Shown here in pieces: positions 1 through 64,000 of a DNA stretch of 64,000 bases. Position numbers and translations under genes: made by a program. The stretch comes from Bacteroidetes bacterium ADurb.Bin139 (GTDB lineage Bacteria > Bacteroidota > Bacteroidia > Bacteroidales > UBA932): contig MWDM01000002.1 of assembly GCA_002070565.1 (NCBI GenBank), forward strand, positions 1 to 64,000. The letters run 5' to 3'. The notes below the pieces were generated by a model that was given only the letters and a program-made list of their open reading frames with translations, made no database searches and was not told the origin of the DNA. Position 1 is the first letter of the stretch. The number at the start of each line of letters is the position of its first letter.

Positions 1-688
1 GTACCGTGCCCAGGTTGGCTATCCCCTTGGATATTTCTACGGATACAAGACTGCCGGCGTATTCCAGAACTGGGACCAGGTAAACAACACGGCTGCCAAA
101 TACGACGGAGCCAAACCCGGAGACCTGATCTTTGTTGACAGCGACGGCGACGGCAAGATTACCGAAGATGACCGCACCATGCTTGGCAGCGGACATCCCG
201 ACTTCCTGCTGGGATTCAATTTGTATTTTGCATGGAAAGGACTGGACTTCAGTATTACCGGTTCAGGTGCCTTTGGACAGGAGATTGCAAAATCCTACCG
301 TTCATTTGCCGACTCTCCCCTGCAAAACTTCACCACCGACATTTTCGGACGCTGGACGGGTGAAGGCACTTCCAACAAGTTGCCCCGCCTGACCACAGGA
401 AGCAACCTCAACTGGCAGAATATCTCCGATATTTATATTGAAAAAGGAGACTATGTGAAGATCCAGAATATCCAGATCGGGTACGATTTCAAACAGGCTT
501 TCCGCAAATTGCCTTTCGGGCAGCTCCGTTTGTATGTTTCTGCGCAGAACCTTTACACCTTTACCAATTATTCCGGACTCGATCCCGAGATCGGATACGG
601 ATATGATCAGGGCTGGGTACAGGGAATCGACCTTGGTTACTACCCTGCACCCCGTACGTATATGGTAGGTTTAAATCTTAAATTTTAA
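1..688 (+). CDS. SusC/RagA-family TonB-dependent outer-membrane transporter, C-terminal part
   Basis: This is the last 228 residues of a SusC-family glycan transporter; the plug and most of the barrel lie before the window. The frame is open from base 2. Seen: an acidic DSDGDGK loop close to the window start, a GSGHPDFLLGF-like strand, an IYIEKGDYVKIQNI segment typical of late SusC barrel strands, and a C-terminus ending GLNLKF with the terminal Phe expected of an outer-membrane barrel. SusC proteins import oligosaccharides through the outer membrane with energy from TonB. The susD gene begins 12 bases downstream, so the two are almost certainly one operon. The substrate cannot be read from this fragment. 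Confidence 0.95.
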   Translation, partial: YRAQVGYPLGYFYGYKTAGVFQNWDQVNNTAAKYDGAKPGDLIFVDSDGDGKITEDDRTMLGSGHPDFLLGFNLYFAWKGLDFSITGSGAFGQEIAKSYRSFADSPLQNFTTDIFGRWTGEGTSNKLPRLTTGSNLNWQNISDIYIEKGDYVKIQNIQIGYDFKQAFRKLPFGQLRLYVSAQNLYTFTNYSGLDPEIGYGYDQGWVQGIDLGYYPAPRTYMVGLNLKF

Positions 689-700
689 TTGTAATACAGT

Positions 701-2473
701 ATGAAAAAGATATTATTCATAGCACTAGCTGCCCTGCTGTTTTCGAGTTGTGAAGCTTTCCTTGACACGGAGAGTTACACCAAGAAAAACACCGGTAACT
801 ATCCGAAAACGGCAGACGATGCCATCCAGATGGTTACCGGGGTGTACGCCACCCTCAACAGGGTGCTTGCAAACTGTGGAAACTCCTACTATTTTGCAGC
901 TCAGCTCCTGTCAGACGACATGTTCGCAGGTGGCGGTGAGAACGACAAGCACTGGACCAGTCTGGAACACCTGATGTACGTAGACCTGAACCAATACAAC
1001 AGTTTCTGGTCAGACAGGTATTCCGGAATCAGTCGCGCCAATATGGCCATTGCAAACCTGGATAAGGTGGAAGACGAGAAACTGCGTAACCAGCTAATGG
1101 GAGAAACCCTGTTCCTCAGAGCCCTGTTCTATTTTGAACTGGTGCAAATGTTCGGGGATGTTCCCCTGATCACCCAGGTTCCTCAAAGCGTATCCGAAGT
1201 TGCCGAGTATCCGGCCCAGTCAACCCAGGAAGAGATTTTCGCATTCATAGCAGCCGACCTGAAGAAGGCTTCCGATATCATGCCTAACGATAAATGGAAT
1301 GCCACCGTCTCCGGAGAAGGCCATGCCACACGCTGGGCTGCACAGGCCCTGCTGGCCCGCGTCTTCCTCTTCTACACCGGATTCTACGGCAAGACAGAAC
1401 TGCCCATGATGGACGAAGAGTTCAAAATTTCAGGATCTGTTACAAAAGCAGAGGTGATAGCCGGCCTGGAAGATTGTATCGCCAATAGCGGCCACTCCCT
1501 TGCCAATGATTTCCGCAGGTTATGGCCCTATAGCAACTCTCTGAGTGCTAAAGACTACGATTATGTAGCAGATCTTAAAAGTAAGGGCGAGTACTGGCTC
1601 AAGGACGGAAGCAATCCCGAAACTGTTTTTGCCATCAAATGTTCGCACCTGGCCAGCTGGAGTACCACAGTAGGCTATTCTAACCAGTACCTGCTTTTCT
1701 TTGCCATCCGCAATGCAGGGACCAGTGATCAGTATAAGAACCTATTTCCTTTCGGACAGGGATGGGGTGCCGGAACGGTTAATCCCAAGCTCTGGGATGA
1801 CTGGGCCACACAGGAACCCACAGACAAGCGCCGCAAGGGATCCATTCTGGCTGCTGCAGACAGACCAAACTATGTCTATGGGGCAGACGCTCTGATGGAA
1901 GAAACCACTTACTGGCAGAAGAAAGTGATTGCCATCACCGGAGCCAAGGAATACGAACCGGACGGCAGCATAAAAACGCTGTATAACAGCTTTACCTCTT
2001 CTACCGAGTACTATGGTGACGGAGAATCGGACGACTTCCAGCTTGCACACGAAACCGACGTTATCCTGATCCGGTTTGCCGATGTATTGCTTATGCATTC
2101 CGAATTGACCGAAACAGCCAACGGCATAAATCAGGTTCGTGCCCGTGCAGGCCTGCCTGCCGTAAGCTATTCATTCCCGGCCCTTCAAAAGGAACGCCGG
2201 TTTGAACTTGCCTTTGAAGGCCTTCGCTGGGGAGATATGAGGCGCTGGGGTGACAATTATGCCATCAGTGCCCTAACCGGACAGCTGGGTCAAACGATCT
2301 GGAACCGTGGTGTACAAAACGTTATGAAAGACCAGGGAGCCGGCTACTCTGCCCGTTACCAGGCAACCCGCGGATTCCTGCCTATTCCCTCTTCTGAAGT
2401 GGACCTTTCCGATGGTGTGTTAAAACAGAACCCGGGCTGGGGCACAGATGCCGTGTTCGGAAGCTGGAACTAG
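701..2473 (+). CDS. SusD/RagB-family nutrient-binding outer-membrane lipoprotein
   Basis: A 590-residue surface lipoprotein that caps the SusC channel and binds the incoming glycan. The N-terminus has a signal peptide with the lipobox LFSSC (Cys17). SusD features follow: ANMAIANLDKV and GETLFLRALFYFELVQMFGDVPLI (the TPR-like helical scaffold), and near the C-terminus RVRARAGLPAV, ERRFELAFEGLRWGDMRRW and a GFLPIPSSEVDL ending. The length is a little above the usual 500-570. It sits 12 bases after the SusC stop and 29 bases before a third lipoprotein gene, a standard susC-susD-accessory order. No enzyme of known glycan specificity lies directly in this operon. Confidence 0.96.
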   Translation: MKKILFIALAALLFSSCEAFLDTESYTKKNTGNYPKTADDAIQMVTGVYATLNRVLANCGNSYYFAAQLLSDDMFAGGGENDKHWTSLEHLMYVDLNQYNSFWSDRYSGISRANMAIANLDKVEDEKLRNQLMGETLFLRALFYFELVQMFGDVPLITQVPQSVSEVAEYPAQSTQEEIFAFIAADLKKASDIMPNDKWNATVSGEGHATRWAAQALLARVFLFYTGFYGKTELPMMDEEFKISGSVTKAEVIAGLEDCIANSGHSLANDFRRLWPYSNSLSAKDYDYVADLKSKGEYWLKDGSNPETVFAIKCSHLASWSTTVGYSNQYLLFFAIRNAGTSDQYKNLFPFGQGWGAGTVNPKLWDDWATQEPTDKRRKGSILAAADRPNYVYGADALMEETTYWQKKVIAITGAKEYEPDGSIKTLYNSFTSSTEYYGDGESDDFQLAHETDVILIRFADVLLMHSELTETANGINQVRARAGLPAVSYSFPALQKERRFELAFEGLRWGDMRRWGDNYAISALTGQLGQTIWNRGVQNVMKDQGAGYSARYQATRGFLPIPSSEVDLSDGVLKQNPGWGTDAVFGSWN

Positions 2474-2502
2474 TATTTTAAACGATTAAAAAAACTTATG
2501 AT

Positions 2503-3339
2503 ATGAAAAAAAGTTTAATCCTTGCGATTTTTGCCGTTTTTGTACTTCTTTCTGCTTGTCAGCCCGTCGAGATCAGACAGGAACTCAAGGGCGGAATAAC
2601 GGAAAGCCAGCTCAATATCTCTGCGGTTCCGCAGGTGAGGGACGGTAAAAACTCCAACTACATTGACCTGAACAGCGATGGCAACGCCTGCCTCTCATCC
2701 TGGGACTTTGGCGTTGGCCTGTTCGTGGGAACCAAAGGAACTGTCAAGGTGATGATGAAAGGACCCAACGACATCATTTTCACCGGCCTGAACGCAGACG
2801 GTACAAAGATTACAAAAACATTGACCGTACAGGTTGATGCATTGTATGACGTGGAACCAGAATGGGCTCTTTTCTGCGGAGCAACCGGAGAAAAGACCTG
2901 GGAATGGGACAATGTTACCGGACCCGGTGTTTGGGGTAACGGCGGTTATAAAGGTTGCGCAGCCCCCTGCTGGTGGGTTGTCTCTCTGGGCGACATCAAC
3001 GGCCAGGCTCCCGGGGAGGGTGCCGGTGCCAGCATGACATTTACCATTGCAGGTGCCCGCCTGATCAAGAACTTCAACGATGGTTCCACAGTTCAGGGAT
3101 CTTTTACCTTTGATATGTCCAAGATCACCCTGGATGACGGTGGCAACGTATGGGCAAAGGGGAAATTGAACACCAAGAACGTCACTGTTCTCTGTGGAAA
3201 ATCCCCTAACGAAGGCGGTGCTCCGGTTAACAACTATGACATCCTCAAACTTACAGAAAACAATATGGTATTGTCCTATCCCGAACCTGGTGTCGGTTCC
3301 TGGGGCACTGCCTGGTTCTGGATGTTCAAGAAGAAATAA
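2503..3339 (+). CDS. SusE/SusF-position surface lipoprotein
   Basis: A 278-residue predicted lipoprotein (lipobox LLSAC, Cys19) third in the susC-susD operon, the slot usually taken by a surface glycan-binding protein. After the anchor there is a PKD/BACON-like beta segment (about residues 35-115), then a Trp- and Gly-rich beta region with repeated W, G and C residues (GVWGNGG, CAAPCWWVVSL) and a C-terminal part ending in PGVGSWGTAWFWMFKKK. The many exposed aromatics fit carbohydrate contact, but that is inference from composition and position. It is not recognised as a named family. A strong terminator follows 15 bases after the stop, closing this operon. Confidence 0.75.
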   Translation: MKKSLILAIFAVFVLLSACQPVEIRQELKGGITESQLNISAVPQVRDGKNSNYIDLNSDGNACLSSWDFGVGLFVGTKGTVKVMMKGPNDIIFTGLNADGTKITKTLTVQVDALYDVEPEWALFCGATGEKTWEWDNVTGPGVWGNGGYKGCAAPCWWVVSLGDINGQAPGEGAGASMTFTIAGARLIKNFNDGSTVQGSFTFDMSKITLDDGGNVWAKGKLNTKNVTVLCGKSPNEGGAPVNNYDILKLTENNMVLSYPEPGVGSWGTAWFWMFKKK

Positions 3340-3353
3340 CCTGACTTAGACTG

Positions 3354-3387
3354 AAAAAAGGGTGACTCGCAGGGGCCACCCTTTTTT
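3354..3387 (+). terminator. Rho-independent terminator of the susCD operon
   Basis: An A-rich/GGGTG arm pairs with CACCC followed by six T residues. The stem is about 10 bp around the loop ACTCGCAGGGGC. It separates the susCD-lipoprotein operon from the DUF4369/DUF6057 operon that begins at 3403. Confidence 0.9.
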
Positions 3388-3389
3388 GC

Positions 3390-3397
3390 TATATTTG
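3390..3397 (+). promoter_or_regulatory. Bacteroidota -7 box (TATATTTG)
   Basis: Matches the TAnnTTTG consensus of the main Bacteroidota sigma factor. It starts two bases after the terminator T-run and ends 5 bases before the ATG at 3403, so the mRNA would start at or next to the ATG. No clear -33 TTTG is seen at the right spacing. Confidence 0.6.
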
Positions 3398-3402
3398 TAA
3401 TC

Positions 3403-3972
3403 ATGAAAAGAATCTTATTATTACCCTTATTAAGTCTGGTGCTTTTGTCCTGTTCAGAAAGCAGAACTTATGTGATCAACGGCACATTTGAGGATGAAAA
3501 GTATGATGGAGAATATGTGTTTCTTGTCCCATTGGATGGCGTTATGCCCCGTGTCATTGATTCTGTACAGGTAAAAGAGAAGTCATTTGTTTTTACCGGA
3601 AAAGCCGACTCGGCACAGGTGAAGATCATACGCATGCGCCACTTGCTCCGGCTGGATATCCAGGAACTTCTGGTTGTGGTTGAACCCGGCGATATTTGGG
3701 TGCGACTGGATACGGTTAGCGCTGCCGGAGGCACACCTCAAAACGAAAAGCTGCAATCCTGGAAAGAAGTCAAGATGCAGGCAGACCAGACCATGAACCT
3801 GCTAAAAAGAATGAATCAGGCCGGAATGGACCAGCAAACCGCTGCACGTATCATGGAACAATGGGAAAAAGTTCAGGCCGACTTTAAACAGTTCAATCGT
3901 GAATTTATTGATCAGAACCAGGGAACTGCAGTAGGCCGCTTTGTGAACGATATGACTGGAGCCGGTCAATAA
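3403..3972 (+). CDS. DUF4369-like lipoprotein
   Basis: A 189-residue lipoprotein (lipobox VLLSC, Cys17). The core (about residues 22-115: YVINGTFEDEKYDGEYVFL, DSVQVKEKSFVFTGK, LLVVVEPGDIWVRLD) matches the DUF4369 beta domain usually found at the N-terminus of TlpA/ResA-type thioredoxin lipoproteins. Here the thioredoxin domain is missing: the rest is a charged helix (residues 118-180) and the protein ends. No CxxC is present. It is the first gene of an operon with two CxxCH proteins, so a link to thiol or haem chemistry is tempting but unproven. The next gene starts 21 bases downstream. Confidence 0.8.
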   Translation: MKRILLLPLLSLVLLSCSESRTYVINGTFEDEKYDGEYVFLVPLDGVMPRVIDSVQVKEKSFVFTGKADSAQVKIIRMRHLLRLDIQELLVVVEPGDIWVRLDTVSAAGGTPQNEKLQSWKEVKMQADQTMNLLKRMNQAGMDQQTAARIMEQWEKVQADFKQFNREFIDQNQGTAVGRFVNDMTGAGQ

Positions 3973-3993
3973 GTCTGTCTATTTGGATTAATC

Positions 3994-5574
3994 ATGCGTA
4001 AAGGAACAGTAGTAACAATTCTGATGGCCGGTATAGTTGCCGCCGCATGTTTTTTGTTCTTTCTGCTTCATTATCCATACCACAACTTGCTGAAGGAACA
4101 AATGATCCTTTTCCTTCATTCTGAAGAATATTTCCTGACTTACCTTGCCAAACCGGCCTGGCTGTCCTGTTACGCAGGTGACCTGCTTACCCAGTTTTAC
4201 ATACACCCGGCCGGCAGTGCTCTCATAATAACTGCATCACTGCTGGCAGAATGGCTGTTGTTCAGACGGGTGTTCCAAAAATTTGGGATACGTTCCCCGT
4301 TCCCCTCCCTTTTAGCAGCTGCACCGGTTATCATTGAATTTCTTTTCCATTGCGGGTTGCATTATCCTCTGAGCAGCACGTTCTCTACCCTGCTTGCCCT
4401 GGTCACCCTGATCGCCTTTATGCGGTTGCGTTCCAATTCCCTTTATTTTTGGCTGGCCTTTCCTACAGCTGCCATACTGTACCTGCTGGCCGGACACGGC
4501 ATCATCCTTTTTACAGTAGGTTGGCTCATTGGCGGGATCCTGCGCAAAGGCCTGCACCGGTACTTCCTGATTTTGCCGGCTGTCTGCTCTCTGGCGATGC
4601 CTTTGCTGGTGCGCACACTTTTCCTGTTATCTCCGGTGCAGGCATACAGATACCCGATCAGGAAACCGCTTACAGTAAACGTGGACATGACCTGGAAAAA
4701 GATTCTCGAACTGGATTATGAAAGCCAGCAGGGAAACTGGAGCAGGGTGTTGCTCCTGTCCCGTGAATACGCAATGCAGAACAGGATTGCTTCTTATTAC
4801 ACCAACCTGGCACTTTCACAAACTAATCTGATGGGAGAATGGCTGTTTCATTTTTACCAGCCGGGACCGGCCGGACTTTTTCTGCCGGCTACCCCACAAT
4901 CCACCCCGCTGATGATCACCTTTGCCAATGAAGTGTTTTTTTACCTGGGAGACCTGAACATGGCACAACATGCCGCCATGCTGGGCATGATCTTTTCGCC
5001 CTGCCACAGAAGCTCACGCCTGGTAAAAAGACTGGCCGGGATTCACATCGCCATTGGCGACGCACCGGCTGCCGGTAAATACCTGGGGCTGCTGGAAAAA
5101 ACCTTGTTTTACAGAAAGTGGGCTGTAAAGTCACGGGAACTGCAAACCGTGGAGAATATCCCGCTCAGGGAAAAGATCCCTTCCGTAGATACTATAAGGC
5201 TTGCAGATGATTACATCACCTCCCTGGAAATTCTGCTGCAGAGCAATCCGGAGAACAAAATGGCCCTGGATTACCTGCTTTGTTACCATATCTTAAACAA
5301 GGATATACCATCCTTCCGGCAAGCATACGATAAATGGTTCCACCATGCTCATGAAAGAATACCCGGGGTATATGCCCAGGCCCTTATTGTTTCACTTTTC
5401 CAGGAAAAAGCCGACAACGAGGTACTAAAAAAATACAACATGACTACTTCTGTAATAGGTGATTTCATGGACTATACCAGGACTTATGAAGAAGCAGGGG
5501 GTCTTTCTGCCCCCCTGCAGGAACGTTATGGGAACACATTCTGGTTTTATTATCATTTTGCATTAATCCAATAG
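3994..5574 (+). CDS. DUF6057-type membrane protein, copy 1
   Basis: A 526-residue inner-membrane protein. Residues 1-215 hold about six hydrophobic segments; the remaining 300 residues are soluble and look like TPR-type helical repeats (YLGDLNMAQHAAMLGM, RLAGIHIAIGDAPAAGKYLGLLEKTLFYRKWA). The C-terminus is YGNTFWFYYHFALIQ, close to YSGTYWYYLHFR in copy 2 at 7043. I recognise it as the Bacteroidota family called DUF6057, whose function is not known to me. The stop codon abuts the ATG of the CxxCH-propeller gene, implying translational coupling. The same gene pair is repeated directly downstream, so the two proteins probably act together. Confidence 0.8.
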   Translation: MRKGTVVTILMAGIVAAACFLFFLLHYPYHNLLKEQMILFLHSEEYFLTYLAKPAWLSCYAGDLLTQFYIHPAGSALIITASLLAEWLLFRRVFQKFGIRSPFPSLLAAAPVIIEFLFHCGLHYPLSSTFSTLLALVTLIAFMRLRSNSLYFWLAFPTAAILYLLAGHGIILFTVGWLIGGILRKGLHRYFLILPAVCSLAMPLLVRTLFLLSPVQAYRYPIRKPLTVNVDMTWKKILELDYESQQGNWSRVLLLSREYAMQNRIASYYTNLALSQTNLMGEWLFHFYQPGPAGLFLPATPQSTPLMITFANEVFFYLGDLNMAQHAAMLGMIFSPCHRSSRLVKRLAGIHIAIGDAPAAGKYLGLLEKTLFYRKWAVKSRELQTVENIPLREKIPSVDTIRLADDYITSLEILLQSNPENKMALDYLLCYHILNKDIPSFRQAYDKWFHHAHERIPGVYAQALIVSLFQEKADNEVLKKYNMTTSVIGDFMDYTRTYEEAGGLSAPLQERYGNTFWFYYHFALIQ

Positions 5575-7050
5575 ATGAAGAACCTGCTAAAGATACATAG
5601 TTTCATTGTCTTGTTAATCCTTACCGCCTGCGGGAGGTCCCGGGGATTCATCACAGAACAAATTCTGCCACCCATTTATCCGGATTATGCCGGTGTTACC
5701 ATCCCGGTAAACATAGCCCCTTTGAATTTCATGGTTAGCGACGCAAGCGGGCTAAGGGTAAATCTGTCGGTTGGTGCAATGAGCATCAACCTTAAGGGAC
5801 GGGGAAAAATCCGCATACCTATGCGTAAATGGCGCACGTTGCTGGACAAGGCTGTTACCCTTGAAGAAGACATAACGGTCTCTCTACTGGCCAAAATGCA
5901 GGGACAGTGGCACCAATACCTTCCTTTTCCATGGCACGTTACCAGGGACAGCATAGATCCCTTCCTGAGTTACCGCCTGATAGAGCCGGGATATGAAGTG
6001 TGGAAAACCATTCAACTGGCCGAAAGGCACAGTGAGTCGTTTCGTGAAAGGATTATAGCAGACAACCAGCTTACCGGGAACAATTGCATGAATTGCCACA
6101 CCTATGGCAACCAGGATCCCGGTTTGTCGTTTTTCCACCTGCGTGGCCCGGGCGGGGGTACTGTTCTGAACCGTAACGGTGTGCTCAGGAAAATTGACCT
6201 CTTTACCCAGGGAATGCTATCCGGTGTTGTCTATGGCAATTTTCACCCTTCCGGTCGCTATGCCGTATATTCAACCAACCTGGTGCTTCCCGGTTTCCAC
6301 ACAAAAAAAGGAGAACGTTTGGAGGTTTATGACAGCGGATCTGACCTGGTGGTTGTGGATCTGGACCTGAATCAGGTGATCCCGTTTCCCGAAGACTTTC
6401 CCCATGATTTTAGGACGTTTCCGGTGTTTTCGGCATCAGGCGATGCGGTTTATTACTGCAATGCACCCCGGATTACGGTTCCCGACAGTATTTACCACCT
6501 GAGGTATGATTTGCTGAAGATACCTTTTGATCCGGCAACGGGAACCTGGGGTAACAAGGTGGATACCGTGGTCAGGGCCTCGGCCATGGGGTTGTCTGTA
6601 TGCCACCCCAAAACATCCCCGGATGGCAGATACCTGCTCTTTTCCATGGCCCATTACGGGACCTTCCCCATATGGCACCAGGAAACAGATCTGTGGCTGC
6701 TGGACCTGCACTCAGGAGAAACAGACAAGCTGGAAGAGGTTAATTCACCTTATTCCGATACGTACCACAGCTGGTCTTCCAACAGCCGCTGGTTTGTCTT
6801 TGCCAGTAAACGCGATGACGGACTATACGGAAAACCGTATTTTTGTTATGTGGACCTTCGGGGAAAAGCACACAAACCCTTTGTGCTGCCCCAAAAAGAT
6901 CCGCAAAGGTATCACAATACACTTAAGTCATACAATATCCCCGAACTGTCACGGGGTAAGCTGCCTTTTGGCGCATCAGACATAGAGCACCTCTATTTCA
7001 AAGTGCCGGCAGAAAGGGTCAGTATCAAACAAAGCGTAGATCATGAATAA
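5575..7050 (+). CDS. CxxCH-containing beta-propeller lipoprotein (TolB/PD40-like), copy 1
   Basis: A 491-residue lipoprotein (lipobox LILTAC, Cys19). After the anchor comes a conserved PPIYPDYAGVTIP segment and a beta domain; residues 171-175 read CMNCH, a c-type haem attachment motif or possible metal site. From about 220 onward there are WD40/TolB-like blades: FHPSGRYAVYS, FPVFSASGDAVYY, SPDGRYLLFSMAHYG, SYSDTYHSWSSNSRWFVFASKRDDGLYG. It would be a periplasmic or surface-facing propeller carrying one haem. It is coupled to the DUF6057 gene before it and overlaps the second DUF6057 gene by 8 bases. Haem binding is inferred from the motif and its conservation in both copies, not shown. Confidence 0.8.
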   Translation: MKNLLKIHSFIVLLILTACGRSRGFITEQILPPIYPDYAGVTIPVNIAPLNFMVSDASGLRVNLSVGAMSINLKGRGKIRIPMRKWRTLLDKAVTLEEDITVSLLAKMQGQWHQYLPFPWHVTRDSIDPFLSYRLIEPGYEVWKTIQLAERHSESFRERIIADNQLTGNNCMNCHTYGNQDPGLSFFHLRGPGGGTVLNRNGVLRKIDLFTQGMLSGVVYGNFHPSGRYAVYSTNLVLPGFHTKKGERLEVYDSGSDLVVVDLDLNQVIPFPEDFPHDFRTFPVFSASGDAVYYCNAPRITVPDSIYHLRYDLLKIPFDPATGTWGNKVDTVVRASAMGLSVCHPKTSPDGRYLLFSMAHYGTFPIWHQETDLWLLDLHSGETDKLEEVNSPYSDTYHSWSSNSRWFVFASKRDDGLYGKPYFCYVDLRGKAHKPFVLPQKDPQRYHNTLKSYNIPELSRGKLPFGASDIEHLYFKVPAERVSIKQSVDHE

Positions 7051-8809
7051 ATTTTTTAATTCTCTTGAGAAGTCGCTGCCCTTTGTTTTTGGACTATGCG
7101 TTTTCCTTTATTTTGGACTGGTGTACCCGCACCATGTGCATTACCAGGAACAATTCCAGCTTTTTCTGACTACTCCTGCCTTTTTTCTTGAAATGGCTGC
7201 AAAACCTGGAGGAATATCTGATTATCTGGGTACTTTTCTGACACAATTTTTCCTGTTTTCATGGACGGGAGCGGCCATTATTGCCCTGTTGCTGACGGCC
7301 ATGCAATGGCTTATACAGACCATCTCCCATAAAATAAGCCCCGCACGGGCATGGCTAGCCCTGTCCTATATACCATCCGTTTTTTACTGGATACTGCTGT
7401 GCAATGAAAATTTCCTGACCGGGGGCGTAGTTTCCATTCTTGTGGCACTGTGTGTGTGGCTGTTGTATTTCCACATCAGCAAAACCTCCTTCCGAAAGCT
7501 GTATGTTCTTTTTGCTATACCTGTAATTTATTGGATAGCAGGGGGATCAGTAATAATTTTCGCGTTAGGCTGCCTAACCTTAGAATGGTTCAAGGATCGT
7601 TCTGCCAGAGGACGCATTACGGCTACAGCTCTTATCTTGCTCATGCTGGGATTGTGCTTTTTTACAGCCAAAATGATGCAGCCTCAATATCCTTTTGCCC
7701 GGCTGGTTTATGGAACGGATTTTTTTCGTTTCCCAAAATCCTATCCTGCGTGGGTCTGGGTCATGTGGCTTTTCTGCCTGATCATTCCCCTTTCCCGTCT
7801 TGTGCTGCCGTCCGTTTTCAAAAAACCACAAAACCAGACCATGACCCGGGTCATCACATCACTTGTCATTGTGTGCATGGGTACTTATATGATTGTCATC
7901 AACACCGACACGGCCAAGGAAGATATTATGGCCTATGACCATTATGTGAGAATGCAGCAATGGGACAAGGCTATAGCCAGGGCCGACCGTAATACCCCGT
8001 CATCACCGCTTTCTGTTGCCTGTCTGAACCTTTCCCTGTGCAAGAGCGGCATGATGTCCGACAATATGTTCCGCTATTACCAGAATGGTCCGGAAGGGCT
8101 TATACCCACCTTCGCAAGGGATTTCACCATACCTATGGTTACAGGCGAGGTCTATTACCACCTGGGATTCATCAATACAGCCCAGAGATTTGCCTTTGAA
8201 GCCATGGAGTCGTTGCCCAATTACTGGAAAAGCGGACGAGCCCTCAAAAGGCTGGCCGAAACAAACCTGATCAACGGACAGTACCAGGTGGCTCTCAAGT
8301 ACCTCAATATCCTTAACAACACTTTGTTTTACAAGGCCTGGGCCAACTATGTGACACCCTTCCTGGAAGACGAAGCGCTCATAGACGGGCATCCGGAATG
8401 GGGAAATCTTAGAAAACACCGTACCAAAACCGATTTTTTTGATTCGGAACAGGAAAAAGATATGATGCTGGGTATTCTCCTGCAGCAGGACCTGACCCAT
8501 TATATGGCATACGAATATCTGCTGGCCTATTGCCTGCTGACAAAAGACCTGGAGCGTTTTGTACAATATTTTCCCCTGGGCATGGAACTGCATTACGCAC
8601 GATTGCCGTACAGTTACCAGGAAGCCTTACTTTACCACTGGTCAATGAACCATGAGGATCCCTTTCGCACCGTGCCTTATCCAATAAGCGAAGATGTCAT
8701 GCGTAATTTGGCAGCCTATCAGAACCTGTATCTGAATTCATCCGATCCCGAAGAAGTTCTCAAGAAGAATTACTCGGGCACATATTGGTATTACTTACAC
8801 TTTAGATAA
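7043..8809 (+). CDS. DUF6057-type membrane protein, copy 2
   Basis: A 588-residue paralogue of the protein at 3994. The N-terminal 285 residues contain about seven membrane segments; the C-terminal part has the same helical-repeat character (YYHLGFINTAQRFAFEAM, LKRLAETNLINGQYQVALKYLNILNNTLFYKAWA). Shared landmarks with copy 1 are the N-terminal LxYPYHxxxxEQxxLF region, the FYQPGPAGLF/YYQNGPEGLI segment and the aromatic C-terminus. It is about 60 residues longer, mainly in the membrane half. Its ATG lies inside the end of the preceding propeller gene (8-base overlap) and its stop shares one base with the next ATG, so the four genes are tightly coupled. Confidence 0.8.
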   Translation: MNKFFNSLEKSLPFVFGLCVFLYFGLVYPHHVHYQEQFQLFLTTPAFFLEMAAKPGGISDYLGTFLTQFFLFSWTGAAIIALLLTAMQWLIQTISHKISPARAWLALSYIPSVFYWILLCNENFLTGGVVSILVALCVWLLYFHISKTSFRKLYVLFAIPVIYWIAGGSVIIFALGCLTLEWFKDRSARGRITATALILLMLGLCFFTAKMMQPQYPFARLVYGTDFFRFPKSYPAWVWVMWLFCLIIPLSRLVLPSVFKKPQNQTMTRVITSLVIVCMGTYMIVINTDTAKEDIMAYDHYVRMQQWDKAIARADRNTPSSPLSVACLNLSLCKSGMMSDNMFRYYQNGPEGLIPTFARDFTIPMVTGEVYYHLGFINTAQRFAFEAMESLPNYWKSGRALKRLAETNLINGQYQVALKYLNILNNTLFYKAWANYVTPFLEDEALIDGHPEWGNLRKHRTKTDFFDSEQEKDMMLGILLQQDLTHYMAYEYLLAYCLLTKDLERFVQYFPLGMELHYARLPYSYQEALLYHWSMNHEDPFRTVPYPISEDVMRNLAAYQNLYLNSSDPEEVLKKNYSGTYWYYLHFR

Positions 8810-10278
8810 TGAAAAAGAAACTGATCATTCCTGCTTTAGCAGCCCTTCTGCTTTGCAGCAGTTGTGCCGCAGATATTTCCAACGCGGAACTCCTGCCCGG
8901 GTACCCGCCTATTTACCCCGACTATTGCGGAGTGACTGTCCCCTGCAACATAGCTCCCATGCATTTCCAGATGAGCGGCAATGCTATACAGGTGCTGGTG
9001 ATTGCAGAAGGTGCAGACGGTAAAGCAGTCCGGATAAAAACCGGGAAAGTCGTCATCTTTGGAAAGTCAGCCTGGAAAAATCTGATCGGATCCAGTACCG
9101 GATCAGGGATAAAAATTACCGTTCAGGCCAAGTACAAGGATAAAGGCTGGATCAGGTATGCTCCTTTTCCCATTTACGTAAGTCCTGTCCCCATAAACGA
9201 TTACCTGGTTTACCGCCTGGTCGCCCCCGGCTATGAGGTGTACAGCAAGATGGGTATCTACCAGCGTGACCTTTCTTCTTTCCGGGAAACACCCCTGCTG
9301 GAAAACACGCTTATTCCGGGTAATTGTATGAATTGTCATTCTTTTTATGGAAATCATCCTGATAAGATAAGCATCCACATCCGGGGCGAACTGGGAGGAA
9401 CTATTCTTAAAACAGGTGACAAAATAGAAATGTTGAATACCAAAACAGAAGAAACCGGGGGTAATTGCGTATATCCATACTGGCATCCTTCGGGAGAGTA
9501 TGTCGTTTATTCGGTCAACCAGACCATCCAGGCTTTCCATTCCATTAGGGACCATCGCATAGAAGTCATCGATTTGGCATCGGATATAGTGGTTTACCAT
9601 CCGCAAAGCAAACAACTCCTGACCCACGATCTGCTCCGGACAGATGCCTTTGAAACTTTCCCTTCATTTTCGCCTGATGGCAAAACCTTGTATTTCAGCT
9701 CCTCCCAATATCAGAACATTCCTGAAGGTTACGACAGGATCCGCTACGACCTGTGTGCTATCGCCTTCGATCCCCAGAGCGGAACGTTTGGCGATCATGT
9801 TGACACCCTGATACATGCCGCTGCCATGGGTAAAAGCATATCCTTCGCCAGACCATCACCGGATGGAAGATACATCATGTTTACCCTGTCTGATTATGGC
9901 AACTTCTCCATTTGGCACAAAGAAGCAGATTTGTGGCTCTATGATCTGGAAGATGGATCGCTTCGGGAAATGAAAGAAGTGAACAGCGACGATGTGGAAA
10001 GTTACCACAGCTGGTCGTCAGAAGGCACCTGGTTTGTCTTTAGCAGCCGGCGCCTGGACGGACTCTATACAAGACCTTTTTTTGCAAGTATTGATAAAGA
10101 GGGGAACATCACCAAGCCTTTCCTTTTGCCACAGAAAAAACCCCTGGAATTTTACACCATGAACTTATTTTCGTATAATGTTCCCGAGTTTATCACAGAG
10201 AAGGTGGACTGGGATCTTAAAGAGGTTGAAAAGGCCCTGACTACAGGACAAAGAGACAAGGTCGAGATCCGCAGATAA
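8809..10278 (+). CDS. CxxCH-containing beta-propeller lipoprotein (TolB/PD40-like), copy 2
   Basis: A 489-residue paralogue of the protein at 5575, with lipobox LCSSC (Cys19). Conserved points between copies: PPIYPDYCGVTVP, the N-C-M-N-C-H motif (haem-type Cys173, Cys176, His177), HPSGEYVVYS, SPDGRYIMFTLSDYG, FSIWHKEADLWLYDLEDG and SYHSWSSEGTWFVFSSRRLDGLY. The second copy has extra Cys near the N-terminus (DYCGVTVPC) that copy 1 lacks. Retention of CxxCH while surrounding residues differ argues that the motif is functional. The TAATG stop/start overlap with the DUF6057 gene shows coupling. The partner sugar, protein or electron carrier is unknown. Confidence 0.8.
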   Translation: MKKKLIIPALAALLLCSSCAADISNAELLPGYPPIYPDYCGVTVPCNIAPMHFQMSGNAIQVLVIAEGADGKAVRIKTGKVVIFGKSAWKNLIGSSTGSGIKITVQAKYKDKGWIRYAPFPIYVSPVPINDYLVYRLVAPGYEVYSKMGIYQRDLSSFRETPLLENTLIPGNCMNCHSFYGNHPDKISIHIRGELGGTILKTGDKIEMLNTKTEETGGNCVYPYWHPSGEYVVYSVNQTIQAFHSIRDHRIEVIDLASDIVVYHPQSKQLLTHDLLRTDAFETFPSFSPDGKTLYFSSSQYQNIPEGYDRIRYDLCAIAFDPQSGTFGDHVDTLIHAAAMGKSISFARPSPDGRYIMFTLSDYGNFSIWHKEADLWLYDLEDGSLREMKEVNSDDVESYHSWSSEGTWFVFSSRRLDGLYTRPFFASIDKEGNITKPFLLPQKKPLEFYTMNLFSYNVPEFITEKVDWDLKEVEKALTTGQRDKVEIRR

Positions 10279-10304
10279 TCAAAAAATTTTAATACCGCTT
10301 TACC

Positions 10305-12020
10305 ATGAAGAAAATTATACTGTCATTGTTGTGCCTGTCGTTTTTAATTCAGGCAGGGGCACAACATTATAAGAATTTCAAGGTATCTGTCTATACGCGC
10401 GCCTATGAAGTGGAGAAAATGAAAGACAGCCACTGGCTGGATTCCACCTGGAGGATCATTTCTGCGCAGGTTCAACCCGACAAGATCTACCTGGAAACAC
10501 ACCGCGACCTGCTGATTGTTCCGGATGCCACCCTGCGTAAAGCCATTCGCTTTTTCAGGGAAAAAGGAATGGAAGTAGGCGGCGGCATAACCTATACCAT
10601 TGATGAATCAAACAGTTTCGAGACTTTTTGTTATACCAACCCGGAACACCGTAAAAAAGTGCAGGAAATTGCTGAACACACAGCCCGCTACTTTGATGAT
10701 TTTATCCTGGATGATTTCTTTTTTACCAGTTGTAAATGCCCCCTTTGTATCGAGGCCAAAGGCGGCATGAGCTGGACACAATACCGTCTGAAACTGATGA
10801 CCGAGGCAGGTAAAAGCCTTATTCTTGATCCGGCACGCAAAGTCAATCCCAATGTCCGCGTGATCATCAAGTATCCCAACTGGTACGATCATTTCCAGGG
10901 TCTTGGATTTGACCTGGAACACGGCCCTGCTTTATTTGACGGGGTGTGGACCGGAACAGAAACGAGGGACCCTTCTTCTGCTCAACACCTGCAGAACTAT
11001 TTAAGTTATAATGTTTTCAGATACCTGGATAATCTGCGACCGGGATACAATTTCGGAGGCTGGGTGGATAGTGGCGGTTCCCATATGGGACTGTACCGGT
11101 ATGCAGAACAACTATGGCTTACCCTTTTTGCCAAAGCACCTGAAATTACCCTTTTCGCCTACAACCAGCTGCTCCGTCAGCCCGAGCTGGGTAAAACAGC
11201 AACAGAAACCTTCCTCCTTACAGATCAGTTTCTGGGAGAGCTGGGCAAACCAAAAGGCATCGCTTCGTACAAACCATTCCACGCCACAGGAGAAGATTTC
11301 CTGCAGAATTACCTGGGTATGATAGGTCTGCCCATGGACATGCTCCCCTATTTCCCTGTCGACAGGAAAGTGGTCCTGCTGACGGAACAGGCAAAATCTG
11401 ATCCTTTAATTGCCAGTAAAATCCGGGAGCAACTCCTGCGTGGGGGCGACGTTGTTGTTACTACAGGCCTGGTAAAAGCCATCCCGGATCAGATCGCCAC
11501 GATTGCCGAGGTCCGATGCTCCGACCTGAAAGCACTTATCGACGATTTTGGATGGCACGGCAAGAGTACCAGGCCGCTACTCATTCCGCAGGTGCATTAC
11601 CTGACCAATGATTCATGGGAGGTTGTTTCTGCGGGTAATCCCCTTACAAAAGGGGTAATCGGTTATCCCATACTGCTCAGATGTGCTTATGCCAAAGGAA
11701 ACATGTACATACTTACCATCCCCGACTCTTTTGCAGACCTTTATGCATATCCTGACAAAGCCCTGAACATGATCCGGCTTATCATGAGCAAGGACCTGGA
11801 CATCCGTATTGAAGGCCCTTCCATGGTTGGTTTGTTTGTTTACGATAATGGAACTTTCATTGTGGAATCTTTTCTGGATGAACCGGTTACTGTCTATGTA
11901 GCACTTACCGGCGGGCAGGGAAATATTACGGAATTGACAGAAAATAAAGTATATTCCATAGAATCAAATAAGTTTTCCATTACACTGGAACCCCACACTT
12001 TTAAGGTTTTCAAAAAATAA
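10305..12020 (+). CDS. Secreted glycosidase-like protein of unknown family
   Basis: A 571-residue protein with a signal peptide ending around Ala-Gly-Ala-Gln (residue 20). The N-terminal 330 residues look like a (beta/alpha)8 barrel: KIYLETHRD, GMEVGGGITYTID, FILDDFFF, NVRVIIKYPNW, GVWTGTETRD. The acidic pair Asp136-Asp137 in LDDFFF and Glu219 are candidate catalytic residues. A cysteine cluster TSCKCPLC (143-148) right after LDDFFF could bind metal. Residues 340-470 resemble a glutamine-amidotransferase-like or trimerisation domain (VVLLTEQAKSDP, RGGDVVVTTGL), followed by a C-terminal beta domain. It is the last gene of the DUF6057 operon. I cannot assign a GH family. Confidence 0.6.
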   Translation: MKKIILSLLCLSFLIQAGAQHYKNFKVSVYTRAYEVEKMKDSHWLDSTWRIISAQVQPDKIYLETHRDLLIVPDATLRKAIRFFREKGMEVGGGITYTIDESNSFETFCYTNPEHRKKVQEIAEHTARYFDDFILDDFFFTSCKCPLCIEAKGGMSWTQYRLKLMTEAGKSLILDPARKVNPNVRVIIKYPNWYDHFQGLGFDLEHGPALFDGVWTGTETRDPSSAQHLQNYLSYNVFRYLDNLRPGYNFGGWVDSGGSHMGLYRYAEQLWLTLFAKAPEITLFAYNQLLRQPELGKTATETFLLTDQFLGELGKPKGIASYKPFHATGEDFLQNYLGMIGLPMDMLPYFPVDRKVVLLTEQAKSDPLIASKIREQLLRGGDVVVTTGLVKAIPDQIATIAEVRCSDLKALIDDFGWHGKSTRPLLIPQVHYLTNDSWEVVSAGNPLTKGVIGYPILLRCAYAKGNMYILTIPDSFADLYAYPDKALNMIRLIMSKDLDIRIEGPSMVGLFVYDNGTFIVESFLDEPVTVYVALTGGQGNITELTENKVYSIESNKFSITLEPHTFKVFKK

Positions 12021-12065
12021 GCACAACAGGAGAGGCAATTATGCTGACCTTGCCTGCACTATCCA

Positions 12066-12947
12066 TTATATCGTTGATTTGCTCTTCCGGTAATGGGCCC
12101 TGAATTGCTTAGGGGTCATATTCTTCTTTTTTCGGAAGATCCGGTTAAAATTGGAGAGGTTGTTGAAACCGCACTCAAAGCAGATCTCAGAGATTGTTTT
12201 GTTGGAATCAACAAGCAGCCGTGATGCGTAACCCAAACGGATGTCAATGATGTATTCAGAAAGCGTCTTGCCTGTTCGCAACTTGAAAAAGCGGCTAAAG
12301 GCTACCGGAGACATACCTACCATTTCTGAAAGAATGTCCAGACTGAGTTTTTTGGTATAATTCTGATTTATGAAGTCCTTTACTTTACTTACCCGCCGGC
12401 TTTCGGTGTTTCTCTCGGCATGTGCAAAAGAACTGCTTGCCAGGCTCCGGCTGCTTCCGGACAGGGAAAGTTCGTACAACAGTTTAAGCAGCCTGATGAA
12501 TTGTTCAAAACCTTTGACTTCCCTGGCAATGGTGTCAATAAGGTTGTATACCTTCATGATGGTTTCCAAGGGAAAAGCAAGTCCGTGCTCGGCCTTGATC
12601 AACATTTTGCGAATGGAATTGAACTGGTTTTTTTCCAGCAGGCGTGAAGGCAAAAGATCGGGGGAAAACTGGATGGTAATTTCACGGATAACGGGTGATT
12701 TGCAGTTGCCCTGCTCCCAGACATGTTCCAGGCTATCCCCGGAAATGAGTATCAGATCGTAATCATCAGTAAATTCTATGCAATCTCCAACGGTTCTTTT
12801 CAGTCCCTTGCCGTGTTCTATGAAATTGATCTCATACTCTCTGTGCTGGTGGAGCGGAAAGGTGAATTCCGATTTATAACGTTCAACAACGTGAAAGCAA
12901 TCCTTGTCGGACAAAGGAGGTATTTCGTTCAGTACACCGTAGCTCAT
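12066..12947 (-). CDS. AraC-family transcriptional regulator
   Basis: A 293-residue regulator with an N-terminal cupin-like sensor (PLHQHREYEINFIEHGKG, residues 30-50) and a C-terminal double helix-turn-helix (residues 190-285: KLSLDILSEMVGMSPVAFSRFFKLRTGKTLSEYI and ISEICFECGFNNLSNFNRIFRKKKNMTPKQFR). The ATG at 12947 is preferred over an upstream TTG at 12953. It lies 11 bases after the ZIP transporter gene on the same strand, making it the probable last gene of a fucosidase-permease-transporter-regulator operon. Sugar sensing through the cupin is typical of the family; the ligand is not known. Confidence 0.93.
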   Translation of the reverse strand: MSYGVLNEIPPLSDKDCFHVVERYKSEFTFPLHQHREYEINFIEHGKGLKRTVGDCIEFTDDYDLILISGDSLEHVWEQGNCKSPVIREITIQFSPDLLPSRLLEKNQFNSIRKMLIKAEHGLAFPLETIMKVYNLIDTIAREVKGFEQFIRLLKLLYELSLSGSSRSLASSSFAHAERNTESRRVSKVKDFINQNYTKKLSLDILSEMVGMSPVAFSRFFKLRTGKTLSEYIIDIRLGYASRLLVDSNKTISEICFECGFNNLSNFNRIFRKKKNMTPKQFRAHYRKSKSTI

Positions 12948-12958
12948 AATCAAAAAAA

Positions 12959-13732
12959 TCAGATAAGCAGCAAGCTTAACGCCATAACGGCCATACCTCC
13001 AATGAAGCCCAGTATAGAAAGATGGTGTTTCCCGAAACGTTCTGCTCCGGGCAGCAGTTCATCTATGGATATGTAAACCATGATTCCGGAAACCGCTGTC
13101 ATCACAACCCCTTCCAGCAGCGGACTCCAGAAACGGAAGAGGATAAGAATTGCAACCAACGCGCCCAAAGGCTCAGCCAGGCCGGAAAGAAAGGAGTACC
13201 AGAAGGCTTTTCTGCGACTGCCTGTAGCATAGTATATTGGCACCGATACGGCTACTCCTTCCGGTATGTTATGAATGGCTATTGCCAGGGCAATGGGTAT
13301 GGCCACATCGAGGCTGTTCATGCCGGCCATAAAAACTGCTATACCCTCCGGAAAATTATGAATTGCAATACCAAGAGCCGTCATGACACCCATTCTTTTC
13401 AGATGCTTGTTCTTGTTCATATCCTCTGCCAGATGCATCTCGTGGGGATTCTCATCTTTGGGTATCAGAAAGTCAATCACGGCAATAAGCGCTATTCCTG
13501 CAAAAAAAGACACAACTACTTGCCATTCTGCCAAAATTTTAACTGCCCCGGGAATCAGCTCCATGAAGGATATGTAGATCATCACCCCGGCTGAAAACCC
13601 AAGCGACACAGACAGAAAACCGGTATTTGTCCTTTTCGCCAGAAAAGCGATCAGTGAGCCTATGCCTGTAGCCAGCCCGGCAAAAAGTGTCAGGGCTAAC
13701 GCAATCAGTATCTGAGATGTTTCAGGTTCCAT
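12959..13732 (-). CDS. zupT: ZIP-family metal (zinc) transporter ZupT
   Basis: A 257-residue inner-membrane ZIP transporter with about eight membrane segments. The family metal-binding signatures are present: HNFPEGIAVFMAG in helix 4 and HNIPEGVAVSVP in helix 5, both with the His-Asn-x-Pro-Glu-Gly pattern, and a short His-containing cytoplasmic loop (ENPHEMHLAEDMNKNKHLKR). It imports Zn2+ and possibly other divalent ions. The start overlaps the end of the upstream AI-2E-family gene by 11 bases, so the two are translationally coupled. Length is normal for ZupT. Confidence 0.95.
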   Translation of the reverse strand: MEPETSQILIALALTLFAGLATGIGSLIAFLAKRTNTGFLSVSLGFSAGVMIYISFMELIPGAVKILAEWQVVVSFFAGIALIAVIDFLIPKDENPHEMHLAEDMNKNKHLKRMGVMTALGIAIHNFPEGIAVFMAGMNSLDVAIPIALAIAIHNIPEGVAVSVPIYYATGSRRKAFWYSFLSGLAEPLGALVAILILFRFWSPLLEGVVMTAVSGIMVYISIDELLPGAERFGKHHLSILGFIGGMAVMALSLLLI

Positions 13733-14843
13733 GGTCAGGTGATTTGGCGGTCAATTTATGTACAACTTTAAAACGCGACAGGAATTCGCTGGCAAAAACA
13801 CGCACTACGGTGTAGGCCGGTATGGCCACCAGCATTCCTACGGCACCCCCTATGTACCCCGATAGAAGAATCACCAGGAAAATCTCCAGGGGGTGCGCTT
13901 TGATACTGCTGGAATAAATCAGCGGTTGTATAAGATATGTATCCAGCATATTGAAGCCCACATATATGGAGACCAAGGCAATAACATACAACGAGAGGCT
14001 GGAATAACCGGAAGTGGCATAAGAGGTTACAACAGCAACAATAGTTCCAATGGTGCCGCCAATCAGCGGGCCTGCATAGGGAACAATATTGAGAATGCCA
14101 AAAATCAGCCCCAGAACAAGGGCCAGCTGGTATTCAATGCGGGTAATAAAATGAAGTCCGGCAGATATGATTATGGTCATGATGAAAAACTCTACCAAGA
14201 TCCCTATAAAATACCTGAGTAACAGCTCGTTTACCGATTTCATGGCGTTTGAGAACTTCTCTTCGTATTTTACAGGTACAATGGCCATCAGCATATTTGA
14301 AAACATGTTTTCTTCCCGCAGGAAAAAAAACGTTATGAAGGCAACTGAAAACAGACCCACGCCAAAATTCACAAAGAACGACGCGAGCGAACCAAAGAGC
14401 CTGGTAAAGAATTCGGGATGTAGAAACTTGTCTATCTCGTTCCATATGAGGGACTCAATAGACACTGATGGCGTAATGGACGGAAAAAGCGTGTGTATCT
14501 GTTCGTTTAGCTGGGCAAGAAATCCTGAGAGCATAGCCGGGACATCCTCAAAACCTACTGAATCCAGACGGGATACAATACTGACAACCATGGGCGTGAT
14601 AAAATAAAATATAAGGAACAACACGCCAAACATCAGGCCCATGACCAATATGGCAGATACTGTTTTAGGAATATGATACTTTTTTATCCTTATTCCTGAC
14701 AAGAACCTGACCAGCGGCCTGCCCATCAAAGACAGAAGCGCTGCAACCAGGATATAGGTGATAACACTTCGAAAATACCATACGATAAAGACAATAATGG
14801 CCAGTACGGCAACTGCGATGATATATTTTGCCAGTTTATTCAT
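13722..14843 (-). CDS. AI-2E family transporter (PerM/YdiK-like permease)
   Basis: A 373-residue membrane protein with the N-terminal paired helices, a central loop region and a C-terminal block of four helices that mark the AI-2E exporter/PerM superfamily (IVPYAGPLIGGTIGTIVAVV, IVGF-like NMLDTYLIQPLIYSSSIKAHPLEIFLVILLSGYIGGAVGMLVAIPAY). Members include the AI-2 exporter TqsA and Na+/H+ antiporters, so the substrate is open. It starts 23 bases after the GH29 stop and overlaps zupT by 11 bases. Confidence 0.92.
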   Translation of the reverse strand: MNKLAKYIIAVAVLAIIVFIVWYFRSVITYILVAALLSLMGRPLVRFLSGIRIKKYHIPKTVSAILVMGLMFGVLFLIFYFITPMVVSIVSRLDSVGFEDVPAMLSGFLAQLNEQIHTLFPSITPSVSIESLIWNEIDKFLHPEFFTRLFGSLASFFVNFGVGLFSVAFITFFFLREENMFSNMLMAIVPVKYEEKFSNAMKSVNELLLRYFIGILVEFFIMTIIISAGLHFITRIEYQLALVLGLIFGILNIVPYAGPLIGGTIGTIVAVVTSYATSGYSSLSLYVIALVSIYVGFNMLDTYLIQPLIYSSSIKAHPLEIFLVILLSGYIGGAVGMLVAIPAYTVVRVFASEFLSRFKVVHKLTAKSPDHGT

Positions 14844-14866
14844 TAGGTATCAAAAGTACTACTTTT

Positions 14867-16291
14867 TTAAAAAATTCCAATGGTATTGATCAGCGGAGGC
14901 GCATCGGCTTCCAGGATACTTATCCTTATTTTGTCCGATGTGACGGCCGGAAAACGCAACAGACGCTTATACCCGATGGTAGTGCCCCCTGCCAGCAAAC
15001 GCCACTGTTTTTCACCAAGATGCCAGTATTCCACGATAAAACGCGCAATTCTCTGACCCAGGGGAATATATTCCTGCAGCATAAGCACCGAGAAGTTTTC
15101 CTCCCTGTCAAGATCAATGATCAGTGATGCGGTGGTTTTTCCTTCTTCCAAAGTCCAGTAAGTATCATATTCAGAGTCTGTTACATTTTCAGGGCAGAAT
15201 TTCCGCGAGTCTTCATTCCTTACAGAAGATGCAATTACACGGGCTCCACGGGCAAGATTCCTGGAAAAGACTTCGTCCCGCCGCTGTCTGAATTCCATCA
15301 GACGCAGTGAATCCCCTTCCGGAATAAGGCCTCTTCTGTCCGGGGAAACATTCAGCAACAGGTTGGCATTCCGGCCCACCGATGCAAAATAGATATCCAT
15401 CAGTTCCTCAACGCTCTTAAGGGCATTGTCGGTACCGGGGCTGTAAAACCACCCGGGCCGGAGGGAGACGTCGGCCTCGGCGGGTATCCAACACGGGGCT
15501 CCGCGCTGTCCCGAGTTGAGAATACCCACAGGCGGAGCGTTCCTTCCGGGGGTAAAACCGGCAGTATCCAGGGTGGACCAATTTGTTTCGCCGGCGAACC
15601 CCCTTTCATTGCCCACCCAACGGCATCCGGGTCCTACATCGCTGAATATCACTGCATTGGGCTGATATTCCAGAACCGTGCTGTTGAACAGGTTCCAGTC
15701 ATAGGGTGAAGATACCAGGTCCCCGCAGGCCCCGTCAAACCATTGCTCAAATACGGGTCCGTAGGAAGCAAGCACTTCTGCAAGCGTGTTTACAAAAAGC
15801 TGGTTGTATTCCGGTGTGCCGTAAGCGGGATTGTTCCTGTCCCAGGGAGACAGATAAACTCCGAATTTCAAACCGTATTCCCGGCACGCAGCCGATAATT
15901 CCGCCAGTACATCGCCCTGGCCGGAAAGCCAGGGACTATACCGGACAGAATGAGTGCTGTAGCGGCTGGGCCAGAGGCAAAAGCCGTCGTGGTGCTTTGC
16001 CGTGATGATAATACCCTGCATGCCGGCATTTTTTGCTGTTTGGGCCCATTGCCTGCAATCCAGTGCCGTGGGATTGAAAACAGCCGGATCCTCTTTCCCG
16101 CTGCCCCATTCCACCCCGGTAAAAGTATTTGGGCCAAAGTGGACAAACATATAATACTCCATCTTTTGCCATTCCAGTTGTTCCACACCCGGAACAGGGC
16201 CGTATGGAGCAGGCGGGTCAAATTGTTTGCAACGTGAGAGAAATATTGCAAAAAAAACAAACAAAATCCTGAAAACTATTTTATTTTCCAT
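14867..16291 (-). CDS. GH29 alpha-L-fucosidase, lipoprotein
   Basis: A 474-residue lipoprotein (lipobox FLSRC, Cys21) with a GH29 catalytic barrel. Seen: MFVHFGPNTFTGVEWG, IITAKHHDGFCLWPS (residues 95-108), the nucleophile Asp186 in EQWFDGACG, and LLLNVSPDRRGLIPEGD. Residues 350-474 form an F5/8C-like beta sandwich (ARGARVIASSVRNEDSRKF, TDSEYDTYWTLEEG, SLIIDLDREENFSVLMLQEYIPLGQR). The architecture and length suggest the GH29 subfamily B, which cleaves alpha-1,3/1,4-linked fucose, though this is inference. It is first in a minus-strand cluster with a permease, ZupT and AraC; no other fucose gene is nearby. Confidence 0.93.
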   Translation of the reverse strand: MENKIVFRILFVFFAIFLSRCKQFDPPAPYGPVPGVEQLEWQKMEYYMFVHFGPNTFTGVEWGSGKEDPAVFNPTALDCRQWAQTAKNAGMQGIIITAKHHDGFCLWPSRYSTHSVRYSPWLSGQGDVLAELSAACREYGLKFGVYLSPWDRNNPAYGTPEYNQLFVNTLAEVLASYGPVFEQWFDGACGDLVSSPYDWNLFNSTVLEYQPNAVIFSDVGPGCRWVGNERGFAGETNWSTLDTAGFTPGRNAPPVGILNSGQRGAPCWIPAEADVSLRPGWFYSPGTDNALKSVEELMDIYFASVGRNANLLLNVSPDRRGLIPEGDSLRLMEFRQRRDEVFSRNLARGARVIASSVRNEDSRKFCPENVTDSEYDTYWTLEEGKTTASLIIDLDREENFSVLMLQEYIPLGQRIARFIVEYWHLGEKQWRLLAGGTTIGYKRLLRFPAVTSDKIRISILEADAPPLINTIGIF

Positions 16292-16301
16292 AGGAAATAT
16301 T

Positions 16302-16309
16302 TACCTTTG
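16302..16309 (+). promoter_or_regulatory. Bacteroidota -7 box (TACCTTTG)
   Basis: A TAnnTTTG match in the divergent region between the fucosidase and the CoA-disulfide reductase-like gene. It predicts an mRNA with a leader of about 40 bases before the ATG at 16357. Confidence 0.55.
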
Positions 16310-16356
16310 TCAATTATTAACAGGAATTAATATTTAAAATTACTAAATATTTACGC

Positions 16357-18852
16357 ATGAAACATATTATCATAGGCGGTGTGGCAGGTGGAGCGACTAC
16401 CGCAGCAAGAATCAGAAGAAACGATGAAAAGGCGGAAATCATCATGTTTGAAAGAGGACAGTACATTTCCTATGCGAACTGCGGTCTGCCTTATTATATT
16501 GGTGATGTGATCAAAGACCGGGCAAAATTGTTTGTTCAGACCCCCGAAAGCTTTGGTAAGCGTTATAATATGGAAGTCAGGGTTAACTCGGAAGTCATAG
16601 GTATCGACACCGAAAAACAACTGGTTACTGTTAGAAATGCAACCGGAGAAGAATACAGGGAAAGCTATGACAAACTGCTTCTATCCCCAGGAGCCTATCC
16701 GGTGAAGCCTCCGCTGCCGGGTATAGAATCGGAAGGTATTTTTACCATCAGGAACGTGGAAGATACCGATCGAATAAAAGAATATATGCGTTCCCGTCCA
16801 ATCCGTAAAGCCGTGGTTGTGGGGGCAGGTTTCATAGGCCTGGAAATGGCAGAAAACCTGCATGCAACAGGTGCTCATGTAGCTATAGTGGAAATGGCCG
16901 AACAGGTTATGACTCCTATAGATTTCTCCATGGCCGGCCTGGTGCACCAGCATCTTTACCAGAAACATGTTGATCTGCATCTGAATCAGGCAGTGCAGGG
17001 ATTCATCCCTGTATCGGGACCTGATCCCTCCATAAAGGTCAAGCTTCAAAACGGGAACGAACTGGAAGCAGATATTATTATTCTTTCCATCGGAGTCAGA
17101 CCAGAGACTACCCTGGCAAAACAGGCCGGAATCACACTGGGCCGTACAGGGGGTATACACGTGAACGAATACCTGCAGACCTCGGCAGAAAATGTTTATG
17201 CCATCGGGGACGCCATAGAATTTCCCCACTCAATAAGCGGCGAACCCTGGCTCAATTACCTGGCGGGACCGGCCAACAGGCAAGCCAGGATTGTGGCAGA
17301 CAATATGGTTTCCGGGAACCGTATAAAGTACGAAGGTTCCATTGGCACTTCAATAGCCAAGGTATTTGACCTGACTGTGGCTTCTACCGGGCTCCCGGGT
17401 AAAAAACTCAAACAGCTCAATATTCCCTACCTAACTTCCACTACACATTCCAATTCTCATGCAGGGTACTATCCCAATGCCCTGCAAATGAGTACCAAAA
17501 TTACTTTCGATCCGGAAACGGGGCATTTGTATGGAGGGCAGATAGTAGGCTATGACGGGGTTGACAAGCGTATTGATCTGTTGGCACAGGTAGTAAAAAA
17601 GCAAGGGACCATATACGATCTTATTACCTTGGAACATGCCTATGCCCCGCCTTACTCATCGGCAAAAGATCCTGTTGCCATTGCCGGTTATGTTGCATCC
17701 AATATATTATGCGGCAAAATGAAACCGGTCTACTGGAGAAAAATGCAAAAAACCGGACCCGGTGAAGTGACCAAACTCGATGTACGCACGGTTGCTGAAA
17801 ATAGTCTGGGAACCATTCCCGGATCTGTAAATATTCCCTTAGATGAACTCAGGAACAGGCTGGACGAGGTTCCCCGTGACAAACCGGTTTATATATTCTG
17901 TGCTGTGGGGCTTAGAGGGTATCTTGCATCCAACATATTGATCCAAAATGGATTCAATAACGTTTACAACCTTAGTGGAGGATATAAGACCTACGAAGCC
18001 GCAACCGAATCGGGAAAAAAATCCATTCCCATCACTCCGGCTTTCTCTGCACCCTACTCAGACTCGGGAGATCCACTGGCAAATAAAAAAGCCTCCACCT
18101 CTGCAAAAGCAGCAACCATTGAAGTGAATACCCTGAAAATAGATGCAACAGGACTGCAGTGCCCCGGTCCCATCATGAAGATAAAAAGCAGCATTGATTC
18201 CATAGTGCCGGGGCAAAGGGTGGAAATCCAGGCTACCGACCCTGGTTTTGCTCGTGATATTCAGGCATGGTGTCAGACTACGGGCAATGTGCTTGTTCAA
18301 CAGTCAGACAGCAAAGGAGTTTTCACCGCAGTTGTTGAAAAGAAAGAGCGTGCAATTCAGGCAGCTGCAGCCCCGGAAGGCGGAAAAGGAAAAACGCTCA
18401 TCATGTTCAGCGACGACCTGGATAAAGCGCTGGCGACTTTTGTTCTGGCAAACGGAGCAGCTGCTACGGGAGAAAAAGTCAGCATATTCTTTACTTTCTG
18501 GGGGCTTAATGTCATCAAGAAAGTCAAAAAACCTGCCGTGAAGAAAGATATTTTCGGAAAAATGTTCGGGATGATGTTGCCTTCGCACAGTGGTGCCCTT
18601 AAATTGTCAAAAATGAACATGTTTGGCATGGGGCGCATCATGATGCGTCATATCATGAAAATCCGGGGTATAGATTCCCTGGAAGACCTGCGTCGCCAGG
18701 CCATAGAAAACGGGGTGGAATTCATAGCCTGTCAGATGTCCATGGACGTTATGGGTGTCAAGGCAGAAGAGCTCATGGACAATGTGACCATAGGGGGTGT
18801 TGCCACCTACATGAACAGGGCTGTACAAGCTAATGTGAACTTGTTTATCTGA
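16357..18852 (+). CDS. Four-domain CoA-disulfide reductase / rhodanese / TusA / DsrE fusion
   Basis: An 831-residue cytoplasmic sulfur-handling protein. Domains: FAD/NAD(P)H disulfide reductase (1-450; GGVAGG at 7-12, active Cys42 in SYANCGLPYYIG, second Rossmann motif VVVGAGFIGLEMAE at 153, FAD motif YAIGDA at 281); rhodanese (465-550; active Cys515 in YIFCAVGLRG); TusA/SirA (592-662; Cys602 in GLQCPGPIMKIK); DsrE/DsrE2-like (677-831; LIMFSDDLDKA, Cys792 in FIACQMSMDVMG). The set fits reduction of CoA or protein persulfides and relay of sulfane sulfur from domain to domain. A MarR gene starts 8 bases after the stop and is a likely sulfur- or redox-responsive regulator. Confidence 0.94.
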   Translation: MKHIIIGGVAGGATTAARIRRNDEKAEIIMFERGQYISYANCGLPYYIGDVIKDRAKLFVQTPESFGKRYNMEVRVNSEVIGIDTEKQLVTVRNATGEEYRESYDKLLLSPGAYPVKPPLPGIESEGIFTIRNVEDTDRIKEYMRSRPIRKAVVVGAGFIGLEMAENLHATGAHVAIVEMAEQVMTPIDFSMAGLVHQHLYQKHVDLHLNQAVQGFIPVSGPDPSIKVKLQNGNELEADIIILSIGVRPETTLAKQAGITLGRTGGIHVNEYLQTSAENVYAIGDAIEFPHSISGEPWLNYLAGPANRQARIVADNMVSGNRIKYEGSIGTSIAKVFDLTVASTGLPGKKLKQLNIPYLTSTTHSNSHAGYYPNALQMSTKITFDPETGHLYGGQIVGYDGVDKRIDLLAQVVKKQGTIYDLITLEHAYAPPYSSAKDPVAIAGYVASNILCGKMKPVYWRKMQKTGPGEVTKLDVRTVAENSLGTIPGSVNIPLDELRNRLDEVPRDKPVYIFCAVGLRGYLASNILIQNGFNNVYNLSGGYKTYEAATESGKKSIPITPAFSAPYSDSGDPLANKKASTSAKAATIEVNTLKIDATGLQCPGPIMKIKSSIDSIVPGQRVEIQATDPGFARDIQAWCQTTGNVLVQQSDSKGVFTAVVEKKERAIQAAAAPEGGKGKTLIMFSDDLDKALATFVLANGAAATGEKVSIFFTFWGLNVIKKVKKPAVKKDIFGKMFGMMLPSHSGALKLSKMNMFGMGRIMMRHIMKIRGIDSLEDLRRQAIENGVEFIACQMSMDVMGVKAEELMDNVTIGGVATYMNRAVQANVNLFI

Positions 18853-18860
18853 CAGGCAGC

Positions 18861-19223
18861 ATGAAGGATACAATATGTATGATGAAAGACGTCCTGATGG
18901 CTTTTAATGAATTTGAAAAAAGCCTTATCCGGGTTCATTCCCTCTCCCTTAATGAAGCCATGGTGCTCTGTTTGCTGGAGGAAAAAGGGAAAGCCCCCGG
19001 ACGTCTTTCTGCCTCGGCTATTGCTGAAAAAACAGGGTTTACCGCTTCTCACACTTCCAAGGTGCTCCGGTCTGCAGAATCCAGAAAATGGATAAGCCGT
19101 TCCCTTTGTCCGCAAGACCGGAGAAAGATGTACTTTGAACTCACTTCTGAAGGAAGGAATAAACTCGGACAATTAAAAAATACCCCGGTGGAAATTCCTG
19201 AATTACTGAAAAAGCTGTTTTGA
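18861..19223 (+). CDS. MarR-family transcriptional regulator
   Basis: A 120-residue winged-helix regulator. The HTH is visible at about residues 45-75 (SASAIAEKTGFTASHTSKVLRSAESRKWI), followed by a wing with CPQDRRKMYFELTSEGRNKL, the D-R-R-x12-G signature of MarR proteins. It is short for the family, lacking part of the C-terminal dimerisation helix. It follows the sulfur-trafficking fusion gene by 8 bases and shares its transcript. The two Met-Lys starts (18861 and 18879) are both possible; the first is used. A thiol or persulfide signal is plausible because two Cys (C6, C34) are present, but this is inference. Confidence 0.88.
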   Translation: MKDTICMMKDVLMAFNEFEKSLIRVHSLSLNEAMVLCLLEEKGKAPGRLSASAIAEKTGFTASHTSKVLRSAESRKWISRSLCPQDRRKMYFELTSEGRNKLGQLKNTPVEIPELLKKLF

Positions 19224-19244
19224 TTTTTGTACTTTAGGCGAATA

Positions 19245-20083
19245 ATGAAACAAAAAAGGATTCGCAATTTTACTCGAATCGTTGCTCTTTGGTCTCCTGT
19301 GAAAGGAATATGGATATGCCTCATCGGGAACCCGTGCATTTGAGGGAGGTTTTGGCGCAAGACACCCTTACTTTCAACGATCTGCTTTCTTCCCTGATAA
19401 GCGTTTATCCCAATTTCAACATTACATACGGCGAAAAACTTAAACAACTCCTGAGTCTGCTCGATACAACGGGTAAAGTACACGGTGCCGCCATATCCTA
19501 TATGACCAAAGATCCTAACGGCCATGAAAGCCTGGCATCGGGGATCGTCCTCAGACCTCTGGACAGAGCGTCCAGGGGCATGCTCCATTTTTTTCCCTCG
19601 GCAAAAATTGACAAAACCACAACCGGCAGTGAATTGATGATCACTTTTGAAGGCATCCTGAGTTTTTTCGGTTATACGGTGATTGTGCCAGGTCTGATTG
19701 GTTATGGGGTCAGCAGCGACAGGGAGTATTCTTTTCTCTTTGCCGACAATACGGAACAGGTGGCTTACGACAGGCACCTGGCGGCAGCCGAATACTTTCA
19801 ATCCATCGGGCTTCCCTTTCCCAGGAAAGAAATGCCTCCCTAAACAAGGTGGATTCCTGTCTCAGGCTGCACTCGATGATTGAAGGGTGGGCACCCCCAG
19901 GCCCCTATGACCATAATCCACACGGTGAATGACAATATGGCCCTCTATGAAACAGCAGAGAAGATGTACAACAACTTCCTTGAAAAGGGAGGCAACGTGA
20001 ACCTGATCAGGTGGAACAACAATCATTTTGACAGCGGGATCGTCTACTACTTAACCATGATATTGTACATGCTCATCAACTGA
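19245..20083 (+). pseudogene. Disrupted alpha/beta-hydrolase (secreted lipase/esterase-like)
   Basis: Remains of a secreted alpha/beta hydrolase. The ATG at 19245 opens a signal-peptide-like stretch in one frame; from about 19289 the similarity continues in another frame (MPHREPVHLREV ... GAAISYMTKDPNGHESLASGIVLRP ... TVIVPGLIGYGVSSDREYSFLFADNTEQVAYD). That frame stops at 19841-19843 just after IGLPFPRKE, where intact relatives continue into the nucleophile-elbow G-x-S-x-G. After the stop only the C-terminal end is found (APMTIIHTVNDNMALYETAEKMY ... WNNNHFDSGIVYYL, to 20083), containing the region of the catalytic Asp and His. So there is one frameshift, and the catalytic-Ser core is deleted. 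It is not expected to be active. Confidence 0.85.
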
Positions 20084-20090
20084 GAGTACC

Positions 20091-20167
20091 GCATACTCCA
20101 ACAAGCTGCCTTACACATCAACAGGCTGCCGCATAATCCAACATGCTACCGTATACTCTAACAGGCC
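20091..20167. repeat. 20-base imperfect tandem repeat, nearly four copies
   Basis: Units begin at 20091, 20111, 20131 and 20151 (last one 17 bases). A consensus is GCATACTCCAACAGGCTGCC; the CAACA core and the GCTGCC/GCTACC end recur at an exact 20-base period. It starts 7 bases after the last codon of the broken hydrolase. It has no spacers, so it is not a CRISPR array. Confidence 0.8.
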
Positions 20168-20268
20168 ATAAAGCACTTTTCATTTGCCGGGGCTTCAGCT
20201 GCATGTGCGGGCAGTCGCATTTATGCGCTTTACTGCTTAAGTAAACGCCCGGTGGTCTTCAATGTGGT

Positions 20269-20288
20269 GCGCCAAACGCGTTTGGCGC
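20269..20288. repeat. 20-base perfect palindrome
   Basis: Reads GCGCCAAACGCGTTTGGCGC, identical to its reverse complement. It may be a protein-binding dyad or the tip of a hairpin. It is followed 9 bases later by a second small hairpin (GCTGC-GAA-GCAGC, 20298-20310). Confidence 0.85.
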
Positions 20289-20334
20289 TTATTTTACGCT
20301 GCGAAGCAGCACCAATCATTATTTTTTATTTCGT

Positions 20335-20438
20335 GGGGGGAGGTGGTAAGTAACGTTTTTATATAATATTTTATAACTTATTGTTAATGTGTATGTTATA
20401 GACTTTTCGCTGTTTTGGTTACTTACTACCCTCCCCCC
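20335..20438. repeat. Long inverted repeat with 63-base AT-rich loop
   Basis: The left arm 20335-20354 (six G, then AGGTG, then GTAAGTAAC) pairs with the right arm 20418-20438 (GTTACTTAC, then TACCCT, then six C) over about 20 bp, with one G-T wobble and one bulged C. The loop is strongly AT-rich. This could be terminal inverted repeats of a very small element or a long RNA stem. No flanking target duplication was recognised. Confidence 0.8.
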
Positions 20439-20450
20439 AACCCCAAACAG

Positions 20451-20490
20451 AGGTGGAACCTCGGACTGTTGGCGTGCTGAGGTTCCACCT
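20451..20490. repeat. 12-bp perfect inverted repeat with attached direct repeat
   Basis: AGGTGGAACCTC (20451-20462) and GAGGTTCCACCT (20479-20490) are exact reverse complements around a 16-base loop. Each arm is followed by CGGACTGT (20462-20469 and 20491-20498), so a direct repeat is superimposed on the inverted repeat. Confidence 0.85.
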
Positions 20491-20516
20491 CGGACTGTGC
20501 AGCCCAGCAAAAGAAT

Positions 20517-20544
20517 GGGGAGCTCCGGCGTACCTAAGCTCCCC
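20517..20544. terminator. Possible bidirectional terminator
   Basis: GGGGAGCT (20517-20524) pairs with AGCTCCCC (20537-20544) around a 12-base loop. On the plus strand TCTTCTTTT follows; on the minus strand ATTCTTTT follows, so it could end the hsp20 transcript, whose stop is 40 bases away. Confidence 0.65.
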
Positions 20545-20583
20545 TCTTCTTTTAGATTTATAGTCAGTAATATGACTTTTGAA

Positions 20584-21018
20584 TTACCTGATTTCGATCG
20601 TGTATTCTTTGGGCACAGTAGGTGATTCCATGTCTTTTGGAATGGTTATTTTCAAAACCCCGTTTTCCATGGCAGCACCTATCTTGTCCTTAAGAATGTC
20701 ATCGGGCAGCAGGAAAGCCTGTTCGAAGTGCGAATAGGAAAATTCACGCCTGAGGTATTTGCCGTTTTTATCTTTCCCGGAATCTTCTGACTTCTTTTGC
20801 AGGGATATGATCAAACGGTTTTCCTGGTCCAGCCGGATGCTGAAATCCTCCCTGGTCATACCCGGAGCGGCTACCTCGACCTGATAATCCTTTTCGTTTT
20901 CAATAACGTTGATGGCGGGAGAAGTTGTTCCTACAAATCTCACAAACCCGTCATTGTCCAAAAATTCGTTGAACAATGAAGGCCACCAATTCTGTGTGCG
21001 TCTTAATGCTGGTAACAT
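20584..21018 (-). CDS. Hsp20/alpha-crystallin small heat-shock protein
   Basis: A 144-residue ATP-independent holdase that binds unfolding proteins in the cytoplasm. The alpha-crystallin domain spans about residues 38-144: AINVIENEKDYQVEVAAPGMTREDFSI, NRLIISLQKKSE, YLRREFSYSHFEQAFLLPDDI, and AAMENGVLKITIPK with the conserved A-x-x-x-N-G-V-L motif. The C-terminus VPKEYTIEIR carries an I-x-I/V-type anchor. Unlike nearly all neighbours it has a strong Shine-Dalgarno (AAGGAGG, 21027-21033) 8 bases before the ATG, which fixes the start. Two mutually exclusive hairpins precede it (see 21039-21077). Confidence 0.96.
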   Translation of the reverse strand: MLPALRRTQNWWPSLFNEFLDNDGFVRFVGTTSPAINVIENEKDYQVEVAAPGMTREDFSIRLDQENRLIISLQKKSEDSGKDKNGKYLRREFSYSHFEQAFLLPDDILKDKIGAAMENGVLKITIPKDMESPTVPKEYTIEIR

Positions 21019-21026
21019 AGTTGTAT

Positions 21027-21077
21027 CCTCCTTGAATTATTAATTGTTAAACTTCGATTGTTCTTTCAACAATTAAT
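21027..21077 (-). promoter_or_regulatory. hsp20 5' leader with strong Shine-Dalgarno and competing hairpins
   Basis: Reading on the minus strand, ATTAATTGTT (21077-21068) can pair with AACAATTAAT (21048-21039), giving a 10-bp stem with a 19-base loop. Part of the same arm, ATTGTT (21073-21068), can instead pair with AACAAT (21062-21057) as a compact 6-bp hairpin. The Shine-Dalgarno AAGGAGG (21033-21027) lies 5 bases beyond the longer stem. This layout could give temperature-sensitive or factor-controlled translation. Confidence 0.55.
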
Positions 21078-21120
21078 TAAGCAAAAAATATACCTACCGG
21101 AAAAGACAGGCACTAAACGG

Positions 21121-21525
21121 TCATAATGACAGATTATCAGCCATTTTGGCAATTAATTCCAATTCTGCGAAGGCGCCTTTTTTGGGAAGGGCAGACACTT
21201 CAAAAACCGACCGTGCAGGATAAGGTGCCTGGAAATACCTGGAATAAACCTTGTTGAACAAGGGAAAATCGTTCATGTCGGTCAAAAACCCAGTGCACTT
21301 GACCACATCCTTGAATCCGCAACCTGCCGCTTCCAGTATGAAACCGACATTTTTGAAGATTTGTTCAAACTGCTCTTCCCTGCCCGATTCAACGAGCAAT
21401 CCGGTAGAAGCATCAATGCCTAGTTGGCCTGACATATATAGAAATCCTCCGGCTATAACAGCCTGTGAATAAGGTCCTATGGCCGGCGGCGCAAAATTGG
21501 TCTGTACAATTTCTTTTTGGTTCAT
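21121..21525 (-). CDS. ridA: RidA-family enamine/imine deaminase
   Basis: A 134-residue trimeric RidA/YjgF/UK114 protein that hydrolyses reactive 2-aminoacrylate and related enamines. Seen: FAPPAIGPYSQAV at the N-terminus, FLYMSGQLGID, the long middle EQFEQIFKNVGFILEAAG, and the signature YPARSVFEVSALPKKGAFAELELIA with the catalytic Arg that anchors the substrate carboxylate. Full length. It begins 4 bases after the SIMPL gene on the same strand, so they are cotranscribed. Confidence 0.95.
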   Translation of the reverse strand: MNQKEIVQTNFAPPAIGPYSQAVIAGGFLYMSGQLGIDASTGLLVESGREEQFEQIFKNVGFILEAAGCGFKDVVKCTGFLTDMNDFPLFNKVYSRYFQAPYPARSVFEVSALPKKGAFAELELIAKMADNLSL

Positions 21526-21529
21526 GGGT

Positions 21530-22231
21530 TTAATCTTTCAAATAATAATTCACTGTTGTAACTACACGTACATTCTTGATGTATGGGGTATTCTCATCCC
21601 TGTCGCTGATGGTGAACTGGCCTTGTGAAGCATTTTTGATCTTGCCGAGTTTACTTCCCGAGTCCTGGGCAAATTTCATGGCCGCAGCACGCGCGTTGCG
21701 CGTTGCTTCTTCTATCATCTGCGGTTTGATGTCATTGAGAGCCGTAAAGGAATAAACCGTATTGTAGCGGTATTCACCACCGGTGATAGCAATTCCCTGT
21801 TTGAGCAATTCGCCCTGGTCTGCTATCAGTTTTCTGACCAGGTCAACCTTATTTGAGCTGACGGTGATGACAGAGGTAACGTTGTATCGGTATGGCGCAG
21901 GTGTGGTACTATAGCGTTCGGCGCTCATGTCAATGATCTCGGGTGCGTTTATCCCAATCTCTTCTTCTGAAATCCCGTTGGATATTAGATAATCAACCAG
22001 TGTTTTGTTGTTCCTGTTTATCCTCACGTAGAGATCCTGCAGGTTGTTGCCAATCTCCTTGTATACAAGGGGCCAGGTCACTTTGTCTGCCGGGACTTCC
22101 ATTTCCGATAAACCTTTCACGTTGACGGTCCTGTCCCTTCCGGAAAAACCATCAATCCCCTGTTTAAGCAACAACCCCGTTATTACCAGCGCTGTTGCAA
22201 CAATCAGGGCCTCTATGCGGTAAGTTTTCAT
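21530..22231 (-). CDS. SIMPL-domain (DUF541) protein
   Basis: A 233-residue protein with an N-terminal membrane anchor (IVATALVITGLLL, residues 9-21) and a SIMPL/DUF541 domain: VNVKGLSEMEVPADKVTWPLVYKE, a central YNVTSVITVSSNKVDLVRKLIADQGELLKQGI and C-terminal EATRNARAAAMKFAQDSGSKLGKIKNASQG, then FTISDRDENTPYIKNVRVVTTVNYYL. Most members are periplasmic or membrane-bound with unclear roles, some linked to oxidative stress. It forms an operon with ridA and is divergent from rpiB. Confidence 0.9.
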   Translation of the reverse strand: MKTYRIEALIVATALVITGLLLKQGIDGFSGRDRTVNVKGLSEMEVPADKVTWPLVYKEIGNNLQDLYVRINRNNKTLVDYLISNGISEEEIGINAPEIIDMSAERYSTTPAPYRYNVTSVITVSSNKVDLVRKLIADQGELLKQGIAITGGEYRYNTVYSFTALNDIKPQMIEEATRNARAAAMKFAQDSGSKLGKIKNASQGQFTISDRDENTPYIKNVRVVTTVNYYLKD

Positions 22232-22258
22232 AATGCCGCTAATTTACGAATTTTATTA

Positions 22259-22266
22259 TAGATTTG
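22259..22266 (+). promoter_or_regulatory. Bacteroidota -7 box (TAGATTTG)
   Basis: A TAnnTTTG match ending 18 bases before the rpiB ATG at 22285, in the 53-base gap between the divergent SIMPL gene and rpiB. Confidence 0.5.
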
Positions 22267-22284
22267 TAAGATAAAGTATTGATC

Positions 22285-22740
22285 ATGGAAGTTATTGCCC
22301 TTGGAAGCGACCACGCTGCATTTCAATTGAAAGAGAATATTAAGGAATACCTGGCCGGTCTTGGTTATCAGGTACGCGATTTTGGTACCACAGGACCGGA
22401 CAGTGTGGATTACCCCGATTATGGCATAGCTGTGGGAGAAGCTGTTTCCCATGGTGAATGTGACAGAGGCATTGTCCTGTGCGGAACCGGTATCGGCATC
22501 TCTATCAGTGCCAATAAAGTGAAGGGAATCCGTGCTGCTGCCTGCAGCGAACCTTTCTCGGCACGCCTTTCACGTGAGCACAATAATTCCAATGTGCTGG
22601 CCCTTGGATCCAGAATCGTTGCACCGGAATACGCCCGGTGCATTGTAAAAACATGGCTGGATGCTCTATTCCTGGGAGGGCGTCATGCATTGAGAATCCA
22701 GAAAATTGCTCAATATGAATCGGGTGATCCCGGAAAGTGA
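22285..22740 (+). CDS. rpiB: Ribose-5-phosphate isomerase B
   Basis: A 151-residue RpiB/LacAB-family sugar-phosphate isomerase of the pentose phosphate pathway, interconverting ribose 5-phosphate and ribulose 5-phosphate. Seen: LGSDHAAFQLKENI (phosphate and substrate contacts), GVDYPDYG-like SVDYPDYGIAVGEAV, the catalytic Cys in IVLCGTGIGISISANKVKGIRAA, and SREHNNSNVLALGSRIV. The ATG at 22285 is used rather than the TTG two codons earlier. Its last 26 bases overlap the start of the ECF sigma gene, an unusual pairing of a metabolic gene with a sigma factor that probably puts the sigma gene under the rpiB promoter. Confidence 0.96.
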   Translation: MEVIALGSDHAAFQLKENIKEYLAGLGYQVRDFGTTGPDSVDYPDYGIAVGEAVSHGECDRGIVLCGTGIGISISANKVKGIRAAACSEPFSARLSREHNNSNVLALGSRIVAPEYARCIVKTWLDALFLGGRHALRIQKIAQYESGDPGK

Positions 22741-23254
22741 CAATGGGTTAAAAATCACGCGCGAGCGTTTTGACGGGATCTACATTGCCTACTTTTCCCG
22801 CCTGTGCCGTTTTGCACGCACTTACGTTCTGTCAGAAGAAGCGGCTGAAAACATTGTCCAGAATGTCTTCATGTTCCTATGGGAAAAACACCGCATACTG
22901 CAAATCCATACCAGCCTGTCTGCCTACCTGTATACCCTGGTAAAGAACAGATGCATTGATTATCTGCGACATCAGAAGGCAGACCTTGAATACAGGGCCG
23001 AACAGGCATTAAAGCTTGCAGCCCTTGAAAAACTGGATACCGGTCTTATCCCGGGCGAGGATATTGAAGAGACTGTCATGGCCGCCATAAACAAACTCCC
23101 TTCCAAATGTCGCGAGATCTTTATCCTGAACCGGGTGGAGGGGAAAAAATACCGGGAGATCTCAGAAATACTGGACATTTCTGTGAACACCGTAGAAAAC
23201 CAGATGGGAATAGCGCTCAAAAAACTCAGGAAAGAGCTGGAACATCTTATTTGA
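22715..23254 (+). CDS. ECF RNA polymerase sigma-70 factor (FecI-like)
   Basis: A 179-residue ECF sigma factor with region 2 (FDGIYIAYFSRLCRFARTYVLSEEAAENIVQNVFMFLWEKH, about residues 15-60) and region 4 (AINKLPSKCREIFILNRVEGKKYREISEILDISVNTVENQMGIALKKLR, about 115-165). The ATG at 22715 lies inside rpiB (26-base overlap). The FecR-type anti-sigma gene follows 68 bases later. In Bacteroidota such pairs usually respond to a TonB receptor with an extra N-terminal signalling domain; here the third gene is an unusual STN protein instead. Confidence 0.94.
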   Translation: MNRVIPESDNGLKITRERFDGIYIAYFSRLCRFARTYVLSEEAAENIVQNVFMFLWEKHRILQIHTSLSAYLYTLVKNRCIDYLRHQKADLEYRAEQALKLAALEKLDTGLIPGEDIEETVMAAINKLPSKCREIFILNRVEGKKYREISEILDISVNTVENQMGIALKKLRKELEHLI

Positions 23255-23322
23255 TTTTTTCATTTCCTTTTGGTGGTATTTATCAACTTAAACGTTCTAT
23301 AATCAGAAAAGGAGAACCGATC

Positions 23323-24282
23323 ATGGAAGAAATGCTTCAAAAATACTTTGCAGAAGAGTTTACTCCTCTGGAAAAGAGAGAATTGCTTGACGCTGTGGAG
23401 AAAGATCCGGAACTCAGAGAGGAATTCTGCCGGATGCAGAATTTAAAGGCTGTCACCTCCCTTTTCCCCGCCTCTTCCGATGCAGAAACGGCTACAACCA
23501 GGCTGCTGAAATGGAAAAGAAAAACCCGCCATTCTACCTATAGCCGTATTACCTTGTATGCAGCTGCCATGCTGGTAGTGGGTTTCGCCCTGTGGGGTTT
23601 GCTGCAGCCGCTGACCCGTACCCTGCCCGAAGAACCTTCCTCTTATATGATGGAAGTCACCACACCTTCAAACAGGACCAAATCCTTCCGGTTAAGTGAC
23701 GGTACTATTGTCTGGCTCAATTCCCAATCGGTATTACGTTATCCTAATAAATTCTCAGGAAAGGAGCGGCGGGTGGAACTGATCGGTGAAGCATTCTTTG
23801 AAGTGGCCCCTAACCAGGAAATGCCATTCATAGTGGCTACAGGTCAATACGATATCCGTGTTCTGGGAACCAAATTCAATGTTTTTGCTTATAAGGACTG
23901 CAATGTCAAGACCTCCCTGGTGGAAGGTTCTCTGGAAGTGATCAGCCCATCCCCGGAGAGCGACCCTGTGCGTATCAGACCCAATGAAAGCATAGAATGG
24001 AAAAATGGCTGGCAACGTTCTTATTTTGAAGACAACGAGTTCCTGCTCTGGAGAGACGGTATCTATGCATTCAACGACGTTCCCTTCATTGAGATCGTGA
24101 ACAGGCTTGAACTGTATTACAATACCACCATAATAGTTAATAACGAAGAGCTACAACAATATCGCTTTAATGCCAAATTCCGCCAGGATGACGGACTGGA
24201 GAGCATCCTCAAAACCATGCGAAAGATTTTCCGGTTCAAAATTGAGGAAGACAAAGAAACCAACACAATAAAAATTGAATAA
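23323..24282 (+). CDS. FecR-family anti-sigma factor
   Basis: A 319-residue single-pass inner-membrane protein. The first 70 residues are cytoplasmic and acidic, with FTPLEKRELLDAVEKDPELREEF typical of the sigma-binding part; a membrane helix follows (ITLYAAAMLVVGFALWGLL, about 76-94). The FecR domain is about 110-215 (SFRLSDGTIVWLNSQSVLRYP, RRVELIGEAFFEVA, IRVLGTKFNVFAY, LVEGSLEV), and the C-terminal DUF4974-like domain about 245-319 (LWRDGIYAFNDVPFIEIVNRLELYYN). The ATG at 23323 is chosen because the upstream extension of the frame is not protein-like. Confidence 0.94.
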   Translation: MEEMLQKYFAEEFTPLEKRELLDAVEKDPELREEFCRMQNLKAVTSLFPASSDAETATTRLLKWKRKTRHSTYSRITLYAAAMLVVGFALWGLLQPLTRTLPEEPSSYMMEVTTPSNRTKSFRLSDGTIVWLNSQSVLRYPNKFSGKERRVELIGEAFFEVAPNQEMPFIVATGQYDIRVLGTKFNVFAYKDCNVKTSLVEGSLEVISPSPESDPVRIRPNESIEWKNGWQRSYFEDNEFLLWRDGIYAFNDVPFIEIVNRLELYYNTTIIVNNEELQQYRFNAKFRQDDGLESILKTMRKIFRFKIEEDKETNTIKIE

Positions 24283-24287
24283 AAAAA

Positions 24288-24315
24288 GCCGGCAGATGCA
24301 GCAACATCCACCGGC
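24288..24315 (+). other. Hairpin between anti-sigma gene and STN-protein gene
   Basis: GCCGG (24288-24292) pairs with CCGGC (24311-24315), and GATG pairs with CATC inside. No T-run follows, so it is more likely an mRNA processing or attenuation hairpin than a terminator. It may set lower or higher expression of the next gene relative to fecIR. Confidence 0.5.
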
Positions 24316-24362
24316 AGAACCGCTAACACAATCACTGTATTAACTTCTAATTTTACAAAGTT

Positions 24363-25877
24363 ATGAAAAAAATCTTTTTTTCAATCATTCTGTGTTCCCT
24401 AAGTACATTTTTACTTTCGGCCGCAGAACCCGATATGCCTGTTCCACAGGACGCGATCATAACCATATCGGGAAGCCGCATTACCCTGGAATCGTTCATC
24501 AGCCAGGTGGAAAAACAAACCGGATACCTGTTCGTCTACAGCAAACAGGATGTGAACGTCAATTCTGTTCTTCCTGTCCGGGAAGGGAAAAAAACAGTTG
24601 CTGCATTTCTGGCCGAGGCTTTTGGCAATAGCAATCTTAAGTATGTATTTGAAAATCAATACATTGTTCTAACATATAAAGCCCCGGAGTATTCAACGGT
24701 ATCGGGAACGGTGATTGATGCCCAGACCCGCAAACCACTTGTTTTTGCCTCGCTCTACATTGTCAACCGGGGGATTAGCAATGTGACCAACGGAGAAGGC
24801 TTTTTCTCACTCAAGTTTCCACCCTCCTTTGTCAATGACTCGCTGCGCATATCATTCCTGGGCTATCACCCGCAGACATTTGCCCTGAAGGATATGATCA
24901 ACAAGGGGGACAAACTGGTGGTTGCCCTGAATTTTGTTCCAACCACACTCCCTACTATTATGGTTACCCCGCAGAATGCCTATGAACTTATAAGCCGGGC
25001 GCTGGAAAAAATTCCCAATAACTATCCGCTGGAACCCATGCAGATGACTGGCTTCTACAGGGAAATGATCCGCAAAGGAAATAATTATGTTACCCTTACA
25101 GAAGCAGTGCTGGACATCAACAAAACTTCCTATGGCAGGATGTACGGACAGGATCAGGTAGGGGTATTCAAGGGAAGGGGAAGCGTAGACTGGGCACGTA
25201 TAGATACAGTATTTGTAAAGTTTCGCGGAGGTATCAACTCGGCATTGCAGATAGACGTGGCCAAATATCCCTTCCTGGGCACAAATGTTCCGGAAATCAA
25301 CCAGATATATGATTTCACCATGGAAGAACCGGTTCAGATAGACGGAAAGATCAACCACGTGGTTGGATTCAAACAAAAAGAAAGCGTTGATGATATCTGG
25401 TTCCGCGGAAAGATCTACATTGATATGAAATCAGAAGCGATCAGCCGTATTGAATTCAACATGAACGTTGAAGGCAGGTCCGATGCCGCCAATATTTTCA
25501 TATCACGGCGTCCTGTCGGTTTCCGTGCCGAAGTTCTTTACGCCACCTACCTGGTGCAGTATAAACAAATTGGTGGTAAATGGACGTTCGACTATTCCCG
25601 GACCGAGATCAAATTTGATTCAAAATGGGACAGGAAACTCTTTAAAAACACCTATACCATTACTTCCGAACTGGCTGTTACAGAAAGGAGTGACAAAGCC
25701 ATAAAGATACCCTCCGAGGAACGGGTGCGCTCAACGGATATTACCCTTGATAAAGTAACTGATTTCCAGGACGAGGGATTTTGGGACGATTACAACGTTA
25801 TTGAGCCCGAATCCGGAATTGAGCAGGTTATTGCACGTATAACCAGGCAATTGAAACGCCGGGCACAGGAACAATAA
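24363..25877 (+). CDS. STN + carboxypeptidase-regulatory-like domain protein without a receptor barrel
   Basis: A 504-residue exported protein. Signal peptide 1-20; STN-type secretin/TonB short domain about 30-107 (ITLESFISQVEKQTGYLFVYSKQDVNVN); carboxypeptidase-D regulatory-like beta sandwich about 112-195 (VSGTVIDAQTRKPLVFASLYIVNRGISNVTNGEGFFSLKF); then about 300 residues of beta-rich, DUF5686-like sequence (GFYREMIRKGNNYVTLTEAVLDI, IWFRGKIYIDMKSEAISRIEFNM). There is no plug and no 22-strand barrel, so it is not a TonB receptor, yet it follows the sigma/anti-sigma pair at the position where the signalling receptor normally sits. A clear terminator follows. Confidence 0.85.
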   Translation: MKKIFFSIILCSLSTFLLSAAEPDMPVPQDAIITISGSRITLESFISQVEKQTGYLFVYSKQDVNVNSVLPVREGKKTVAAFLAEAFGNSNLKYVFENQYIVLTYKAPEYSTVSGTVIDAQTRKPLVFASLYIVNRGISNVTNGEGFFSLKFPPSFVNDSLRISFLGYHPQTFALKDMINKGDKLVVALNFVPTTLPTIMVTPQNAYELISRALEKIPNNYPLEPMQMTGFYREMIRKGNNYVTLTEAVLDINKTSYGRMYGQDQVGVFKGRGSVDWARIDTVFVKFRGGINSALQIDVAKYPFLGTNVPEINQIYDFTMEEPVQIDGKINHVVGFKQKESVDDIWFRGKIYIDMKSEAISRIEFNMNVEGRSDAANIFISRRPVGFRAEVLYATYLVQYKQIGGKWTFDYSRTEIKFDSKWDRKLFKNTYTITSELAVTERSDKAIKIPSEERVRSTDITLDKVTDFQDEGFWDDYNVIEPESGIEQVIARITRQLKRRAQEQ

Positions 25878-25892
25878 CCCGGTATGAACATG

Positions 25893-25932
25893 AAACGGGC
25901 AGTGAAAATCCAGGTTTTTACTGCCCGTTTTT
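25893..25932 (+). terminator. Rho-independent terminator
   Basis: AAACGGGCAGT (25893-25903) pairs with ACTGCCCGTTT (25920-25930); the stem extends inward through GAAAA/TTTTT, and a TTTTTC run follows. It ends the sigma/FecR/STN transcript. Confidence 0.9.
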
Positions 25933-25934
25933 CT

Positions 25935-25942
25935 TATATTTG
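25935..25942 (+). promoter_or_regulatory. Bacteroidota -7 box (TATATTTG)
   Basis: A TAnnTTTG match starting right after the terminator T-run and ending only 3 bases before the ATG at 25946, predicting a leaderless mRNA. Confidence 0.6.
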
Positions 25943-25945
25943 CAT

Positions 25946-26680
25946 ATGCTCAAAGAATCCAGACAAATAACCTGCTACGAAACAGATGCAGCCAGGAACC
26001 TGAAACCCTATGCTTTCATGAACCTGGCGCAGGAAATGGCCAATCAGGATGCCCTGGAATTGGGATTTGGCTATGAACAACTTATAGAAAAGCAGACCAT
26101 CTGGGTGTTGTCCCGGGTGGCAGTCAGGATCCTGCGGCCTCCGGTATGGAGAGAGCCTGTTGTCATGGAGACCTGGCACAAAGGGGAAGATGGAATTTTC
26201 TGGCTCAGGGATTTTCTGATCCGCAACCGGGATGAAACAGAAGACCTGGTTCAGGCAACAAGCTCGTGGCTGATCATCCATGCCAACACGCGCCGCATAC
26301 AGCGTCCGCAACATATTCTGAATTCTTCTCTTTTACAGGAAAAAGCTACCCGGCATGCCATAGCCACCCCCTGTGAGAAAATAGCCGTACCTGAAACCGG
26401 GCTGCAATACGCTGTGAGTAAGAAAGTGTGCCCTTCCGACCTGGATTTCAACCACCACACCAACAACGCCAGGTATATTGAATGGGCCATGGACTGCCTG
26501 GACACAGAATTGGTTACAAAACATTGTGTAGAAGACTTTCGCATTAATTTCAATGCAGAATCCAGGCTTACAGAAACACTTGATTTCTTTGTGGCGGAAA
26601 CAGCTCCTCTAAGCCGCTATATTGAAGGCAGGAAGGGCGAAAAGAATGTTTTCCAGGTGCAGATCAGTTTCAAAGGCTGA
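25946..26680 (+). CDS. Acyl-ACP thioesterase (FatA/FatB-like)
   Basis: A 244-residue double-hotdog thioesterase that releases fatty acids from acyl-carrier protein. First hotdog: PYAFMNLAQEMANQDALELGFGYEQLIEKQTIWVLSRVAVRILRPPVWREPVVMETW and GIFWLRDFLI. Second hotdog contains the catalytic Asp/Asn/His region DLDFNHHTNNARYIEWAMDCL. The ATG at 25946 follows directly after the -7 box; an upstream TTG at 25940 falls inside that box and is rejected. It converges on the acyl-CoA ligase gene with a gap of two bases, and the two could recycle free fatty acids. Confidence 0.93.
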   Translation: MLKESRQITCYETDAARNLKPYAFMNLAQEMANQDALELGFGYEQLIEKQTIWVLSRVAVRILRPPVWREPVVMETWHKGEDGIFWLRDFLIRNRDETEDLVQATSSWLIIHANTRRIQRPQHILNSSLLQEKATRHAIATPCEKIAVPETGLQYAVSKKVCPSDLDFNHHTNNARYIEWAMDCLDTELVTKHCVEDFRINFNAESRLTETLDFFVAETAPLSRYIEGRKGEKNVFQVQISFKG

Positions 26681-26682
26681 TA

Positions 26683-28302
26683 TCAAAGTGCCTGCTTTTT
26701 CCCCTTACGGTTCATGATCTCTGTATATAGATACCTTTTGATCTTGAGGGTCGGCGTTTTTTCAAATCCGTTTTCCTGCTCCTGTATGCGCACAATACGG
26801 GACATCTTGCTCACTTTGCTGTTCACAAAGTTCAGGATATCGGTATGTACATCGCTTATCTGATTCCTTAATTTCTGGTTCAGGTCCTGCATGTAAACAA
26901 GAGCCACCAGTTTCCCGTCCCTTTGTACAACCAGGGATTCTGTCACCATTTCATGCTGGTTGATAATGCTTTCGATCTCTTCCGGGTAAATATTTTCTCC
27001 GGCCGATCCGAGGATCATATTGCTCAGGCGGCCTTTAATAAAAATCCGGCCCTGTTTATCAATTTTCGCCAGGTCTTTTGTCCGGAACCAGCCGTCGGCG
27101 GTAAAAGCTTCGCTGTCTGCTTCCGGGTTTTTGTAATATCCTTTCATTATGCAGGGCGTTTTAACCTGGATTTCACCAACACCGGTTTCGGGATCCTGGT
27201 CGGCCAGACGTACGCTGACCCCCTGCATTCCTGTTCCGGTAGATTGCAGAAAAGTATTGGGATGTACGGCTCCTGCTATAAGCGGTGCCGTTTCTGTAAG
27301 ACCATATCCTATGGAATAGGGAAAACGGGCATCACGCAGGAATTTTTCGGTCGCCGAATTGATTTTTGACCCTCCTATACCAAAGAAACGGATCCTGCCT
27401 CCAAAAGTCTCATACAGACGCTTGCCTGCTATCCTGTGCAGTTTGCGGCGAATGAAACGGACCTTGTAGATTGTCTTGAGGATTTTATTTCCTGTAAAAC
27501 GGGCAAAAACCTGCCTGGTGTATATCTTTTCCATGATCAGGGGAACGGTAAGCATGATCGTAGGCCGCACTTCCTTAAGAGCAGGCAGCAGGCTGGTAGG
27601 TGTGGGCGGGGTTCCCAGGTACACCACAGAGGCTCCCTGCATAAAGGGATACAACATGCCCAGCGAACATTCGTAAGCGTGTGAAAGGGGTAGAACGGAC
27701 AGGAAAACATCTTCCTTAATCACTTCAATCATGGAAATCAGCATATGCAGCTGATTGCAGAGCGCGCGGTGTGTGAGCATCACTCCTTTGGGAGACGATG
27801 TGGTTCCTGAGGTGTAGATTATGGAGGCCACGTCTTCGGGCCCGGGTTGGGGAAATACGGCCGGTATGGCGGCGGTGCCTGCTTTTTTCCCTCCAACTAC
27901 GATCAGATTGACCGCCCTGATGATCAGATCAAGGCGTTCTTTTGCCGGGGCTGATATTTTTGCATAAAGCTTGTCCGTAACAAAAAGCGCTTTGGATTCC
28001 GAGTGTTCTAATATGGCCGTGATCGCATCCTGGGAAAAATCGGGCAAAATGGGTACTATCACCATTCCCATAGTCACTACGGCAAAGTAACAGACATTCC
28101 AATTGGGCATACTGGTGCCAAGGAGGGCCACCTTGTCCCCCTTCTGCAATCCAGCGGATAATAAATGCCCTTGCACTTTTTCCACTCTTTGTGCAAATTC
28201 TTCGTAGGTGACCGGAGGTTCCTTAAACAGGGAAAAAGCAGTGCGATTCGCGTAACTCTCTATGCTATTTGAATATAAGTGTCTTAATGTGGGATAAATC
28301 AT
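26683..28302 (-). CDS. AMP-dependent long-chain fatty-acid ligase (FadD/Faa-like)
   Basis: A 539-residue adenylate-forming enzyme activating fatty acids to acyl-CoA or acyl-AMP. Seen: the P-loop SIIYTSGTTSSPKGVMLTH, VPLIMEKIY, the IGYGLTETAPL A5-like motif, DGWFRTKDLAKIDKQGRIFIKGRLSNMILGSAGENIYPEEIE (A7-A8) and the A10 Lys region FEKTPTLKIKRYLY. The ATG at 28302 gives MIYPTLRHLYSNSIESYANRTAF, the normal start; a longer frame to 28449 is not supported. It diverges from the plug-only gene at 28379. Confidence 0.95.
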   Translation of the reverse strand: MIYPTLRHLYSNSIESYANRTAFSLFKEPPVTYEEFAQRVEKVQGHLLSAGLQKGDKVALLGTSMPNWNVCYFAVVTMGMVIVPILPDFSQDAITAILEHSESKALFVTDKLYAKISAPAKERLDLIIRAVNLIVVGGKKAGTAAIPAVFPQPGPEDVASIIYTSGTTSSPKGVMLTHRALCNQLHMLISMIEVIKEDVFLSVLPLSHAYECSLGMLYPFMQGASVVYLGTPPTPTSLLPALKEVRPTIMLTVPLIMEKIYTRQVFARFTGNKILKTIYKVRFIRRKLHRIAGKRLYETFGGRIRFFGIGGSKINSATEKFLRDARFPYSIGYGLTETAPLIAGAVHPNTFLQSTGTGMQGVSVRLADQDPETGVGEIQVKTPCIMKGYYKNPEADSEAFTADGWFRTKDLAKIDKQGRIFIKGRLSNMILGSAGENIYPEEIESIINQHEMVTESLVVQRDGKLVALVYMQDLNQKLRNQISDVHTDILNFVNSKVSKMSRIVRIQEQENGFEKTPTLKIKRYLYTEIMNRKGKKQAL

Positions 28303-28365
28303 TGAGGTATATTTAAATTCAATTCCTAACTGCAATAATAATGCCGCTAAAGGTATGATTTTTGT

Positions 28366-28373
28366 TATATTTG
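28366..28373 (+). promoter_or_regulatory. Bacteroidota -7 box (TATATTTG)
   Basis: A TAnnTTTG match ending 5 bases before the ATG at 28379 of the first plug-only gene. Confidence 0.6.
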
Positions 28374-28378
28374 ATACT

Positions 28379-29095
28379 ATGAAAAAAATAATTCTCACAA
28401 TTATTCTCTCATACCTGTTGCTGCCGTTGATGGCACAGGAACAGGTCAATGATCAGAAAAAAGATGGAACACGAACTTTCAGTGTTAAGATTGTGGACAA
28501 AAAAGGCAATCCCCTGCCCAACCTGGCCGTATCCACTGTCAGGGAAAAAACAGCCTTCCTGACCGACAAGAAAGGATTGGTCAACCTTGAAGGAATTGCC
28601 GATACCGATTCTCTGGTGGTATTGCTTCCCAACATCGGGGAAACACATATCCCCTGTGCCGGTCTGGATTCTGTACAGATAACCATAAGGTCAAAAACAA
28701 AATACCAGGTCAGGGACAGAAAAGAGCTGGCGAACCTTAAAACCAACCCTTCTAACACCATTTCCAATGTTCCCGAAATGCTTAAAACACGTCCCGCAAG
28801 GGACCTTGCTGAGCTTCTGAGCGGTCAGATTCCGGGACTTCGCATTACTATGGGTTCTACCGGACTGACAGCCAACATTCGTGGAATCAACACCATTACG
28901 GGCAACACAGAACCCCTTATAGTGATTGACGGAATGACGTATGATTCTTTTTCAGAAGTGAACGGATTCCTGGATGTTCATAGCATACAATCAATACAGG
29001 TGCAGAAGGACGGAGGCATGTACGGCATGCGCGGTGCCAACGGTGTTATCATTATCACTACCATAGGCGCCTCTTCAAATCCTCTATCATACTAA
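28379..29095 (+). CDS. Plug-only TonB-receptor-like protein, copy 1
   Basis: A 238-residue exported protein with signal peptide (cleavage near LMAQ, residue 20). Residues 29-100 form a regulatory-like beta domain (FSVKIVDKKGNPLPNLAVSTV, TDKKGLVNLEGI). Residues 105-230 match the SusC plug: DLAELLSGQIPGLRITMG, NIRGINTITGNTEPLIVIDGM, INSIQ-like IQSIQVQKDGGMYGMRGANGVIIITT. The protein ends right there (SNPLSY), so the 22-stranded barrel is absent. This is not a truncation by mutation: the near-identical ending is kept in the neighbouring paralogue. It might plug or regulate a separate barrel or act as a periplasmic ligand binder. Confidence 0.85.
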   Translation: MKKIILTIILSYLLLPLMAQEQVNDQKKDGTRTFSVKIVDKKGNPLPNLAVSTVREKTAFLTDKKGLVNLEGIADTDSLVVLLPNIGETHIPCAGLDSVQITIRSKTKYQVRDRKELANLKTNPSNTISNVPEMLKTRPARDLAELLSGQIPGLRITMGSTGLTANIRGINTITGNTEPLIVIDGMTYDSFSEVNGFLDVHSIQSIQVQKDGGMYGMRGANGVIIITTIGASSNPLSY

Positions 29096-29107
29096 AATGG
29101 CAGAACT

Positions 29108-29830
29108 ATGAAATTCTTTTTTTTAACCATCACAATCTTATTTTGTTCCATGCTCACTTCCGCAGCACAGGACACGCCACTGGCCGTGACCGGGCAGGAC
29201 ACCCTGCGCCCTTTCAGCGTGAAGGTTGTAGACAGAAGGGGTAAACCTTTGTCCGGACTTGTGGTTTCTGTCAAAAGACAGGATAAGGCTTTAATGACAA
29301 ACGAGAAAGGCCTGGTGGAATTTGAAGGCATTTCCGATGCCGATTCTGTTGTTCTCTATCTTCCCGGGATTGGGGAAACCCATGTCCCCTGCCTTGGAAC
29401 AGATTCAATCCAGGTGATGGTCCGCTCGCAAAAGCGTTTTCGTATCCAGGATAGGAAAGAACTGGCTAACCTTCGCTCCAATGCTTCAAATACCATAGAT
29501 AACGTTCCGGAGTTGCTCAAAAGACATCCGGCCAGGAACCTGGCAGAACTTCTGAACGGCCAGATACCCGGCCTGTATATTTCTACAGGGCCACGTGGTA
29601 TGACCGCCAACATCCGTGGAATCAATTCCATTAACAGCAGCACGGAACCTCTCATAGTGATTGACGGGATGTCCTATGATTCTTTTGCTGTGGTCAACTC
29701 GTTTCTTGACGTGTACAGCATCAAGTCCATCCAGGTGCAAAAGGACGGAGCCCTTTATGGAGTGCGGGGTGCGAACGGTGTGATCATAATCACCACCATA
29801 GGCGCCGCTTCAAATCCCCTTTCCTACTGA
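29108..29830 (+). CDS. Plug-only TonB-receptor-like protein, copy 2
   Basis: A 240-residue paralogue of the protein at 28379, 12 bases downstream. Signal peptide to about residue 20, regulatory-like domain (FSVKVVDRRGKPLSGLVVSVK, NEKGLVEFEGI), and plug domain (NLAELLNGQIPGLYISTG, NIRGINSINSSTEPLIVIDGM, KSIQVQKDGALYGVRGANGVIIITT), ending in SNPLSY like copy 1. Both copies keep HVPC/HIPC with one Cys and the RDRKELANL or QDRKELANL linker. It is a recent tandem duplication that has diverged mainly at the N-terminus. It converges on a peptidase gene with a 4-base gap. Confidence 0.85.
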   Translation: MKFFFLTITILFCSMLTSAAQDTPLAVTGQDTLRPFSVKVVDRRGKPLSGLVVSVKRQDKALMTNEKGLVEFEGISDADSVVLYLPGIGETHVPCLGTDSIQVMVRSQKRFRIQDRKELANLRSNASNTIDNVPELLKRHPARNLAELLNGQIPGLYISTGPRGMTANIRGINSINSSTEPLIVIDGMSYDSFAVVNSFLDVYSIKSIQVQKDGALYGVRGANGVIIITTIGAASNPLSY

Positions 29831-29834
29831 TTTT

Positions 29835-31094
29835 TCAGTCTGCTACAGACACAAGACTTTGATGCCCTTCGGGTCCGACAGCACAGATCCCAAAAAAGTA
29901 ATTATCCTTACTGTAAGGTATACGCAAGTGTGTTTCTTCTGTGAATATTTTTTTCTGCCACCGGGGCTGATCGGTTTCGCGTATCATCACATAGTATCCC
30001 TTCACCAGACCTGGCTCGTGAGAGGGCTCCCATTCCAGTTCTGTGTAGTTGCCTAGCGACCTTGTGTTCATCTGTACACGGGCCGGTGCCGCAGGGGCTT
30101 TGGCAAGGCTCATGACAGCAGCTATGCCAACCCCGGTATTCTTGCGAACATACTCATGATCAACACCAGAAGGAAGATCTCCGAACAGGATGCCGTTGTC
30201 TTCCCGCACCTGCTGGTGTGTTCTGTCATAATTTTCATGAAATTCACAAATCCTGACCGCAGAATATCCGGCTTTGAGGAAAGGAGTATGGTCACCTCCA
30301 CGCCCGTACCTGTCATTCCTGTAGATGAGTGCCACGTTCATGTTGTCTACGTATGTGGTGGCGGTTTGAGCAATGTATCTTGCCAACTCCCTGGAAGGTC
30401 CTTCGACCGAAAACACGCGTGTTTTGGTATTGTTACGATGTCCTGTTTCACTTGCCTGTGTATTGCCGATCATATCAAAATTGATGACTGCTATAACATT
30501 CCAGCCCTGTGAGCGTGCCATGTCTGCCATGCATGCAGCTCCCAGCAATCCGTGTTCCTCTCCTGAAAGGAACAGGAACCGCACAGTAGCCTGCAATGGA
30601 ACCGGAGCCATGACCCTAATGCTTTCCAGCAGGCAGGCCACCCCGCTCCCGTTGTCGTTTGCTCCCGGGGCAAAAGATGTTGAATCACTGTTGTCATTTA
30701 CACGGCTGTCATAATGAGCCAGGAGCAATATTTCCTGTGAACCTGAACCCCTGAGGACAGCCATGACATTGGTCAGTTCTACCTGCCTGTCCAACCTGTT
30801 TCCAGTCCCGCCGGCCGTGTAGTGTATATTCTCTACCGATAGTCTTCCCCCCGAAAGGGGTATCCAACCGGCAATTTTTTGCTGCAGCCAGCGGGATGCA
30901 GCCCCTATGCCTTTATCCGGATGGGTATGGGAACTGAGGTTGTGCCGTGTATGAAAATCAGTAAGGTTGACAATGTAGCTGGCAATGCTGTCTTTTGAAA
31001 CATCTCTGACACAACGCATGATCTGAAGGTCGGGTTGTGCGCCTAAAAGCAGCGGGACAAGAACAAACCATAAAAAAAGTACGTTTTTTTTCAT
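29835..31094 (-). CDS. M28-family metallopeptidase with C-terminal Fn3-like domain
   Basis: A 419-residue secreted zinc aminopeptidase-like protein. Signal peptide ends near LLLGAQ (20). M28 metal ligands: His127 and Asp129 in LLAHYDSR, Asp147 in GANDNGSG, Glu179-Glu180 in LSGEEHGLLG, Asp207 in NFDMIG and His293 in YDRTHQ. Residues 335-419 are an Fn3-like beta sandwich (APARVQMNTRSLGNYTELEWEPS, VKGYYVMIRET). The ATG at 31094 gives a normal signal peptide; an ATG at 31106 overlapping the stop of the upstream gene (TGATG) is also possible. It lies in an operon with the M28-barrel gene. Confidence 0.93.
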   Translation of the reverse strand: MKKNVLFLWFVLVPLLLGAQPDLQIMRCVRDVSKDSIASYIVNLTDFHTRHNLSSHTHPDKGIGAASRWLQQKIAGWIPLSGGRLSVENIHYTAGGTGNRLDRQVELTNVMAVLRGSGSQEILLLAHYDSRVNDNSDSTSFAPGANDNGSGVACLLESIRVMAPVPLQATVRFLFLSGEEHGLLGAACMADMARSQGWNVIAVINFDMIGNTQASETGHRNNTKTRVFSVEGPSRELARYIAQTATTYVDNMNVALIYRNDRYGRGGDHTPFLKAGYSAVRICEFHENYDRTHQQVREDNGILFGDLPSGVDHEYVRKNTGVGIAAVMSLAKAPAAPARVQMNTRSLGNYTELEWEPSHEPGLVKGYYVMIRETDQPRWQKKIFTEETHLRIPYSKDNYFFGICAVGPEGHQSLVSVAD

Positions 31095-31105
31095 CGGAAT
31101 TAACA

Positions 31106-32635
31106 TCAAAAGAAATAAGAGAATCGGATCGTCTGCGTGTTGTTTTTCACGTTATAACCGGGCAATACTCCGGGTCGGAACAGGCCTGTCATTCCCCACC
31201 GGGTCTCGAATCCCACCTGGAAAACAGAAGCACGCACCCCTATTCCCAGTCCCACCCCCCATTCATGACGTTTGAATACATCGGAAAAAATGAAATCGGG
31301 ATCAAAGGTTTGACCGGCAATATAATACCTGTAATAAATTGTTGCCCAGGCATAAACCCCTACAGGTAATTTATTGAATTCCGGCAGATAGACACGCAGG
31401 GATAAAGGTACATTCAGGGCGCACATTTGAATCCTGTTCATAAAGGAAATCCCGGGATAGGCGGCATGACGGGCCCCAATATATTCCAGGTTGATTCCCG
31501 GGTTCATTTCCAGGTAACCCTTCCAAAGGAACCTGAAATCCGCTCCCAGCGATGCATAGAAAGCTGTCTTCCCTTCCAATGCCCCCCGGGTATGCACAAA
31601 CCGGTTGGTACCCAATGCACTTGCCGGTCCCCAGCTAAAAGTGTACGAGGGAACATAATGCAAGACAGAATAGTTGCCGGAAGGAGTTACATAAGCATCA
31701 TTGCCCATGGCCGAAACCAGTTTATGGACATACCCGGTAACAGCAGCCATCCCATCGTAATCTATCGCGTCTGCCTGGTCCTCCACTTTGTGGTAGGGAG
31801 AACGGCTTCCCGTGGTGATGTGCAAGGTGGGTATACCTGCGCTGGCAAAAGGTTTTGTATCTGTTGCCGTAAAGGGAGAAATCTCATAACGAACCGTACG
31901 GACTTTCAAAGTTTTGGTTTGGGGCAACAAATCATGAAAATTTTCAATGGTTCCCGCTCCCAAAATTTTCAGCACGCCCGATGTCCTGTAATATCCCACC
32001 ATATCCAGACTGATCATGGTCCGGATCCTTTCCTGCGGGAACAGGGAATCAATTATGAATTGTTCCGATCCAAGCAACCCTTGCTCTTCTCCGTCAAAAG
32101 CGGCAAAAACCACCGTGCGGGAAAGTCCGCCCTGTTCTTTGAGAAGCCCTGCAAGTTCTATCATGACAGCAGTTCCCGAAGCATTGTCGTCAGCCCCGTT
32201 GTAGATGGAATCCTTGTCTGAGGCAAGCCCGGATGCCATTCCAAGATGGTCAAAATGAGCCCCTATAACAATGATTTCTTCTTTCAGCACAGGATGCGTT
32301 CCGGGCAAAATTCCAATGATATTGCATCCCTCAATGACAGCGATCGGAATGTCGGGAACAACCGAGGGGATCTTCACGTCAAAGTAGTGAAAATAGCTTG
32401 CCCCGTTGAATTCATCAATACCTGCATCGGCAAAACAAGCTGCAATGTATTCGCCTGCAATCAGGTTGCCTTCGGTCCCGATTAGCCTTCCGTAGAGCGA
32501 ATCGGAAGCAAGGAAGGATATATGTTTCCGCAACCTGATCCTGGAACCGGTATGGGCATCTGTTTGCTGAGCGTACAGGAGCGTTGAAAGGCCTGTGAGA
32601 AAAAACAAAACAAATAGAAAACAGATTTTTTTCAT
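31106..32635 (-). CDS. M28-family metallopeptidase fused to an outer-membrane beta-barrel
   Basis: A 509-residue protein. Signal peptide ends near LLYAQ (22). M28 peptidase about 30-310: His127 and Asp129 in GAHFDHLG, Asp149 in GADDNASG, Glu183-Glu184 in FDGEEQGLLG, Asp211 in SLDMVG and His282 in PYHKVED, so the zinc site looks complete. Residues 320-509 are alternating, aromatic-rich strands (AFYASLGADFRFLWKGYLEMNPGINLEYIG, GVYAWATIYYRYYIAG, VGLGIGVRASVFQVGFETRWG) ending QTIRFSYFF with terminal Phe, as in PorT/Omp-type barrels. This would anchor an aminopeptidase in the outer membrane. The following M28 gene is coupled by TGATG. Confidence 0.88.
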   Translation of the reverse strand: MKKICFLFVLFFLTGLSTLLYAQQTDAHTGSRIRLRKHISFLASDSLYGRLIGTEGNLIAGEYIAACFADAGIDEFNGASYFHYFDVKIPSVVPDIPIAVIEGCNIIGILPGTHPVLKEEIIVIGAHFDHLGMASGLASDKDSIYNGADDNASGTAVMIELAGLLKEQGGLSRTVVFAAFDGEEQGLLGSEQFIIDSLFPQERIRTMISLDMVGYYRTSGVLKILGAGTIENFHDLLPQTKTLKVRTVRYEISPFTATDTKPFASAGIPTLHITTGSRSPYHKVEDQADAIDYDGMAAVTGYVHKLVSAMGNDAYVTPSGNYSVLHYVPSYTFSWGPASALGTNRFVHTRGALEGKTAFYASLGADFRFLWKGYLEMNPGINLEYIGARHAAYPGISFMNRIQMCALNVPLSLRVYLPEFNKLPVGVYAWATIYYRYYIAGQTFDPDFIFSDVFKRHEWGVGLGIGVRASVFQVGFETRWGMTGLFRPGVLPGYNVKNNTQTIRFSYFF

Positions 32636-32651
32636 AATGCATAGATCTATA

Positions 32652-32659
32652 CAAATATA
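32652..32659 (-). promoter_or_regulatory. Bacteroidota -7 box (TATATTTG, minus strand)
   Basis: A TAnnTTTG match on the minus strand 16 bases before the ATG of the M28-barrel gene. Confidence 0.55.
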
Positions 32660-32770
32660 AATAATTACAGTGAAATACGTTTCTGCTAACAAAATGGAAT
32701 CATAAGAGGGGAAGAAAAAATCATTTTTTAATTGAATATTATTTTTTTTACCATATCATGCAAATTATAG

Positions 32771-32778
32771 TACATTTG
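32771..32778 (+). promoter_or_regulatory. Bacteroidota -7 box for the arginine operon leader (TACATTTG)
   Basis: A TAnnTTTG match 7 bases before the ATG of the arginine-rich leader peptide. A T-rich stretch lies about 21 bases upstream in place of a -33 TTTG. Confidence 0.65.
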
Positions 32779-32785
32779 CAGCAGA

Positions 32786-32830
32786 ATGAACAAGATCCTT
32801 CAGATTCTTCGTATCCGACGCCGGGCTTAG
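32786..32830 (+). CDS. Arginine-rich leader peptide of the arg operon
   Basis: A 14-codon frame encoding MNKILQILRIRRRA, with four Arg codons in the last six sense codons before TAG. It lies between a good -7 box (32771) and the first arginine gene (32910). Its position and composition are those of an attenuation leader, where arginine shortage would stall the ribosome at the Arg codons. The last two Arg codons and the stop lie at the foot of a hairpin (32823-32863), so a stalled or terminating ribosome would block part of it. Confidence 0.7.
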   Translation: MNKILQILRIRRRA

Positions 32831-32863
32831 GTTGCAGAAATCGTTTCTGCATCCTGAATGCCC
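32823..32863 (+). promoter_or_regulatory. Hairpin after the arginine leader peptide
   Basis: An 8-bp perfect core TGCAGAAA/TTTCTGCA (32833-32840 with 32844-32851) is extended by AGG/CCT and GGGC/GCCC. A competing small hairpin GCAT/ATGC uses 32849-32852 with 32858-32861. No T-run follows, so a simple intrinsic terminator is not seen; control could be by Rho or by access to downstream structure. Confidence 0.6.
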
Positions 32864-32909
32864 TATCTCCGACCTCCCAAAAAATATTCTGATTTAAAAA
32901 CAAAAAACA

Positions 32910-33521
32910 ATGAATGTCCTCATTCTTGTTGCAAACGCCTCTCATACGGGCTATGCAGAACGTATTTGTGAACTGATGTACATTTCTGCCATGGAGCGCG
33001 GAACCGGCATTGCACGCCGGTCACCGGAATACATCAGAGAGAAAATGAACAGCGGAAAAGCGGTAATCGCCCTGGACGGCAAACAGCTGGCAGGATTCTC
33101 CTACATCGAGACATGGAGCCACAAATCGTTCGTGGCCAATTCAGGTCTCATAGTGGATCATGCTTACAGGCACATGGGCATTGCCTCAAGAATTAAAAAA
33201 AGGATCTTTGATCTTTCCCGCCAGTTGTATCCCCAGGCCAAGATTTTTGGTATCACAACAGGGGCAGCTGTCATGCGTATCAATTCCAGGCTGGGATATC
33301 GCCCGGTACCTTTTTCAGAGCTTACCCACGACGAAGCCTTCTGGAATGGCTGCAGCGGATGCCGCAATTACGATATCCTCATGCGCAACGACAAACGTAT
33401 GTGCCTCTGTACGGGCATGCTTTATGATCCGGCTGAGCATCCAAAAAGGCATATCACAATAAAACCAAAATCTATAAAAGAAGCGATAACCTATGAAAAG
33501 CAAAGTAGTACTTGCCTATAG
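32910..33521 (+). CDS. GNAT N-acyltransferase, probable glutamate N-acyltransferase of arginine synthesis
   Basis: A 203-residue GNAT-fold acyltransferase. Acyl-CoA-binding motif A is seen in LIVDHAYRHMGIASRIKKRIF (about residues 75-97), followed by IFGITTGAAVMRINSRLGYRPVPFSELT, in which residue order resembles glutamate N-acyltransferases. The C-terminus has a Cys group (WNGCSGCRNYD, CLCTG). It is the first gene after the arginine leader and overlaps argG by 29 bases, so it most likely performs the first step, N-acylation of glutamate with acetyl- or succinyl-CoA. No other argA or argJ is in the window. Confidence 0.82.
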   Translation: MNVLILVANASHTGYAERICELMYISAMERGTGIARRSPEYIREKMNSGKAVIALDGKQLAGFSYIETWSHKSFVANSGLIVDHAYRHMGIASRIKKRIFDLSRQLYPQAKIFGITTGAAVMRINSRLGYRPVPFSELTHDEAFWNGCSGCRNYDILMRNDKRMCLCTGMLYDPAEHPKRHITIKPKSIKEAITYEKQSSTCL

Positions 33522-34689
33522 CGGCGGGCTTGATACTTCTTTCTGCATTCCTTATCTTACAAGGGAAAAGCAGCTGGAAGTCCATACCCTGCTGGTGAAT
33601 ACCGGTGGATTCAGCCCAAAAGAGGTCAGCGAATTATCACAAAAAGCCCTGGACCTGGGCGCAGCATCCCACAAAACAATTGACGTACGGGAAGAATATT
33701 ATTCACGTTGCATCCGTTATCTTATTTTCGGAAATGTATTGAAGAACAACACGTATCCACTGTCGGTCAGCTCGGAACGTGCATTTCAGGCCATGAAGGT
33801 TGCAGATTATGCCCGCCGGTCAGGAGCCCATGCCATTGCTCATGGCAGTACGGGAGCAGGCAACGACCAGGTACGTTTTGATTATTTCATACACGTTATG
33901 GCTCCTGAAATAAACCTGATAGCTCCTATCAGGGATCTGAATATCAGCAGAAAAGAAGAAGTTGAATACCTAAGGAACCAGGGTTTTGACTTTCACTGGG
34001 AAAAGTCCAGGTATTCCATCAACCAGGGTTTATGGGGAACAAGCATCGGGGGTGTCCAAACGCTCAGCTCTCTGGGAGAGCTGCCCGAAGAAGCTTATCC
34101 AATCAAATGCACCAAAAAGGGTACCGAAGTCCTGACCATCGGATTTTCAGGGGGAGAACCCGTATCACTGAACGGAACCGGCATGGATCCCATCCGGGTC
34201 ATTGAAAAAATTCGTGAAATAGCAGCTCCATATGGGATTGGCAGGGACATCCATGTGGGTGATACCATCATTGGCCTGAAAGGACGCGTAGGCTTTGAAG
34301 CGGCTGCGCCCATGATTCTGATAAAAGCTCACCACCTGCTTGAAAAGCATGTACTGGGAAAATGGCAGTTGTACTGGAAAGATCAGCTTGCAATATGGTA
34401 CGGCATGATGCTGCACGAAGCGCAATACCTTGACCCAGTAATGCGAAACATTGAAGTCTTTCTGGAAAGCACCCAGAAACGTGTCAAAGGAGAAGTTCCG
34501 GTACGTCTGCATCCCGGTACATTTACCCTGGCAGGCTGCACCAGTCCGTACGATCTGATGAACCCGGCATTCGGCCAGTACGGGGAAGGTACTGCTGCGT
34601 TCACAGGAAAGGATGTGGAAGGCTTTACACGTATTTTCTCACTCCCGGTAAAAATTTATCAAAGCCTTGAAGATGAACAGAAAGATTAA
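33493..34689 (+). CDS. argG: Argininosuccinate synthase
   Basis: A 398-residue cytoplasmic enzyme joining citrulline and aspartate with ATP. The PP-loop is at the N-terminus (VVLAYSGGLDTSFCIPYL, residues 5-22); later motifs are AIAHGSTGAGNDQVRFD, PIRDLNISRKEEVEYLRNQG, ISINQGLWG-like YSINQGLWGTSIGG and LHPGTFTLAGCTSPYDLMN. Length is typical. It begins inside the GNAT gene and its last 17 bases overlap argC, so the operon is translated as a coupled set. Confidence 0.97.
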   Translation: MKSKVVLAYSGGLDTSFCIPYLTREKQLEVHTLLVNTGGFSPKEVSELSQKALDLGAASHKTIDVREEYYSRCIRYLIFGNVLKNNTYPLSVSSERAFQAMKVADYARRSGAHAIAHGSTGAGNDQVRFDYFIHVMAPEINLIAPIRDLNISRKEEVEYLRNQGFDFHWEKSRYSINQGLWGTSIGGVQTLSSLGELPEEAYPIKCTKKGTEVLTIGFSGGEPVSLNGTGMDPIRVIEKIREIAAPYGIGRDIHVGDTIIGLKGRVGFEAAAPMILIKAHHLLEKHVLGKWQLYWKDQLAIWYGMMLHEAQYLDPVMRNIEVFLESTQKRVKGEVPVRLHPGTFTLAGCTSPYDLMNPAFGQYGEGTAAFTGKDVEGFTRIFSLPVKIYQSLEDEQKD

Positions 34690-35680
34690 AGTTGCCATAG
34701 CCGGAGGCGCCGGATACACAGGGGGTGAACTCATCCGCTTGTTGCTGCACCACCCATTGGCGGATCTGGTCTCGGTGTTGAGCCATTCCGGTGAAGGGAT
34801 GCCCATCGGCTCGGTACACCATGACCTGGATGGAGAAACAGATCTGCACTTTGAAGGTGAGTTAAGCGAAAAAGAAATTGATGTTTTATTCCTGTGCCTG
34901 GGACACGGACGTTCCAGGGAGTACCTCGGCCGGAACAAAACAGATCACATCCGTCACATCATTGATCTGAGCCAGGATTTCAGGCACGCCGGTAGCCAGG
35001 AGACCGGCAACCGCAAGTTCATTTACGGACTTCCCGAAAGTTCCAAATCCTCTGAACAATATGCAGGCAAGCTCAAAAAGGCGGGAAATGTGGCCAATCC
35101 GGGATGTTTTGCCACCTGCATAGAAATTGCCCTGATGCCCCTTGCTGCTGAAAAAATGCTTGAAGCAGGTATCCACGTTCACGCCATAACAGGGGCCACA
35201 GGCGCAGGAGGCCGGCTTGCCCAAACGTCACATTTTCCCTACAGGGATAACAACCTGGCCGTTTACAAAGCCTTCACCCACCAGCATGAAACGGAAATTT
35301 ACCAGACGCTTTCCACCTCTTGCCAGGGTGAAATACCACCCCTGTATTTTGTCCCTATCAGGGGTGATTTTCCACGGGGAATCCTGGCCAGTATCTATAC
35401 ACCCTGCCACCTGACACAGGAACAAGCCGTAGATCTGTACAGGGATTATTACCGGGAACATCCGTCTATCCATATTTCTGAGCGTGAGATCAGCCTGAAG
35501 GAAGTGGTCAATACCAACAAATGTAAATTATACCTTCAGAAACACGGTCACATGCTGCACATCACCTCCATTCTGGATAACCTGCTCAAAGGGGCATCGG
35601 GAACGGCCGTTCATAATATGAACCTGCTTGCAGGATTGCCCCCTGCAACGGGATTACAACTCAAATCAATTGTTTATTAA
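34673..35680 (+). CDS. argC: N-acetyl-gamma-glutamyl-phosphate reductase
   Basis: A 335-residue NADPH-dependent reductase for the third step of arginine synthesis. N-terminal Rossmann motif VAIAGGAGYTGGELIRLLLHH (residues 6-26), then DVLFLCLGHG, IDLSQDFRH, the catalytic Cys in VANPGCFATCIEIALMPL, and the dimer/substrate domain with FVPIRGDFPRGILASIYT and NMNLLAGLPPATGLQL at the end. The ATG at 34673 overlaps argG; the upstream TTG at 34667 is less likely. Close relatives in Bacteroides often have argD next door; here argF' follows directly. Confidence 0.96.
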   Translation: MNRKIKVAIAGGAGYTGGELIRLLLHHPLADLVSVLSHSGEGMPIGSVHHDLDGETDLHFEGELSEKEIDVLFLCLGHGRSREYLGRNKTDHIRHIIDLSQDFRHAGSQETGNRKFIYGLPESSKSSEQYAGKLKKAGNVANPGCFATCIEIALMPLAAEKMLEAGIHVHAITGATGAGGRLAQTSHFPYRDNNLAVYKAFTHQHETEIYQTLSTSCQGEIPPLYFVPIRGDFPRGILASIYTPCHLTQEQAVDLYRDYYREHPSIHISEREISLKEVVNTNKCKLYLQKHGHMLHITSILDNLLKGASGTAVHNMNLLAGLPPATGLQLKSIVY

Positions 35681-35689
35681 TAAGCCGCC

Positions 35690-36655
35690 ATGAAACATTT
35701 CACATCGGTAAAGGACATGGGCCCCCTTGACAAAGCCATACAGGAAGCCTTGAACATCAAAAAACAAAAATATGCAGCAAGCGATTTGGGAAAAAACCGT
35801 ACTGCCCTGTTGATTTTTTTCAATTCCAGTCTCCGTACCAGGCTGAGCACTCAGAAAGCGGCCGAAAACCTGGGCATGCATGTGATCGTGCTGGACGTTC
35901 AGCAAGGTGCCTGGAATTTGGAAACCAGGAAAGGGATCATCATGGATGGAGACAAACCGGAACACTTGCTGGAAGCAATACCTGTGATGGGCTGTTATGC
36001 AGATATGATCGGAGTCCGTTCCTTTGCCCGTTTTCAAAGCAAAGAAGAGGATTATGGCGAGGTTATCCTGAACCAGTTCATACAGTATTCAGGAAAACCG
36101 GTCATCAGCCTGGAATCTGCCACCCGCCATCCGCTGCAAAGCTTTGCAGACCACATTACCATTGAAGAGTACAAGACCACAGACAGACCCCGTGTTGTGC
36201 TGACCTGGGCCCCTCATCCTAAGGCACTTCCACAGGCGGTCCCCAATTCGTTTGCCGAATGGATGGTTGCAGCAGGCTACCAACTGACCATAACCCATCC
36301 AAAGGGCTATGAGCTTGATGAAAGTTTTACCCAGGGTGCAAAAATCACGTACAACCAGCAGGAGGCATTCCGTGATGCGGATTTCATCTATGCCAAGAAC
36401 TGGTCTGCCTACAGGGATCCCGGCTATGGCAGGATCCTGAGTACCGACCGCTCCTGGATGGTAGATGGCAAAAAAATGGAACTTACCAATAATGCTCTTT
36501 TCATGCATTGTTTGCCGGTCAGGCGGAACATGATCGTGACCGATGAGGTGCTGGACAGTCCGCGTTCCATAGTTATTCCGCAGGCGGCCAACCGTGAAAT
36601 CGCGGCCCAGGTGGTACTGGGCAGGATATTAAAGGGCCTTCCCAAAAATGAATAG
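35690..36655 (+). CDS. N-acylornithine carbamoyltransferase (ArgF' type)
   Basis: A 321-residue transcarbamylase of the N-acetyl/N-succinylornithine branch known from Bacteroides and Xanthomonas. The carbamoyl-phosphate motif is FFNSSLRTRLSTQKAAENLG (in place of the S-T-R-T-R of ornithine carbamoyltransferase), followed by GAWNLETRKGIIMDGDKPEHLLEAIPVMGCYAD, SLESATRHPLQSFAD and the C-terminal MHCLPVRRNMIVTDEVLDSPRSIVIPQAANR. These features match the acylated-substrate family. Whether the acyl group is acetyl or succinyl depends on few residues and cannot be settled by eye. It lies 9 bases after argC and 2 bases before argB. Confidence 0.93.
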   Translation: MKHFTSVKDMGPLDKAIQEALNIKKQKYAASDLGKNRTALLIFFNSSLRTRLSTQKAAENLGMHVIVLDVQQGAWNLETRKGIIMDGDKPEHLLEAIPVMGCYADMIGVRSFARFQSKEEDYGEVILNQFIQYSGKPVISLESATRHPLQSFADHITIEEYKTTDRPRVVLTWAPHPKALPQAVPNSFAEWMVAAGYQLTITHPKGYELDESFTQGAKITYNQQEAFRDADFIYAKNWSAYRDPGYGRILSTDRSWMVDGKKMELTNNALFMHCLPVRRNMIVTDEVLDSPRSIVIPQAANREIAAQVVLGRILKGLPKNE

Positions 36656-36657
36656 TA

Positions 36658-37398
36658 ATGGATCTGAATGTCTATAAAATCGGGGGAAATATCATAGATG
36701 ACCCCAAAAAGCTGGATACATTCATAAACTCTTTTTGTGACTGCAAGGGAAAGAAGATACTCGTGCACGGAGGGGGCAGTATTGCCAGTGAGCTATGCCG
36801 GCAGCTGAATATTAAAGTGGTGATGAACCAGGGGCGCAGGATCACCGATGCAGCGACCCTGCGTGTTGCCGTGATGGTTTACGCCGGGTGGATCAACAAG
36901 AACCTGGTAGCATCGCTGCTTTCCAGGGGCTGTCGTGCGCTGGGCCTGAGCGGAGCTGACGGAGGCTGTATTTTAGCCGATAAAAGGAACCCGGAACCGG
37001 CAGATTATGGTTTTGCCGGAGATCTGAGTGACGGGAGCGTCAATGCACTCTTTATCCAAAACCTGCTGGACCAGGAGCTGGTACCGGTCTTTTCGCCCGT
37101 TACCTGTGATCGGTCCGGGCAACTACTCAATACAAACGCCGATACCATTGCCTCGGCACTGGCCGTTGCTTTCAGAAGTTATTACACAGTCCGTTTGCGG
37201 TTTGTATTTGACAGTGAGGGGGTCTGCTGCCCAGGTTCGGAGAGGCACCTGCCCCTGCTGAGCCGTGCGCAATACGTTAAACTCCGGGACCAGGGCACCA
37301 TCTGTGACGGGATGATCCCAAAAGTGGAAAATGCACTTCGAGCTCTGGAACAGGGTGTTGGTGAGGTTTTTATAGGAAATACATGCATTCAGCTATGA
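36658..37398 (+). CDS. argB: N-acetylglutamate kinase
   Basis: A 246-residue amino-acid kinase making N-acylglutamyl-5-phosphate. Seen: NVYKIGGNIIDD (Lys of the K-x-G-G motif), ILVHGGGSIASELCRQLN, MNQGRRITDAATLRVAVMVYAGWINKNLVASLLSRGCRALGLSGADGG, FSPVTCDRSGQLLNTNADTIASALAVAF and GTICDGMIPKVENALRALEQGV. It is slightly shorter than many ArgB proteins (about 255-300) but complete. Its stop overlaps the argE start (ATGA). Confidence 0.95.
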   Translation: MDLNVYKIGGNIIDDPKKLDTFINSFCDCKGKKILVHGGGSIASELCRQLNIKVVMNQGRRITDAATLRVAVMVYAGWINKNLVASLLSRGCRALGLSGADGGCILADKRNPEPADYGFAGDLSDGSVNALFIQNLLDQELVPVFSPVTCDRSGQLLNTNADTIASALAVAFRSYYTVRLRFVFDSEGVCCPGSERHLPLLSRAQYVKLRDQGTICDGMIPKVENALRALEQGVGEVFIGNTCIQL

Positions 37399-38453
37399 TG
37401 AAAGATATGATCGGTTTACTCTGCCGGTTGATAGAAACACCTTCTGTTTCGGGCAGTGAGGAAAAAACGGCTGAACTCCTGACAGATTACCTGAACACAC
37501 AGCCCGGAATCCATGCAGAACGTGTGGGCAATAATGTAGTGGCCAAGAAAGATTCTCAAGCGGCACAACTTCCCACGGTATTGCTATGCTCCCATCACGA
37601 TACGGTCAAACCGGCTGCAGGTTATACCAGGGACCCCTTCGTCCCTGTACTTGAAAAAGACGCGCAATTCAGGACCCGTCTGTACGGATTGGGAAGCAAC
37701 GACGCCAAAGGTCCCCTGGTCGCTATGATCCGGGCTTTCTGCACTCCGGAAAACCTGCCTTTCAATCTTTTGCTGGTCCTTGCTGCAGGAGAGGAAACCT
37801 CGGATCCGGAGGGTATCTCCCGGGTATTGCCGCAACATCCTGGAATCAGTTGCGCTATTGTTGGTGAACCAACCGGACTGCAGGCCGCAGTAGGAGAAAA
37901 GGGCCTGCTGGTGCTGGACGGGTATACCCGTGGACGTTCCTCCCATGCTGCCTGTAACGATGGGGTGAACGCATTGTATGCCGCCCTGGATGATATTGCC
38001 GTTCTGAGAAATTTCCGTTTTGAAAAAGAATCCGGGATCATGGGACCGGTTCACCTGCAGGTCACACAAATTGAAGCCGGGGTACAACACAACGTCATCC
38101 CCGACTCATGTCATTACGTGGTGGATATCAGGACAACAGATGCATACACCAACAGCGGAATCGTGGAGTTGCTGGGCAAGGTTGTTTCGGGGCGGCTTGT
38201 TCCTCGCAACCTCTCCCACAAGGCCTCCTTTACCCCATGGGATCATCCGTTGCGCGATGCTTTGAGTAAAGCGGGAATAGTAACTTACATATCCCCCACC
38301 TCGTCTGACTGGATGCGCCTGCCCTGCCCGGCCATCAAACTGGGTCCCGGTGACTCTGGCAGGTCGCATATTCCCGATGAATTCATTTACCTGTCTGAAC
38401 TGCAGCAGGGAGTAGAAACTTACAAGCAACTGCTCCGGTTGCTAACATTATAA
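37395..38453 (+). CDS. argE: M20-family N-acylornithine/N-acylcitrulline deacylase (ArgE/DapE-like)
   Basis: A 352-residue zinc hydrolase. M20 signatures: LIETPSVSGSEEKTAELL, first metal His in LLCSHHDTVKP, bridging Asp in LYGLGSNDAKGPLVAMI, catalytic Glu-Glu in LAAGEETSDPEG, and IVGEPTGLQAAVGEKGLLVLDGYTRGRSSHAA. In the acylated pathway the deacylase acts on N-acylcitrulline rather than N-acetylornithine, which fits its place beside ArgF'. The ATG at 37395 overlapping the argB stop is preferred over the in-frame ATG at 37383. Confidence 0.9.
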   Translation: MMKDMIGLLCRLIETPSVSGSEEKTAELLTDYLNTQPGIHAERVGNNVVAKKDSQAAQLPTVLLCSHHDTVKPAAGYTRDPFVPVLEKDAQFRTRLYGLGSNDAKGPLVAMIRAFCTPENLPFNLLLVLAAGEETSDPEGISRVLPQHPGISCAIVGEPTGLQAAVGEKGLLVLDGYTRGRSSHAACNDGVNALYAALDDIAVLRNFRFEKESGIMGPVHLQVTQIEAGVQHNVIPDSCHYVVDIRTTDAYTNSGIVELLGKVVSGRLVPRNLSHKASFTPWDHPLRDALSKAGIVTYISPTSSDWMRLPCPAIKLGPGDSGRSHIPDEFIYLSELQQGVETYKQLLRLLTL

Positions 38454-38457
38454 CATT

Positions 38458-39762
38458 ATGGAAACACTCTGGAACAAAGGAATTGAAACACCCCCGGAAG
38501 TTACCCGGTTCACCGTGGGTAACGATCCCCAATGGGACCTGCGGCTGGCTCGCTACGACATTAAAGGGTCCATGGCACACGTAAAAATGCTGGGCAAGAC
38601 CGGCCTGCTAACACCAAAGGAAACGGAAGAAATTATAGCTGCACTGGACAAGATCCTGGACAAGATCCTGCAGGGCAGGCTGATCATAGGACAGCAAGCC
38701 GAGGATATTCATACGCTGGTGGAGCTGGAATTGTCCAAAGACCTGGGTCAGACAGGTAAAAAGATTCACGCGGGAAGGTCGCGTAACGACCAGGTAATGA
38801 CCGATATACACCTGTACCTAAAAGATGTTTGCAGGAACATTGCACGTATGACTGCACGCTTGTTTGGTTGCCTGCAGGAAAAAAGCGAATTGTACAAAGA
38901 TATCTTCATGCCCGGGTACACCCATGAAAGGCCGGCCATGCCTTCGTCTTTTGGCCTTTGGCTGGGGGCTTATGCCGAGTTGCTTGTTGACGACATGTAC
39001 CAGCTGGGTGCCGCATGGCAGCAATGTGACCAGAATCCCCTCGGATCGGCGGCCGGATACGGAAATTCATTTCCCCTGGACCGTGAGGAAACAACAAGGC
39101 TTATGGGGTTCGCAACCTTGAAATTCAACAGCATAGCAGCGCAGATGAGCCGCGGGAGAACAGAAAGGTCCCTGTCTTTTGCCATGGCCTCACTGGCCGG
39201 CACACTAAACAAACTGGCTGCAGACTGCTGCCTTTTTTCGGGACCTGACTATGGTTTTATGGAATTCCCGGATGCGCTAACAACAGGAAGCAGCATCATG
39301 CCGCACAAGAAAAATCCGGATGTATGGGAACTGATCAGGGCCCGCTGCAACAGCATCCAGGGTTTACCCAACCAGATCACCCTGGTGAGCACCAACCTTA
39401 CGCATGGCTACCACCGGGATTATCAGTTGCTCAAAGACCTTCTTTTTCCGGCCATAGATTCTTTGATGGATTGTATGGGGATGACCATCCTTATGATGAG
39501 CAACCTGCAAGTCAACGGTTCCATCCTTCAGGATAGCCGTTATGATCAACTTTTTAGCGTGGAGACTGTCAACCACCTTGTAATGAACGGCGTACCGTTC
39601 AGAGATGCCTACCTGCAGGTAGCCTCATCGCTCAGTGACGGTACCTTCATACCAGAGAAAGATATCCACCACACCCATACAGGCAGTACAGGCAACCTGG
39701 CCAATGAAAAAATCCGGGAGAAAATGGCACTGGCCCTCTCCCGGATACTTGATCCGAAATGA
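38458..39762 (+). CDS. argH: Argininosuccinate lyase
   Basis: A 434-residue fumarase/aspartase-superfamily enzyme producing arginine and fumarate in the last step. Seen: HTLVELELSKDLGQTGKKIHAGRSRNDQV, the second conserved block MPGYTHERPAMPSSFG and the signature GSSIMPHKKNPDVWELIRARC (flexible loop with catalytic Ser; most relatives have Gln where this one has His, M-P-H-K-K-N-P). It lies 4 bases after argE and is the last arginine gene here. Confidence 0.95.
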   Translation: METLWNKGIETPPEVTRFTVGNDPQWDLRLARYDIKGSMAHVKMLGKTGLLTPKETEEIIAALDKILDKILQGRLIIGQQAEDIHTLVELELSKDLGQTGKKIHAGRSRNDQVMTDIHLYLKDVCRNIARMTARLFGCLQEKSELYKDIFMPGYTHERPAMPSSFGLWLGAYAELLVDDMYQLGAAWQQCDQNPLGSAAGYGNSFPLDREETTRLMGFATLKFNSIAAQMSRGRTERSLSFAMASLAGTLNKLAADCCLFSGPDYGFMEFPDALTTGSSIMPHKKNPDVWELIRARCNSIQGLPNQITLVSTNLTHGYHRDYQLLKDLLFPAIDSLMDCMGMTILMMSNLQVNGSILQDSRYDQLFSVETVNHLVMNGVPFRDAYLQVASSLSDGTFIPEKDIHHTHTGSTGNLANEKIREKMALALSRILDPK

Positions 39763-39769
39763 AAAGAGT

Positions 39770-41119
39770 TCAAGATCTGTTCCTGAAAATCCACAAGATC
39801 TGGTTAATCCTTTTCATTTCGGCGGGTATGTCGATATCCTGGGGACAATGCTGTTTGCATACCCCGCATGCCGTGCAATTGTGCGACTGGCTTTGAGCAG
39901 GAATGGTCTTATTGAAATGGTCAAGGAATGCCTGTCCTTTGGCCAAAAAGTCTTCGTTTTCCGGACCGTTTATGTCGGGGACCATATTCTGTACCACCAT
40001 TTCATTGTAGGTACTGAAAACTAGTGGAATATCAACTCCATAGGAACAAGGCATACAATAGGCACAGCCTGTACAGGGCACCTGCGATATTTTGCGGTAC
40101 GCTTCCAGGGCCCTGGCTATCACTTCATATTCCGCCTTATTTAATGGTTTGAATTTTCTGAATGTATTGATGTTCTCTTCCAGATGTTCCTTAACGTTCA
40201 TCCCGCTCAAAACAGTCAGCACGTTGGGATGTGATGCCACATAACGGAATGCCCATCTGGCAGGACTTCCGGTTGGGTCGGCCTCTGCAAGGATTCCCGC
40301 TGCCTCTGCATTAAGTGTGGCCAGTGCTCCACCGCGCAATGGTTCCATGACAAGGCACTGTATGCCTTTTTTTTCAATCTGTTCATACATGTATCTGGCA
40401 TTCTGCACTTCCCAGTCCAGGTAGTTCATCTGGATCATAACAAAGTCCCAGGCGTACTGTTCCAGCAAATAATCCATCGTTTCTTCGTTCCCGTGGAATG
40501 AAAAGCCCAGCCGCCTGATGCGACCGTTTGCCTTTTCTTCTGTCAGGTATTCCAGCACACCGGTATCACGGTATGCCTTGTTGAAATCGTCAATGGAAGA
40601 GAGGGCGTGCAGCAGGTAAAAATCAAAATAATTCACCTGGCATTTGTTCAATTGTTCGCTGAACAGTTCCTTACCTCTTTCCAGGCTTGTTACCAGCCAG
40701 GTAGGCATTTTTGTGGCCAGGCAGAAGGTGTCTCGCGGGAAATCTTTCAGTATTTCTCCCGCGACAATCTCTGATTCACCATTGTGGTAATTGTATGCCG
40801 TATCAAAGTAATTGATCCCGTTTGCATAGGCATACCCGAGCAATTCCCTGGTCTTGTCCCGGTCAATGACCATGTTTCCCTCCTGGTTCCGGACGGTAGG
40901 CAGGCGCATGCAGCCGAAAGCCAACAGAGATATCTGTTCTCCCAGAACTTTATCTTTTCTTGTGGTTATTGGCCTGACATCGCCTTTCTTGAGCGACTCC
41001 CTGAGTTTGTCATTAAGGGGTGTAAACCGGAGGACTGCATAGATTCCGGCTACTCCCAAAACACTAGTTCCAAAATACTTCAAGGCTTTTCTCCTGCTGA
41101 TTTTTTTATCTTCGTCCAT
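39770..41119 (-). CDS. Tat-exported aldo/keto reductase with C-terminal ferredoxin domain
   Basis: A 449-residue oxidoreductase. The N-terminus KISRRKALKYFGTSVLGVAG (residues 6-25) is a twin-arginine-type signal, so the protein probably folds with cofactors before export. Aldo/keto reductase barrel about 45-330: NYFDTAYNYHNGESE (Asp and Tyr), LATKMPTW (Lys), FYLLHAL (His). The C-terminal region carries two cluster motifs, CTGCAYCMPCSYGVDIP and CTACGVCKQHCPQDIDIP. The ATG at 41119 is used; the longer frame overlaps the plsC start region. This architecture is frequent in anaerobes, with substrates mostly unknown. Confidence 0.93.
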   Translation of the reverse strand: MDEDKKISRRKALKYFGTSVLGVAGIYAVLRFTPLNDKLRESLKKGDVRPITTRKDKVLGEQISLLAFGCMRLPTVRNQEGNMVIDRDKTRELLGYAYANGINYFDTAYNYHNGESEIVAGEILKDFPRDTFCLATKMPTWLVTSLERGKELFSEQLNKCQVNYFDFYLLHALSSIDDFNKAYRDTGVLEYLTEEKANGRIRRLGFSFHGNEETMDYLLEQYAWDFVMIQMNYLDWEVQNARYMYEQIEKKGIQCLVMEPLRGGALATLNAEAAGILAEADPTGSPARWAFRYVASHPNVLTVLSGMNVKEHLEENINTFRKFKPLNKAEYEVIARALEAYRKISQVPCTGCAYCMPCSYGVDIPLVFSTYNEMVVQNMVPDINGPENEDFLAKGQAFLDHFNKTIPAQSQSHNCTACGVCKQHCPQDIDIPAEMKRINQILWIFRNRS

Positions 41120-41171
41120 CGTGGTAAGATTTTCACATTGGTTTGGAATCATAAAATTACTCATTTTTTTA

Positions 41172-41179
41172 TACCTTTG
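41172..41179 (+). promoter_or_regulatory. Bacteroidota -7 box (TACCTTTG)
   Basis: A TAnnTTTG match ending 5 bases before the ATG at 41185 of the acyltransferase gene. Confidence 0.6.
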
Positions 41180-41184
41180 CACCA

Positions 41185-41742
41185 ATGATCAAGCAAAAAA
41201 TCTGCGCATTCATCGCCACCCGCATCATGGGATGGAAACTTGTGGGAAAACCCATCCCCGTGCCCAAATGCATTATTCTGGGCGTACCACATACTTCTAT
41301 GTGGGATTTTGTAATCTCCTTCCTTTTTTATACCGGGATCGGAGGAAACGCCAAAGTACTGGTCAAGAGTGATGTTTTCATATGGCCGCTCAGGGGCCTG
41401 TTGCGCTGGGCGGGAGCCATCCCTGTTGACCGTGGTAAAGGAGCCGCTTTTACCAGGCATACCATAGAAGCTATACGTAACCAGGAAACCATCCACCTTG
41501 CCATAGCCCCTGAAGGCACGCGCAAAGCCACAAAAAACTGGAAAGCGGGTTTTCACACGCTTTCCAGAGTACTTGACATTCCCGTGTATTACGGATACTT
41601 TGACTGGGGTCGCAAAGAGATAGGAGTGGCAGAGCAAATCCTGATCACCGATGATGTCAAAGCCGATATGCAGCGCATCAAACAATGGTATATAGACAAA
41701 GGCGTTATCGGGAAACACCCTGAACGGTTTGATCCCTACTAA
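41185..41742 (+). CDS. PlsC-like 1-acyl-glycerol-3-phosphate acyltransferase family protein
   Basis: A 185-residue membrane-associated acyltransferase. The catalytic H-x4-D motif is present as PHTSMWDF (residues 35-42), and the phosphate-binding motif as IAPEGTRK (about 110-117). The protein is shorter than classical PlsC (about 240) and belongs to the small YihG/Bacteroidota-type group. It may acylate lysophosphatidate or another lipid. The last 38 bases overlap, on the opposite strand, the 3' end of clpB. Confidence 0.9.
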   Translation: MIKQKICAFIATRIMGWKLVGKPIPVPKCIILGVPHTSMWDFVISFLFYTGIGGNAKVLVKSDVFIWPLRGLLRWAGAIPVDRGKGAAFTRHTIEAIRNQETIHLAIAPEGTRKATKNWKAGFHTLSRVLDIPVYYGYFDWGRKEIGVAEQILITDDVKADMQRIKQWYIDKGVIGKHPERFDPY

Positions 41743-44320
41743 GATTCTGCAGGATCAATCCGCTCCCGTCGCTATCTACCAGAACAGTCTGATTTACATC
41801 CACAGATCCTTCCAGGATCCTGATTGCCAATTCGTTTACCAATTCTCTCTGTAGCAGGCGCTTTAGAGGCCTTGCCCCGTAAGACGGTTCGTACCCTTTG
41901 ATCTGCAGGTAATCCAGTGCGTTTTCCGTAAGTTCTATGCCTATGCCTTTAGCGTTCAGGGTATTGTCAAGGGCTTTGAGCTGAAGTTTTAGAATATCCC
42001 TGACGTTTCCAGGGGTGAGGGCATGGAACATGATGATCTCGTCAATACGGTTCAGGAACTCGGGCCGGATGGTTTGGCGAAGCAATTCCATCACCTGCTC
42101 TTTTGTTTTTTCAAAAAGGGCCATATCCCCGGGGTCTTCCTGCAGGCTGTTCTGTATCAAATGGGATCCCATGTTGGAAGTCATAATCAGGATGGTGTTT
42201 TTGAAGTCGGCCACACGTCCCTTATTGTCGGTCAGCCGGCCATCGTCCAGAACCTGTAACAGTATGTTGAACACATCGGGGTGGGCCTTTTCTATTTCGT
42301 CCAGCAAAATTACCGAATACGGTTTTCTTCGCACCGCTTCTGTAAGCTGCCCTCCTTCGTCGTATCCCACGTATCCCGGAGGCGCACCCACCAGACGGCT
42401 TACCGAGTGGCGTTCCTGGTATTCGCTCATGTCAATGCGGGTGATCAGGTTTTCATCGTCAAAGAGGAATTCTGCCAGGGCTTTTGCCAACTCTGTTTTT
42501 CCCACTCCGGTCGTTCCCAGGAAAAGGAACGAACCTATGGGTTTTCGGGGGTCCTGAAGACCTGCCCTGCTGCGTCGTACAGCATCGGCAACTGCCTTGA
42601 TAGCTTCATCCTGACCAATGACACGTTTATGCAATTCGTCTTCAAGATGGAGCAGTTTCTCCCGCTCTGCTGTGAGCATGCGCTGGACAGGTATGCCCGT
42701 CCATTTGGATACGATCTCTGCTATATCCTCTTCGGTAACTGATTCCTTGATCAGGGACTGGGTAAAGGACTCCTTCTTCCGGTTAAGTTCACCTATGGCT
42801 TTCTCCAGTTCCACGATCTTTCCATACCGGATCTCTGCCACACGGCCGTAATCTCCGCGGCGTTCCGCTTCGGCGGCTGCAAACCGGAGTTCTTCCATCT
42901 GTTTCTTCTTTTGCTGAATTTCTTCAAGAACCGATTTTTCTTCCTGCCAACGGGCCCGTTGTATATCACACCGGGCAGAAAGTTCCTCTATCTCTTTGCT
43001 TAAGGCTTCAATTTTTTCTTTGTCCTTTTCACGTTTGATGGCTTCCCGTTCTATCTCAAGCTGGCGGATCTTGCGGTCAAGTTCGTCAATACATACGGGC
43101 ACAGAACTCATTTCGAGCCTCAGCCTGGCAGCCGCCTCGTCCACCAGGTCAATGGCCTTGTCGGGCAGAAAACGGTTGGTGATATAACGGTGTGACAGCT
43201 CCACGGCAGAGATCAGGGCATCGTCCTTGATCTGGACCTTATGATGCTGTTCATACCTTTCTTTCAATCCCCTGAGTATGGATATGGCTTCGGCCGGAGA
43301 AGGTTCTTCCACCATGACCATTTGAAAACGTCTTTCCAGGGCTTTATCCTGCTCAAAAAATTTCTGGTATTCCCCCAGTGTGGTCGAACCGACAGCACGC
43401 AATTCCCCCCTGGCCAGGGCAGGTTTAAGGATATTGGCAGCATCCATGGCCCCCTCGCCTTTTCCAGCCCCTACAAGGGTATGAATCTCGTCAATAAAAA
43501 GAATGATCTCCCCTTCAGCGGCAATCACTTCTTTGATCACAGACTTGAGCCGTTCCTCAAACTCTCCCTTGTATTTTGCCCCGGCTATCAGGGCGCCCAT
43601 ATCCAGCGAAAAAATTCGTTTGCTTTTAAGCATATCGGGAACATCTCCCGTAACTATCCTCTGGGCGATCCCCTCGGCAATGGCCGTTTTGCCCACACCG
43701 GGCTCACCCACCAGTATGGGATTGTTCTTGGTCCGCCTGCTGAGGATCTGCAGCACACGGCGTATTTCATCGTCACGTCCTATGACGGGGTCAATCTTGC
43801 CTTTAACAGACATCTCATTCAGGTTGATGGCGTATTTATTGAGGGCATCAAATGTTTGTTCATCTGTCTGCGAATCCACTTTTCTACCCTGCCGTACGCC
43901 CTCTATGGCTTTTTGCAGCAGTTTTTCGTCCAGACCTGCTGAACGCAGCAATTTTGCCACGTTGTCCTTTCCTGCACAAACACCCGCCAGGATATGTTCC
44001 ACCGTGATAAACTGGTCGCCCATCCTGCCCGCAATATCCATTGCCTTTTGAAGGGCATCCTGTGAGTCCCTTGACAAATAGGCATCTGCGGCTCCCTGTT
44101 GCCTGGGGTATTTTTCCAATATAAGGTCAAGTTCCTGTTCAAGGGCCTCTGTATTTACCCCTGTTTTTTGCAAAAGATAAGTACCAATACCCTCGCTGTC
44201 GGCAAGTATGGCTTTTAGTATATGTCCCGTTTCAACAACCTGGTTGGAACCGGACCTGGCTTTCAGAATTGCTGATTGCAGCAGCTCCTGTGCCTGAATT
44301 GTATATTTTTGTTCATTCAT
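41705..44320 (-). CDS. clpB: ClpB disaggregase (Hsp104 family)
   Basis: An 871-residue AAA+ chaperone that, with DnaK, extracts polypeptides from aggregates. Clp-N repeats (1-145), first AAA domain with Walker [14 protein letters not shown] and Walker [14 protein letters not shown], the coiled-coil middle domain (about 410-530, [25 protein letters not shown]), and the second AAA domain with [14 protein letters not shown] and [15 protein letters not shown]. The pore loop is [11 protein letters not shown] and the second is GYVGYDEGG. Length is normal. Divergent from queE; a TGACA-AAT-TGTCA dyad lies between. Confidence 0.98.
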
Positions 44321-44362
44321 AGTACCCCGATTAGCTCAAACCTTGTTCCAAACCTGTTTTTC

Positions 44363-44375
44363 TGACAAATTGTCA
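44363..44375. promoter_or_regulatory. TGACA-AAT-TGTCA dyad between clpB and queE
   Basis: A 5-bp perfect dyad with a 3-base centre in the 78-base divergent gap. It lies 11 bases before the queE -7 box and could bind a dimeric regulator of either gene. It is not a CIRCE element. Confidence 0.45.
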
Positions 44376-44386
44376 CAATATTTCTT

Positions 44387-44394
44387 TACATTTG
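44387..44394 (+). promoter_or_regulatory. Bacteroidota -7 box (TACATTTG)
   Basis: A TAnnTTTG match ending 4 bases before the ATG of queE at 44399. Confidence 0.6.
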
Positions 44395-44398
44395 TACA

Positions 44399-45019
44399 AT
44401 GAATTCACTTTTGGATGAAGGCCGCCTGCTCCCGCTTGCAGAAGATTTTTACACCATTCAGGGAGAAGGATATCATATGGGAAAAGCCGCTTATTTTATC
44501 AGGCTCGGCGGGTGCGATGTGGGGTGTGCCTGGTGTGACTCCAAATTTACCTGGAACCCCAAGTTGTTTCCACCGGTACCTGTAACAGAGATCATGAGCA
44601 GGGTTGTCAAATGTACTGCCCGGGCTGTGGTGATCACGGGGGGTGAACCACTTTCCTACCCTTTGGGTGTATTGTGTAAAGAATTGAAAAATTACGGAAT
44701 AGAAATATTTCTGGAAACATCAGGTTCGCAACCCATGAGCGGTGAAATGGATTGGATTTGTCTCTCTCCCAAGCAAAACCATCCTCCACTCCCTGAAATC
44801 TATCCGTTGGCCAGCGAGTTGAAAGTGATCATTACCGGACCGCTGGATATGGAATGGGCCGAGTTCAACCGAAGGAAAGTGGGCCCGCAATGCCACCTTT
44901 ACCTGCAACCCGAATGGAGCCGGAGGGAAGCTGTCCTGCCGCATATTATTTCCTACGTCAAAGCCAACCCTTCCTGGAAAATATCACTGCAAACCCATAA
45001 ATACATTAATATACCCTAA
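44399..45019 (+). CDS. queE: 7-carboxy-7-deazaguanine synthase (radical SAM)
   Basis: A 206-residue radical SAM enzyme that forms the deazaguanine ring for preQ0/queuosine. Seen: the substrate-contact start LAEDFYTIQGEGYHMGKAAYFIRLGGC and the cluster motif CDVGCAWCDSKFTWN (C-x3-C-x2-C), followed by VVITGGEPLSYP, IFLETSGSQP, ICLSPK and a short C-terminus (LQTHKYINIP). Length is typical of QueE. queC and queD are not in the window. The next gene, a C1 peptidase, begins 13 bases later. Confidence 0.96.
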   Translation: MNSLLDEGRLLPLAEDFYTIQGEGYHMGKAAYFIRLGGCDVGCAWCDSKFTWNPKLFPPVPVTEIMSRVVKCTARAVVITGGEPLSYPLGVLCKELKNYGIEIFLETSGSQPMSGEMDWICLSPKQNHPPLPEIYPLASELKVIITGPLDMEWAEFNRRKVGPQCHLYLQPEWSRREAVLPHIISYVKANPSWKISLQTHKYINIP

Positions 45020-45032
45020 AACAACACTGATT

Positions 45033-46232
45033 ATGAAACAATTATTGATCTGGTTTGTAACCCTGGCAGCATTTACCATCCAGGCTACAGCACAGGAACA
45101 GGAACAGAAAAAAGAAGAAGGTTTCCAGTTCACTGTTGTGAAAGAGAATCCCATTACATCGGTTAAGAACCAGAGTAGTACAGGTACCTGCTGGAGTTTT
45201 TCTTCATTGGGTTTCATGGAATCTGAACTACTGAGAATGGGAAAAGGCGAATACGATCTGTCAGAAATGTTTGTTGTATCAAGAACATATACAGACAAGG
45301 CAGATAAATACATACGTCTTGACGGAGCCCTGAACTTTGCACAGGGTGGCGGATTTGATGATTACCTTTATGTAATACGCAAATACGGTATGGTTCCCAA
45401 CCAGGTAATGCCCGGGCTCAATTACGGCGAAGACGTTCACCGCCATGGAGAACTCACAGCCGTTCTGACAGGCATTGTCGAAGCAGTGAAAAAGAATCCC
45501 AACCGCAAACTCTCCACTGCCTGGAAAAACGCCTTCCAGGGAGCGCTGGATGCCTACCTTGGAGAAATTCCGGAAACATTCGAATACAAGGGAACCACAT
45601 ACACACCTATATCATTTGCCGCATCGCTGGGATTCAATCCCGACGATTATGTCAATATCACTTCGTTCACCCATCATCCTTTCTATACACAGTTTGCCCT
45701 GGAAATACCCGACAACTGGCTTTGGGGCACTTCCTACAACGTTCCCATGGAAGAGATGATGTCTGTGATAGACCATGCCATCATGGAAGGTTATACCGTG
45801 CTCTGGGCTTCGGACGTTTCCGAGCAAGGCTTCGGAAGAAACGGGATCGCCATGTACCCGACGACCGATCCCAAAGAAATGATTGGCTCGGACCAGGCAC
45901 GCTGGCTGGAAATGTCCGCCACAGAAAGAAGCAACGCTTTCAGAAACCTCAAAGCTCCCGTGGCGGAGATTAAAGCAATCACCCAGGAAATGCGCCAGGA
46001 AGCTTATGATAACAAACAGACAACAGATGACCACGGCATGCAGATCTATGGAATAGCCAAAGACCAGAACGGCACAAAATACTACATGGTTAAAAACTCA
46101 TGGGGAGAAGATGCCGGAAACTACAAAGGGCTGTGGTACGTGACGGAAAAATTTGTGCAGTACAAGACCATGGACATCCAGGTGCATAAAAATGCCATAC
46201 CCAGAGAGATTAAAAAGAAACTGAACTTATAA
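45033..46232 (+). CDS. C1-family cysteine peptidase (aminopeptidase C/bleomycin hydrolase-like), copy 1
   Basis: A 399-residue exported papain-fold peptidase. Signal peptide to about ATAQ (residue 21). The active Cys is in QSSTGTCWSFSSLGFMESELLRMG; the His is in TDDHGMQIYGIAKDQNG and the Asn in MVKNSWGEDAG. The arrangement (Cys near the N-terminus, long insert, C-terminal His and Asn) is that of the bleomycin-hydrolase branch. In that family the C-terminal end can reach the active site and limit it to aminopeptidase action; here the end is a basic tail (PREIKKKLNL). Copy 2 follows 15 bases later. Confidence 0.94.
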   Translation: MKQLLIWFVTLAAFTIQATAQEQEQKKEEGFQFTVVKENPITSVKNQSSTGTCWSFSSLGFMESELLRMGKGEYDLSEMFVVSRTYTDKADKYIRLDGALNFAQGGGFDDYLYVIRKYGMVPNQVMPGLNYGEDVHRHGELTAVLTGIVEAVKKNPNRKLSTAWKNAFQGALDAYLGEIPETFEYKGTTYTPISFAASLGFNPDDYVNITSFTHHPFYTQFALEIPDNWLWGTSYNVPMEEMMSVIDHAIMEGYTVLWASDVSEQGFGRNGIAMYPTTDPKEMIGSDQARWLEMSATERSNAFRNLKAPVAEIKAITQEMRQEAYDNKQTTDDHGMQIYGIAKDQNGTKYYMVKNSWGEDAGNYKGLWYVTEKFVQYKTMDIQVHKNAIPREIKKKLNL

Positions 46233-46247
46233 CAACGTTAAAACATC

Positions 46248-47327
46248 ATGAAGAAGAACCTACTGATCTTGCTGGCAGCACTGGTGCTATCAGGCACTTT
46301 AAGCGCTCAGCAGTACGAATTCCGCACGATTGTCGACAATCCGTCCACATCACTCAAACACCAGGGCCGTACCGGCACCTGTTGGTGTTTTGCTACAATT
46401 TCCTTTCTGGAAAGCGAATTGATGCGCATGGGCAGGGAGCCCCTGGACCTGTCCGAAATGTTCATTGTCCGCAACGTTTATAAAACACGTTACTTTGACA
46501 ATTATCTGAGAACGGGTCAAGGAAATCTGGGTCCGGGTTCTGTCAGCCATACGGCCACCAAAGCCATTGCACGCTACGGATTGATCCCCGATGCGGCTTA
46601 TCCGGGTATCCAATACGACGCTCCGGGACACAACCATTCTGAATTACAGGGATATATCAATGCCATTTCCCAGGTTCCGGTAAGGATGAAAAAAATGAGT
46701 CCCGAATCGGGCCAACTGCTCGATGCACTGCTGGACATATACCTGGGCAAGGTGCCGCAAACCTTCCTCTATAACGGTAAAGAGTATACCCCCCTGTCTT
46801 TTGCCCGGTACCTGGGACTAAACATGGATGATTATGTAGAAATAACCAGTTTCACCCACCACCCCTTCTACACCCGGGTACCTGTAGAGATTCCGGATAA
46901 CTGGGAACATGAACTGTATTACAATGTTCCGCTGGATGAATACATGGCCATAGCCGATCATGCCCTGAACAATGGGTTCACCCTTGCATGGGACGGCACC
47001 CTGACAAAGGATTTTTCTCAGGAAAAGGGTGTGGCCCTGGAAATTTCTGCCGACCCTTCGGCAGATGAAGTGAACGTCACCCAGGATGTTCGCCAGGAGT
47101 GGTTTGAAACCTTCAGCACCGTGGATGACCACCTGATGCATGTTACCGGTATAGCTCAAGACCAGTATGGCGTAAAATTCTATATCACAAAGAATTCATG
47201 GGGAGAGTCGGGAACGTATAAAGGATTCATGTATATGTCGGAGCAATATTTCCGTGCACGGTGCATTGGCTATATGGTTCATAAAGACGCTATACCAAAA
47301 GATATCCGTAAAAAAATGGGACTTTGA
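46248..47327 (+). CDS. C1-family cysteine peptidase (bleomycin hydrolase-like), copy 2
   Basis: A 359-residue paralogue of the protein at 45033. Signal peptide to about LSAQ (residue 21); Cys in HQGRTGTCWCFATISFLESELMRMG, His in VDDHLMHVTGIAQDQYG and Asn in ITKNSWGES. It lacks about 40 residues in the region before the active-site His compared with copy 1 (the GSDQARWLEMSATERSN part of copy 1). The tail ends PKDIRKKMGL, parallel to PREIKKKLNL. Its last codons overlap the pssA start (TTGA). It is a tandem duplication with both catalytic sets intact. Confidence 0.94.
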   Translation: MKKNLLILLAALVLSGTLSAQQYEFRTIVDNPSTSLKHQGRTGTCWCFATISFLESELMRMGREPLDLSEMFIVRNVYKTRYFDNYLRTGQGNLGPGSVSHTATKAIARYGLIPDAAYPGIQYDAPGHNHSELQGYINAISQVPVRMKKMSPESGQLLDALLDIYLGKVPQTFLYNGKEYTPLSFARYLGLNMDDYVEITSFTHHPFYTRVPVEIPDNWEHELYYNVPLDEYMAIADHALNNGFTLAWDGTLTKDFSQEKGVALEISADPSADEVNVTQDVRQEWFETFSTVDDHLMHVTGIAQDQYGVKFYITKNSWGESGTYKGFMYMSEQYFRARCIGYMVHKDAIPKDIRKKMGL

Positions 47328-48049
47328 AAAAAATCCTGCTTCATATTCCCAATGCCATCACATCGCTGAACCTGTTGTGCGGTGCATTGGGAATTGCTTT
47401 TGTTTTCAGGGGCCGGCTGGATATTGCCTTCTGGCTGTTGATCGCGGCCGCTCTTTTTGATTTCCTGGACGGTTTTGCGGCAAGGCTGCTCAATGCATAC
47501 TCCCCCGTGGGCAAAGAGCTGGATTCTCTTGCCGATGCAATCAGCTTTGGACTGTTGCCGGCTTTTATGCTTTATGCCCTATACCTGCCTGCAGCCCCAC
47601 GCATGTGGATTTCGTTTATCCCATTGGTTGTGGCGGTATTTACGGCCATACGCCTGGCTAAGTTCAATGTCGACGCCCGCCAGAGCGAAAGTTTCCTGGG
47701 CCTTCCCAGCCCCGCCAGCGCATTGCTCATTGCAGCGGCCGTGTTTTATACAACGGGCAATCCTTTGTGGAAAGAATTCATGCAAACCACCTGGTTCATT
47801 CCCTGCCTTTCGGTGGTTATCTCTTTTCTTCTTATCAGTGAGTTACCCATGTTCTCCCTCAAGTTCAAGGGATGGAGCTTTGGCAGTAATAAGGTCAGGT
47901 ACTTATTCCTGGTTCTATGTCTAATCCTGGTCATAGTCCTGCTGGTGACCGGGAACCACCCCGGACTGGCTATGATGGGATGTATAGGCCTGTATATAGT
48001 AATGTCCGGGATCCTGAGGATCTCCGGACATTACCATCAGAGTAAGTAA
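47324..48049 (+). CDS. pssA: CDP-diacylglycerol-serine O-phosphatidyltransferase
   Basis: A 241-residue integral membrane enzyme making phosphatidylserine from CDP-DAG and serine. The CDP-alcohol phosphatidyltransferase motif D-G-x2-A-R-x8-G-x3-D-x3-D is seen as DGFAARLLNAYSPVGKELDSLAD (about residues 45-68), with six to seven hydrophobic segments around it. The start is a TTG whose TTGA overlaps the stop of the C1 peptidase; the protein then begins KKILLHIPNAITSLNLLCG, the normal family start, so no longer form is needed. The gene is probably cotranscribed with queE and the peptidases. Confidence 0.95.
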   Translation: MKKILLHIPNAITSLNLLCGALGIAFVFRGRLDIAFWLLIAAALFDFLDGFAARLLNAYSPVGKELDSLADAISFGLLPAFMLYALYLPAAPRMWISFIPLVVAVFTAIRLAKFNVDARQSESFLGLPSPASALLIAAAVFYTTGNPLWKEFMQTTWFIPCLSVVISFLLISELPMFSLKFKGWSFGSNKVRYLFLVLCLILVIVLLVTGNHPGLAMMGCIGLYIVMSGILRISGHYHQSK

Positions 48050-48053
48050 AAAA

Positions 48054-49673
48054 CTAATTCAGTTCGGGTTGGGGACCAAGGCCGAATTTTTCCACCAGCA
48101 CTTTGGTTACGTTGGACGAGAGAAATCCCGGCAGTGTGGGCCCCAGATGGATATTCTTCACTCCCAGGCTCAGCAGTCCGAGCAGAACAATGACTGCTTT
48201 CTGCTCATACCAGGCGATGTTATATAAAATGGGCAGGTCATTCACATCTTTCAGCCCAAAAGCGTCTTTCAGCGCCAGAGCTATAAGAACCAGTGAATAG
48301 CTGTCGTTACATTGTCCGGCATCCAGAACCCGGGGAATTCCGTTGATATCTCCCAACGGCAACTTGTTGTACCTGTATTTGGCGCATCCGGCTGTGAGTA
48401 TAACGTTATCCTTGGGAAGAGCCATTGCATAATCTGTATAATACTGGCGTGATTTCATACGTCCGTCGCATCCTGCCATCACTACAAAGCGTTTGATGGC
48501 TCCTGTCTTAACGGCTTCCACTACCTGATCTGCCAGGGCAATCACCTGGTTGTGTGCAAATCCTCCAATTATTTCACCTTTTTCAATTTCCCGCGGAGGC
48601 TGACAGGTTTTAGCCTTTGCTATGAGTTCAGAAAAATCTTTTTTTCCGCCTTCCTTACGGCCGGGTATGTGTTTTGCTCCCGGGTATCCGCATGAACCAG
48701 TTGTATACATGCGTTCCAGGTAAGTACCTTCTTTAGCCAGAGGCACTATGCAGTTGGTGGTGAAAAGAATCACCCCGTTGAAAGACTCGAATTCCTCACG
48801 TTGTTTCCACCAGGCATTGCCATAGTTCCCAATAAAGTGAGGATACTTCCTGAAAGCCGGATAGTAATGGGCAGGTAGCATTTCTCCGTGGGTATATACA
48901 TCTACTCCGGTTCCGGCAGTCTGTTCCAGTAAATCTTCCATATCCCTGAGATCGTGTCCGGAAATCAGGATACCGGGATTCTTGCCCACACCGATATTTA
49001 CCCGGGTCATTTGGGGATGACCGTATGTGGCTGTATTTGCCTTATCCAGTAAAGCCATTGATTTTACCCCTGCTTCACCGGTTTTCAGCACCAGGCCGAC
49101 AAGCTCATCGGCACCAATGTCATTACGGGAAACCTGGTAAAGCGCTTCTTCAAGAAAAGTGAATATTTCAACATCTGTGTGTCCCAGGTTAAAGGCATGC
49201 TCGGTATAGGCACACATGCCTTTCAAACCGTATATGGTCATTTGTTTGAGGGAACGGATATCCTCGCTGGGTTCACTTAAAACTCCCACCGTCGAGGCTA
49301 CAACCTGGTAATCGGCAGGGGTAGCTGATAATTTGACTTCAGGCATATCGGGAACATTGATACCTTCCTTTCGGGCTTGGGCCAGGAGGTCTTTTTTGAG
49401 TGCAAATCCCTTGTCTATACGCCCTGATAAGGCAGCATCATCAAAATTTGCATTGGTTATGGTGGTAAAAAGGGCATCCATCAGAAAATGGTCGGGCATA
49501 TCGGAGGCTTTCCCGTTTTGACGAAGGGCCCTCTGTACAATGGCAATCCCTCTGCAAACATAGAGCAGCAAATCCATCAGGGCCGCTGTTTGCGGCTCCT
49601 TTCCACAGACACCTTTGATCGTACAACCCTGGTTGCGGGCTGTTTCCTGGCATTGAAAACAAAACATGCTCAT
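48054..49673 (-). CDS. hcp: Hydroxylamine reductase / hybrid-cluster protein
   Basis: A 539-residue iron-sulfur enzyme that reduces NO or hydroxylamine and protects against nitrosative stress. The N-terminal cysteines (C5, C8, C17, C23 in [19 protein letters not shown]) bind the [4Fe-4S] cluster in the class I pattern; hybrid-cluster ligands appear in [45 protein letters not shown] and [11 protein letters not shown]. It appears intact, in contrast to the two genes upstream (ferredoxin and Crp regulator) that would normally supply electrons and control. No clear -7 box was found; TATATTTA lies upstream on the minus strand. Confidence 0.97.
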
Positions 49674-49763
49674 AATTTATTTATTAATTGGTTATAAATA
49701 TAGTTTTTTTATTTAAGCCATTTTCCGTTTTCAGGTTTCCCTGTGTTGTAAATATGACTTTTT

Positions 49764-50349
49764 TCACGGGCTTTTTTTTACAATTTCCAGCAGCCCTCCG
49801 TAATAGGGAACCTCCATGATCAGGATCGTCACTGTTTCGACTCCTGTTTGTTCCATTATCAGGGCCAGTTTTTCAACGTAGGCATCACGGTTGGAATCAA
49901 GTTTGGGGCAGGCTATGGCCAGGAGTTTGTTCTTCAGGTAACGTGTATGGAAATCCTTAGCGGCAAAAGCGATACAATCGGCAGCCAGCAACAAGTCTGC
50001 TCCCTTGAATATGGTGTTTTGCGGGTTGATCAAATGCAACTGGACGGGGAACTGAACAGGTTGAGGCGCCTGAACGGGAAACATGACAGGTTGCTGTTTT
50101 TGTGAAGATTGCAACATATACTCCTGCACAGCTTTCTTTCTGGTCAAAGGGACTGGCTTCTCTTTCTTCAAGAGATATGGCTCCCTGCGGGCACTCGGGT
50201 ATACAGGCTCCCAACCCGTCACAATAGTCTTCTCTTACAATAACAGCTTTCCCATCAGCGATCTGCAAAGCTCCCTCATGGCATCCTGTCACGCATATTC
50301 CACACCCGTTGCAACGTTTTTCATTAATTTTGACTATAGTTCTTTTCAT
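49764..50349 (-). pseudogene. 4Fe-4S dicluster ferredoxin-like protein, frame disrupted
   Basis: The 5' part (ATG at 50349) reads [22 protein letters not shown] and [21 protein letters not shown], two [4Fe-4S] motifs, up to SPFDQK at about 50140. The family sequence then continues in the +1 frame: [97 protein letters not shown] to 49764. One extra base in GAAAGAAAG (about 50132-50142) explains the break. Proteins of this type accompany hcp and probably pass electrons to it. It may be a true frameshift, a programmed slip or a sequence error. Confidence 0.82.
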
Positions 50350-50429
50350 GTTACTTGTTGTTAATGCTACAAAGTTAGAATGCAGGCAACAAAAATATTT
50401 GTATCATTTGTTACAAAATTTTAATAATC

Positions 50430-50437
50430 TACCTTTG
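50430..50437 (+). promoter_or_regulatory. Complete Bacteroidota promoter for the Crp-family gene (TTTG-N19-TACCTTTG)
   Basis: The -7 box TACCTTTG ends 6 bases before the ATG at 50444; a -33 TTTG is at 50407-50410 with a 19-base spacer, the classical layout. The -33 box is also the left half of a TTTGTTACAAA near-palindrome (50407-50417), which could be an operator for the regulator itself. Confidence 0.75.
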
Positions 50438-50443
50438 CCGGGT

Positions 50444-51168
50444 ATGGAAGGATACTATAAATCACCACTTTTTGAAGGCCTTGACCAACAAACAATAGAC
50501 TGTCTTCTGGATCACAAATGCCGGTTGCGCGATTATGCACCCGGAGAGTTGGTGGCCCTGCAGGGAGATGTGTCCAAATCGTTGCTCATTGTAGACAAAG
50601 GTTTGTTGCGTGCAGAAATGACTGATTCAGAAGGGACCAGGGTAACCCTGGAAGAGATTATTGCCCCGCGTACCGTTGCACCTGCTTTCGTTTATGCAAC
50701 TAACAACTGTCTTCCTCTGTGTTATCCATCTCCAAAAATAAACTGACCACCATTATGCATAACGACAGCAGGGTCCTTGAAAATTTCCTGAGCATCATTT
50801 CAGACAGAAGCCGGTTTTTGTCGGAAAGACTCCGGCTGCTCAGCTTTGGCACGATCAAAAGCAAGCTCAGGAGCTATTTTTTGGAATTGACCCGAGACAA
50901 TGATTACGGTACTTTTACCGTCCCTCATACCCACCAGGAATTGGCCGATATGTTTGGAGTTACAAGACCCGCCCTCTCCCGTGCCATAAGGCAGCTGGAA
51001 GATTCGGGGACCATCAGAAGAAAAGGGGACGCAGGTATGAATTGCTTCAATAATTTTCATATTCTTCCCACAACTCAGATTCCCTGGTATAAGCGTCCTC
51101 CAGAAAGGATTCCAGGTTGTCTTCCAAAAAATCAGCAAATTCATCCATTTCCCTGGATTTGTCTTTAA
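50444..51168 (+). pseudogene. Crp/Fnr-family regulator (HcpR-like), frame disrupted
   Basis: The 5' part (50444-50746) has the cyclic-nucleotide-type beta roll: PLFEGLDQQTIDCLLDHK, YAPGELVALQGDVSKSLLIVDKGLLRAEM, VTLEEIIAPRTVAPAFVYATNN, then leaves frame after CLPLC (about 50710-50720). The continuation is in the +1 frame: LSISKNKLTTIMHNDSRVLENFLSIISDRSRFLSERLRLLSFGTIKSKLRSYFLEL and the HTH THQELADMFGVTRPALSRAIRQLEDSGTIRRKG. Several residues of the roll also seem missing, so a small deletion is more likely than a single-base error. After RRKG the frame runs on over an opposite small gene, hinting at a second frame change near 51030. In relatives such regulators sit beside hcp. Confidence 0.82.
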
Positions 51169-51241
51169 GAGAGGCCTCCCTGGCCGACTGCGCCCTCTTC
51201 CTGTAATGATCAATTATTCCTTTAAGTTTCTCTTGTTCCAC
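51047..51241 (-). CDS. Small acidic helical protein of unknown function
   Basis: A 64-codon frame with a GTG start (51241) encoding a highly charged helical protein (KLKGIIDHYRKRAQSAREASLKDKSREMDEFADFLEDNLESFLEDAYTRESELWEEYENY). Its residue pattern is more protein-like than the opposite strand, whose frame here is probably the readthrough tail of the broken Crp gene. No family is recognised. It is convergent with the Crp remnant and divergent from the lipocalin remnant. Real but weakly supported. Confidence 0.45.
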   Translation of the reverse strand: MEQEKLKGIIDHYRKRAQSAREASLKDKSREMDEFADFLEDNLESFLEDAYTRESELWEEYENY

Positions 51242-51328
51242 AGTATAAAATTAAGCATAATTCCCGTATTCACCACCTAGTGCGTACAAACAAAAAATAC
51301 ATATCTTCATGGTTTATTTTATATTTTC

Positions 51329-51845
51329 ATGAAAATCATACACACTTTATTGACCTGCAGTGCTTTGATAATCGTATCAGGATGCTAACGTAACCATTGA
51401 TGACACTGTAAAGGAACTGGACCTGGACCTGGACCGTTACCTGGGAGACTGGTACGAGATAGCACGTTTTGACCACAGTTTTGAAAGAGGCCTGATAAGG
51501 GCAAAGACCAACTATACACTCAAGGATGACGGAACGATCAGGGTTCTGAACTCGGGTTACAAAAATGGAAAATACGACGAGGCAGAAGCCAAGGCCTACA
51601 GGCCTGACGACAAGTACCCCGGAGCACTCAGGGTATCCTTCTTCCTTTTCTTTTATTCTGATTACTGGGTTCTGGACCTGGACGAAAATTATAATTTTGC
51701 ATTGATCGGAAGCAAAAAAGCAAAATACCTGTGGATTCTGTCAAGAACTCCGGAAATGGCTCAGGAAGATCTGGACAGGGTCATGAACAAGGCTCGTTCT
51801 CTGGGATACAAGGTTGAAGATCTTATCTGGGTTGAACACAATTAA
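51329..51845 (+). pseudogene. Lipocalin (Blc-like) lipoprotein, frame disrupted after the lipobox
   Basis: The ATG at 51329 encodes a lipoprotein signal peptide (KIIHTLLTCSALIIVSGC) ending at the lipobox Cys, then TAA (51386-51388). Skipping one T at 51386 restores a complete lipocalin: ELDLDLDRYLGDWYEIARFDHSFERGLIRAKTNYTL, GTIRVLNSGYKNGKYDEAEAKAY, LRVSFFLFFYSDYWVLDLDENYNFALIGSKKAKYLWILSRTP and EDLDRVMNKARSLGYKVEDLIWVEHN to TAA at 51845. The G-x-W-Y-E-I-A motif is the lipocalin signature. The body has no disabling mutation, so the lesion is either very recent or a sequence error. Confidence 0.85.
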
Positions 51846-51912
51846 TTTCGCATCGGGAAGTTTTGCCAACTTATAGTGGAAAACGGCCATTGCCTGTTTT
51901 CGGAATAAACGG

Positions 51913-51920
51913 GATCTTTG
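51913..51920 (+). promoter_or_regulatory. Weak Bacteroidota promoter before the thioredoxin gene
   Basis: GATCTTTG (one mismatch to TAnnTTTG) ends 4 bases before the ATG at 51925; TTG at 51890-51892 is 20 bases upstream, the expected -33 distance. Confidence 0.4.
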
Positions 51921-51924
51921 CAAC

Positions 51925-52383
51925 ATGAAGACATTAATAACAATCCTGGCAATGCTCCCGGCGCTGGTTACTTTTGGCAGCAACGAAGGGGTGTCGGATA
52001 AAACAACAGAAAACAAGACAAAGATTATGGAACTTACAAAAGACGAATTCATTAAACGTGTTTATAACTACGAAGCCAATCCCAACGAATGGATATTCGA
52101 GGGTGACAAGCCCTCTGTGGTAGACTTCCACGCAACGTGGTGCGCTCCCTGTAAAATGCTTGCACCTTCGCTTGAAGAACTCAACCAGGAATACAATGGC
52201 CAGATCAATATCTATAAAGTAGATGTTGACAAATCGCCCGAACTGGCTGCCATATTCGGAGTTCGAAGCGTTCCCACTCTTTTGTGGATCCCCATGAAGG
52301 GTAAACCCAGCATTACCCAGGGTGCCTTGCCAAAAAGCCAGCTTGAATCCATCATTAAAAACACTTTGCTTAAAAACGATTAG
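51925..52383 (+). CDS. Thioredoxin-family protein with signal peptide
   Basis: A 152-residue thioredoxin fold with an N-terminal signal peptide (residues 1-20, ILAMLPALVTFGS), so probably periplasmic. The redox motif is WCAPCK in VVDFHATWCAPCKMLAPSLEEL; IYKVDVDKSPELAAIFGVRSVPTLLWI contains the cis-Pro (SVPT). The substrate is unknown. The next gene, an AraC regulator, starts 19 bases after the stop from its own promoter. Confidence 0.94.
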   Translation: MKTLITILAMLPALVTFGSNEGVSDKTTENKTKIMELTKDEFIKRVYNYEANPNEWIFEGDKPSVVDFHATWCAPCKMLAPSLEELNQEYNGQINIYKVDVDKSPELAAIFGVRSVPTLLWIPMKGKPSITQGALPKSQLESIIKNTLLKND

Positions 52384-52389
52384 GTTTCT

Positions 52390-52397
52390 TACCTTTG
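52390..52397 (+). promoter_or_regulatory. Bacteroidota -7 box (TACCTTTG)
   Basis: A TAnnTTTG match ending 5 bases before the ATG at 52403 of the AraC gene. Confidence 0.6.
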
Positions 52398-52402
52398 CAC
52401 AT

Positions 52403-53239
52403 ATGGAATATGCGTGTATTACTCCACTGCAGGGAAACCTTATATTAACTGATGATTTGCATAAGAGCGAATCACTCCTGCAAAATAAAGACCTGTATAA
52501 GTTCATATGGGTTCTGGAGGGTTCACTTGATCTTACTATTGACCAAATGGGAATACACCTGGAAAAAAACCAGGTTATTCCCTTGTCCAATATTCACCAT
52601 ATCCGCTTTCCCCGGTTCACGGGCAAATACATTTCCATCCTATTCAACAGCAATTTTTATTGCATATTCAAATCGGACAGTGAAGTATCTTGTAACGGAT
52701 TCCTTTTTGCCGGATACTCCAATCCCTTGCTCATGCAATTGACAGACAGCCAGGCCCTCACCCTTGAAAGGATCATTTCTGATATCCGGCTGGAATACAA
52801 TGAGGATGATTCTCATAAAGAAGAGATGCTCAGGCTTCATTTAAAGCGGTTTATCATTGCCTGTACTCGAATAGCCAGGAATAAATACGCTATTGAACCC
52901 GGGAATGAATCTGCTTTTTACCTTTTCCGTAAGTTTGTCATCCTTGTGGACGAGAATTTCAAAGAAAAGAAGAAAGTCGGGGATTATGCGCAGATGCTCA
53001 ACCGGTCTTCCAAGACACTGACCAATCTTTTTTCCCTGTACAAACTGCCCACGCCTCTTCAGATCATCCAGGAAAGAATAGAAGCAGAAGCAAAAAGATT
53101 GTTGCTGTACAGCGACAAAAGTGCTAAAGAAATTGCCCATATACTTGGTTTTGAGGAAATTTCTTCTTTCAGCCGTTTTTTTAAAAGGGTTTCCGGAAAA
53201 ACCATAACAGAATTCCGTAATCAACATAGAGAAAGATGA
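52403..53239 (+). CDS. AraC-family transcriptional regulator
   Basis: A 278-residue regulator with an N-terminal cupin-like half (LYKFIWVLEGSLDLTIDQMGIHLEKNQVIPLSNIHHI) and a C-terminal AraC HTH domain (residues about 180-275: KKKVGDYAQMLNRSSKTLTNLFSLYKLPTPLQIIQERIEAEAKRLLLYSDKSAKEIAHILGFEEISSFSRFFKRVSGKTITEFRNQHR). The ATG at 52403 directly follows the -7 box; the longer frame back to 52322 lies within the thioredoxin gene and is rejected. The end overlaps the lipocalin-like gene by ATGA, suggesting a shared job. Confidence 0.93.
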   Translation: MEYACITPLQGNLILTDDLHKSESLLQNKDLYKFIWVLEGSLDLTIDQMGIHLEKNQVIPLSNIHHIRFPRFTGKYISILFNSNFYCIFKSDSEVSCNGFLFAGYSNPLLMQLTDSQALTLERIISDIRLEYNEDDSHKEEMLRLHLKRFIIACTRIARNKYAIEPGNESAFYLFRKFVILVDENFKEKKKVGDYAQMLNRSSKTLTNLFSLYKLPTPLQIIQERIEAEAKRLLLYSDKSAKEIAHILGFEEISSFSRFFKRVSGKTITEFRNQHRER

Positions 53240-53781
53240 GAAAAATCCATCATTCAGGCCTGCTTTTATTTTTTTGCATCCTGTTTTTAACCTGCACCGG
53301 TTGTGTGCTGGAAGAGCCCACGATTGCAGGAAAAAACACCCTGCAACATATAGACCTTGCATCGCTTATGGGTCATTGGGATGAAATAGGCCAATGGGGA
53401 AGACCCGAACCGGGCAAGGTTGCAGCTGTCAGTGTTGATCTATCTCTGGACGATAAGTATCTGATCCATATAAACATAAAGAAAAATAAATACACCCCCT
53501 ACGGGCCTTTGAAGGAAAGAAAGGGAAAGGTCAAGTGGAATCCTGACTATGCACATATAGTAAAATGCGCTCTTTTTCTTAATTATTACCAGAGCTATTA
53601 TATCTTGTACCTGGATCCGGATCATAAAACCACCCTGATCTGCAACAAAAGAAAAACAAAGCTCCTGGTTTACTCCAAAGAACCTCCCTTATCTTATGAA
53701 CAAATAGAAAGAATCAGTAAGGCAATGCAGGATAATGGTTTTGATCCTGAAAAATTTAACTGGTACCCTACTTACTTTTGA
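53236..53781 (+). CDS. Lipocalin-like lipoprotein
   Basis: A 181-residue lipoprotein (lipobox LTCTGC, Cys23). The body resembles a diverged Blc lipocalin: HIDLASLMGHWDEIGQWGRPEPGKVAAVSVDLSL (G-x-W-x-E-I instead of G-x-W-Y-E-I), KGKVKWNPD, VKCALFLNYYQSYYILYLDPDHKTTLICNKRKTKLLVYSKEPPLSYEQIERISKAMQDNGFDPEKF. Many basic residues make it unlike the acidic Blc body at 51329. Its start overlaps the AraC stop, and its end overlaps the opposite phosphohexomutase by 10 bases. Binding of a lipid or haem-like ligand is inferred from the fold only. Confidence 0.75.
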   Translation: MRKIHHSGLLLFFCILFLTCTGCVLEEPTIAGKNTLQHIDLASLMGHWDEIGQWGRPEPGKVAAVSVDLSLDDKYLIHINIKKNKYTPYGPLKERKGKVKWNPDYAHIVKCALFLNYYQSYYILYLDPDHKTTLICNKRKTKLLVYSKEPPLSYEQIERISKAMQDNGFDPEKFNWYPTYF

Positions 53782-55496
53782 AATACGGCGTGCAGCGCTG
53801 CCAGTTTTTCATCCACAAGTCTTTTTGTCTCGGGGAATGCCGCCTCTGAGACCAATTTTGACCGTACTCCATAATAATACTTGATCTTTGGTTCGGTTCC
53901 GGAAGGTCTGACTGTTACAATAGTATTATCGGCACAGATAAACTGAATCACATCGGATTGTGGCAGGCTGATCCGGTACCTCAGGTCACTGACCATGTCT
54001 ACTGTCTGACTTTTTTTATAATCATGTATGAGAACCACGGGAGAATCCAGTAACTGCTGCGGCGGATTCTCCCTCAGGCTTTTCATGATACTTTTGATCT
54101 GCTCCATCCCATCTTTGCCTTTGAGGGTTCTGGAAACCATCCGTTCCTTAAAGAATCCAAAACGAAAATAAACTTCTTTAAGTAAATCGTACAGCGTTTT
54201 TCCCCTCGCAGCTGCCCAGCAGGCTACCTCGGCAACCAGCACGCTGCTTATCACCGCATCTTTGTCGCGGACAAATTCACCCACATTGAATCCGTAACTT
54301 TCTTCCCCTCCACAGATAAAGACTTTTTTCCTTTCATTCTTACGGATGACTTCGGCTATGTATTTAAACCCGGTCAGGACGTTATAACATGCTACTTTAT
54401 AGTGCTCTGCCAGTACCTGGATCAGGTCTGTGGTGACTATGGTTTTTACAACATATTCCTTCCCTTCAAGGCGTCCGGCCTGGTTCCACTTCTCCAGCAG
54501 GTAGTAGGTAAGTAACACCGCTACCTGGTTCCCGTTCAACAAAACCATTTGTCCATCCTGATCACGTACTGCCACGCCAATCCGGTCACTGTCGGGATCG
54601 GTGGCCATCACCAGCCGGGCATCGGTTTGGTTAGCCCTTTCAATAGCCAGTTTTAACGCTTCAGGTTCTTCCGGGTTGGGTGTTACCACCGTTGGAAAAT
54701 TTCCGTCTACAACCTCCTGTTCCGGAACGCGAATCAGATTGGTAAAACCCATCCTTTCCATAGCCATGGGAATCAAGTGAACACTAGTTCCGTGCAAAGG
54801 GGTATAGACCATCTTAATATCTTTGAACTTAGTGATTTCCACGGGACTTAAATTTACCAGGCTCAGTATGGCATCAAGGTATGCATGGTCCATTTCTTTA
54901 CCCAGTTTGACAACCTGTCCACCCCCGCCGGTGAACCTAACCATGTCGGGTGAAGTTACTTGCCTTACCTGTTCTATGATCAGGGCATCATGGGGAGCAA
55001 CTACCTGTGCCCCGTCGTTCCCGTAAACTTTGTATCCGTTGTACTCTTTTGGGTTATGACTTGCAGTGATCATTACTCCTATATGGCATTCAAGTTTTCT
55101 TACGGCAAAACTCAGTTCGGGGGTGGGTCTTAGTTCCTCAAAAAGATAAACTGTAAAATCATTGGCAGCAAGCACACGTGCCGTAATATTTGCAAATGCC
55201 CGGGAATGGTTTCTGCAGTCAAAAGCAATCGCTGCCTTATATGGGGCAGGATATGTCTTTTTAACGTAATTTGCCAATCCCTGTGTGACCATTCCTACGG
55301 TATACCTGTTCATCCGGTTGGTGCCCACTCCCATAATGCCCCTCAATCCTCCGGTACCAAATTCCAGGTTGCGGTAAAATGAATCTTCAAGCAGAACCGG
55401 ATCCTCTTTCATGAGTCTTAGGATTTCCGTTCTTGTTTGTTCGTCGTACATTGGATCGAGCCATTGCCTGGCTTTTTCCACAATGCTTGTATCCAT
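53772..55496 (-). CDS. Alpha-D-phosphohexomutase (phosphoglucomutase/phosphomannomutase)
   Basis: A 574-residue cytoplasmic phosphohexomutase with four domains. The phospho-Ser loop is GVMITASHNPKEYNGYKVYGNDGAQV (about residues 135-160), the metal loop is MATDPDSDRIGVAV (about 295), the sugar loop is FICGGEESYGFNVG (about 395), and the phosphate-binding loop is VTVRPSGTEPKIKYYY near the C-terminus. The length fits the PgcA/PGM2-like group, with phosphoglucomutase activity most likely. It starts 7 bases after the rmlD-like gene. Confidence 0.95.
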   Translation of the reverse strand: MDTSIVEKARQWLDPMYDEQTRTEILRLMKEDPVLLEDSFYRNLEFGTGGLRGIMGVGTNRMNRYTVGMVTQGLANYVKKTYPAPYKAAIAFDCRNHSRAFANITARVLAANDFTVYLFEELRPTPELSFAVRKLECHIGVMITASHNPKEYNGYKVYGNDGAQVVAPHDALIIEQVRQVTSPDMVRFTGGGGQVVKLGKEMDHAYLDAILSLVNLSPVEITKFKDIKMVYTPLHGTSVHLIPMAMERMGFTNLIRVPEQEVVDGNFPTVVTPNPEEPEALKLAIERANQTDARLVMATDPDSDRIGVAVRDQDGQMVLLNGNQVAVLLTYYLLEKWNQAGRLEGKEYVVKTIVTTDLIQVLAEHYKVACYNVLTGFKYIAEVIRKNERKKVFICGGEESYGFNVGEFVRDKDAVISSVLVAEVACWAAARGKTLYDLLKEVYFRFGFFKERMVSRTLKGKDGMEQIKSIMKSLRENPPQQLLDSPVVLIHDYKKSQTVDMVSDLRYRISLPQSDVIQFICADNTIVTVRPSGTEPKIKYYYGVRSKLVSEAAFPETKRLVDEKLAALHAVFQK

Positions 55497-55503
55497 AGCT
55501 ACG

Positions 55504-56358
55504 TTATATAATGTTATTAATTCCTTCCTGCCAATGGGGTATTACCATTCCTGTCAACCTGGCCATCTTTTCAGGGCTCATAACTGTGTATACGGGCCTC
55601 GGAGCCCCGCCCAAAACCTCGGTACACATGGGAAGAACCATTGCCGGAGAAGCTTTTGGGTCGTTTCTGAGAATCATCTCCCGGATCCTGCAGGCAAAAG
55701 CATAACGGGTACAGCCTCCGCCTGTATTGGTGAAGTGGAACAGTCCGCTATGAACGTTAGATTGTGTCAGGGCAAACAGGCCATTGACCAGATCGTGCGC
55801 ATAAGTAGGAGAATTGGTTTGCAATGTGTCTACATACAGGGGTTCTGACTGTGTGCGCAGCAATCCGGGAATAGCCGCAAGAAAATTCCGGGAATGACGT
55901 GAATAAACCCAGCTGGTGCGTACTACAATTCCCCGCGGGTAAGCCAGGATAATGAGTTCCCCTGCCCTTTTGGAAGCTCCGTATGTATTTACCGGAGCCG
56001 GCAGATCATCTTCTGTATAAGGTGTTCGTTTGGTCCCGTCAAAAACGTAATCGGTAGACAAGTGTATGAGCGTTGTTCCCGCTTTGCGGCAGGCCTCTGT
56101 CATGCCCTCCAGGCACCCTGCGTTCAGTAAAAAAGCGGCATCGGGGGTTTTTTCGGCCTGGTCAACATGGGTAAAGGCTGCTGCATTGATTAAATAATCA
56201 GGTCTGTGAAATAACAGGCAGTCCACAAGCGCCTGCTTGTCAAGAATATCCAGTTCCTGCCGTGAATAGGCTGCCAATTCCATACGGCTTTGTCCGGGGG
56301 CCAGCTGTTGCACAATCCTGCCCACCCCGCCGTTGGCTCCGGTAAGAACTACTTTCAT
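55504..56358 (-). CDS. dTDP-4-dehydrorhamnose reductase-like (RmlD)
   Basis: A 284-residue short-chain dehydrogenase-like enzyme. N-terminal motif LTGANGGVGRIVQQLAP; INAAAFTHVDQAEKTPDAAFLLNAGCLEGM, the STDYVFDGTKRTPYTEDDLPAPVNTYGASKRAGELI segment with the Y-x3-K catalytic pair, and VVRTSWVYS are characteristic of RmlD. It would reduce dTDP-4-keto-rhamnose to dTDP-rhamnose; the other rml genes are absent here, so its exact substrate is not certain. It has its own -7 box and reads into the phosphohexomutase gene. Confidence 0.88.
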   Translation of the reverse strand: MKVVLTGANGGVGRIVQQLAPGQSRMELAAYSRQELDILDKQALVDCLLFHRPDYLINAAAFTHVDQAEKTPDAAFLLNAGCLEGMTEACRKAGTTLIHLSTDYVFDGTKRTPYTEDDLPAPVNTYGASKRAGELIILAYPRGIVVRTSWVYSRHSRNFLAAIPGLLRTQSEPLYVDTLQTNSPTYAHDLVNGLFALTQSNVHSGLFHFTNTGGGCTRYAFACRIREMILRNDPKASPAMVLPMCTEVLGGAPRPVYTVMSPEKMARLTGMVIPHWQEGINNII

Positions 56359-56363
56359 AATTA

Positions 56364-56371
56364 CAAAGGTA
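56364..56371 (-). promoter_or_regulatory. Bacteroidota -7 box (TACCTTTG, minus strand)
   Basis: A TAnnTTTG match on the minus strand ending 5 bases before the ATG at 56358. Confidence 0.6.
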
Positions 56372-56406
56372 TTAAAAATGCCGGCACGCCATACCCTGCA
56401 CTTTAG

Positions 56407-56414
56407 TATCTTTG
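56407..56414 (+). promoter_or_regulatory. Bacteroidota -7 box (TATCTTTG)
   Basis: A TAnnTTTG match ending 5 bases before the ATG at 56420. It is back to back with the minus-strand box at 56364. Confidence 0.6.
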
Positions 56415-56419
56415 TTGAG

Positions 56420-58003
56420 ATGAATAAGGATTACAGGAAAAGAATGATCCTGCTGATGGCTGTCTCACTGCTTTTCAGAAGTACAATGGCAGTCCTGACA
56501 GAGCTGGGTAACGACGAGGTGTACTATTGGACCTATGCCTTGTTCCCGGACTGGAGCCATTTTGACCACCCGCCCATGCTGGGATGGATTATACAGCTAT
56601 TTACCTGTAACCTCAGGTGGGATAGTTCGTTTGCCCTGCGATTGCCCTCACTTGTACTGGGAACCTTAAACACCTGGCTCATCTACCGTCTTGGGAATCT
56701 GCTCAAAGGTCCGAAAACCGGCTGGTACAGTGCCCTGCTTTACACAGGTTCGCTGTACGCTGCCATCATAGCAGGAACTTTTGTCATGCCTGATACACCG
56801 CTCAGTACTTTTTACCTGGCAGCCTTATACAGCTTTTTTAAGGCATTTGGTCTTGATGCAGACGGAAAGGAAGAAACGGTTCCTGTGCATTTCCTGTGGG
56901 CCGGTCTTTTTACCGGGATGGCCATGCTCAGTAAATATTCCGGCATTTTTCTCTGGGTCGGGGCTATGCTTTACGTGATGTTCTACCGGAGGAAAACCTT
57001 GAAAGAGCCGTGGTTGTGGGCCGGAATGACGGCTTCCCTGCTTCTGTTCCTGCCCGTGTTGATCTGGAACTTGTCCGGGGACATGTCCAGTTTTGCTTTT
57101 CATTCGGAACGCATATCTTTTTGGGGAGAGGGACTCAAACCTTTTTATTTCCTGAGGGAAGTGTCCGGGTTGTTCCTGTACAACAATCCCGTGAACGTTT
57201 TTCTGATGATCTGGTCTCTGTTCCATTATACCAGGCATAGACGGCAAAAAGGTGACCGGATGTTGCCTTTGGAGCGGGGCGCATTCCGTATGATCATGAC
57301 CCAGTCGGTGCCTATTATTGCCTTGTTCCTGTTCTTTTCGCTTTTCCGTGAAACCCTGCCACACTGGAGTGCTCCGGGATTCTATTCCCTGATACTGCTG
57401 GCTGCTGCTGTGGCCGATCACACAGACCTGCGCTGGCCCGTTACATTGTCCCCTGCGATTCTTGCCGTTGTGGTGCTGTTGTCATTGGTCCAGATAAGGA
57501 CCGGGTTCATACCACTTAGGGAAGTTGCCCCACATGGGGAAGTGTCCCCGGAAGATCCCTCCAGGGAGCTGGGACGGTTTGATTTTACGCTGGATATGTA
57601 CGGATGGACTCAACTGGGTAATCATTTCAAACAATTGAAAACTAAGCAGGAAACACTTTACCTGGAAAGCGGAGGCAGGCAGGGAATGCCCCCGGGCAGT
57701 GCCATTCTGGCAACACGCTGGTTTCCCGGTGCTCACATAGATTATTATGTGGCCCGCCCGGCCGGTACGGTTGTTAAAACAACGGGGCCCCTGCAAAGAA
57801 CCCATAAATACGAACAGATTACCAGGAAAAGAGGGGGGATAGCCCCAAAAGAACCACTGTATTACATTGAATCAAGCCGTTTCCCGGAAAACCTTTCCGG
57901 GTCTGTTCCGCTTGACACTTTTTTTGTGCAACGGTCGGGTAAGCCGGTGATCCGGTATGTGGTCCACCGGATCTCCGACATCGCTGATTTCAGGGCAGAG
58001 TGA
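56420..58003 (+). CDS. ArnT/PMT-like glycosyltransferase (GT39/GT83 type)
   Basis: A 527-residue inner-membrane glycosyltransferase of the GT-C fold using a lipid-linked sugar donor. The first periplasmic loop has the catalytic acidic pair and His group GNDEVYYWTYALFPDWSHFDHPPMLGWI (about residues 27-55), followed by some ten membrane segments and a periplasmic C-terminal domain (FDFTLDMYGWTQLGNHF, ATRWFPGAHIDYYVARPAG). The ATG at 56420 is chosen because it directly follows the -7 box. The acceptor (lipid A, lipid or protein) is unknown. Its end overlaps the GH3 gene on the other strand by 14 bases. Confidence 0.92.
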   Translation: MNKDYRKRMILLMAVSLLFRSTMAVLTELGNDEVYYWTYALFPDWSHFDHPPMLGWIIQLFTCNLRWDSSFALRLPSLVLGTLNTWLIYRLGNLLKGPKTGWYSALLYTGSLYAAIIAGTFVMPDTPLSTFYLAALYSFFKAFGLDADGKEETVPVHFLWAGLFTGMAMLSKYSGIFLWVGAMLYVMFYRRKTLKEPWLWAGMTASLLLFLPVLIWNLSGDMSSFAFHSERISFWGEGLKPFYFLREVSGLFLYNNPVNVFLMIWSLFHYTRHRRQKGDRMLPLERGAFRMIMTQSVPIIALFLFFSLFRETLPHWSAPGFYSLILLAAAVADHTDLRWPVTLSPAILAVVVLLSLVQIRTGFIPLREVAPHGEVSPEDPSRELGRFDFTLDMYGWTQLGNHFKQLKTKQETLYLESGGRQGMPPGSAILATRWFPGAHIDYYVARPAGTVVKTTGPLQRTHKYEQITRKRGGIAPKEPLYYIESSRFPENLSGSVPLDTFFVQRSGKPVIRYVVHRISDIADFRAE

Positions 58004-60272
58004 CCTGTGCAAACAGATTCCCTGTCATAACGGTAAATGTGCCCGGTTCGGTAATCCACCCCCTGTCCCTGGTCCAGAATTTCAACTGTTCCCGGCTCAC
58101 GTTCAAACGTACCGTTTTTGTTTCACCCGGTTCAAGAGCTACCCTGGCAAAAGCTTTGAGTTCTTTCACGGGCCTTGTCATAGAGGCATAATCATCACGC
58201 ATGAAAAGCAGGACTATCTCTTCCCCGGCCACAGAACCTGTGTTTGTCACATCCACCTGCACTTCCAGTGTCCCATCACTGAACGTATCCGTTGTGAAGT
58301 TATCATAGCGGTACGTGGTATATGAGAGCCCGTAGCCAAATTCATAAAGGGGCATGGGATTTTCCATGACTATGGGATGGAAGTAATGTGAAGGCATATG
58401 ATTGTAAACAGAAAGAATGTTTCCGGCAGACCTGGGGAAGGTTACCGGCAGTTTGCCTGAAGGATTCACCACACCATAAAGGATCTCGGCCAGGGCAATG
58501 CCTCCCAGCATGCCGGGTTCCCAGGCTTCAACCAGGGCATCGGCCTGCTGTGCGATCCATTCCACGGCCAGGGGATGTCCATTGTTCAGTACCACAATAC
58601 ACGGCTTGCCGCTGCCGAGCATATTGCGGATCAAATCCTCCTGCAATCCGGGCAGGTTCAGGTTGCCCCGCTCCACATCTTCCCCCGAAGTTTTATTGCC
58701 CCAATCCTTGCGGTTCACGTATTCACCCACAAAGACAATGCTCAGATCTGCCCTGCGGGCCATTTCTCCGGCACGACGGACCTTTTCAGGATCCATATAA
58801 CGAATGGACTCGCCCTGATCCAGGAACGTGAATTGTGTTTTTGGAGCTACCATCCGGAGTCCTTCCAGAAAAGTGACAACGTTTTCATCGGGTTGCGGGA
58901 ACGTCCAGTCCCCCATGATGCCCTGTGAATGGGCATTGGGGCCTGTAACAAATACATTCTTATACTTTCCGCCGTCGGCAAGTGGCAGTATTCCATTGTT
59001 TTCGAGCAAAACAATGCTTTTGCGGGCAGCCTCCAGGGCCGTCTGAACATGTTCTTCCTTACGGAGCGTTTGATGGACCGCGGCAATGTCGAAAAAAGGA
59101 TTTTCAAACAGGCCGAGGCGGAATTTCAACTCCAGGATCCTGCGACAGGCCTGGTCTATCCTTGAAACAGGAACCACACCGTCCTCCACAAGTTTGAGCA
59201 TGGCCGGCACAAATCCGGGCCCGTGCATGTGCATGTCCATGCCTGAGAGCACCGACTGGGCGTAGGCATCCTCCACCGATACGGCTGTGCGGTGTAGGTC
59301 ATATACATGTTCCATGTCCATCCAGTCACTGACAATGAACCCGTCAAAGCCCATTTCCCTGCGGATGATGTCCTGCATGAGCCAGGCGTTGGTATGGCAT
59401 GGAATTCCTTCAATTTCGTTGTGGGCCATCATGAAGGTCTTCACCCCGGCGTCTGTGCAGGCCCGGAACGGGGGAAAGAAGACTTCACGCAATGTTCTTT
59501 CTGAAAGATCGGCAGGGGCACCGTTGGTGCCGTTGACCGGCTGTGATCCGCCAACAAAATGCTTGGCGCAGGCCAGAACCAGATCTTTTTCCAGGCCTTC
59601 ATCACCCTGGAATCCTTTTACTGCAGCACTCCCCATCAGGGATACCAGGTAAGGATCCTCCCCATATGTTTCGCCTACCCTTCCCCACCGCTGGTCCCGG
59701 GCAACTTCCACGTTGGGTGCGAATGTCCAGTGCATACCTATGGCCCGCATCTCTTTTGCGGTCTGGCGAGAAGAAATGTACACCAGTTCCGGATCAAAAG
59801 TAGACGCCATCCCTATGGAAGTGGGATAAACGGTGGTCCCACTCACCAGGGCACAGCCATGAACGGCATCTATGCCCATCAGCAGCGGAATACGCAGCCT
59901 GGATTCCATGGCCAGCGCCTGGAGTTCATTGGCCTCGCCAATGTTCACCGAATGCAGGAATGATCCGATCTTTCCTTCCCTGGCAAGCTGTGCAATATCT
60001 TCTTTCAGGAAACCGGGGTAAAACGCCTGAGCCGTATTGCGCATCAAATCTTCCTCAGTCATGCCGGCCTGTGACTCGTCAATATGGTTAAGACCTACAC
60101 ACTGGTTCATCTGGCCTATCTTTTCCTCCAATGTCATCCTTTTCATAAGGTCTGTAACCCTCTTTTCCACATCCTGTGACGGGTCCATGTAAGGGAGATT
60201 ATCTGCTTTCCCGCCTGAACAGGAAGCGGCAAAAATTAAAGCTGTCATAGATAATAACGTTATTCTTCTCAT
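57990..60272 (-). CDS. GH3 beta-glucosidase-family glycoside hydrolase
   Basis: A 760-residue exported enzyme with lipobox-like AASCS near residue 18, so a lipoprotein. GH3 catalytic barrel (40-370: LLMGIDAVHGCALVSGTTVYPTSIGMAST, the HFVGGSQPVNGTNGAPADLSERTLREVFFPPFRA region), nucleophile Asp in GFIVSDWMDMEHVYDLH, the second domain with GEDVERGNLNLPGLQEDLIRN, and the C-terminal Fn3-like domain (GFGYGLSYTTY-like YEFGYGLSYTTYRYDN, VDVTNTGSVAGEEIVLLFMRD). Substrate classes include beta-glucosides, xylosides and mannan-derived oligosaccharides. It is divergent from the CE7-like and GH5 genes. Confidence 0.95.
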   Translation of the reverse strand: MRRITLLSMTALIFAASCSGGKADNLPYMDPSQDVEKRVTDLMKRMTLEEKIGQMNQCVGLNHIDESQAGMTEEDLMRNTAQAFYPGFLKEDIAQLAREGKIGSFLHSVNIGEANELQALAMESRLRIPLLMGIDAVHGCALVSGTTVYPTSIGMASTFDPELVYISSRQTAKEMRAIGMHWTFAPNVEVARDQRWGRVGETYGEDPYLVSLMGSAAVKGFQGDEGLEKDLVLACAKHFVGGSQPVNGTNGAPADLSERTLREVFFPPFRACTDAGVKTFMMAHNEIEGIPCHTNAWLMQDIIRREMGFDGFIVSDWMDMEHVYDLHRTAVSVEDAYAQSVLSGMDMHMHGPGFVPAMLKLVEDGVVPVSRIDQACRRILELKFRLGLFENPFFDIAAVHQTLRKEEHVQTALEAARKSIVLLENNGILPLADGGKYKNVFVTGPNAHSQGIMGDWTFPQPDENVVTFLEGLRMVAPKTQFTFLDQGESIRYMDPEKVRRAGEMARRADLSIVFVGEYVNRKDWGNKTSGEDVERGNLNLPGLQEDLIRNMLGSGKPCIVVLNNGHPLAVEWIAQQADALVEAWEPGMLGGIALAEILYGVVNPSGKLPVTFPRSAGNILSVYNHMPSHYFHPIVMENPMPLYEFGYGLSYTTYRYDNFTTDTFSDGTLEVQVDVTNTGSVAGEEIVLLFMRDDYASMTRPVKELKAFARVALEPGETKTVRLNVSREQLKFWTRDRGWITEPGTFTVMTGNLFAQVTLP

Positions 60273-60305
60273 AATTCAGATTATTTAATAGAATTCAGCA
60301 GGTAA

Positions 60306-60313
60306 CAAATGTA
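60306..60313 (-). promoter_or_regulatory. Bacteroidota promoter for the GH3 gene (minus strand)
   Basis: TACATTTG on the minus strand, with TTTG at 60335-60332 and an 18-base spacer. The box is embedded in GGTAACAAATGTAACC, an imperfect dyad, and further TGTAAC/GTTACA half-sites occur nearby (60338-60345 and 60367), so a regulator binding here could overlap the promoter. Confidence 0.6.
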
Positions 60314-60389
60314 ACCAATATTTATTCAGCCCAAAAGTGTTACATTTACACTTTCGAAAATCCCTGTTGTAACGACAAACTAAAATCAT

Positions 60390-62132
60390 ATGAAAAAAAC
60401 TTTTTTATCCTTTCTGACCCTGATCCTTGTTTTGGGTTGCAACCAGCCACCCGCAGTCAGGGAAGTGGCACTGGACCCGGCATGGAAATTTCAAACCGGG
60501 AATGATCTGCAATGGGCTTTGCCCGCTTTTGACGACAGTCAGTGGCCGGAAATATCCCCTGCCTCATCCTGGGAAAGCCAGGGCTATACGAATTACGACG
60601 GATACGGATGGTACCGCAAGACGTTCACCATACCGGAAGACATCCTCAAGGCAGTTACACATTACGGAGGCCTGTTGATTCGCTATGACAACGCAGACGA
60701 TTCAGATGCCCTGTATTTCAACGGGCAGATCATAGGGGCAACCGGCAGCTTTCCCCCCAACTATGCAAGCCGCTACGGAGAAAAAAGATCGTATACCGTT
60801 CCGCTGGAATACATCAGAACCGATGAACCCAACACCATAGCCATCCAGGTTTACGACGGAGGGGGTAACGGCGGTCTGATGACCTCGGCGTTGATTATCC
60901 AGCCTGTCGCCCCCGCCCTGAACATTTCCATGCAATACAACGTAGATGCAGAAAACGGCGTATTCATGGGCGAGGCACCCCGTACCCTTAGTGTTACCAT
61001 TAACAACCGGGAAGAAAAAAACAAAAAAACGGTCATACACCTGGCCGTTACCACAGACGACCACCAGCCTGTACATGAATTATCCCGGAAAATCACCATA
61101 AAAAAACAAGACAGCATAACTTGTGTCCTTCCCCTTGAAATTTTTGCCCCCGGATTCTATCGTTGCACCCTCCGGCTTGATACAGACGGAATCAGGGGAG
61201 AACCCACATCGTTCAATATCGGCCTTGAACCCGAAAAGATCATTTCGCCTGTCGATGCGCAGGAAGATTTTGACGATTTCTGGACAGAGACGCGATCCAT
61301 TCTGGACAACACCCCCATGCGGCCTGCCATGAAACTGCTGAAAGAGTATTCCACCGGGGCAAGAAATATTTACTATGTTGAAATGAGATCTTTCGGTAAC
61401 GAAATCATGGGCGGTTATTACGCCGTTCCCAAAGAAAAAGGCAAATACCCGGTAATCATAACCTATATGGGCTACGGGTCCAATCCCTGGATGCCCCATA
61501 CCGACGGCGAACCCGGGTTCATATCATTCGTAGTATCTGTTAGGGGACAGGGTATCTATAAAGCCGGTAACAAATACAACGACAACTGGATCGTGTGGGG
61601 TATTGAGGATAAAAACGATTACTACTACCGGGGTGCTTTCATGGACCTGGTTCGGGCCATTGATTTTATTTGTTCCAGGACCGAGGCCGATAAAGACCGT
61701 ATAGCCGCCGAAGGCGGCAGCCAGGGAGGTGCCTTCACCATGGCCGCCTGTGCCCTGGACGACCGCATTGCCGTTGCTGCACCCACCATTCCTTTTCTGA
61801 GCGACTACCCCGATTATTTCCGGATCGTGGACTGGCCCCGGAGCGATATTGATGCCTATATGAAGGCACATCCCCAGGCCACCTGGGAAGAAATCTATAA
61901 GCTCCTGAGCTATTTTGACATCAAGAACTTGGCCCCGCGCATCAAAACCCCCACAATCATGGGAGTCGGTCTGCAGGATCCCACGTGTCCTCCTCACACC
62001 AATTTTGCCGGCTACAACCTGATCACAGCACCCAAAGATTACAGGATTTACCAAAACAACGGGCACAACACCCCGCCTGAATGGCAGGAAGTCCGCATGG
62101 AGTTTTTCAAGAAATACCTGAATCTCGACTGA
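60390..62132 (+). CDS. CE7-like acetyl esterase with N-terminal galactose-binding-like domain
   Basis: A 580-residue lipoprotein (lipobox VLGC, about Cys17). Residues 25-175 form a GH2-type sugar-binding beta sandwich (WALPAFDDSQWPEISPASSWESQ, LLIRYDNADDSDALYFNGQIIG). Residues 300-580 are an alpha/beta hydrolase of the acetyl-xylan/cephalosporin-C deacetylase group: GYGSNPWMPHT, the nucleophile Ser in EGGSQGGAFTMAACAL, Asp in GVGLQDPTCPP and His in NNGHNTPPEW. It would remove acetyl groups from xylan or mannan fragments. It is followed by GH5 after one base and converges in function with GH3. Confidence 0.92.
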   Translation: MKKTFLSFLTLILVLGCNQPPAVREVALDPAWKFQTGNDLQWALPAFDDSQWPEISPASSWESQGYTNYDGYGWYRKTFTIPEDILKAVTHYGGLLIRYDNADDSDALYFNGQIIGATGSFPPNYASRYGEKRSYTVPLEYIRTDEPNTIAIQVYDGGGNGGLMTSALIIQPVAPALNISMQYNVDAENGVFMGEAPRTLSVTINNREEKNKKTVIHLAVTTDDHQPVHELSRKITIKKQDSITCVLPLEIFAPGFYRCTLRLDTDGIRGEPTSFNIGLEPEKIISPVDAQEDFDDFWTETRSILDNTPMRPAMKLLKEYSTGARNIYYVEMRSFGNEIMGGYYAVPKEKGKYPVIITYMGYGSNPWMPHTDGEPGFISFVVSVRGQGIYKAGNKYNDNWIVWGIEDKNDYYYRGAFMDLVRAIDFICSRTEADKDRIAAEGGSQGGAFTMAACALDDRIAVAAPTIPFLSDYPDYFRIVDWPRSDIDAYMKAHPQATWEEIYKLLSYFDIKNLAPRIKTPTIMGVGLQDPTCPPHTNFAGYNLITAPKDYRIYQNNGHNTPPEWQEVRMEFFKKYLNLD

Positions 62133-62133
62133 T

Positions 62134-63495
62134 ATGAAAAAAACAATGCTATGTTGCGCAGTGCTGTTGCTGGCATTGGCGATCTTCGGTTGTAACCAGC
62201 AGGAAAAAAATGATGGTTTTATCCGTGTTGAGAACGGACAGTTTATCCGTAACGGAGAACCCTATCGTTTCATAGGATTCAATTTCTGGTATGCCGGTAT
62301 TCTGGCGTCCGAAGGTACCGGAGGTGACCGGGAAAGATTGCACCTGGAACTCGACTTTCTGAAATCCATAGGCGTTGACAACCTGCGCATCATGGTAGGG
62401 GCCGACGGTCCTCAGAACAGGGCCAAAGTGCGGCCCGGTCTGCAGATCCAACCCGGAGTCTATAACGATACCCTGCTTACGGGTCTGGATTACCTGTTGC
62501 AGGAGCTGGGAAAACGGGATATGCTGGCTGTATTGTTCTTCAACAATACCTGGGAGTGGACCGGTGGTTATACGCAGTACCTGGAATGGGCGGGCTATGG
62601 CAAAGCTCCCGTTCCTGTAATCGACGGATGGCCGGCTTTCATGGAATACGCGGGTCAATACGTGAACTGCAGCCCCTGCGACAGCCTGTTCAGAAACCAC
62701 GTCAGAAACATCGTCACCCGCGTAAACAGCCTGACAGGAGTTCCTTACGCAGAAGATCCGGCCATTATGTCCTGGCAGGTTGCCAACGAGCCCAGACCCA
62801 TGGGAGCAGACAACAAGGAAGCCTACGAGCGGTTTGTGATAGGTACGGCAGATTTCATCAAATCACTGGATCCCAACCATCTGGTATCTGTAGGCTCTGA
62901 AGGTTCTTATGGCAGTGAAAACGATATGGAACTATACCGACGCGTGCACCAGGCAGCCTCTGTGGATTACCTTACATGCCACATATGGCCAAAAAACTGG
63001 TCGTGGATAGATCAGCAGGACATTCCCGGTTCTGTGGAACGCGCCTCAAAGCTGGCCGAAGGATACCTGGCTGAACACATAGCCCTGGCTGTTGAGCTCA
63101 ATAAACCCATTGTATTGTCCGAGTTCGGGTTTCCAAGGGATAACCACCGCTATGACCGGGAGGATCCTGTAGTAGCCAGGAACGCATTTTTCTGCAACAT
63201 TTTCAACCACCTGGCAGCTTCGGCACAAAATTCGGGAAATTTTGCGGGCTGCAACATCTGGGCCTGGGGAGGATTTGCACGTCCGCAACACATTTTCTGG
63301 GAACCCGGAGATGATTACTGCGGAGATCCCGCCCAGGAAGAACAGGGACTTAATTCCGTTTTTGCCCAGGATGAGACGGTGACCCTGATCCATTCTTTCA
63401 CCTCCCTTCTCAACCATACGGACGAGATGGCAGTCCAGACAGCCCTGCTTTCCGGTCACGATGTGTTGTGTCTTATACTGACACCGGATAAATGA
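62134..63495 (+). CDS. GH5 beta-mannanase-like glycoside hydrolase
   Basis: A 453-residue lipoprotein (lipobox LAIFGC, about Cys20). The GH5 barrel has FIRVENGQFIRNGEPYRFIGFNFWYAG at the N-terminus, LRIMVGADG, LAVLFFNNTWEWTGGYTQY, the acid/base Glu in IMSWQVANEPRPMG and the nucleophile Glu in PIVLSEFGFPRDN, with VDYLTCHIWPKNW before it. The pattern resembles GH5 subfamily 7 mannanases/mannosidases. It begins 1 base after the CE7-like stop and overlaps the symporter start by ATGA. Together with GH3 and the esterase this suggests use of acetylated mannan or glucomannan. Confidence 0.92.
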   Translation: MKKTMLCCAVLLLALAIFGCNQQEKNDGFIRVENGQFIRNGEPYRFIGFNFWYAGILASEGTGGDRERLHLELDFLKSIGVDNLRIMVGADGPQNRAKVRPGLQIQPGVYNDTLLTGLDYLLQELGKRDMLAVLFFNNTWEWTGGYTQYLEWAGYGKAPVPVIDGWPAFMEYAGQYVNCSPCDSLFRNHVRNIVTRVNSLTGVPYAEDPAIMSWQVANEPRPMGADNKEAYERFVIGTADFIKSLDPNHLVSVGSEGSYGSENDMELYRRVHQAASVDYLTCHIWPKNWSWIDQQDIPGSVERASKLAEGYLAEHIALAVELNKPIVLSEFGFPRDNHRYDREDPVVARNAFFCNIFNHLAASAQNSGNFAGCNIWAWGGFARPQHIFWEPGDDYCGDPAQEEQGLNSVFAQDETVTLIHSFTSLLNHTDEMAVQTALLSGHDVLCLILTPDK

Positions 63496-64000
63496 TGCGG
63501 CCCATGGACAAGGTATCTTTTCGTGAAAAACTGGGATACGGATTAGGGGATATGGCTTCCAGCATGTTCTGGAAGATTTTTGGGATGTACCTCCTTTTCT
63601 TTTACACCAAGGTATTTGGCATCTCTCCTGCTGCCGCCGGTACCATGTTCCTGCTCACCCGTATCTGGGATGCGGTAAATGATCCCATCATGGGGCTCAT
63701 TGCAGACAGGACCCATACCAGATGGGGCAAATACCGTCCCTATATCCTTTGGGGGGCCATCCCTTTTGCCCTTATCGGGATCATGACCTTTTATACCCCC
63801 TGTTGGGGTGAAAATGCAAAACTGGCCTACGCCTATGTAACCTATACCTTCATGATGATGGCCTATACGGTGGTAAACGTTCCCTATGCTTCCCTGCTGG
63901 GAGTCATATCCCCTCTGCCAAAGGACAGGAATACACTTTCGTCGTACCGGATGTTCTTTGCCTACGTGGGGAGCTTCATCACTTTCATGATTTTCCAGCC
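63492..64000 (+). CDS. MFS sugar/cation symporter (GPH family), 5' part
   Basis: The first 169 residues of a glycoside-pentoside-hexuronide-type symporter; the rest is beyond the window. Visible are FREKLGYGLGDMASSMFWKIFGMYLLFFYTKVFG, the N-terminal motif, LLTRIWDAVNDPIMGLIADRTHTRWGKYRPYILWG with the cation/sugar-binding D-x-x-x-D region of MelB-like proteins, and NVPYASLLGVISP. ATG at 63492 overlaps the GH5 stop. In known Bacteroidota mannan loci a GPH transporter next to GH5_7 carries mannooligosaccharides into the cytoplasm; the same is inferred here. Confidence 0.93.
   Translation, partial: MMRPMDKVSFREKLGYGLGDMASSMFWKIFGMYLLFFYTKVFGISPAAAGTMFLLTRIWDAVNDPIMGLIADRTHTRWGKYRPYILWGAIPFALIGIMTFYTPCWGENAKLAYAYVTYTFMMMAYTVVNVPYASLLGVISPLPKDRNTLSSYRMFFAYVGSFITFMIFQ

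Follow-up and report, generated by a model that had tools for sequence, protein, structure and literature searches.

The window analysed here, 64,000 nucleotides of the Bacteroidetes bacterium ADurb.Bin139 assembly (contig MWDM01000002.1, positions 1 to 64,000), carries two consecutive copies of a two-gene module. In each, a DUF6057 membrane protein (M) is followed by a propeller lipoprotein with one CxxCH motif (P). M and P are obligate partners, paired one to one across Bacteroidales genomes, each M has co-varied with its own P, and the two pairs in the window diverged long ago while keeping their conserved motifs. The two proteins very probably form one working unit, with a function that is predicted only. 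We tentatively favor, at somewhat less than an even chance, the reading that M is a GT-C-like glycosyltransferase and P its obligate periplasmic lipoprotein partner with a cofactor site, the two acting as a cognate pair at the inner membrane.

Two M-P pairs in one gene run

An open reading frame check of the window placed four genes on the forward strand: M1 (3994-5574), P1 (5575-7050), M2 (7043-8809), and P2 (8809-10278). M1 and P1 abut (end at 5574, start at 5575), P1 and M2 overlap by 8 bases, and M2 and P2 overlap by 1 base. An earlier note made from the DNA alone had described this packing, and also a membrane protein with helical repeats followed by a one-CxxCH propeller lipoprotein, twice over; the coordinates confirm the first and the family matches agree with the second. 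The full length of M1 and of M2 matches Pfam DUF6057 (E 6e-126 and 2e-177), and both proteins combine a membrane part with TPR-like repeats. P1 and P2 each have a lipoprotein Cys, PD40 propeller repeats, and a single CMNCH motif (residues 171-175 at 6085-6099 in P1, residues 173-177 at 9325-9339 in P2). The source genome, a draft assembly of 2.18 Mb, has a third M-P pair on a different contig. Scans for promoters and terminators gave results near chance.

The same forward-strand gene run contains a SusC/SusD pair (window positions 1-2473, and also in close relatives). The SusC gene is an end fragment only, as the window starts at the contig edge, and the SusD-like glycan-binding lipoprotein is encoded at 701-2473. 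The module had been said to follow a susCD operon; these genes do lie upstream, but two lipoprotein genes intervene. The first (2503-3339) has no family match and is kept after SusD in many M-P loci. The second (3403-3972) encodes a DUF4369 lipoprotein and is the gene directly upstream of 28 M/P runs among those examined. On the 3' side of P2, the forward-strand gene at 10305-12020 encodes a 571-residue exported protein that contains DDFFFTSCKCPLC and is found downstream of the module in near relatives only, at 72-91% identity. It has no match in Pfam, NCBIfam, or PDB, which neither establishes nor rules out its previous description as glycosidase-like. A PMT_2 (ArnT-like GT-C) gene is also present in the window (56564-57067) and is found in most genomes of the genus.

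Pairing, age, and surroundings of the module

We surveyed 296 Bacteroidales genomes for full DUF6057 and for P (P profile at E 1e-60). Both occur in exactly the same 37 genomes; three more with weak DUF6057-like matches only were left out of this number. Taking the best five P and four M per genome, 74 of the 83 P genes are no more than 600 bases away from an M gene, 72 of them in the same orientation, and the copy numbers of M and P are equal in 32 of the 37 genomes. Two of the five mismatches (G571 and G684) are not meaningful, as the counts there are at least four M and at least five P. Seven genomes have at least one orphan M and at least one orphan P each, and one M and P are separated by a SusCD pair. 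When loci were gathered by way of P, M was the gene directly before P for 102 of 114 P genes. P is likewise next door in 25 of the 27 loci found via M alone, which were picked without regard to CxxCH, and nearly all P genes beside M-anchored matches show CxxCH in the available stretch. The arrangement recurs in many Bacteroidales families, far beyond chance. All 133 aligned P sequences have the His and both Cys of CxxCH. Neither of the two outcomes that the earlier note had named as refuting, homologues that are mostly unlinked or Cys that vary in the wider family, was seen. Linkage and invariant motif together bear out the proposal of a two-component unit under selection, and the earlier interpretation as a whole is partly supported.

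Two M genes have no P nearby (L165, 3296-4768, and L149); the gene after M in L165 encodes another kind of repeat protein, which resembles a sensor propeller. Weak DUF6057 matches were also seen in membrane proteins of about 400 residues from other Bacteroidota (L038-L057), flanked by open reading frames of about 365 and 347 residues. These may be a distant sister family of DUF6057.

The module had been called a tandem duplication. The copies are true homologues in an ancient sense, but M1 and M2 share only 25% identity (E 7e-45) and P1 and P2 38% (E 3e-121), which, with their separate clades, rules out a recent tandem duplication. Because P1 and P2 fall in separate, well supported groups of the P tree, we interpret the tandem of the window as an old arrangement of two specialized pairs. 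The "first position" P clade, to which P1 belongs, comprises 26 rows, among them Bacteroides, Parabacteroides, Tannerella, and Draconibacterium relatives. In the P-collected loci, the order M-P-M-P was seen 22 times and three pairs in a row twice.

Distances between M sequences closely follow those between their P partners (r 0.88, n=98 pairs). In the 13 loci that have at least two pairs, r was 0.92, compared with a mean of 0.32 (maximum 0.83 of 500) after partners were swapped within a locus. Swapping within a locus removes shared species history, and therefore each M evolves with its own P.

Glycan uptake had been suggested as the context of the module, and M-P pairs are often found in such loci. 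The pairs are flanked by SusCD genes and the two lipoprotein genes and, in Bacteroides and Parabacteroides relatives, by genes for GH26, GH130, a 2-epimerase, and an MFS transporter. BF0772 of B. fragilis NCTC 9343 is a characterized GH130 mannosylglucose phosphorylase (PMC8950772), and a GH130 of this kind is located upstream of M-P in one locus (L087). From these neighbors and the BF0772 precedent, the pairs could be accessories of glycan use that serve uptake loci for beta-mannan or similar glycans, for example by sensing or handling imported oligosaccharides. We consider this very improbable. Single M-P pairs make up 42 runs, many with neither SusCD nor a glycoside hydrolase nearby; their neighbors are instead an ABC ATPase, GldB, or housekeeping genes. 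The module is thus often set in glycan-uptake loci, but such uptake is not its function as such. A role in anti-phage defense was rejected, as PADLOC gave no match. A two-domain Rid/chorismatase-like gene adjoins M-P in 18 loci (L087 11471-12589 and, for example, L070 6771-7913). It occurs from Bacteroides to deep Bacteroidales, and its best match is the FkbO/Hyg5 family, far under the cut-off.

Predicted fold of M and a possible sugar transfer

The AF2 model of M2 (pLDDT 95.8, pTM 0.93) has a helical membrane domain up to residue 287 and TPR-like helices thereafter. Foldseek returned no match at E 0.001 and listed only TPR and weak matches, and a second structural aligner was run on its candidates. 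With this aligner, M2 residues 1-292 aligned with Pmt4 at Z 11.4 (270 residues, rmsd 5.6). The other matches of the membrane domain were two further Pmt4 entries, Pmt1-Pmt2 (Z 11.0), yeast OST (9.9), and AftD (9.9), all of them, like the first, below the Z of about 13 from which helical matches are trusted. TPR proteins matched the tail (residues ~290-588), and this part of the assignment is clear. At the profile level, the membrane part of M matched a profile built from PMT_2 proteins of related genomes (E 1.7e-4, 163-208 columns); control profiles (MFS, CcsA, ZIP, AI2E, and an epimerase) gave E 0.036 or worse and the reversed M profile 0.23. Pfam searches with the M proteins of the window and nine further diverse M identified DUF6057 only, apart from sub-threshold noise, and no GT-C family, TMTC included, was matched in ten diverse M. 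A sequence search of solved structures found only a phosphate transporter at E 0.007. Together, the models and profiles support a GT-C-like fold for the membrane domain of M as a prediction.

GT-C enzymes carry a catalytic Asp-Glu or Asp-Asp in the loop past the first membrane helix, and the first Asp is present in all the enzymes compared (PMC7801869). M has Glu at this place in 135 of 141 sequences and Gln at the next position in 123 of 141 (Glu36-Gln37 at 7148-7153 in M2, and residues 35-36 at 4096-4101 in M1). The GT-C Asp is thus missing from the first periplasmic loop, and an acidic residue is kept. M resembles Pmt1, Pmt2, Pmt4, and other GT-C enzymes in its predicted membrane fold, which extends 260-270 residues from the N-terminus, and in this acidic residue. 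It differs from them in having Glu-Gln for Asp-Glu and in giving no significant Pfam GT-C match. Because the catalytic Asp is Glu in M, we liken M to GT-C enzymes and make no claim of proven membership.

The closest known layout is that of TMTC1-4 of animals and TMTC-like bacterial proteins, which are O-mannosyltransferases with a membrane part followed by lumenal or periplasmic TPR (PMC7801869). M is predicted to have the same order of a GT-C-like membrane part and a TPR domain. Unlike the TMTC proteins, it has no TMTC Pfam match and no DD motif, and its gene is paired with that of a propeller lipoprotein. As far as sequence can tell, M would work in the manner of GT-C enzymes, and with its TPR tail it would have the TMTC layout. 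Since M is most like GT-C glycosyltransferases with such a tail, we favor sugar transfer at the periplasmic face over electron transfer.

Each M would act with its cognate P as a single unit on the periplasmic side of the inner membrane. We infer that the membrane domain of M may take a sugar off a polyprenyl-phosphate carrier via the conserved Glu of the first periplasmic loop, and that its C-terminal TPR domain may hold a protein partner. P, a putative periplasm-facing TolB-like propeller lipoprotein, would be the dedicated partner, either as acceptor or as adaptor for a client, with its invariant CxNCH/His site, probably in the central channel, binding metal or haem. The window would then encode two specialized, anciently diverged units of this type in one operon-like run.

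The M-P pairing, the partner co-variation, the fold and profile matches of M, the loop Glu, and the conservation and facing of P argue for the GT-C reading. The Z of about 11 where about 13 is trusted, the null Foldseek and Pfam GT-C results, and the Glu in place of Asp count against it. There is also a difficulty with the first-position lineage. Membrane helices equivalent to about residues 241-280 of M2, and partly to 181-240, are lost in 18 of 29 first-position M, and M1 is one of the short proteins, lacking those at 241-280. The membrane domain of these copies thus lacks a portion of its second half, which is difficult to reconcile with catalysis by them; all 18 shortened proteins retain Glu36-Gln37.

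Among 5.39 million open full-text papers, none names DUF6057 or PF19529. The present analysis gives the family a fold-level hypothesis and an obligate partner. If the GT-C reading is right, gut Bacteroidales have a dedicated GT-C-like transferase whose partner is built in, also in a B. fragilis gene cluster of the mannan type, and this bears on which enzymes glycosylate exported proteins in the Bacteroidetes phylum.

The propeller lipoprotein and its CxNCH site

The model of P2 (pLDDT 95.2) consists of a small N-terminal domain and a propeller at residues ~130-462, which has six blades judging from strand order. Its fold matches were TolB (Z 26.6 over ~270 residues), the propeller of hydrazine synthase alpha (Z 23.4), and thiocyanate dehydrogenase (Z 17), and the prediction of a TolB-like fold is supported. 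P shares with TolB the propeller fold and a periplasmic location. It differs in being a lipoprotein with CxNCH, in its TolB family score (39.4 bits against a cut-off of 343, outside the family), and in its context, as Tol-Pal genes are absent among the neighbors found. A sequence search of solved structures with P returned weak PD40 or TolB stretches only, and a literature search for CxxCH propeller lipoproteins found none. Few acidic residues follow the lipid Cys of P, in contrast to SusD of these loci, which makes a periplasm-facing orientation of P probable.

Six residues of P are invariant (C173, C176, H177, R192, H226, and N457) and H400 is nearly so. Blade 1 spans residues 173-210, and its first strand starts with CxNCH (173-177); residues 173-180 are modeled as a beta strand at high pLDDT, with no helix. 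By strand order, the first strands of blades 2, 5, and 6 carry H226, H400, and N457, either within the strand or at its end. In propellers, the first strands of the blades line the central channel, so CxNCH, H226, H400, and N457 may meet there.

At CxNCH, we give about equal odds to haem c and to a different metal or thiol site. The haem option draws on the distribution of cytochrome c maturation genes. PF01578 is present in 36 of 37 module-bearing genomes and in 206 of 259 others (p 0.004, kinship ignored). Within the window's family, among genomes at least 84% complete, the numbers are 9 of 9 with the module and 6 of 14 without it (p 0.006, kinship again ignored). PF01578 was also found in 46 of 48 further module-bearing genomes, some of which may recur between sets, and in two DUF6057 genomes from outside the order. 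CcsA was undetected in three module-bearing genomes (G600, G726, and G739), apparently draft assemblies. In the source genome (2.2 Mb), locus L170 on contig C29 (1569-4406) carries a compact cytochrome c maturation cluster that encodes CcsA, a small ResB, and a MauG-like peroxidase in which CxxCH occurs three times.

The module had been described as redox-type. The maturation genes do accompany it, but a redox role is unproven, since the motif is on a propeller beta strand and the cytochrome helix is missing. Such a role would make P a new type of one-haem c-type cytochrome lipoprotein, with haem on CxNCH at the mouth of the propeller or in its channel; M would partner it or anchor it in the membrane. 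The constancy of CxxCH, in the aligned P and in those adjoining M-anchored matches, the association with maturation genes, and the multihaem peroxidase cluster all fit this explanation. The confidently modeled strand, the three genomes that keep the module with no CcsA detected (draft-like as they are), and the lack of resemblance of M to any quinol or haem protein do not, and kinship and genome size may account for part of the association. On balance, we regard it as rather unlikely. P is like c-type cytochromes in having CxxCH in all aligned sequences and maturation genes in the same genomes, and unlike them in where the motif is found, on a propeller beta strand and outside any helix of the cytochrome fold. 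Hydrazine synthase alpha has its haem sites in the middle and C-terminal domains (PMC12758564), whereas the motif of P is inside the propeller itself. If P does hold haem on a propeller strand, it would represent a new type of c-type cytochrome and a new haem-c fold.

The putative channel residues of the P model (C173, C176, H177, H226, H400, and N457) could also form the metal or redox-thiol active site of a periplasmic enzyme, with M as no more than its membrane scaffold. Their positions on the first strands of blades 1, 2, 5, and 6 and the propeller metalloenzyme thiocyanate dehydrogenase among the fold matches are consistent with this. However, it leaves unexplained both the conserved Glu-Gln loop and GT-C-like membrane domain of M and the link with cytochrome c maturation, and we judge it unlikely. 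A combination of the two as a new kind of envelope system, in which a GT-C-TPR transferase depends on a propeller lipoprotein with haem on the CxxCH of an inner blade strand, perhaps for redox-gated glycosylation, appears quite improbable; were both the haem and GT-C readings true, a GT-C-like enzyme would be linked to a haem protein for the first time.

Returning to the preferred reading of M as a GT-C-like glycosyltransferase, we compared the module with the general O-glycosylation of Bacteroidetes, in which exported proteins are glycosylated. That system is described phylum-wide (PMC8729774), whereas DUF6057 is present in 37 of 296 Bacteroidales genomes. M is therefore unlikely to be the general transferase, and we rejected it as the O-oligosaccharyltransferase of the phylum. 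The glycosylation sequon of this system is D-T-[LVI], and its transferase was left unidentified there (PMC8729774). A D-T-[LVI] is found at residues 332-334 of P2 and is kept in 142 of 159 P, where it may be a glycosylation sequon or, equally, structural.
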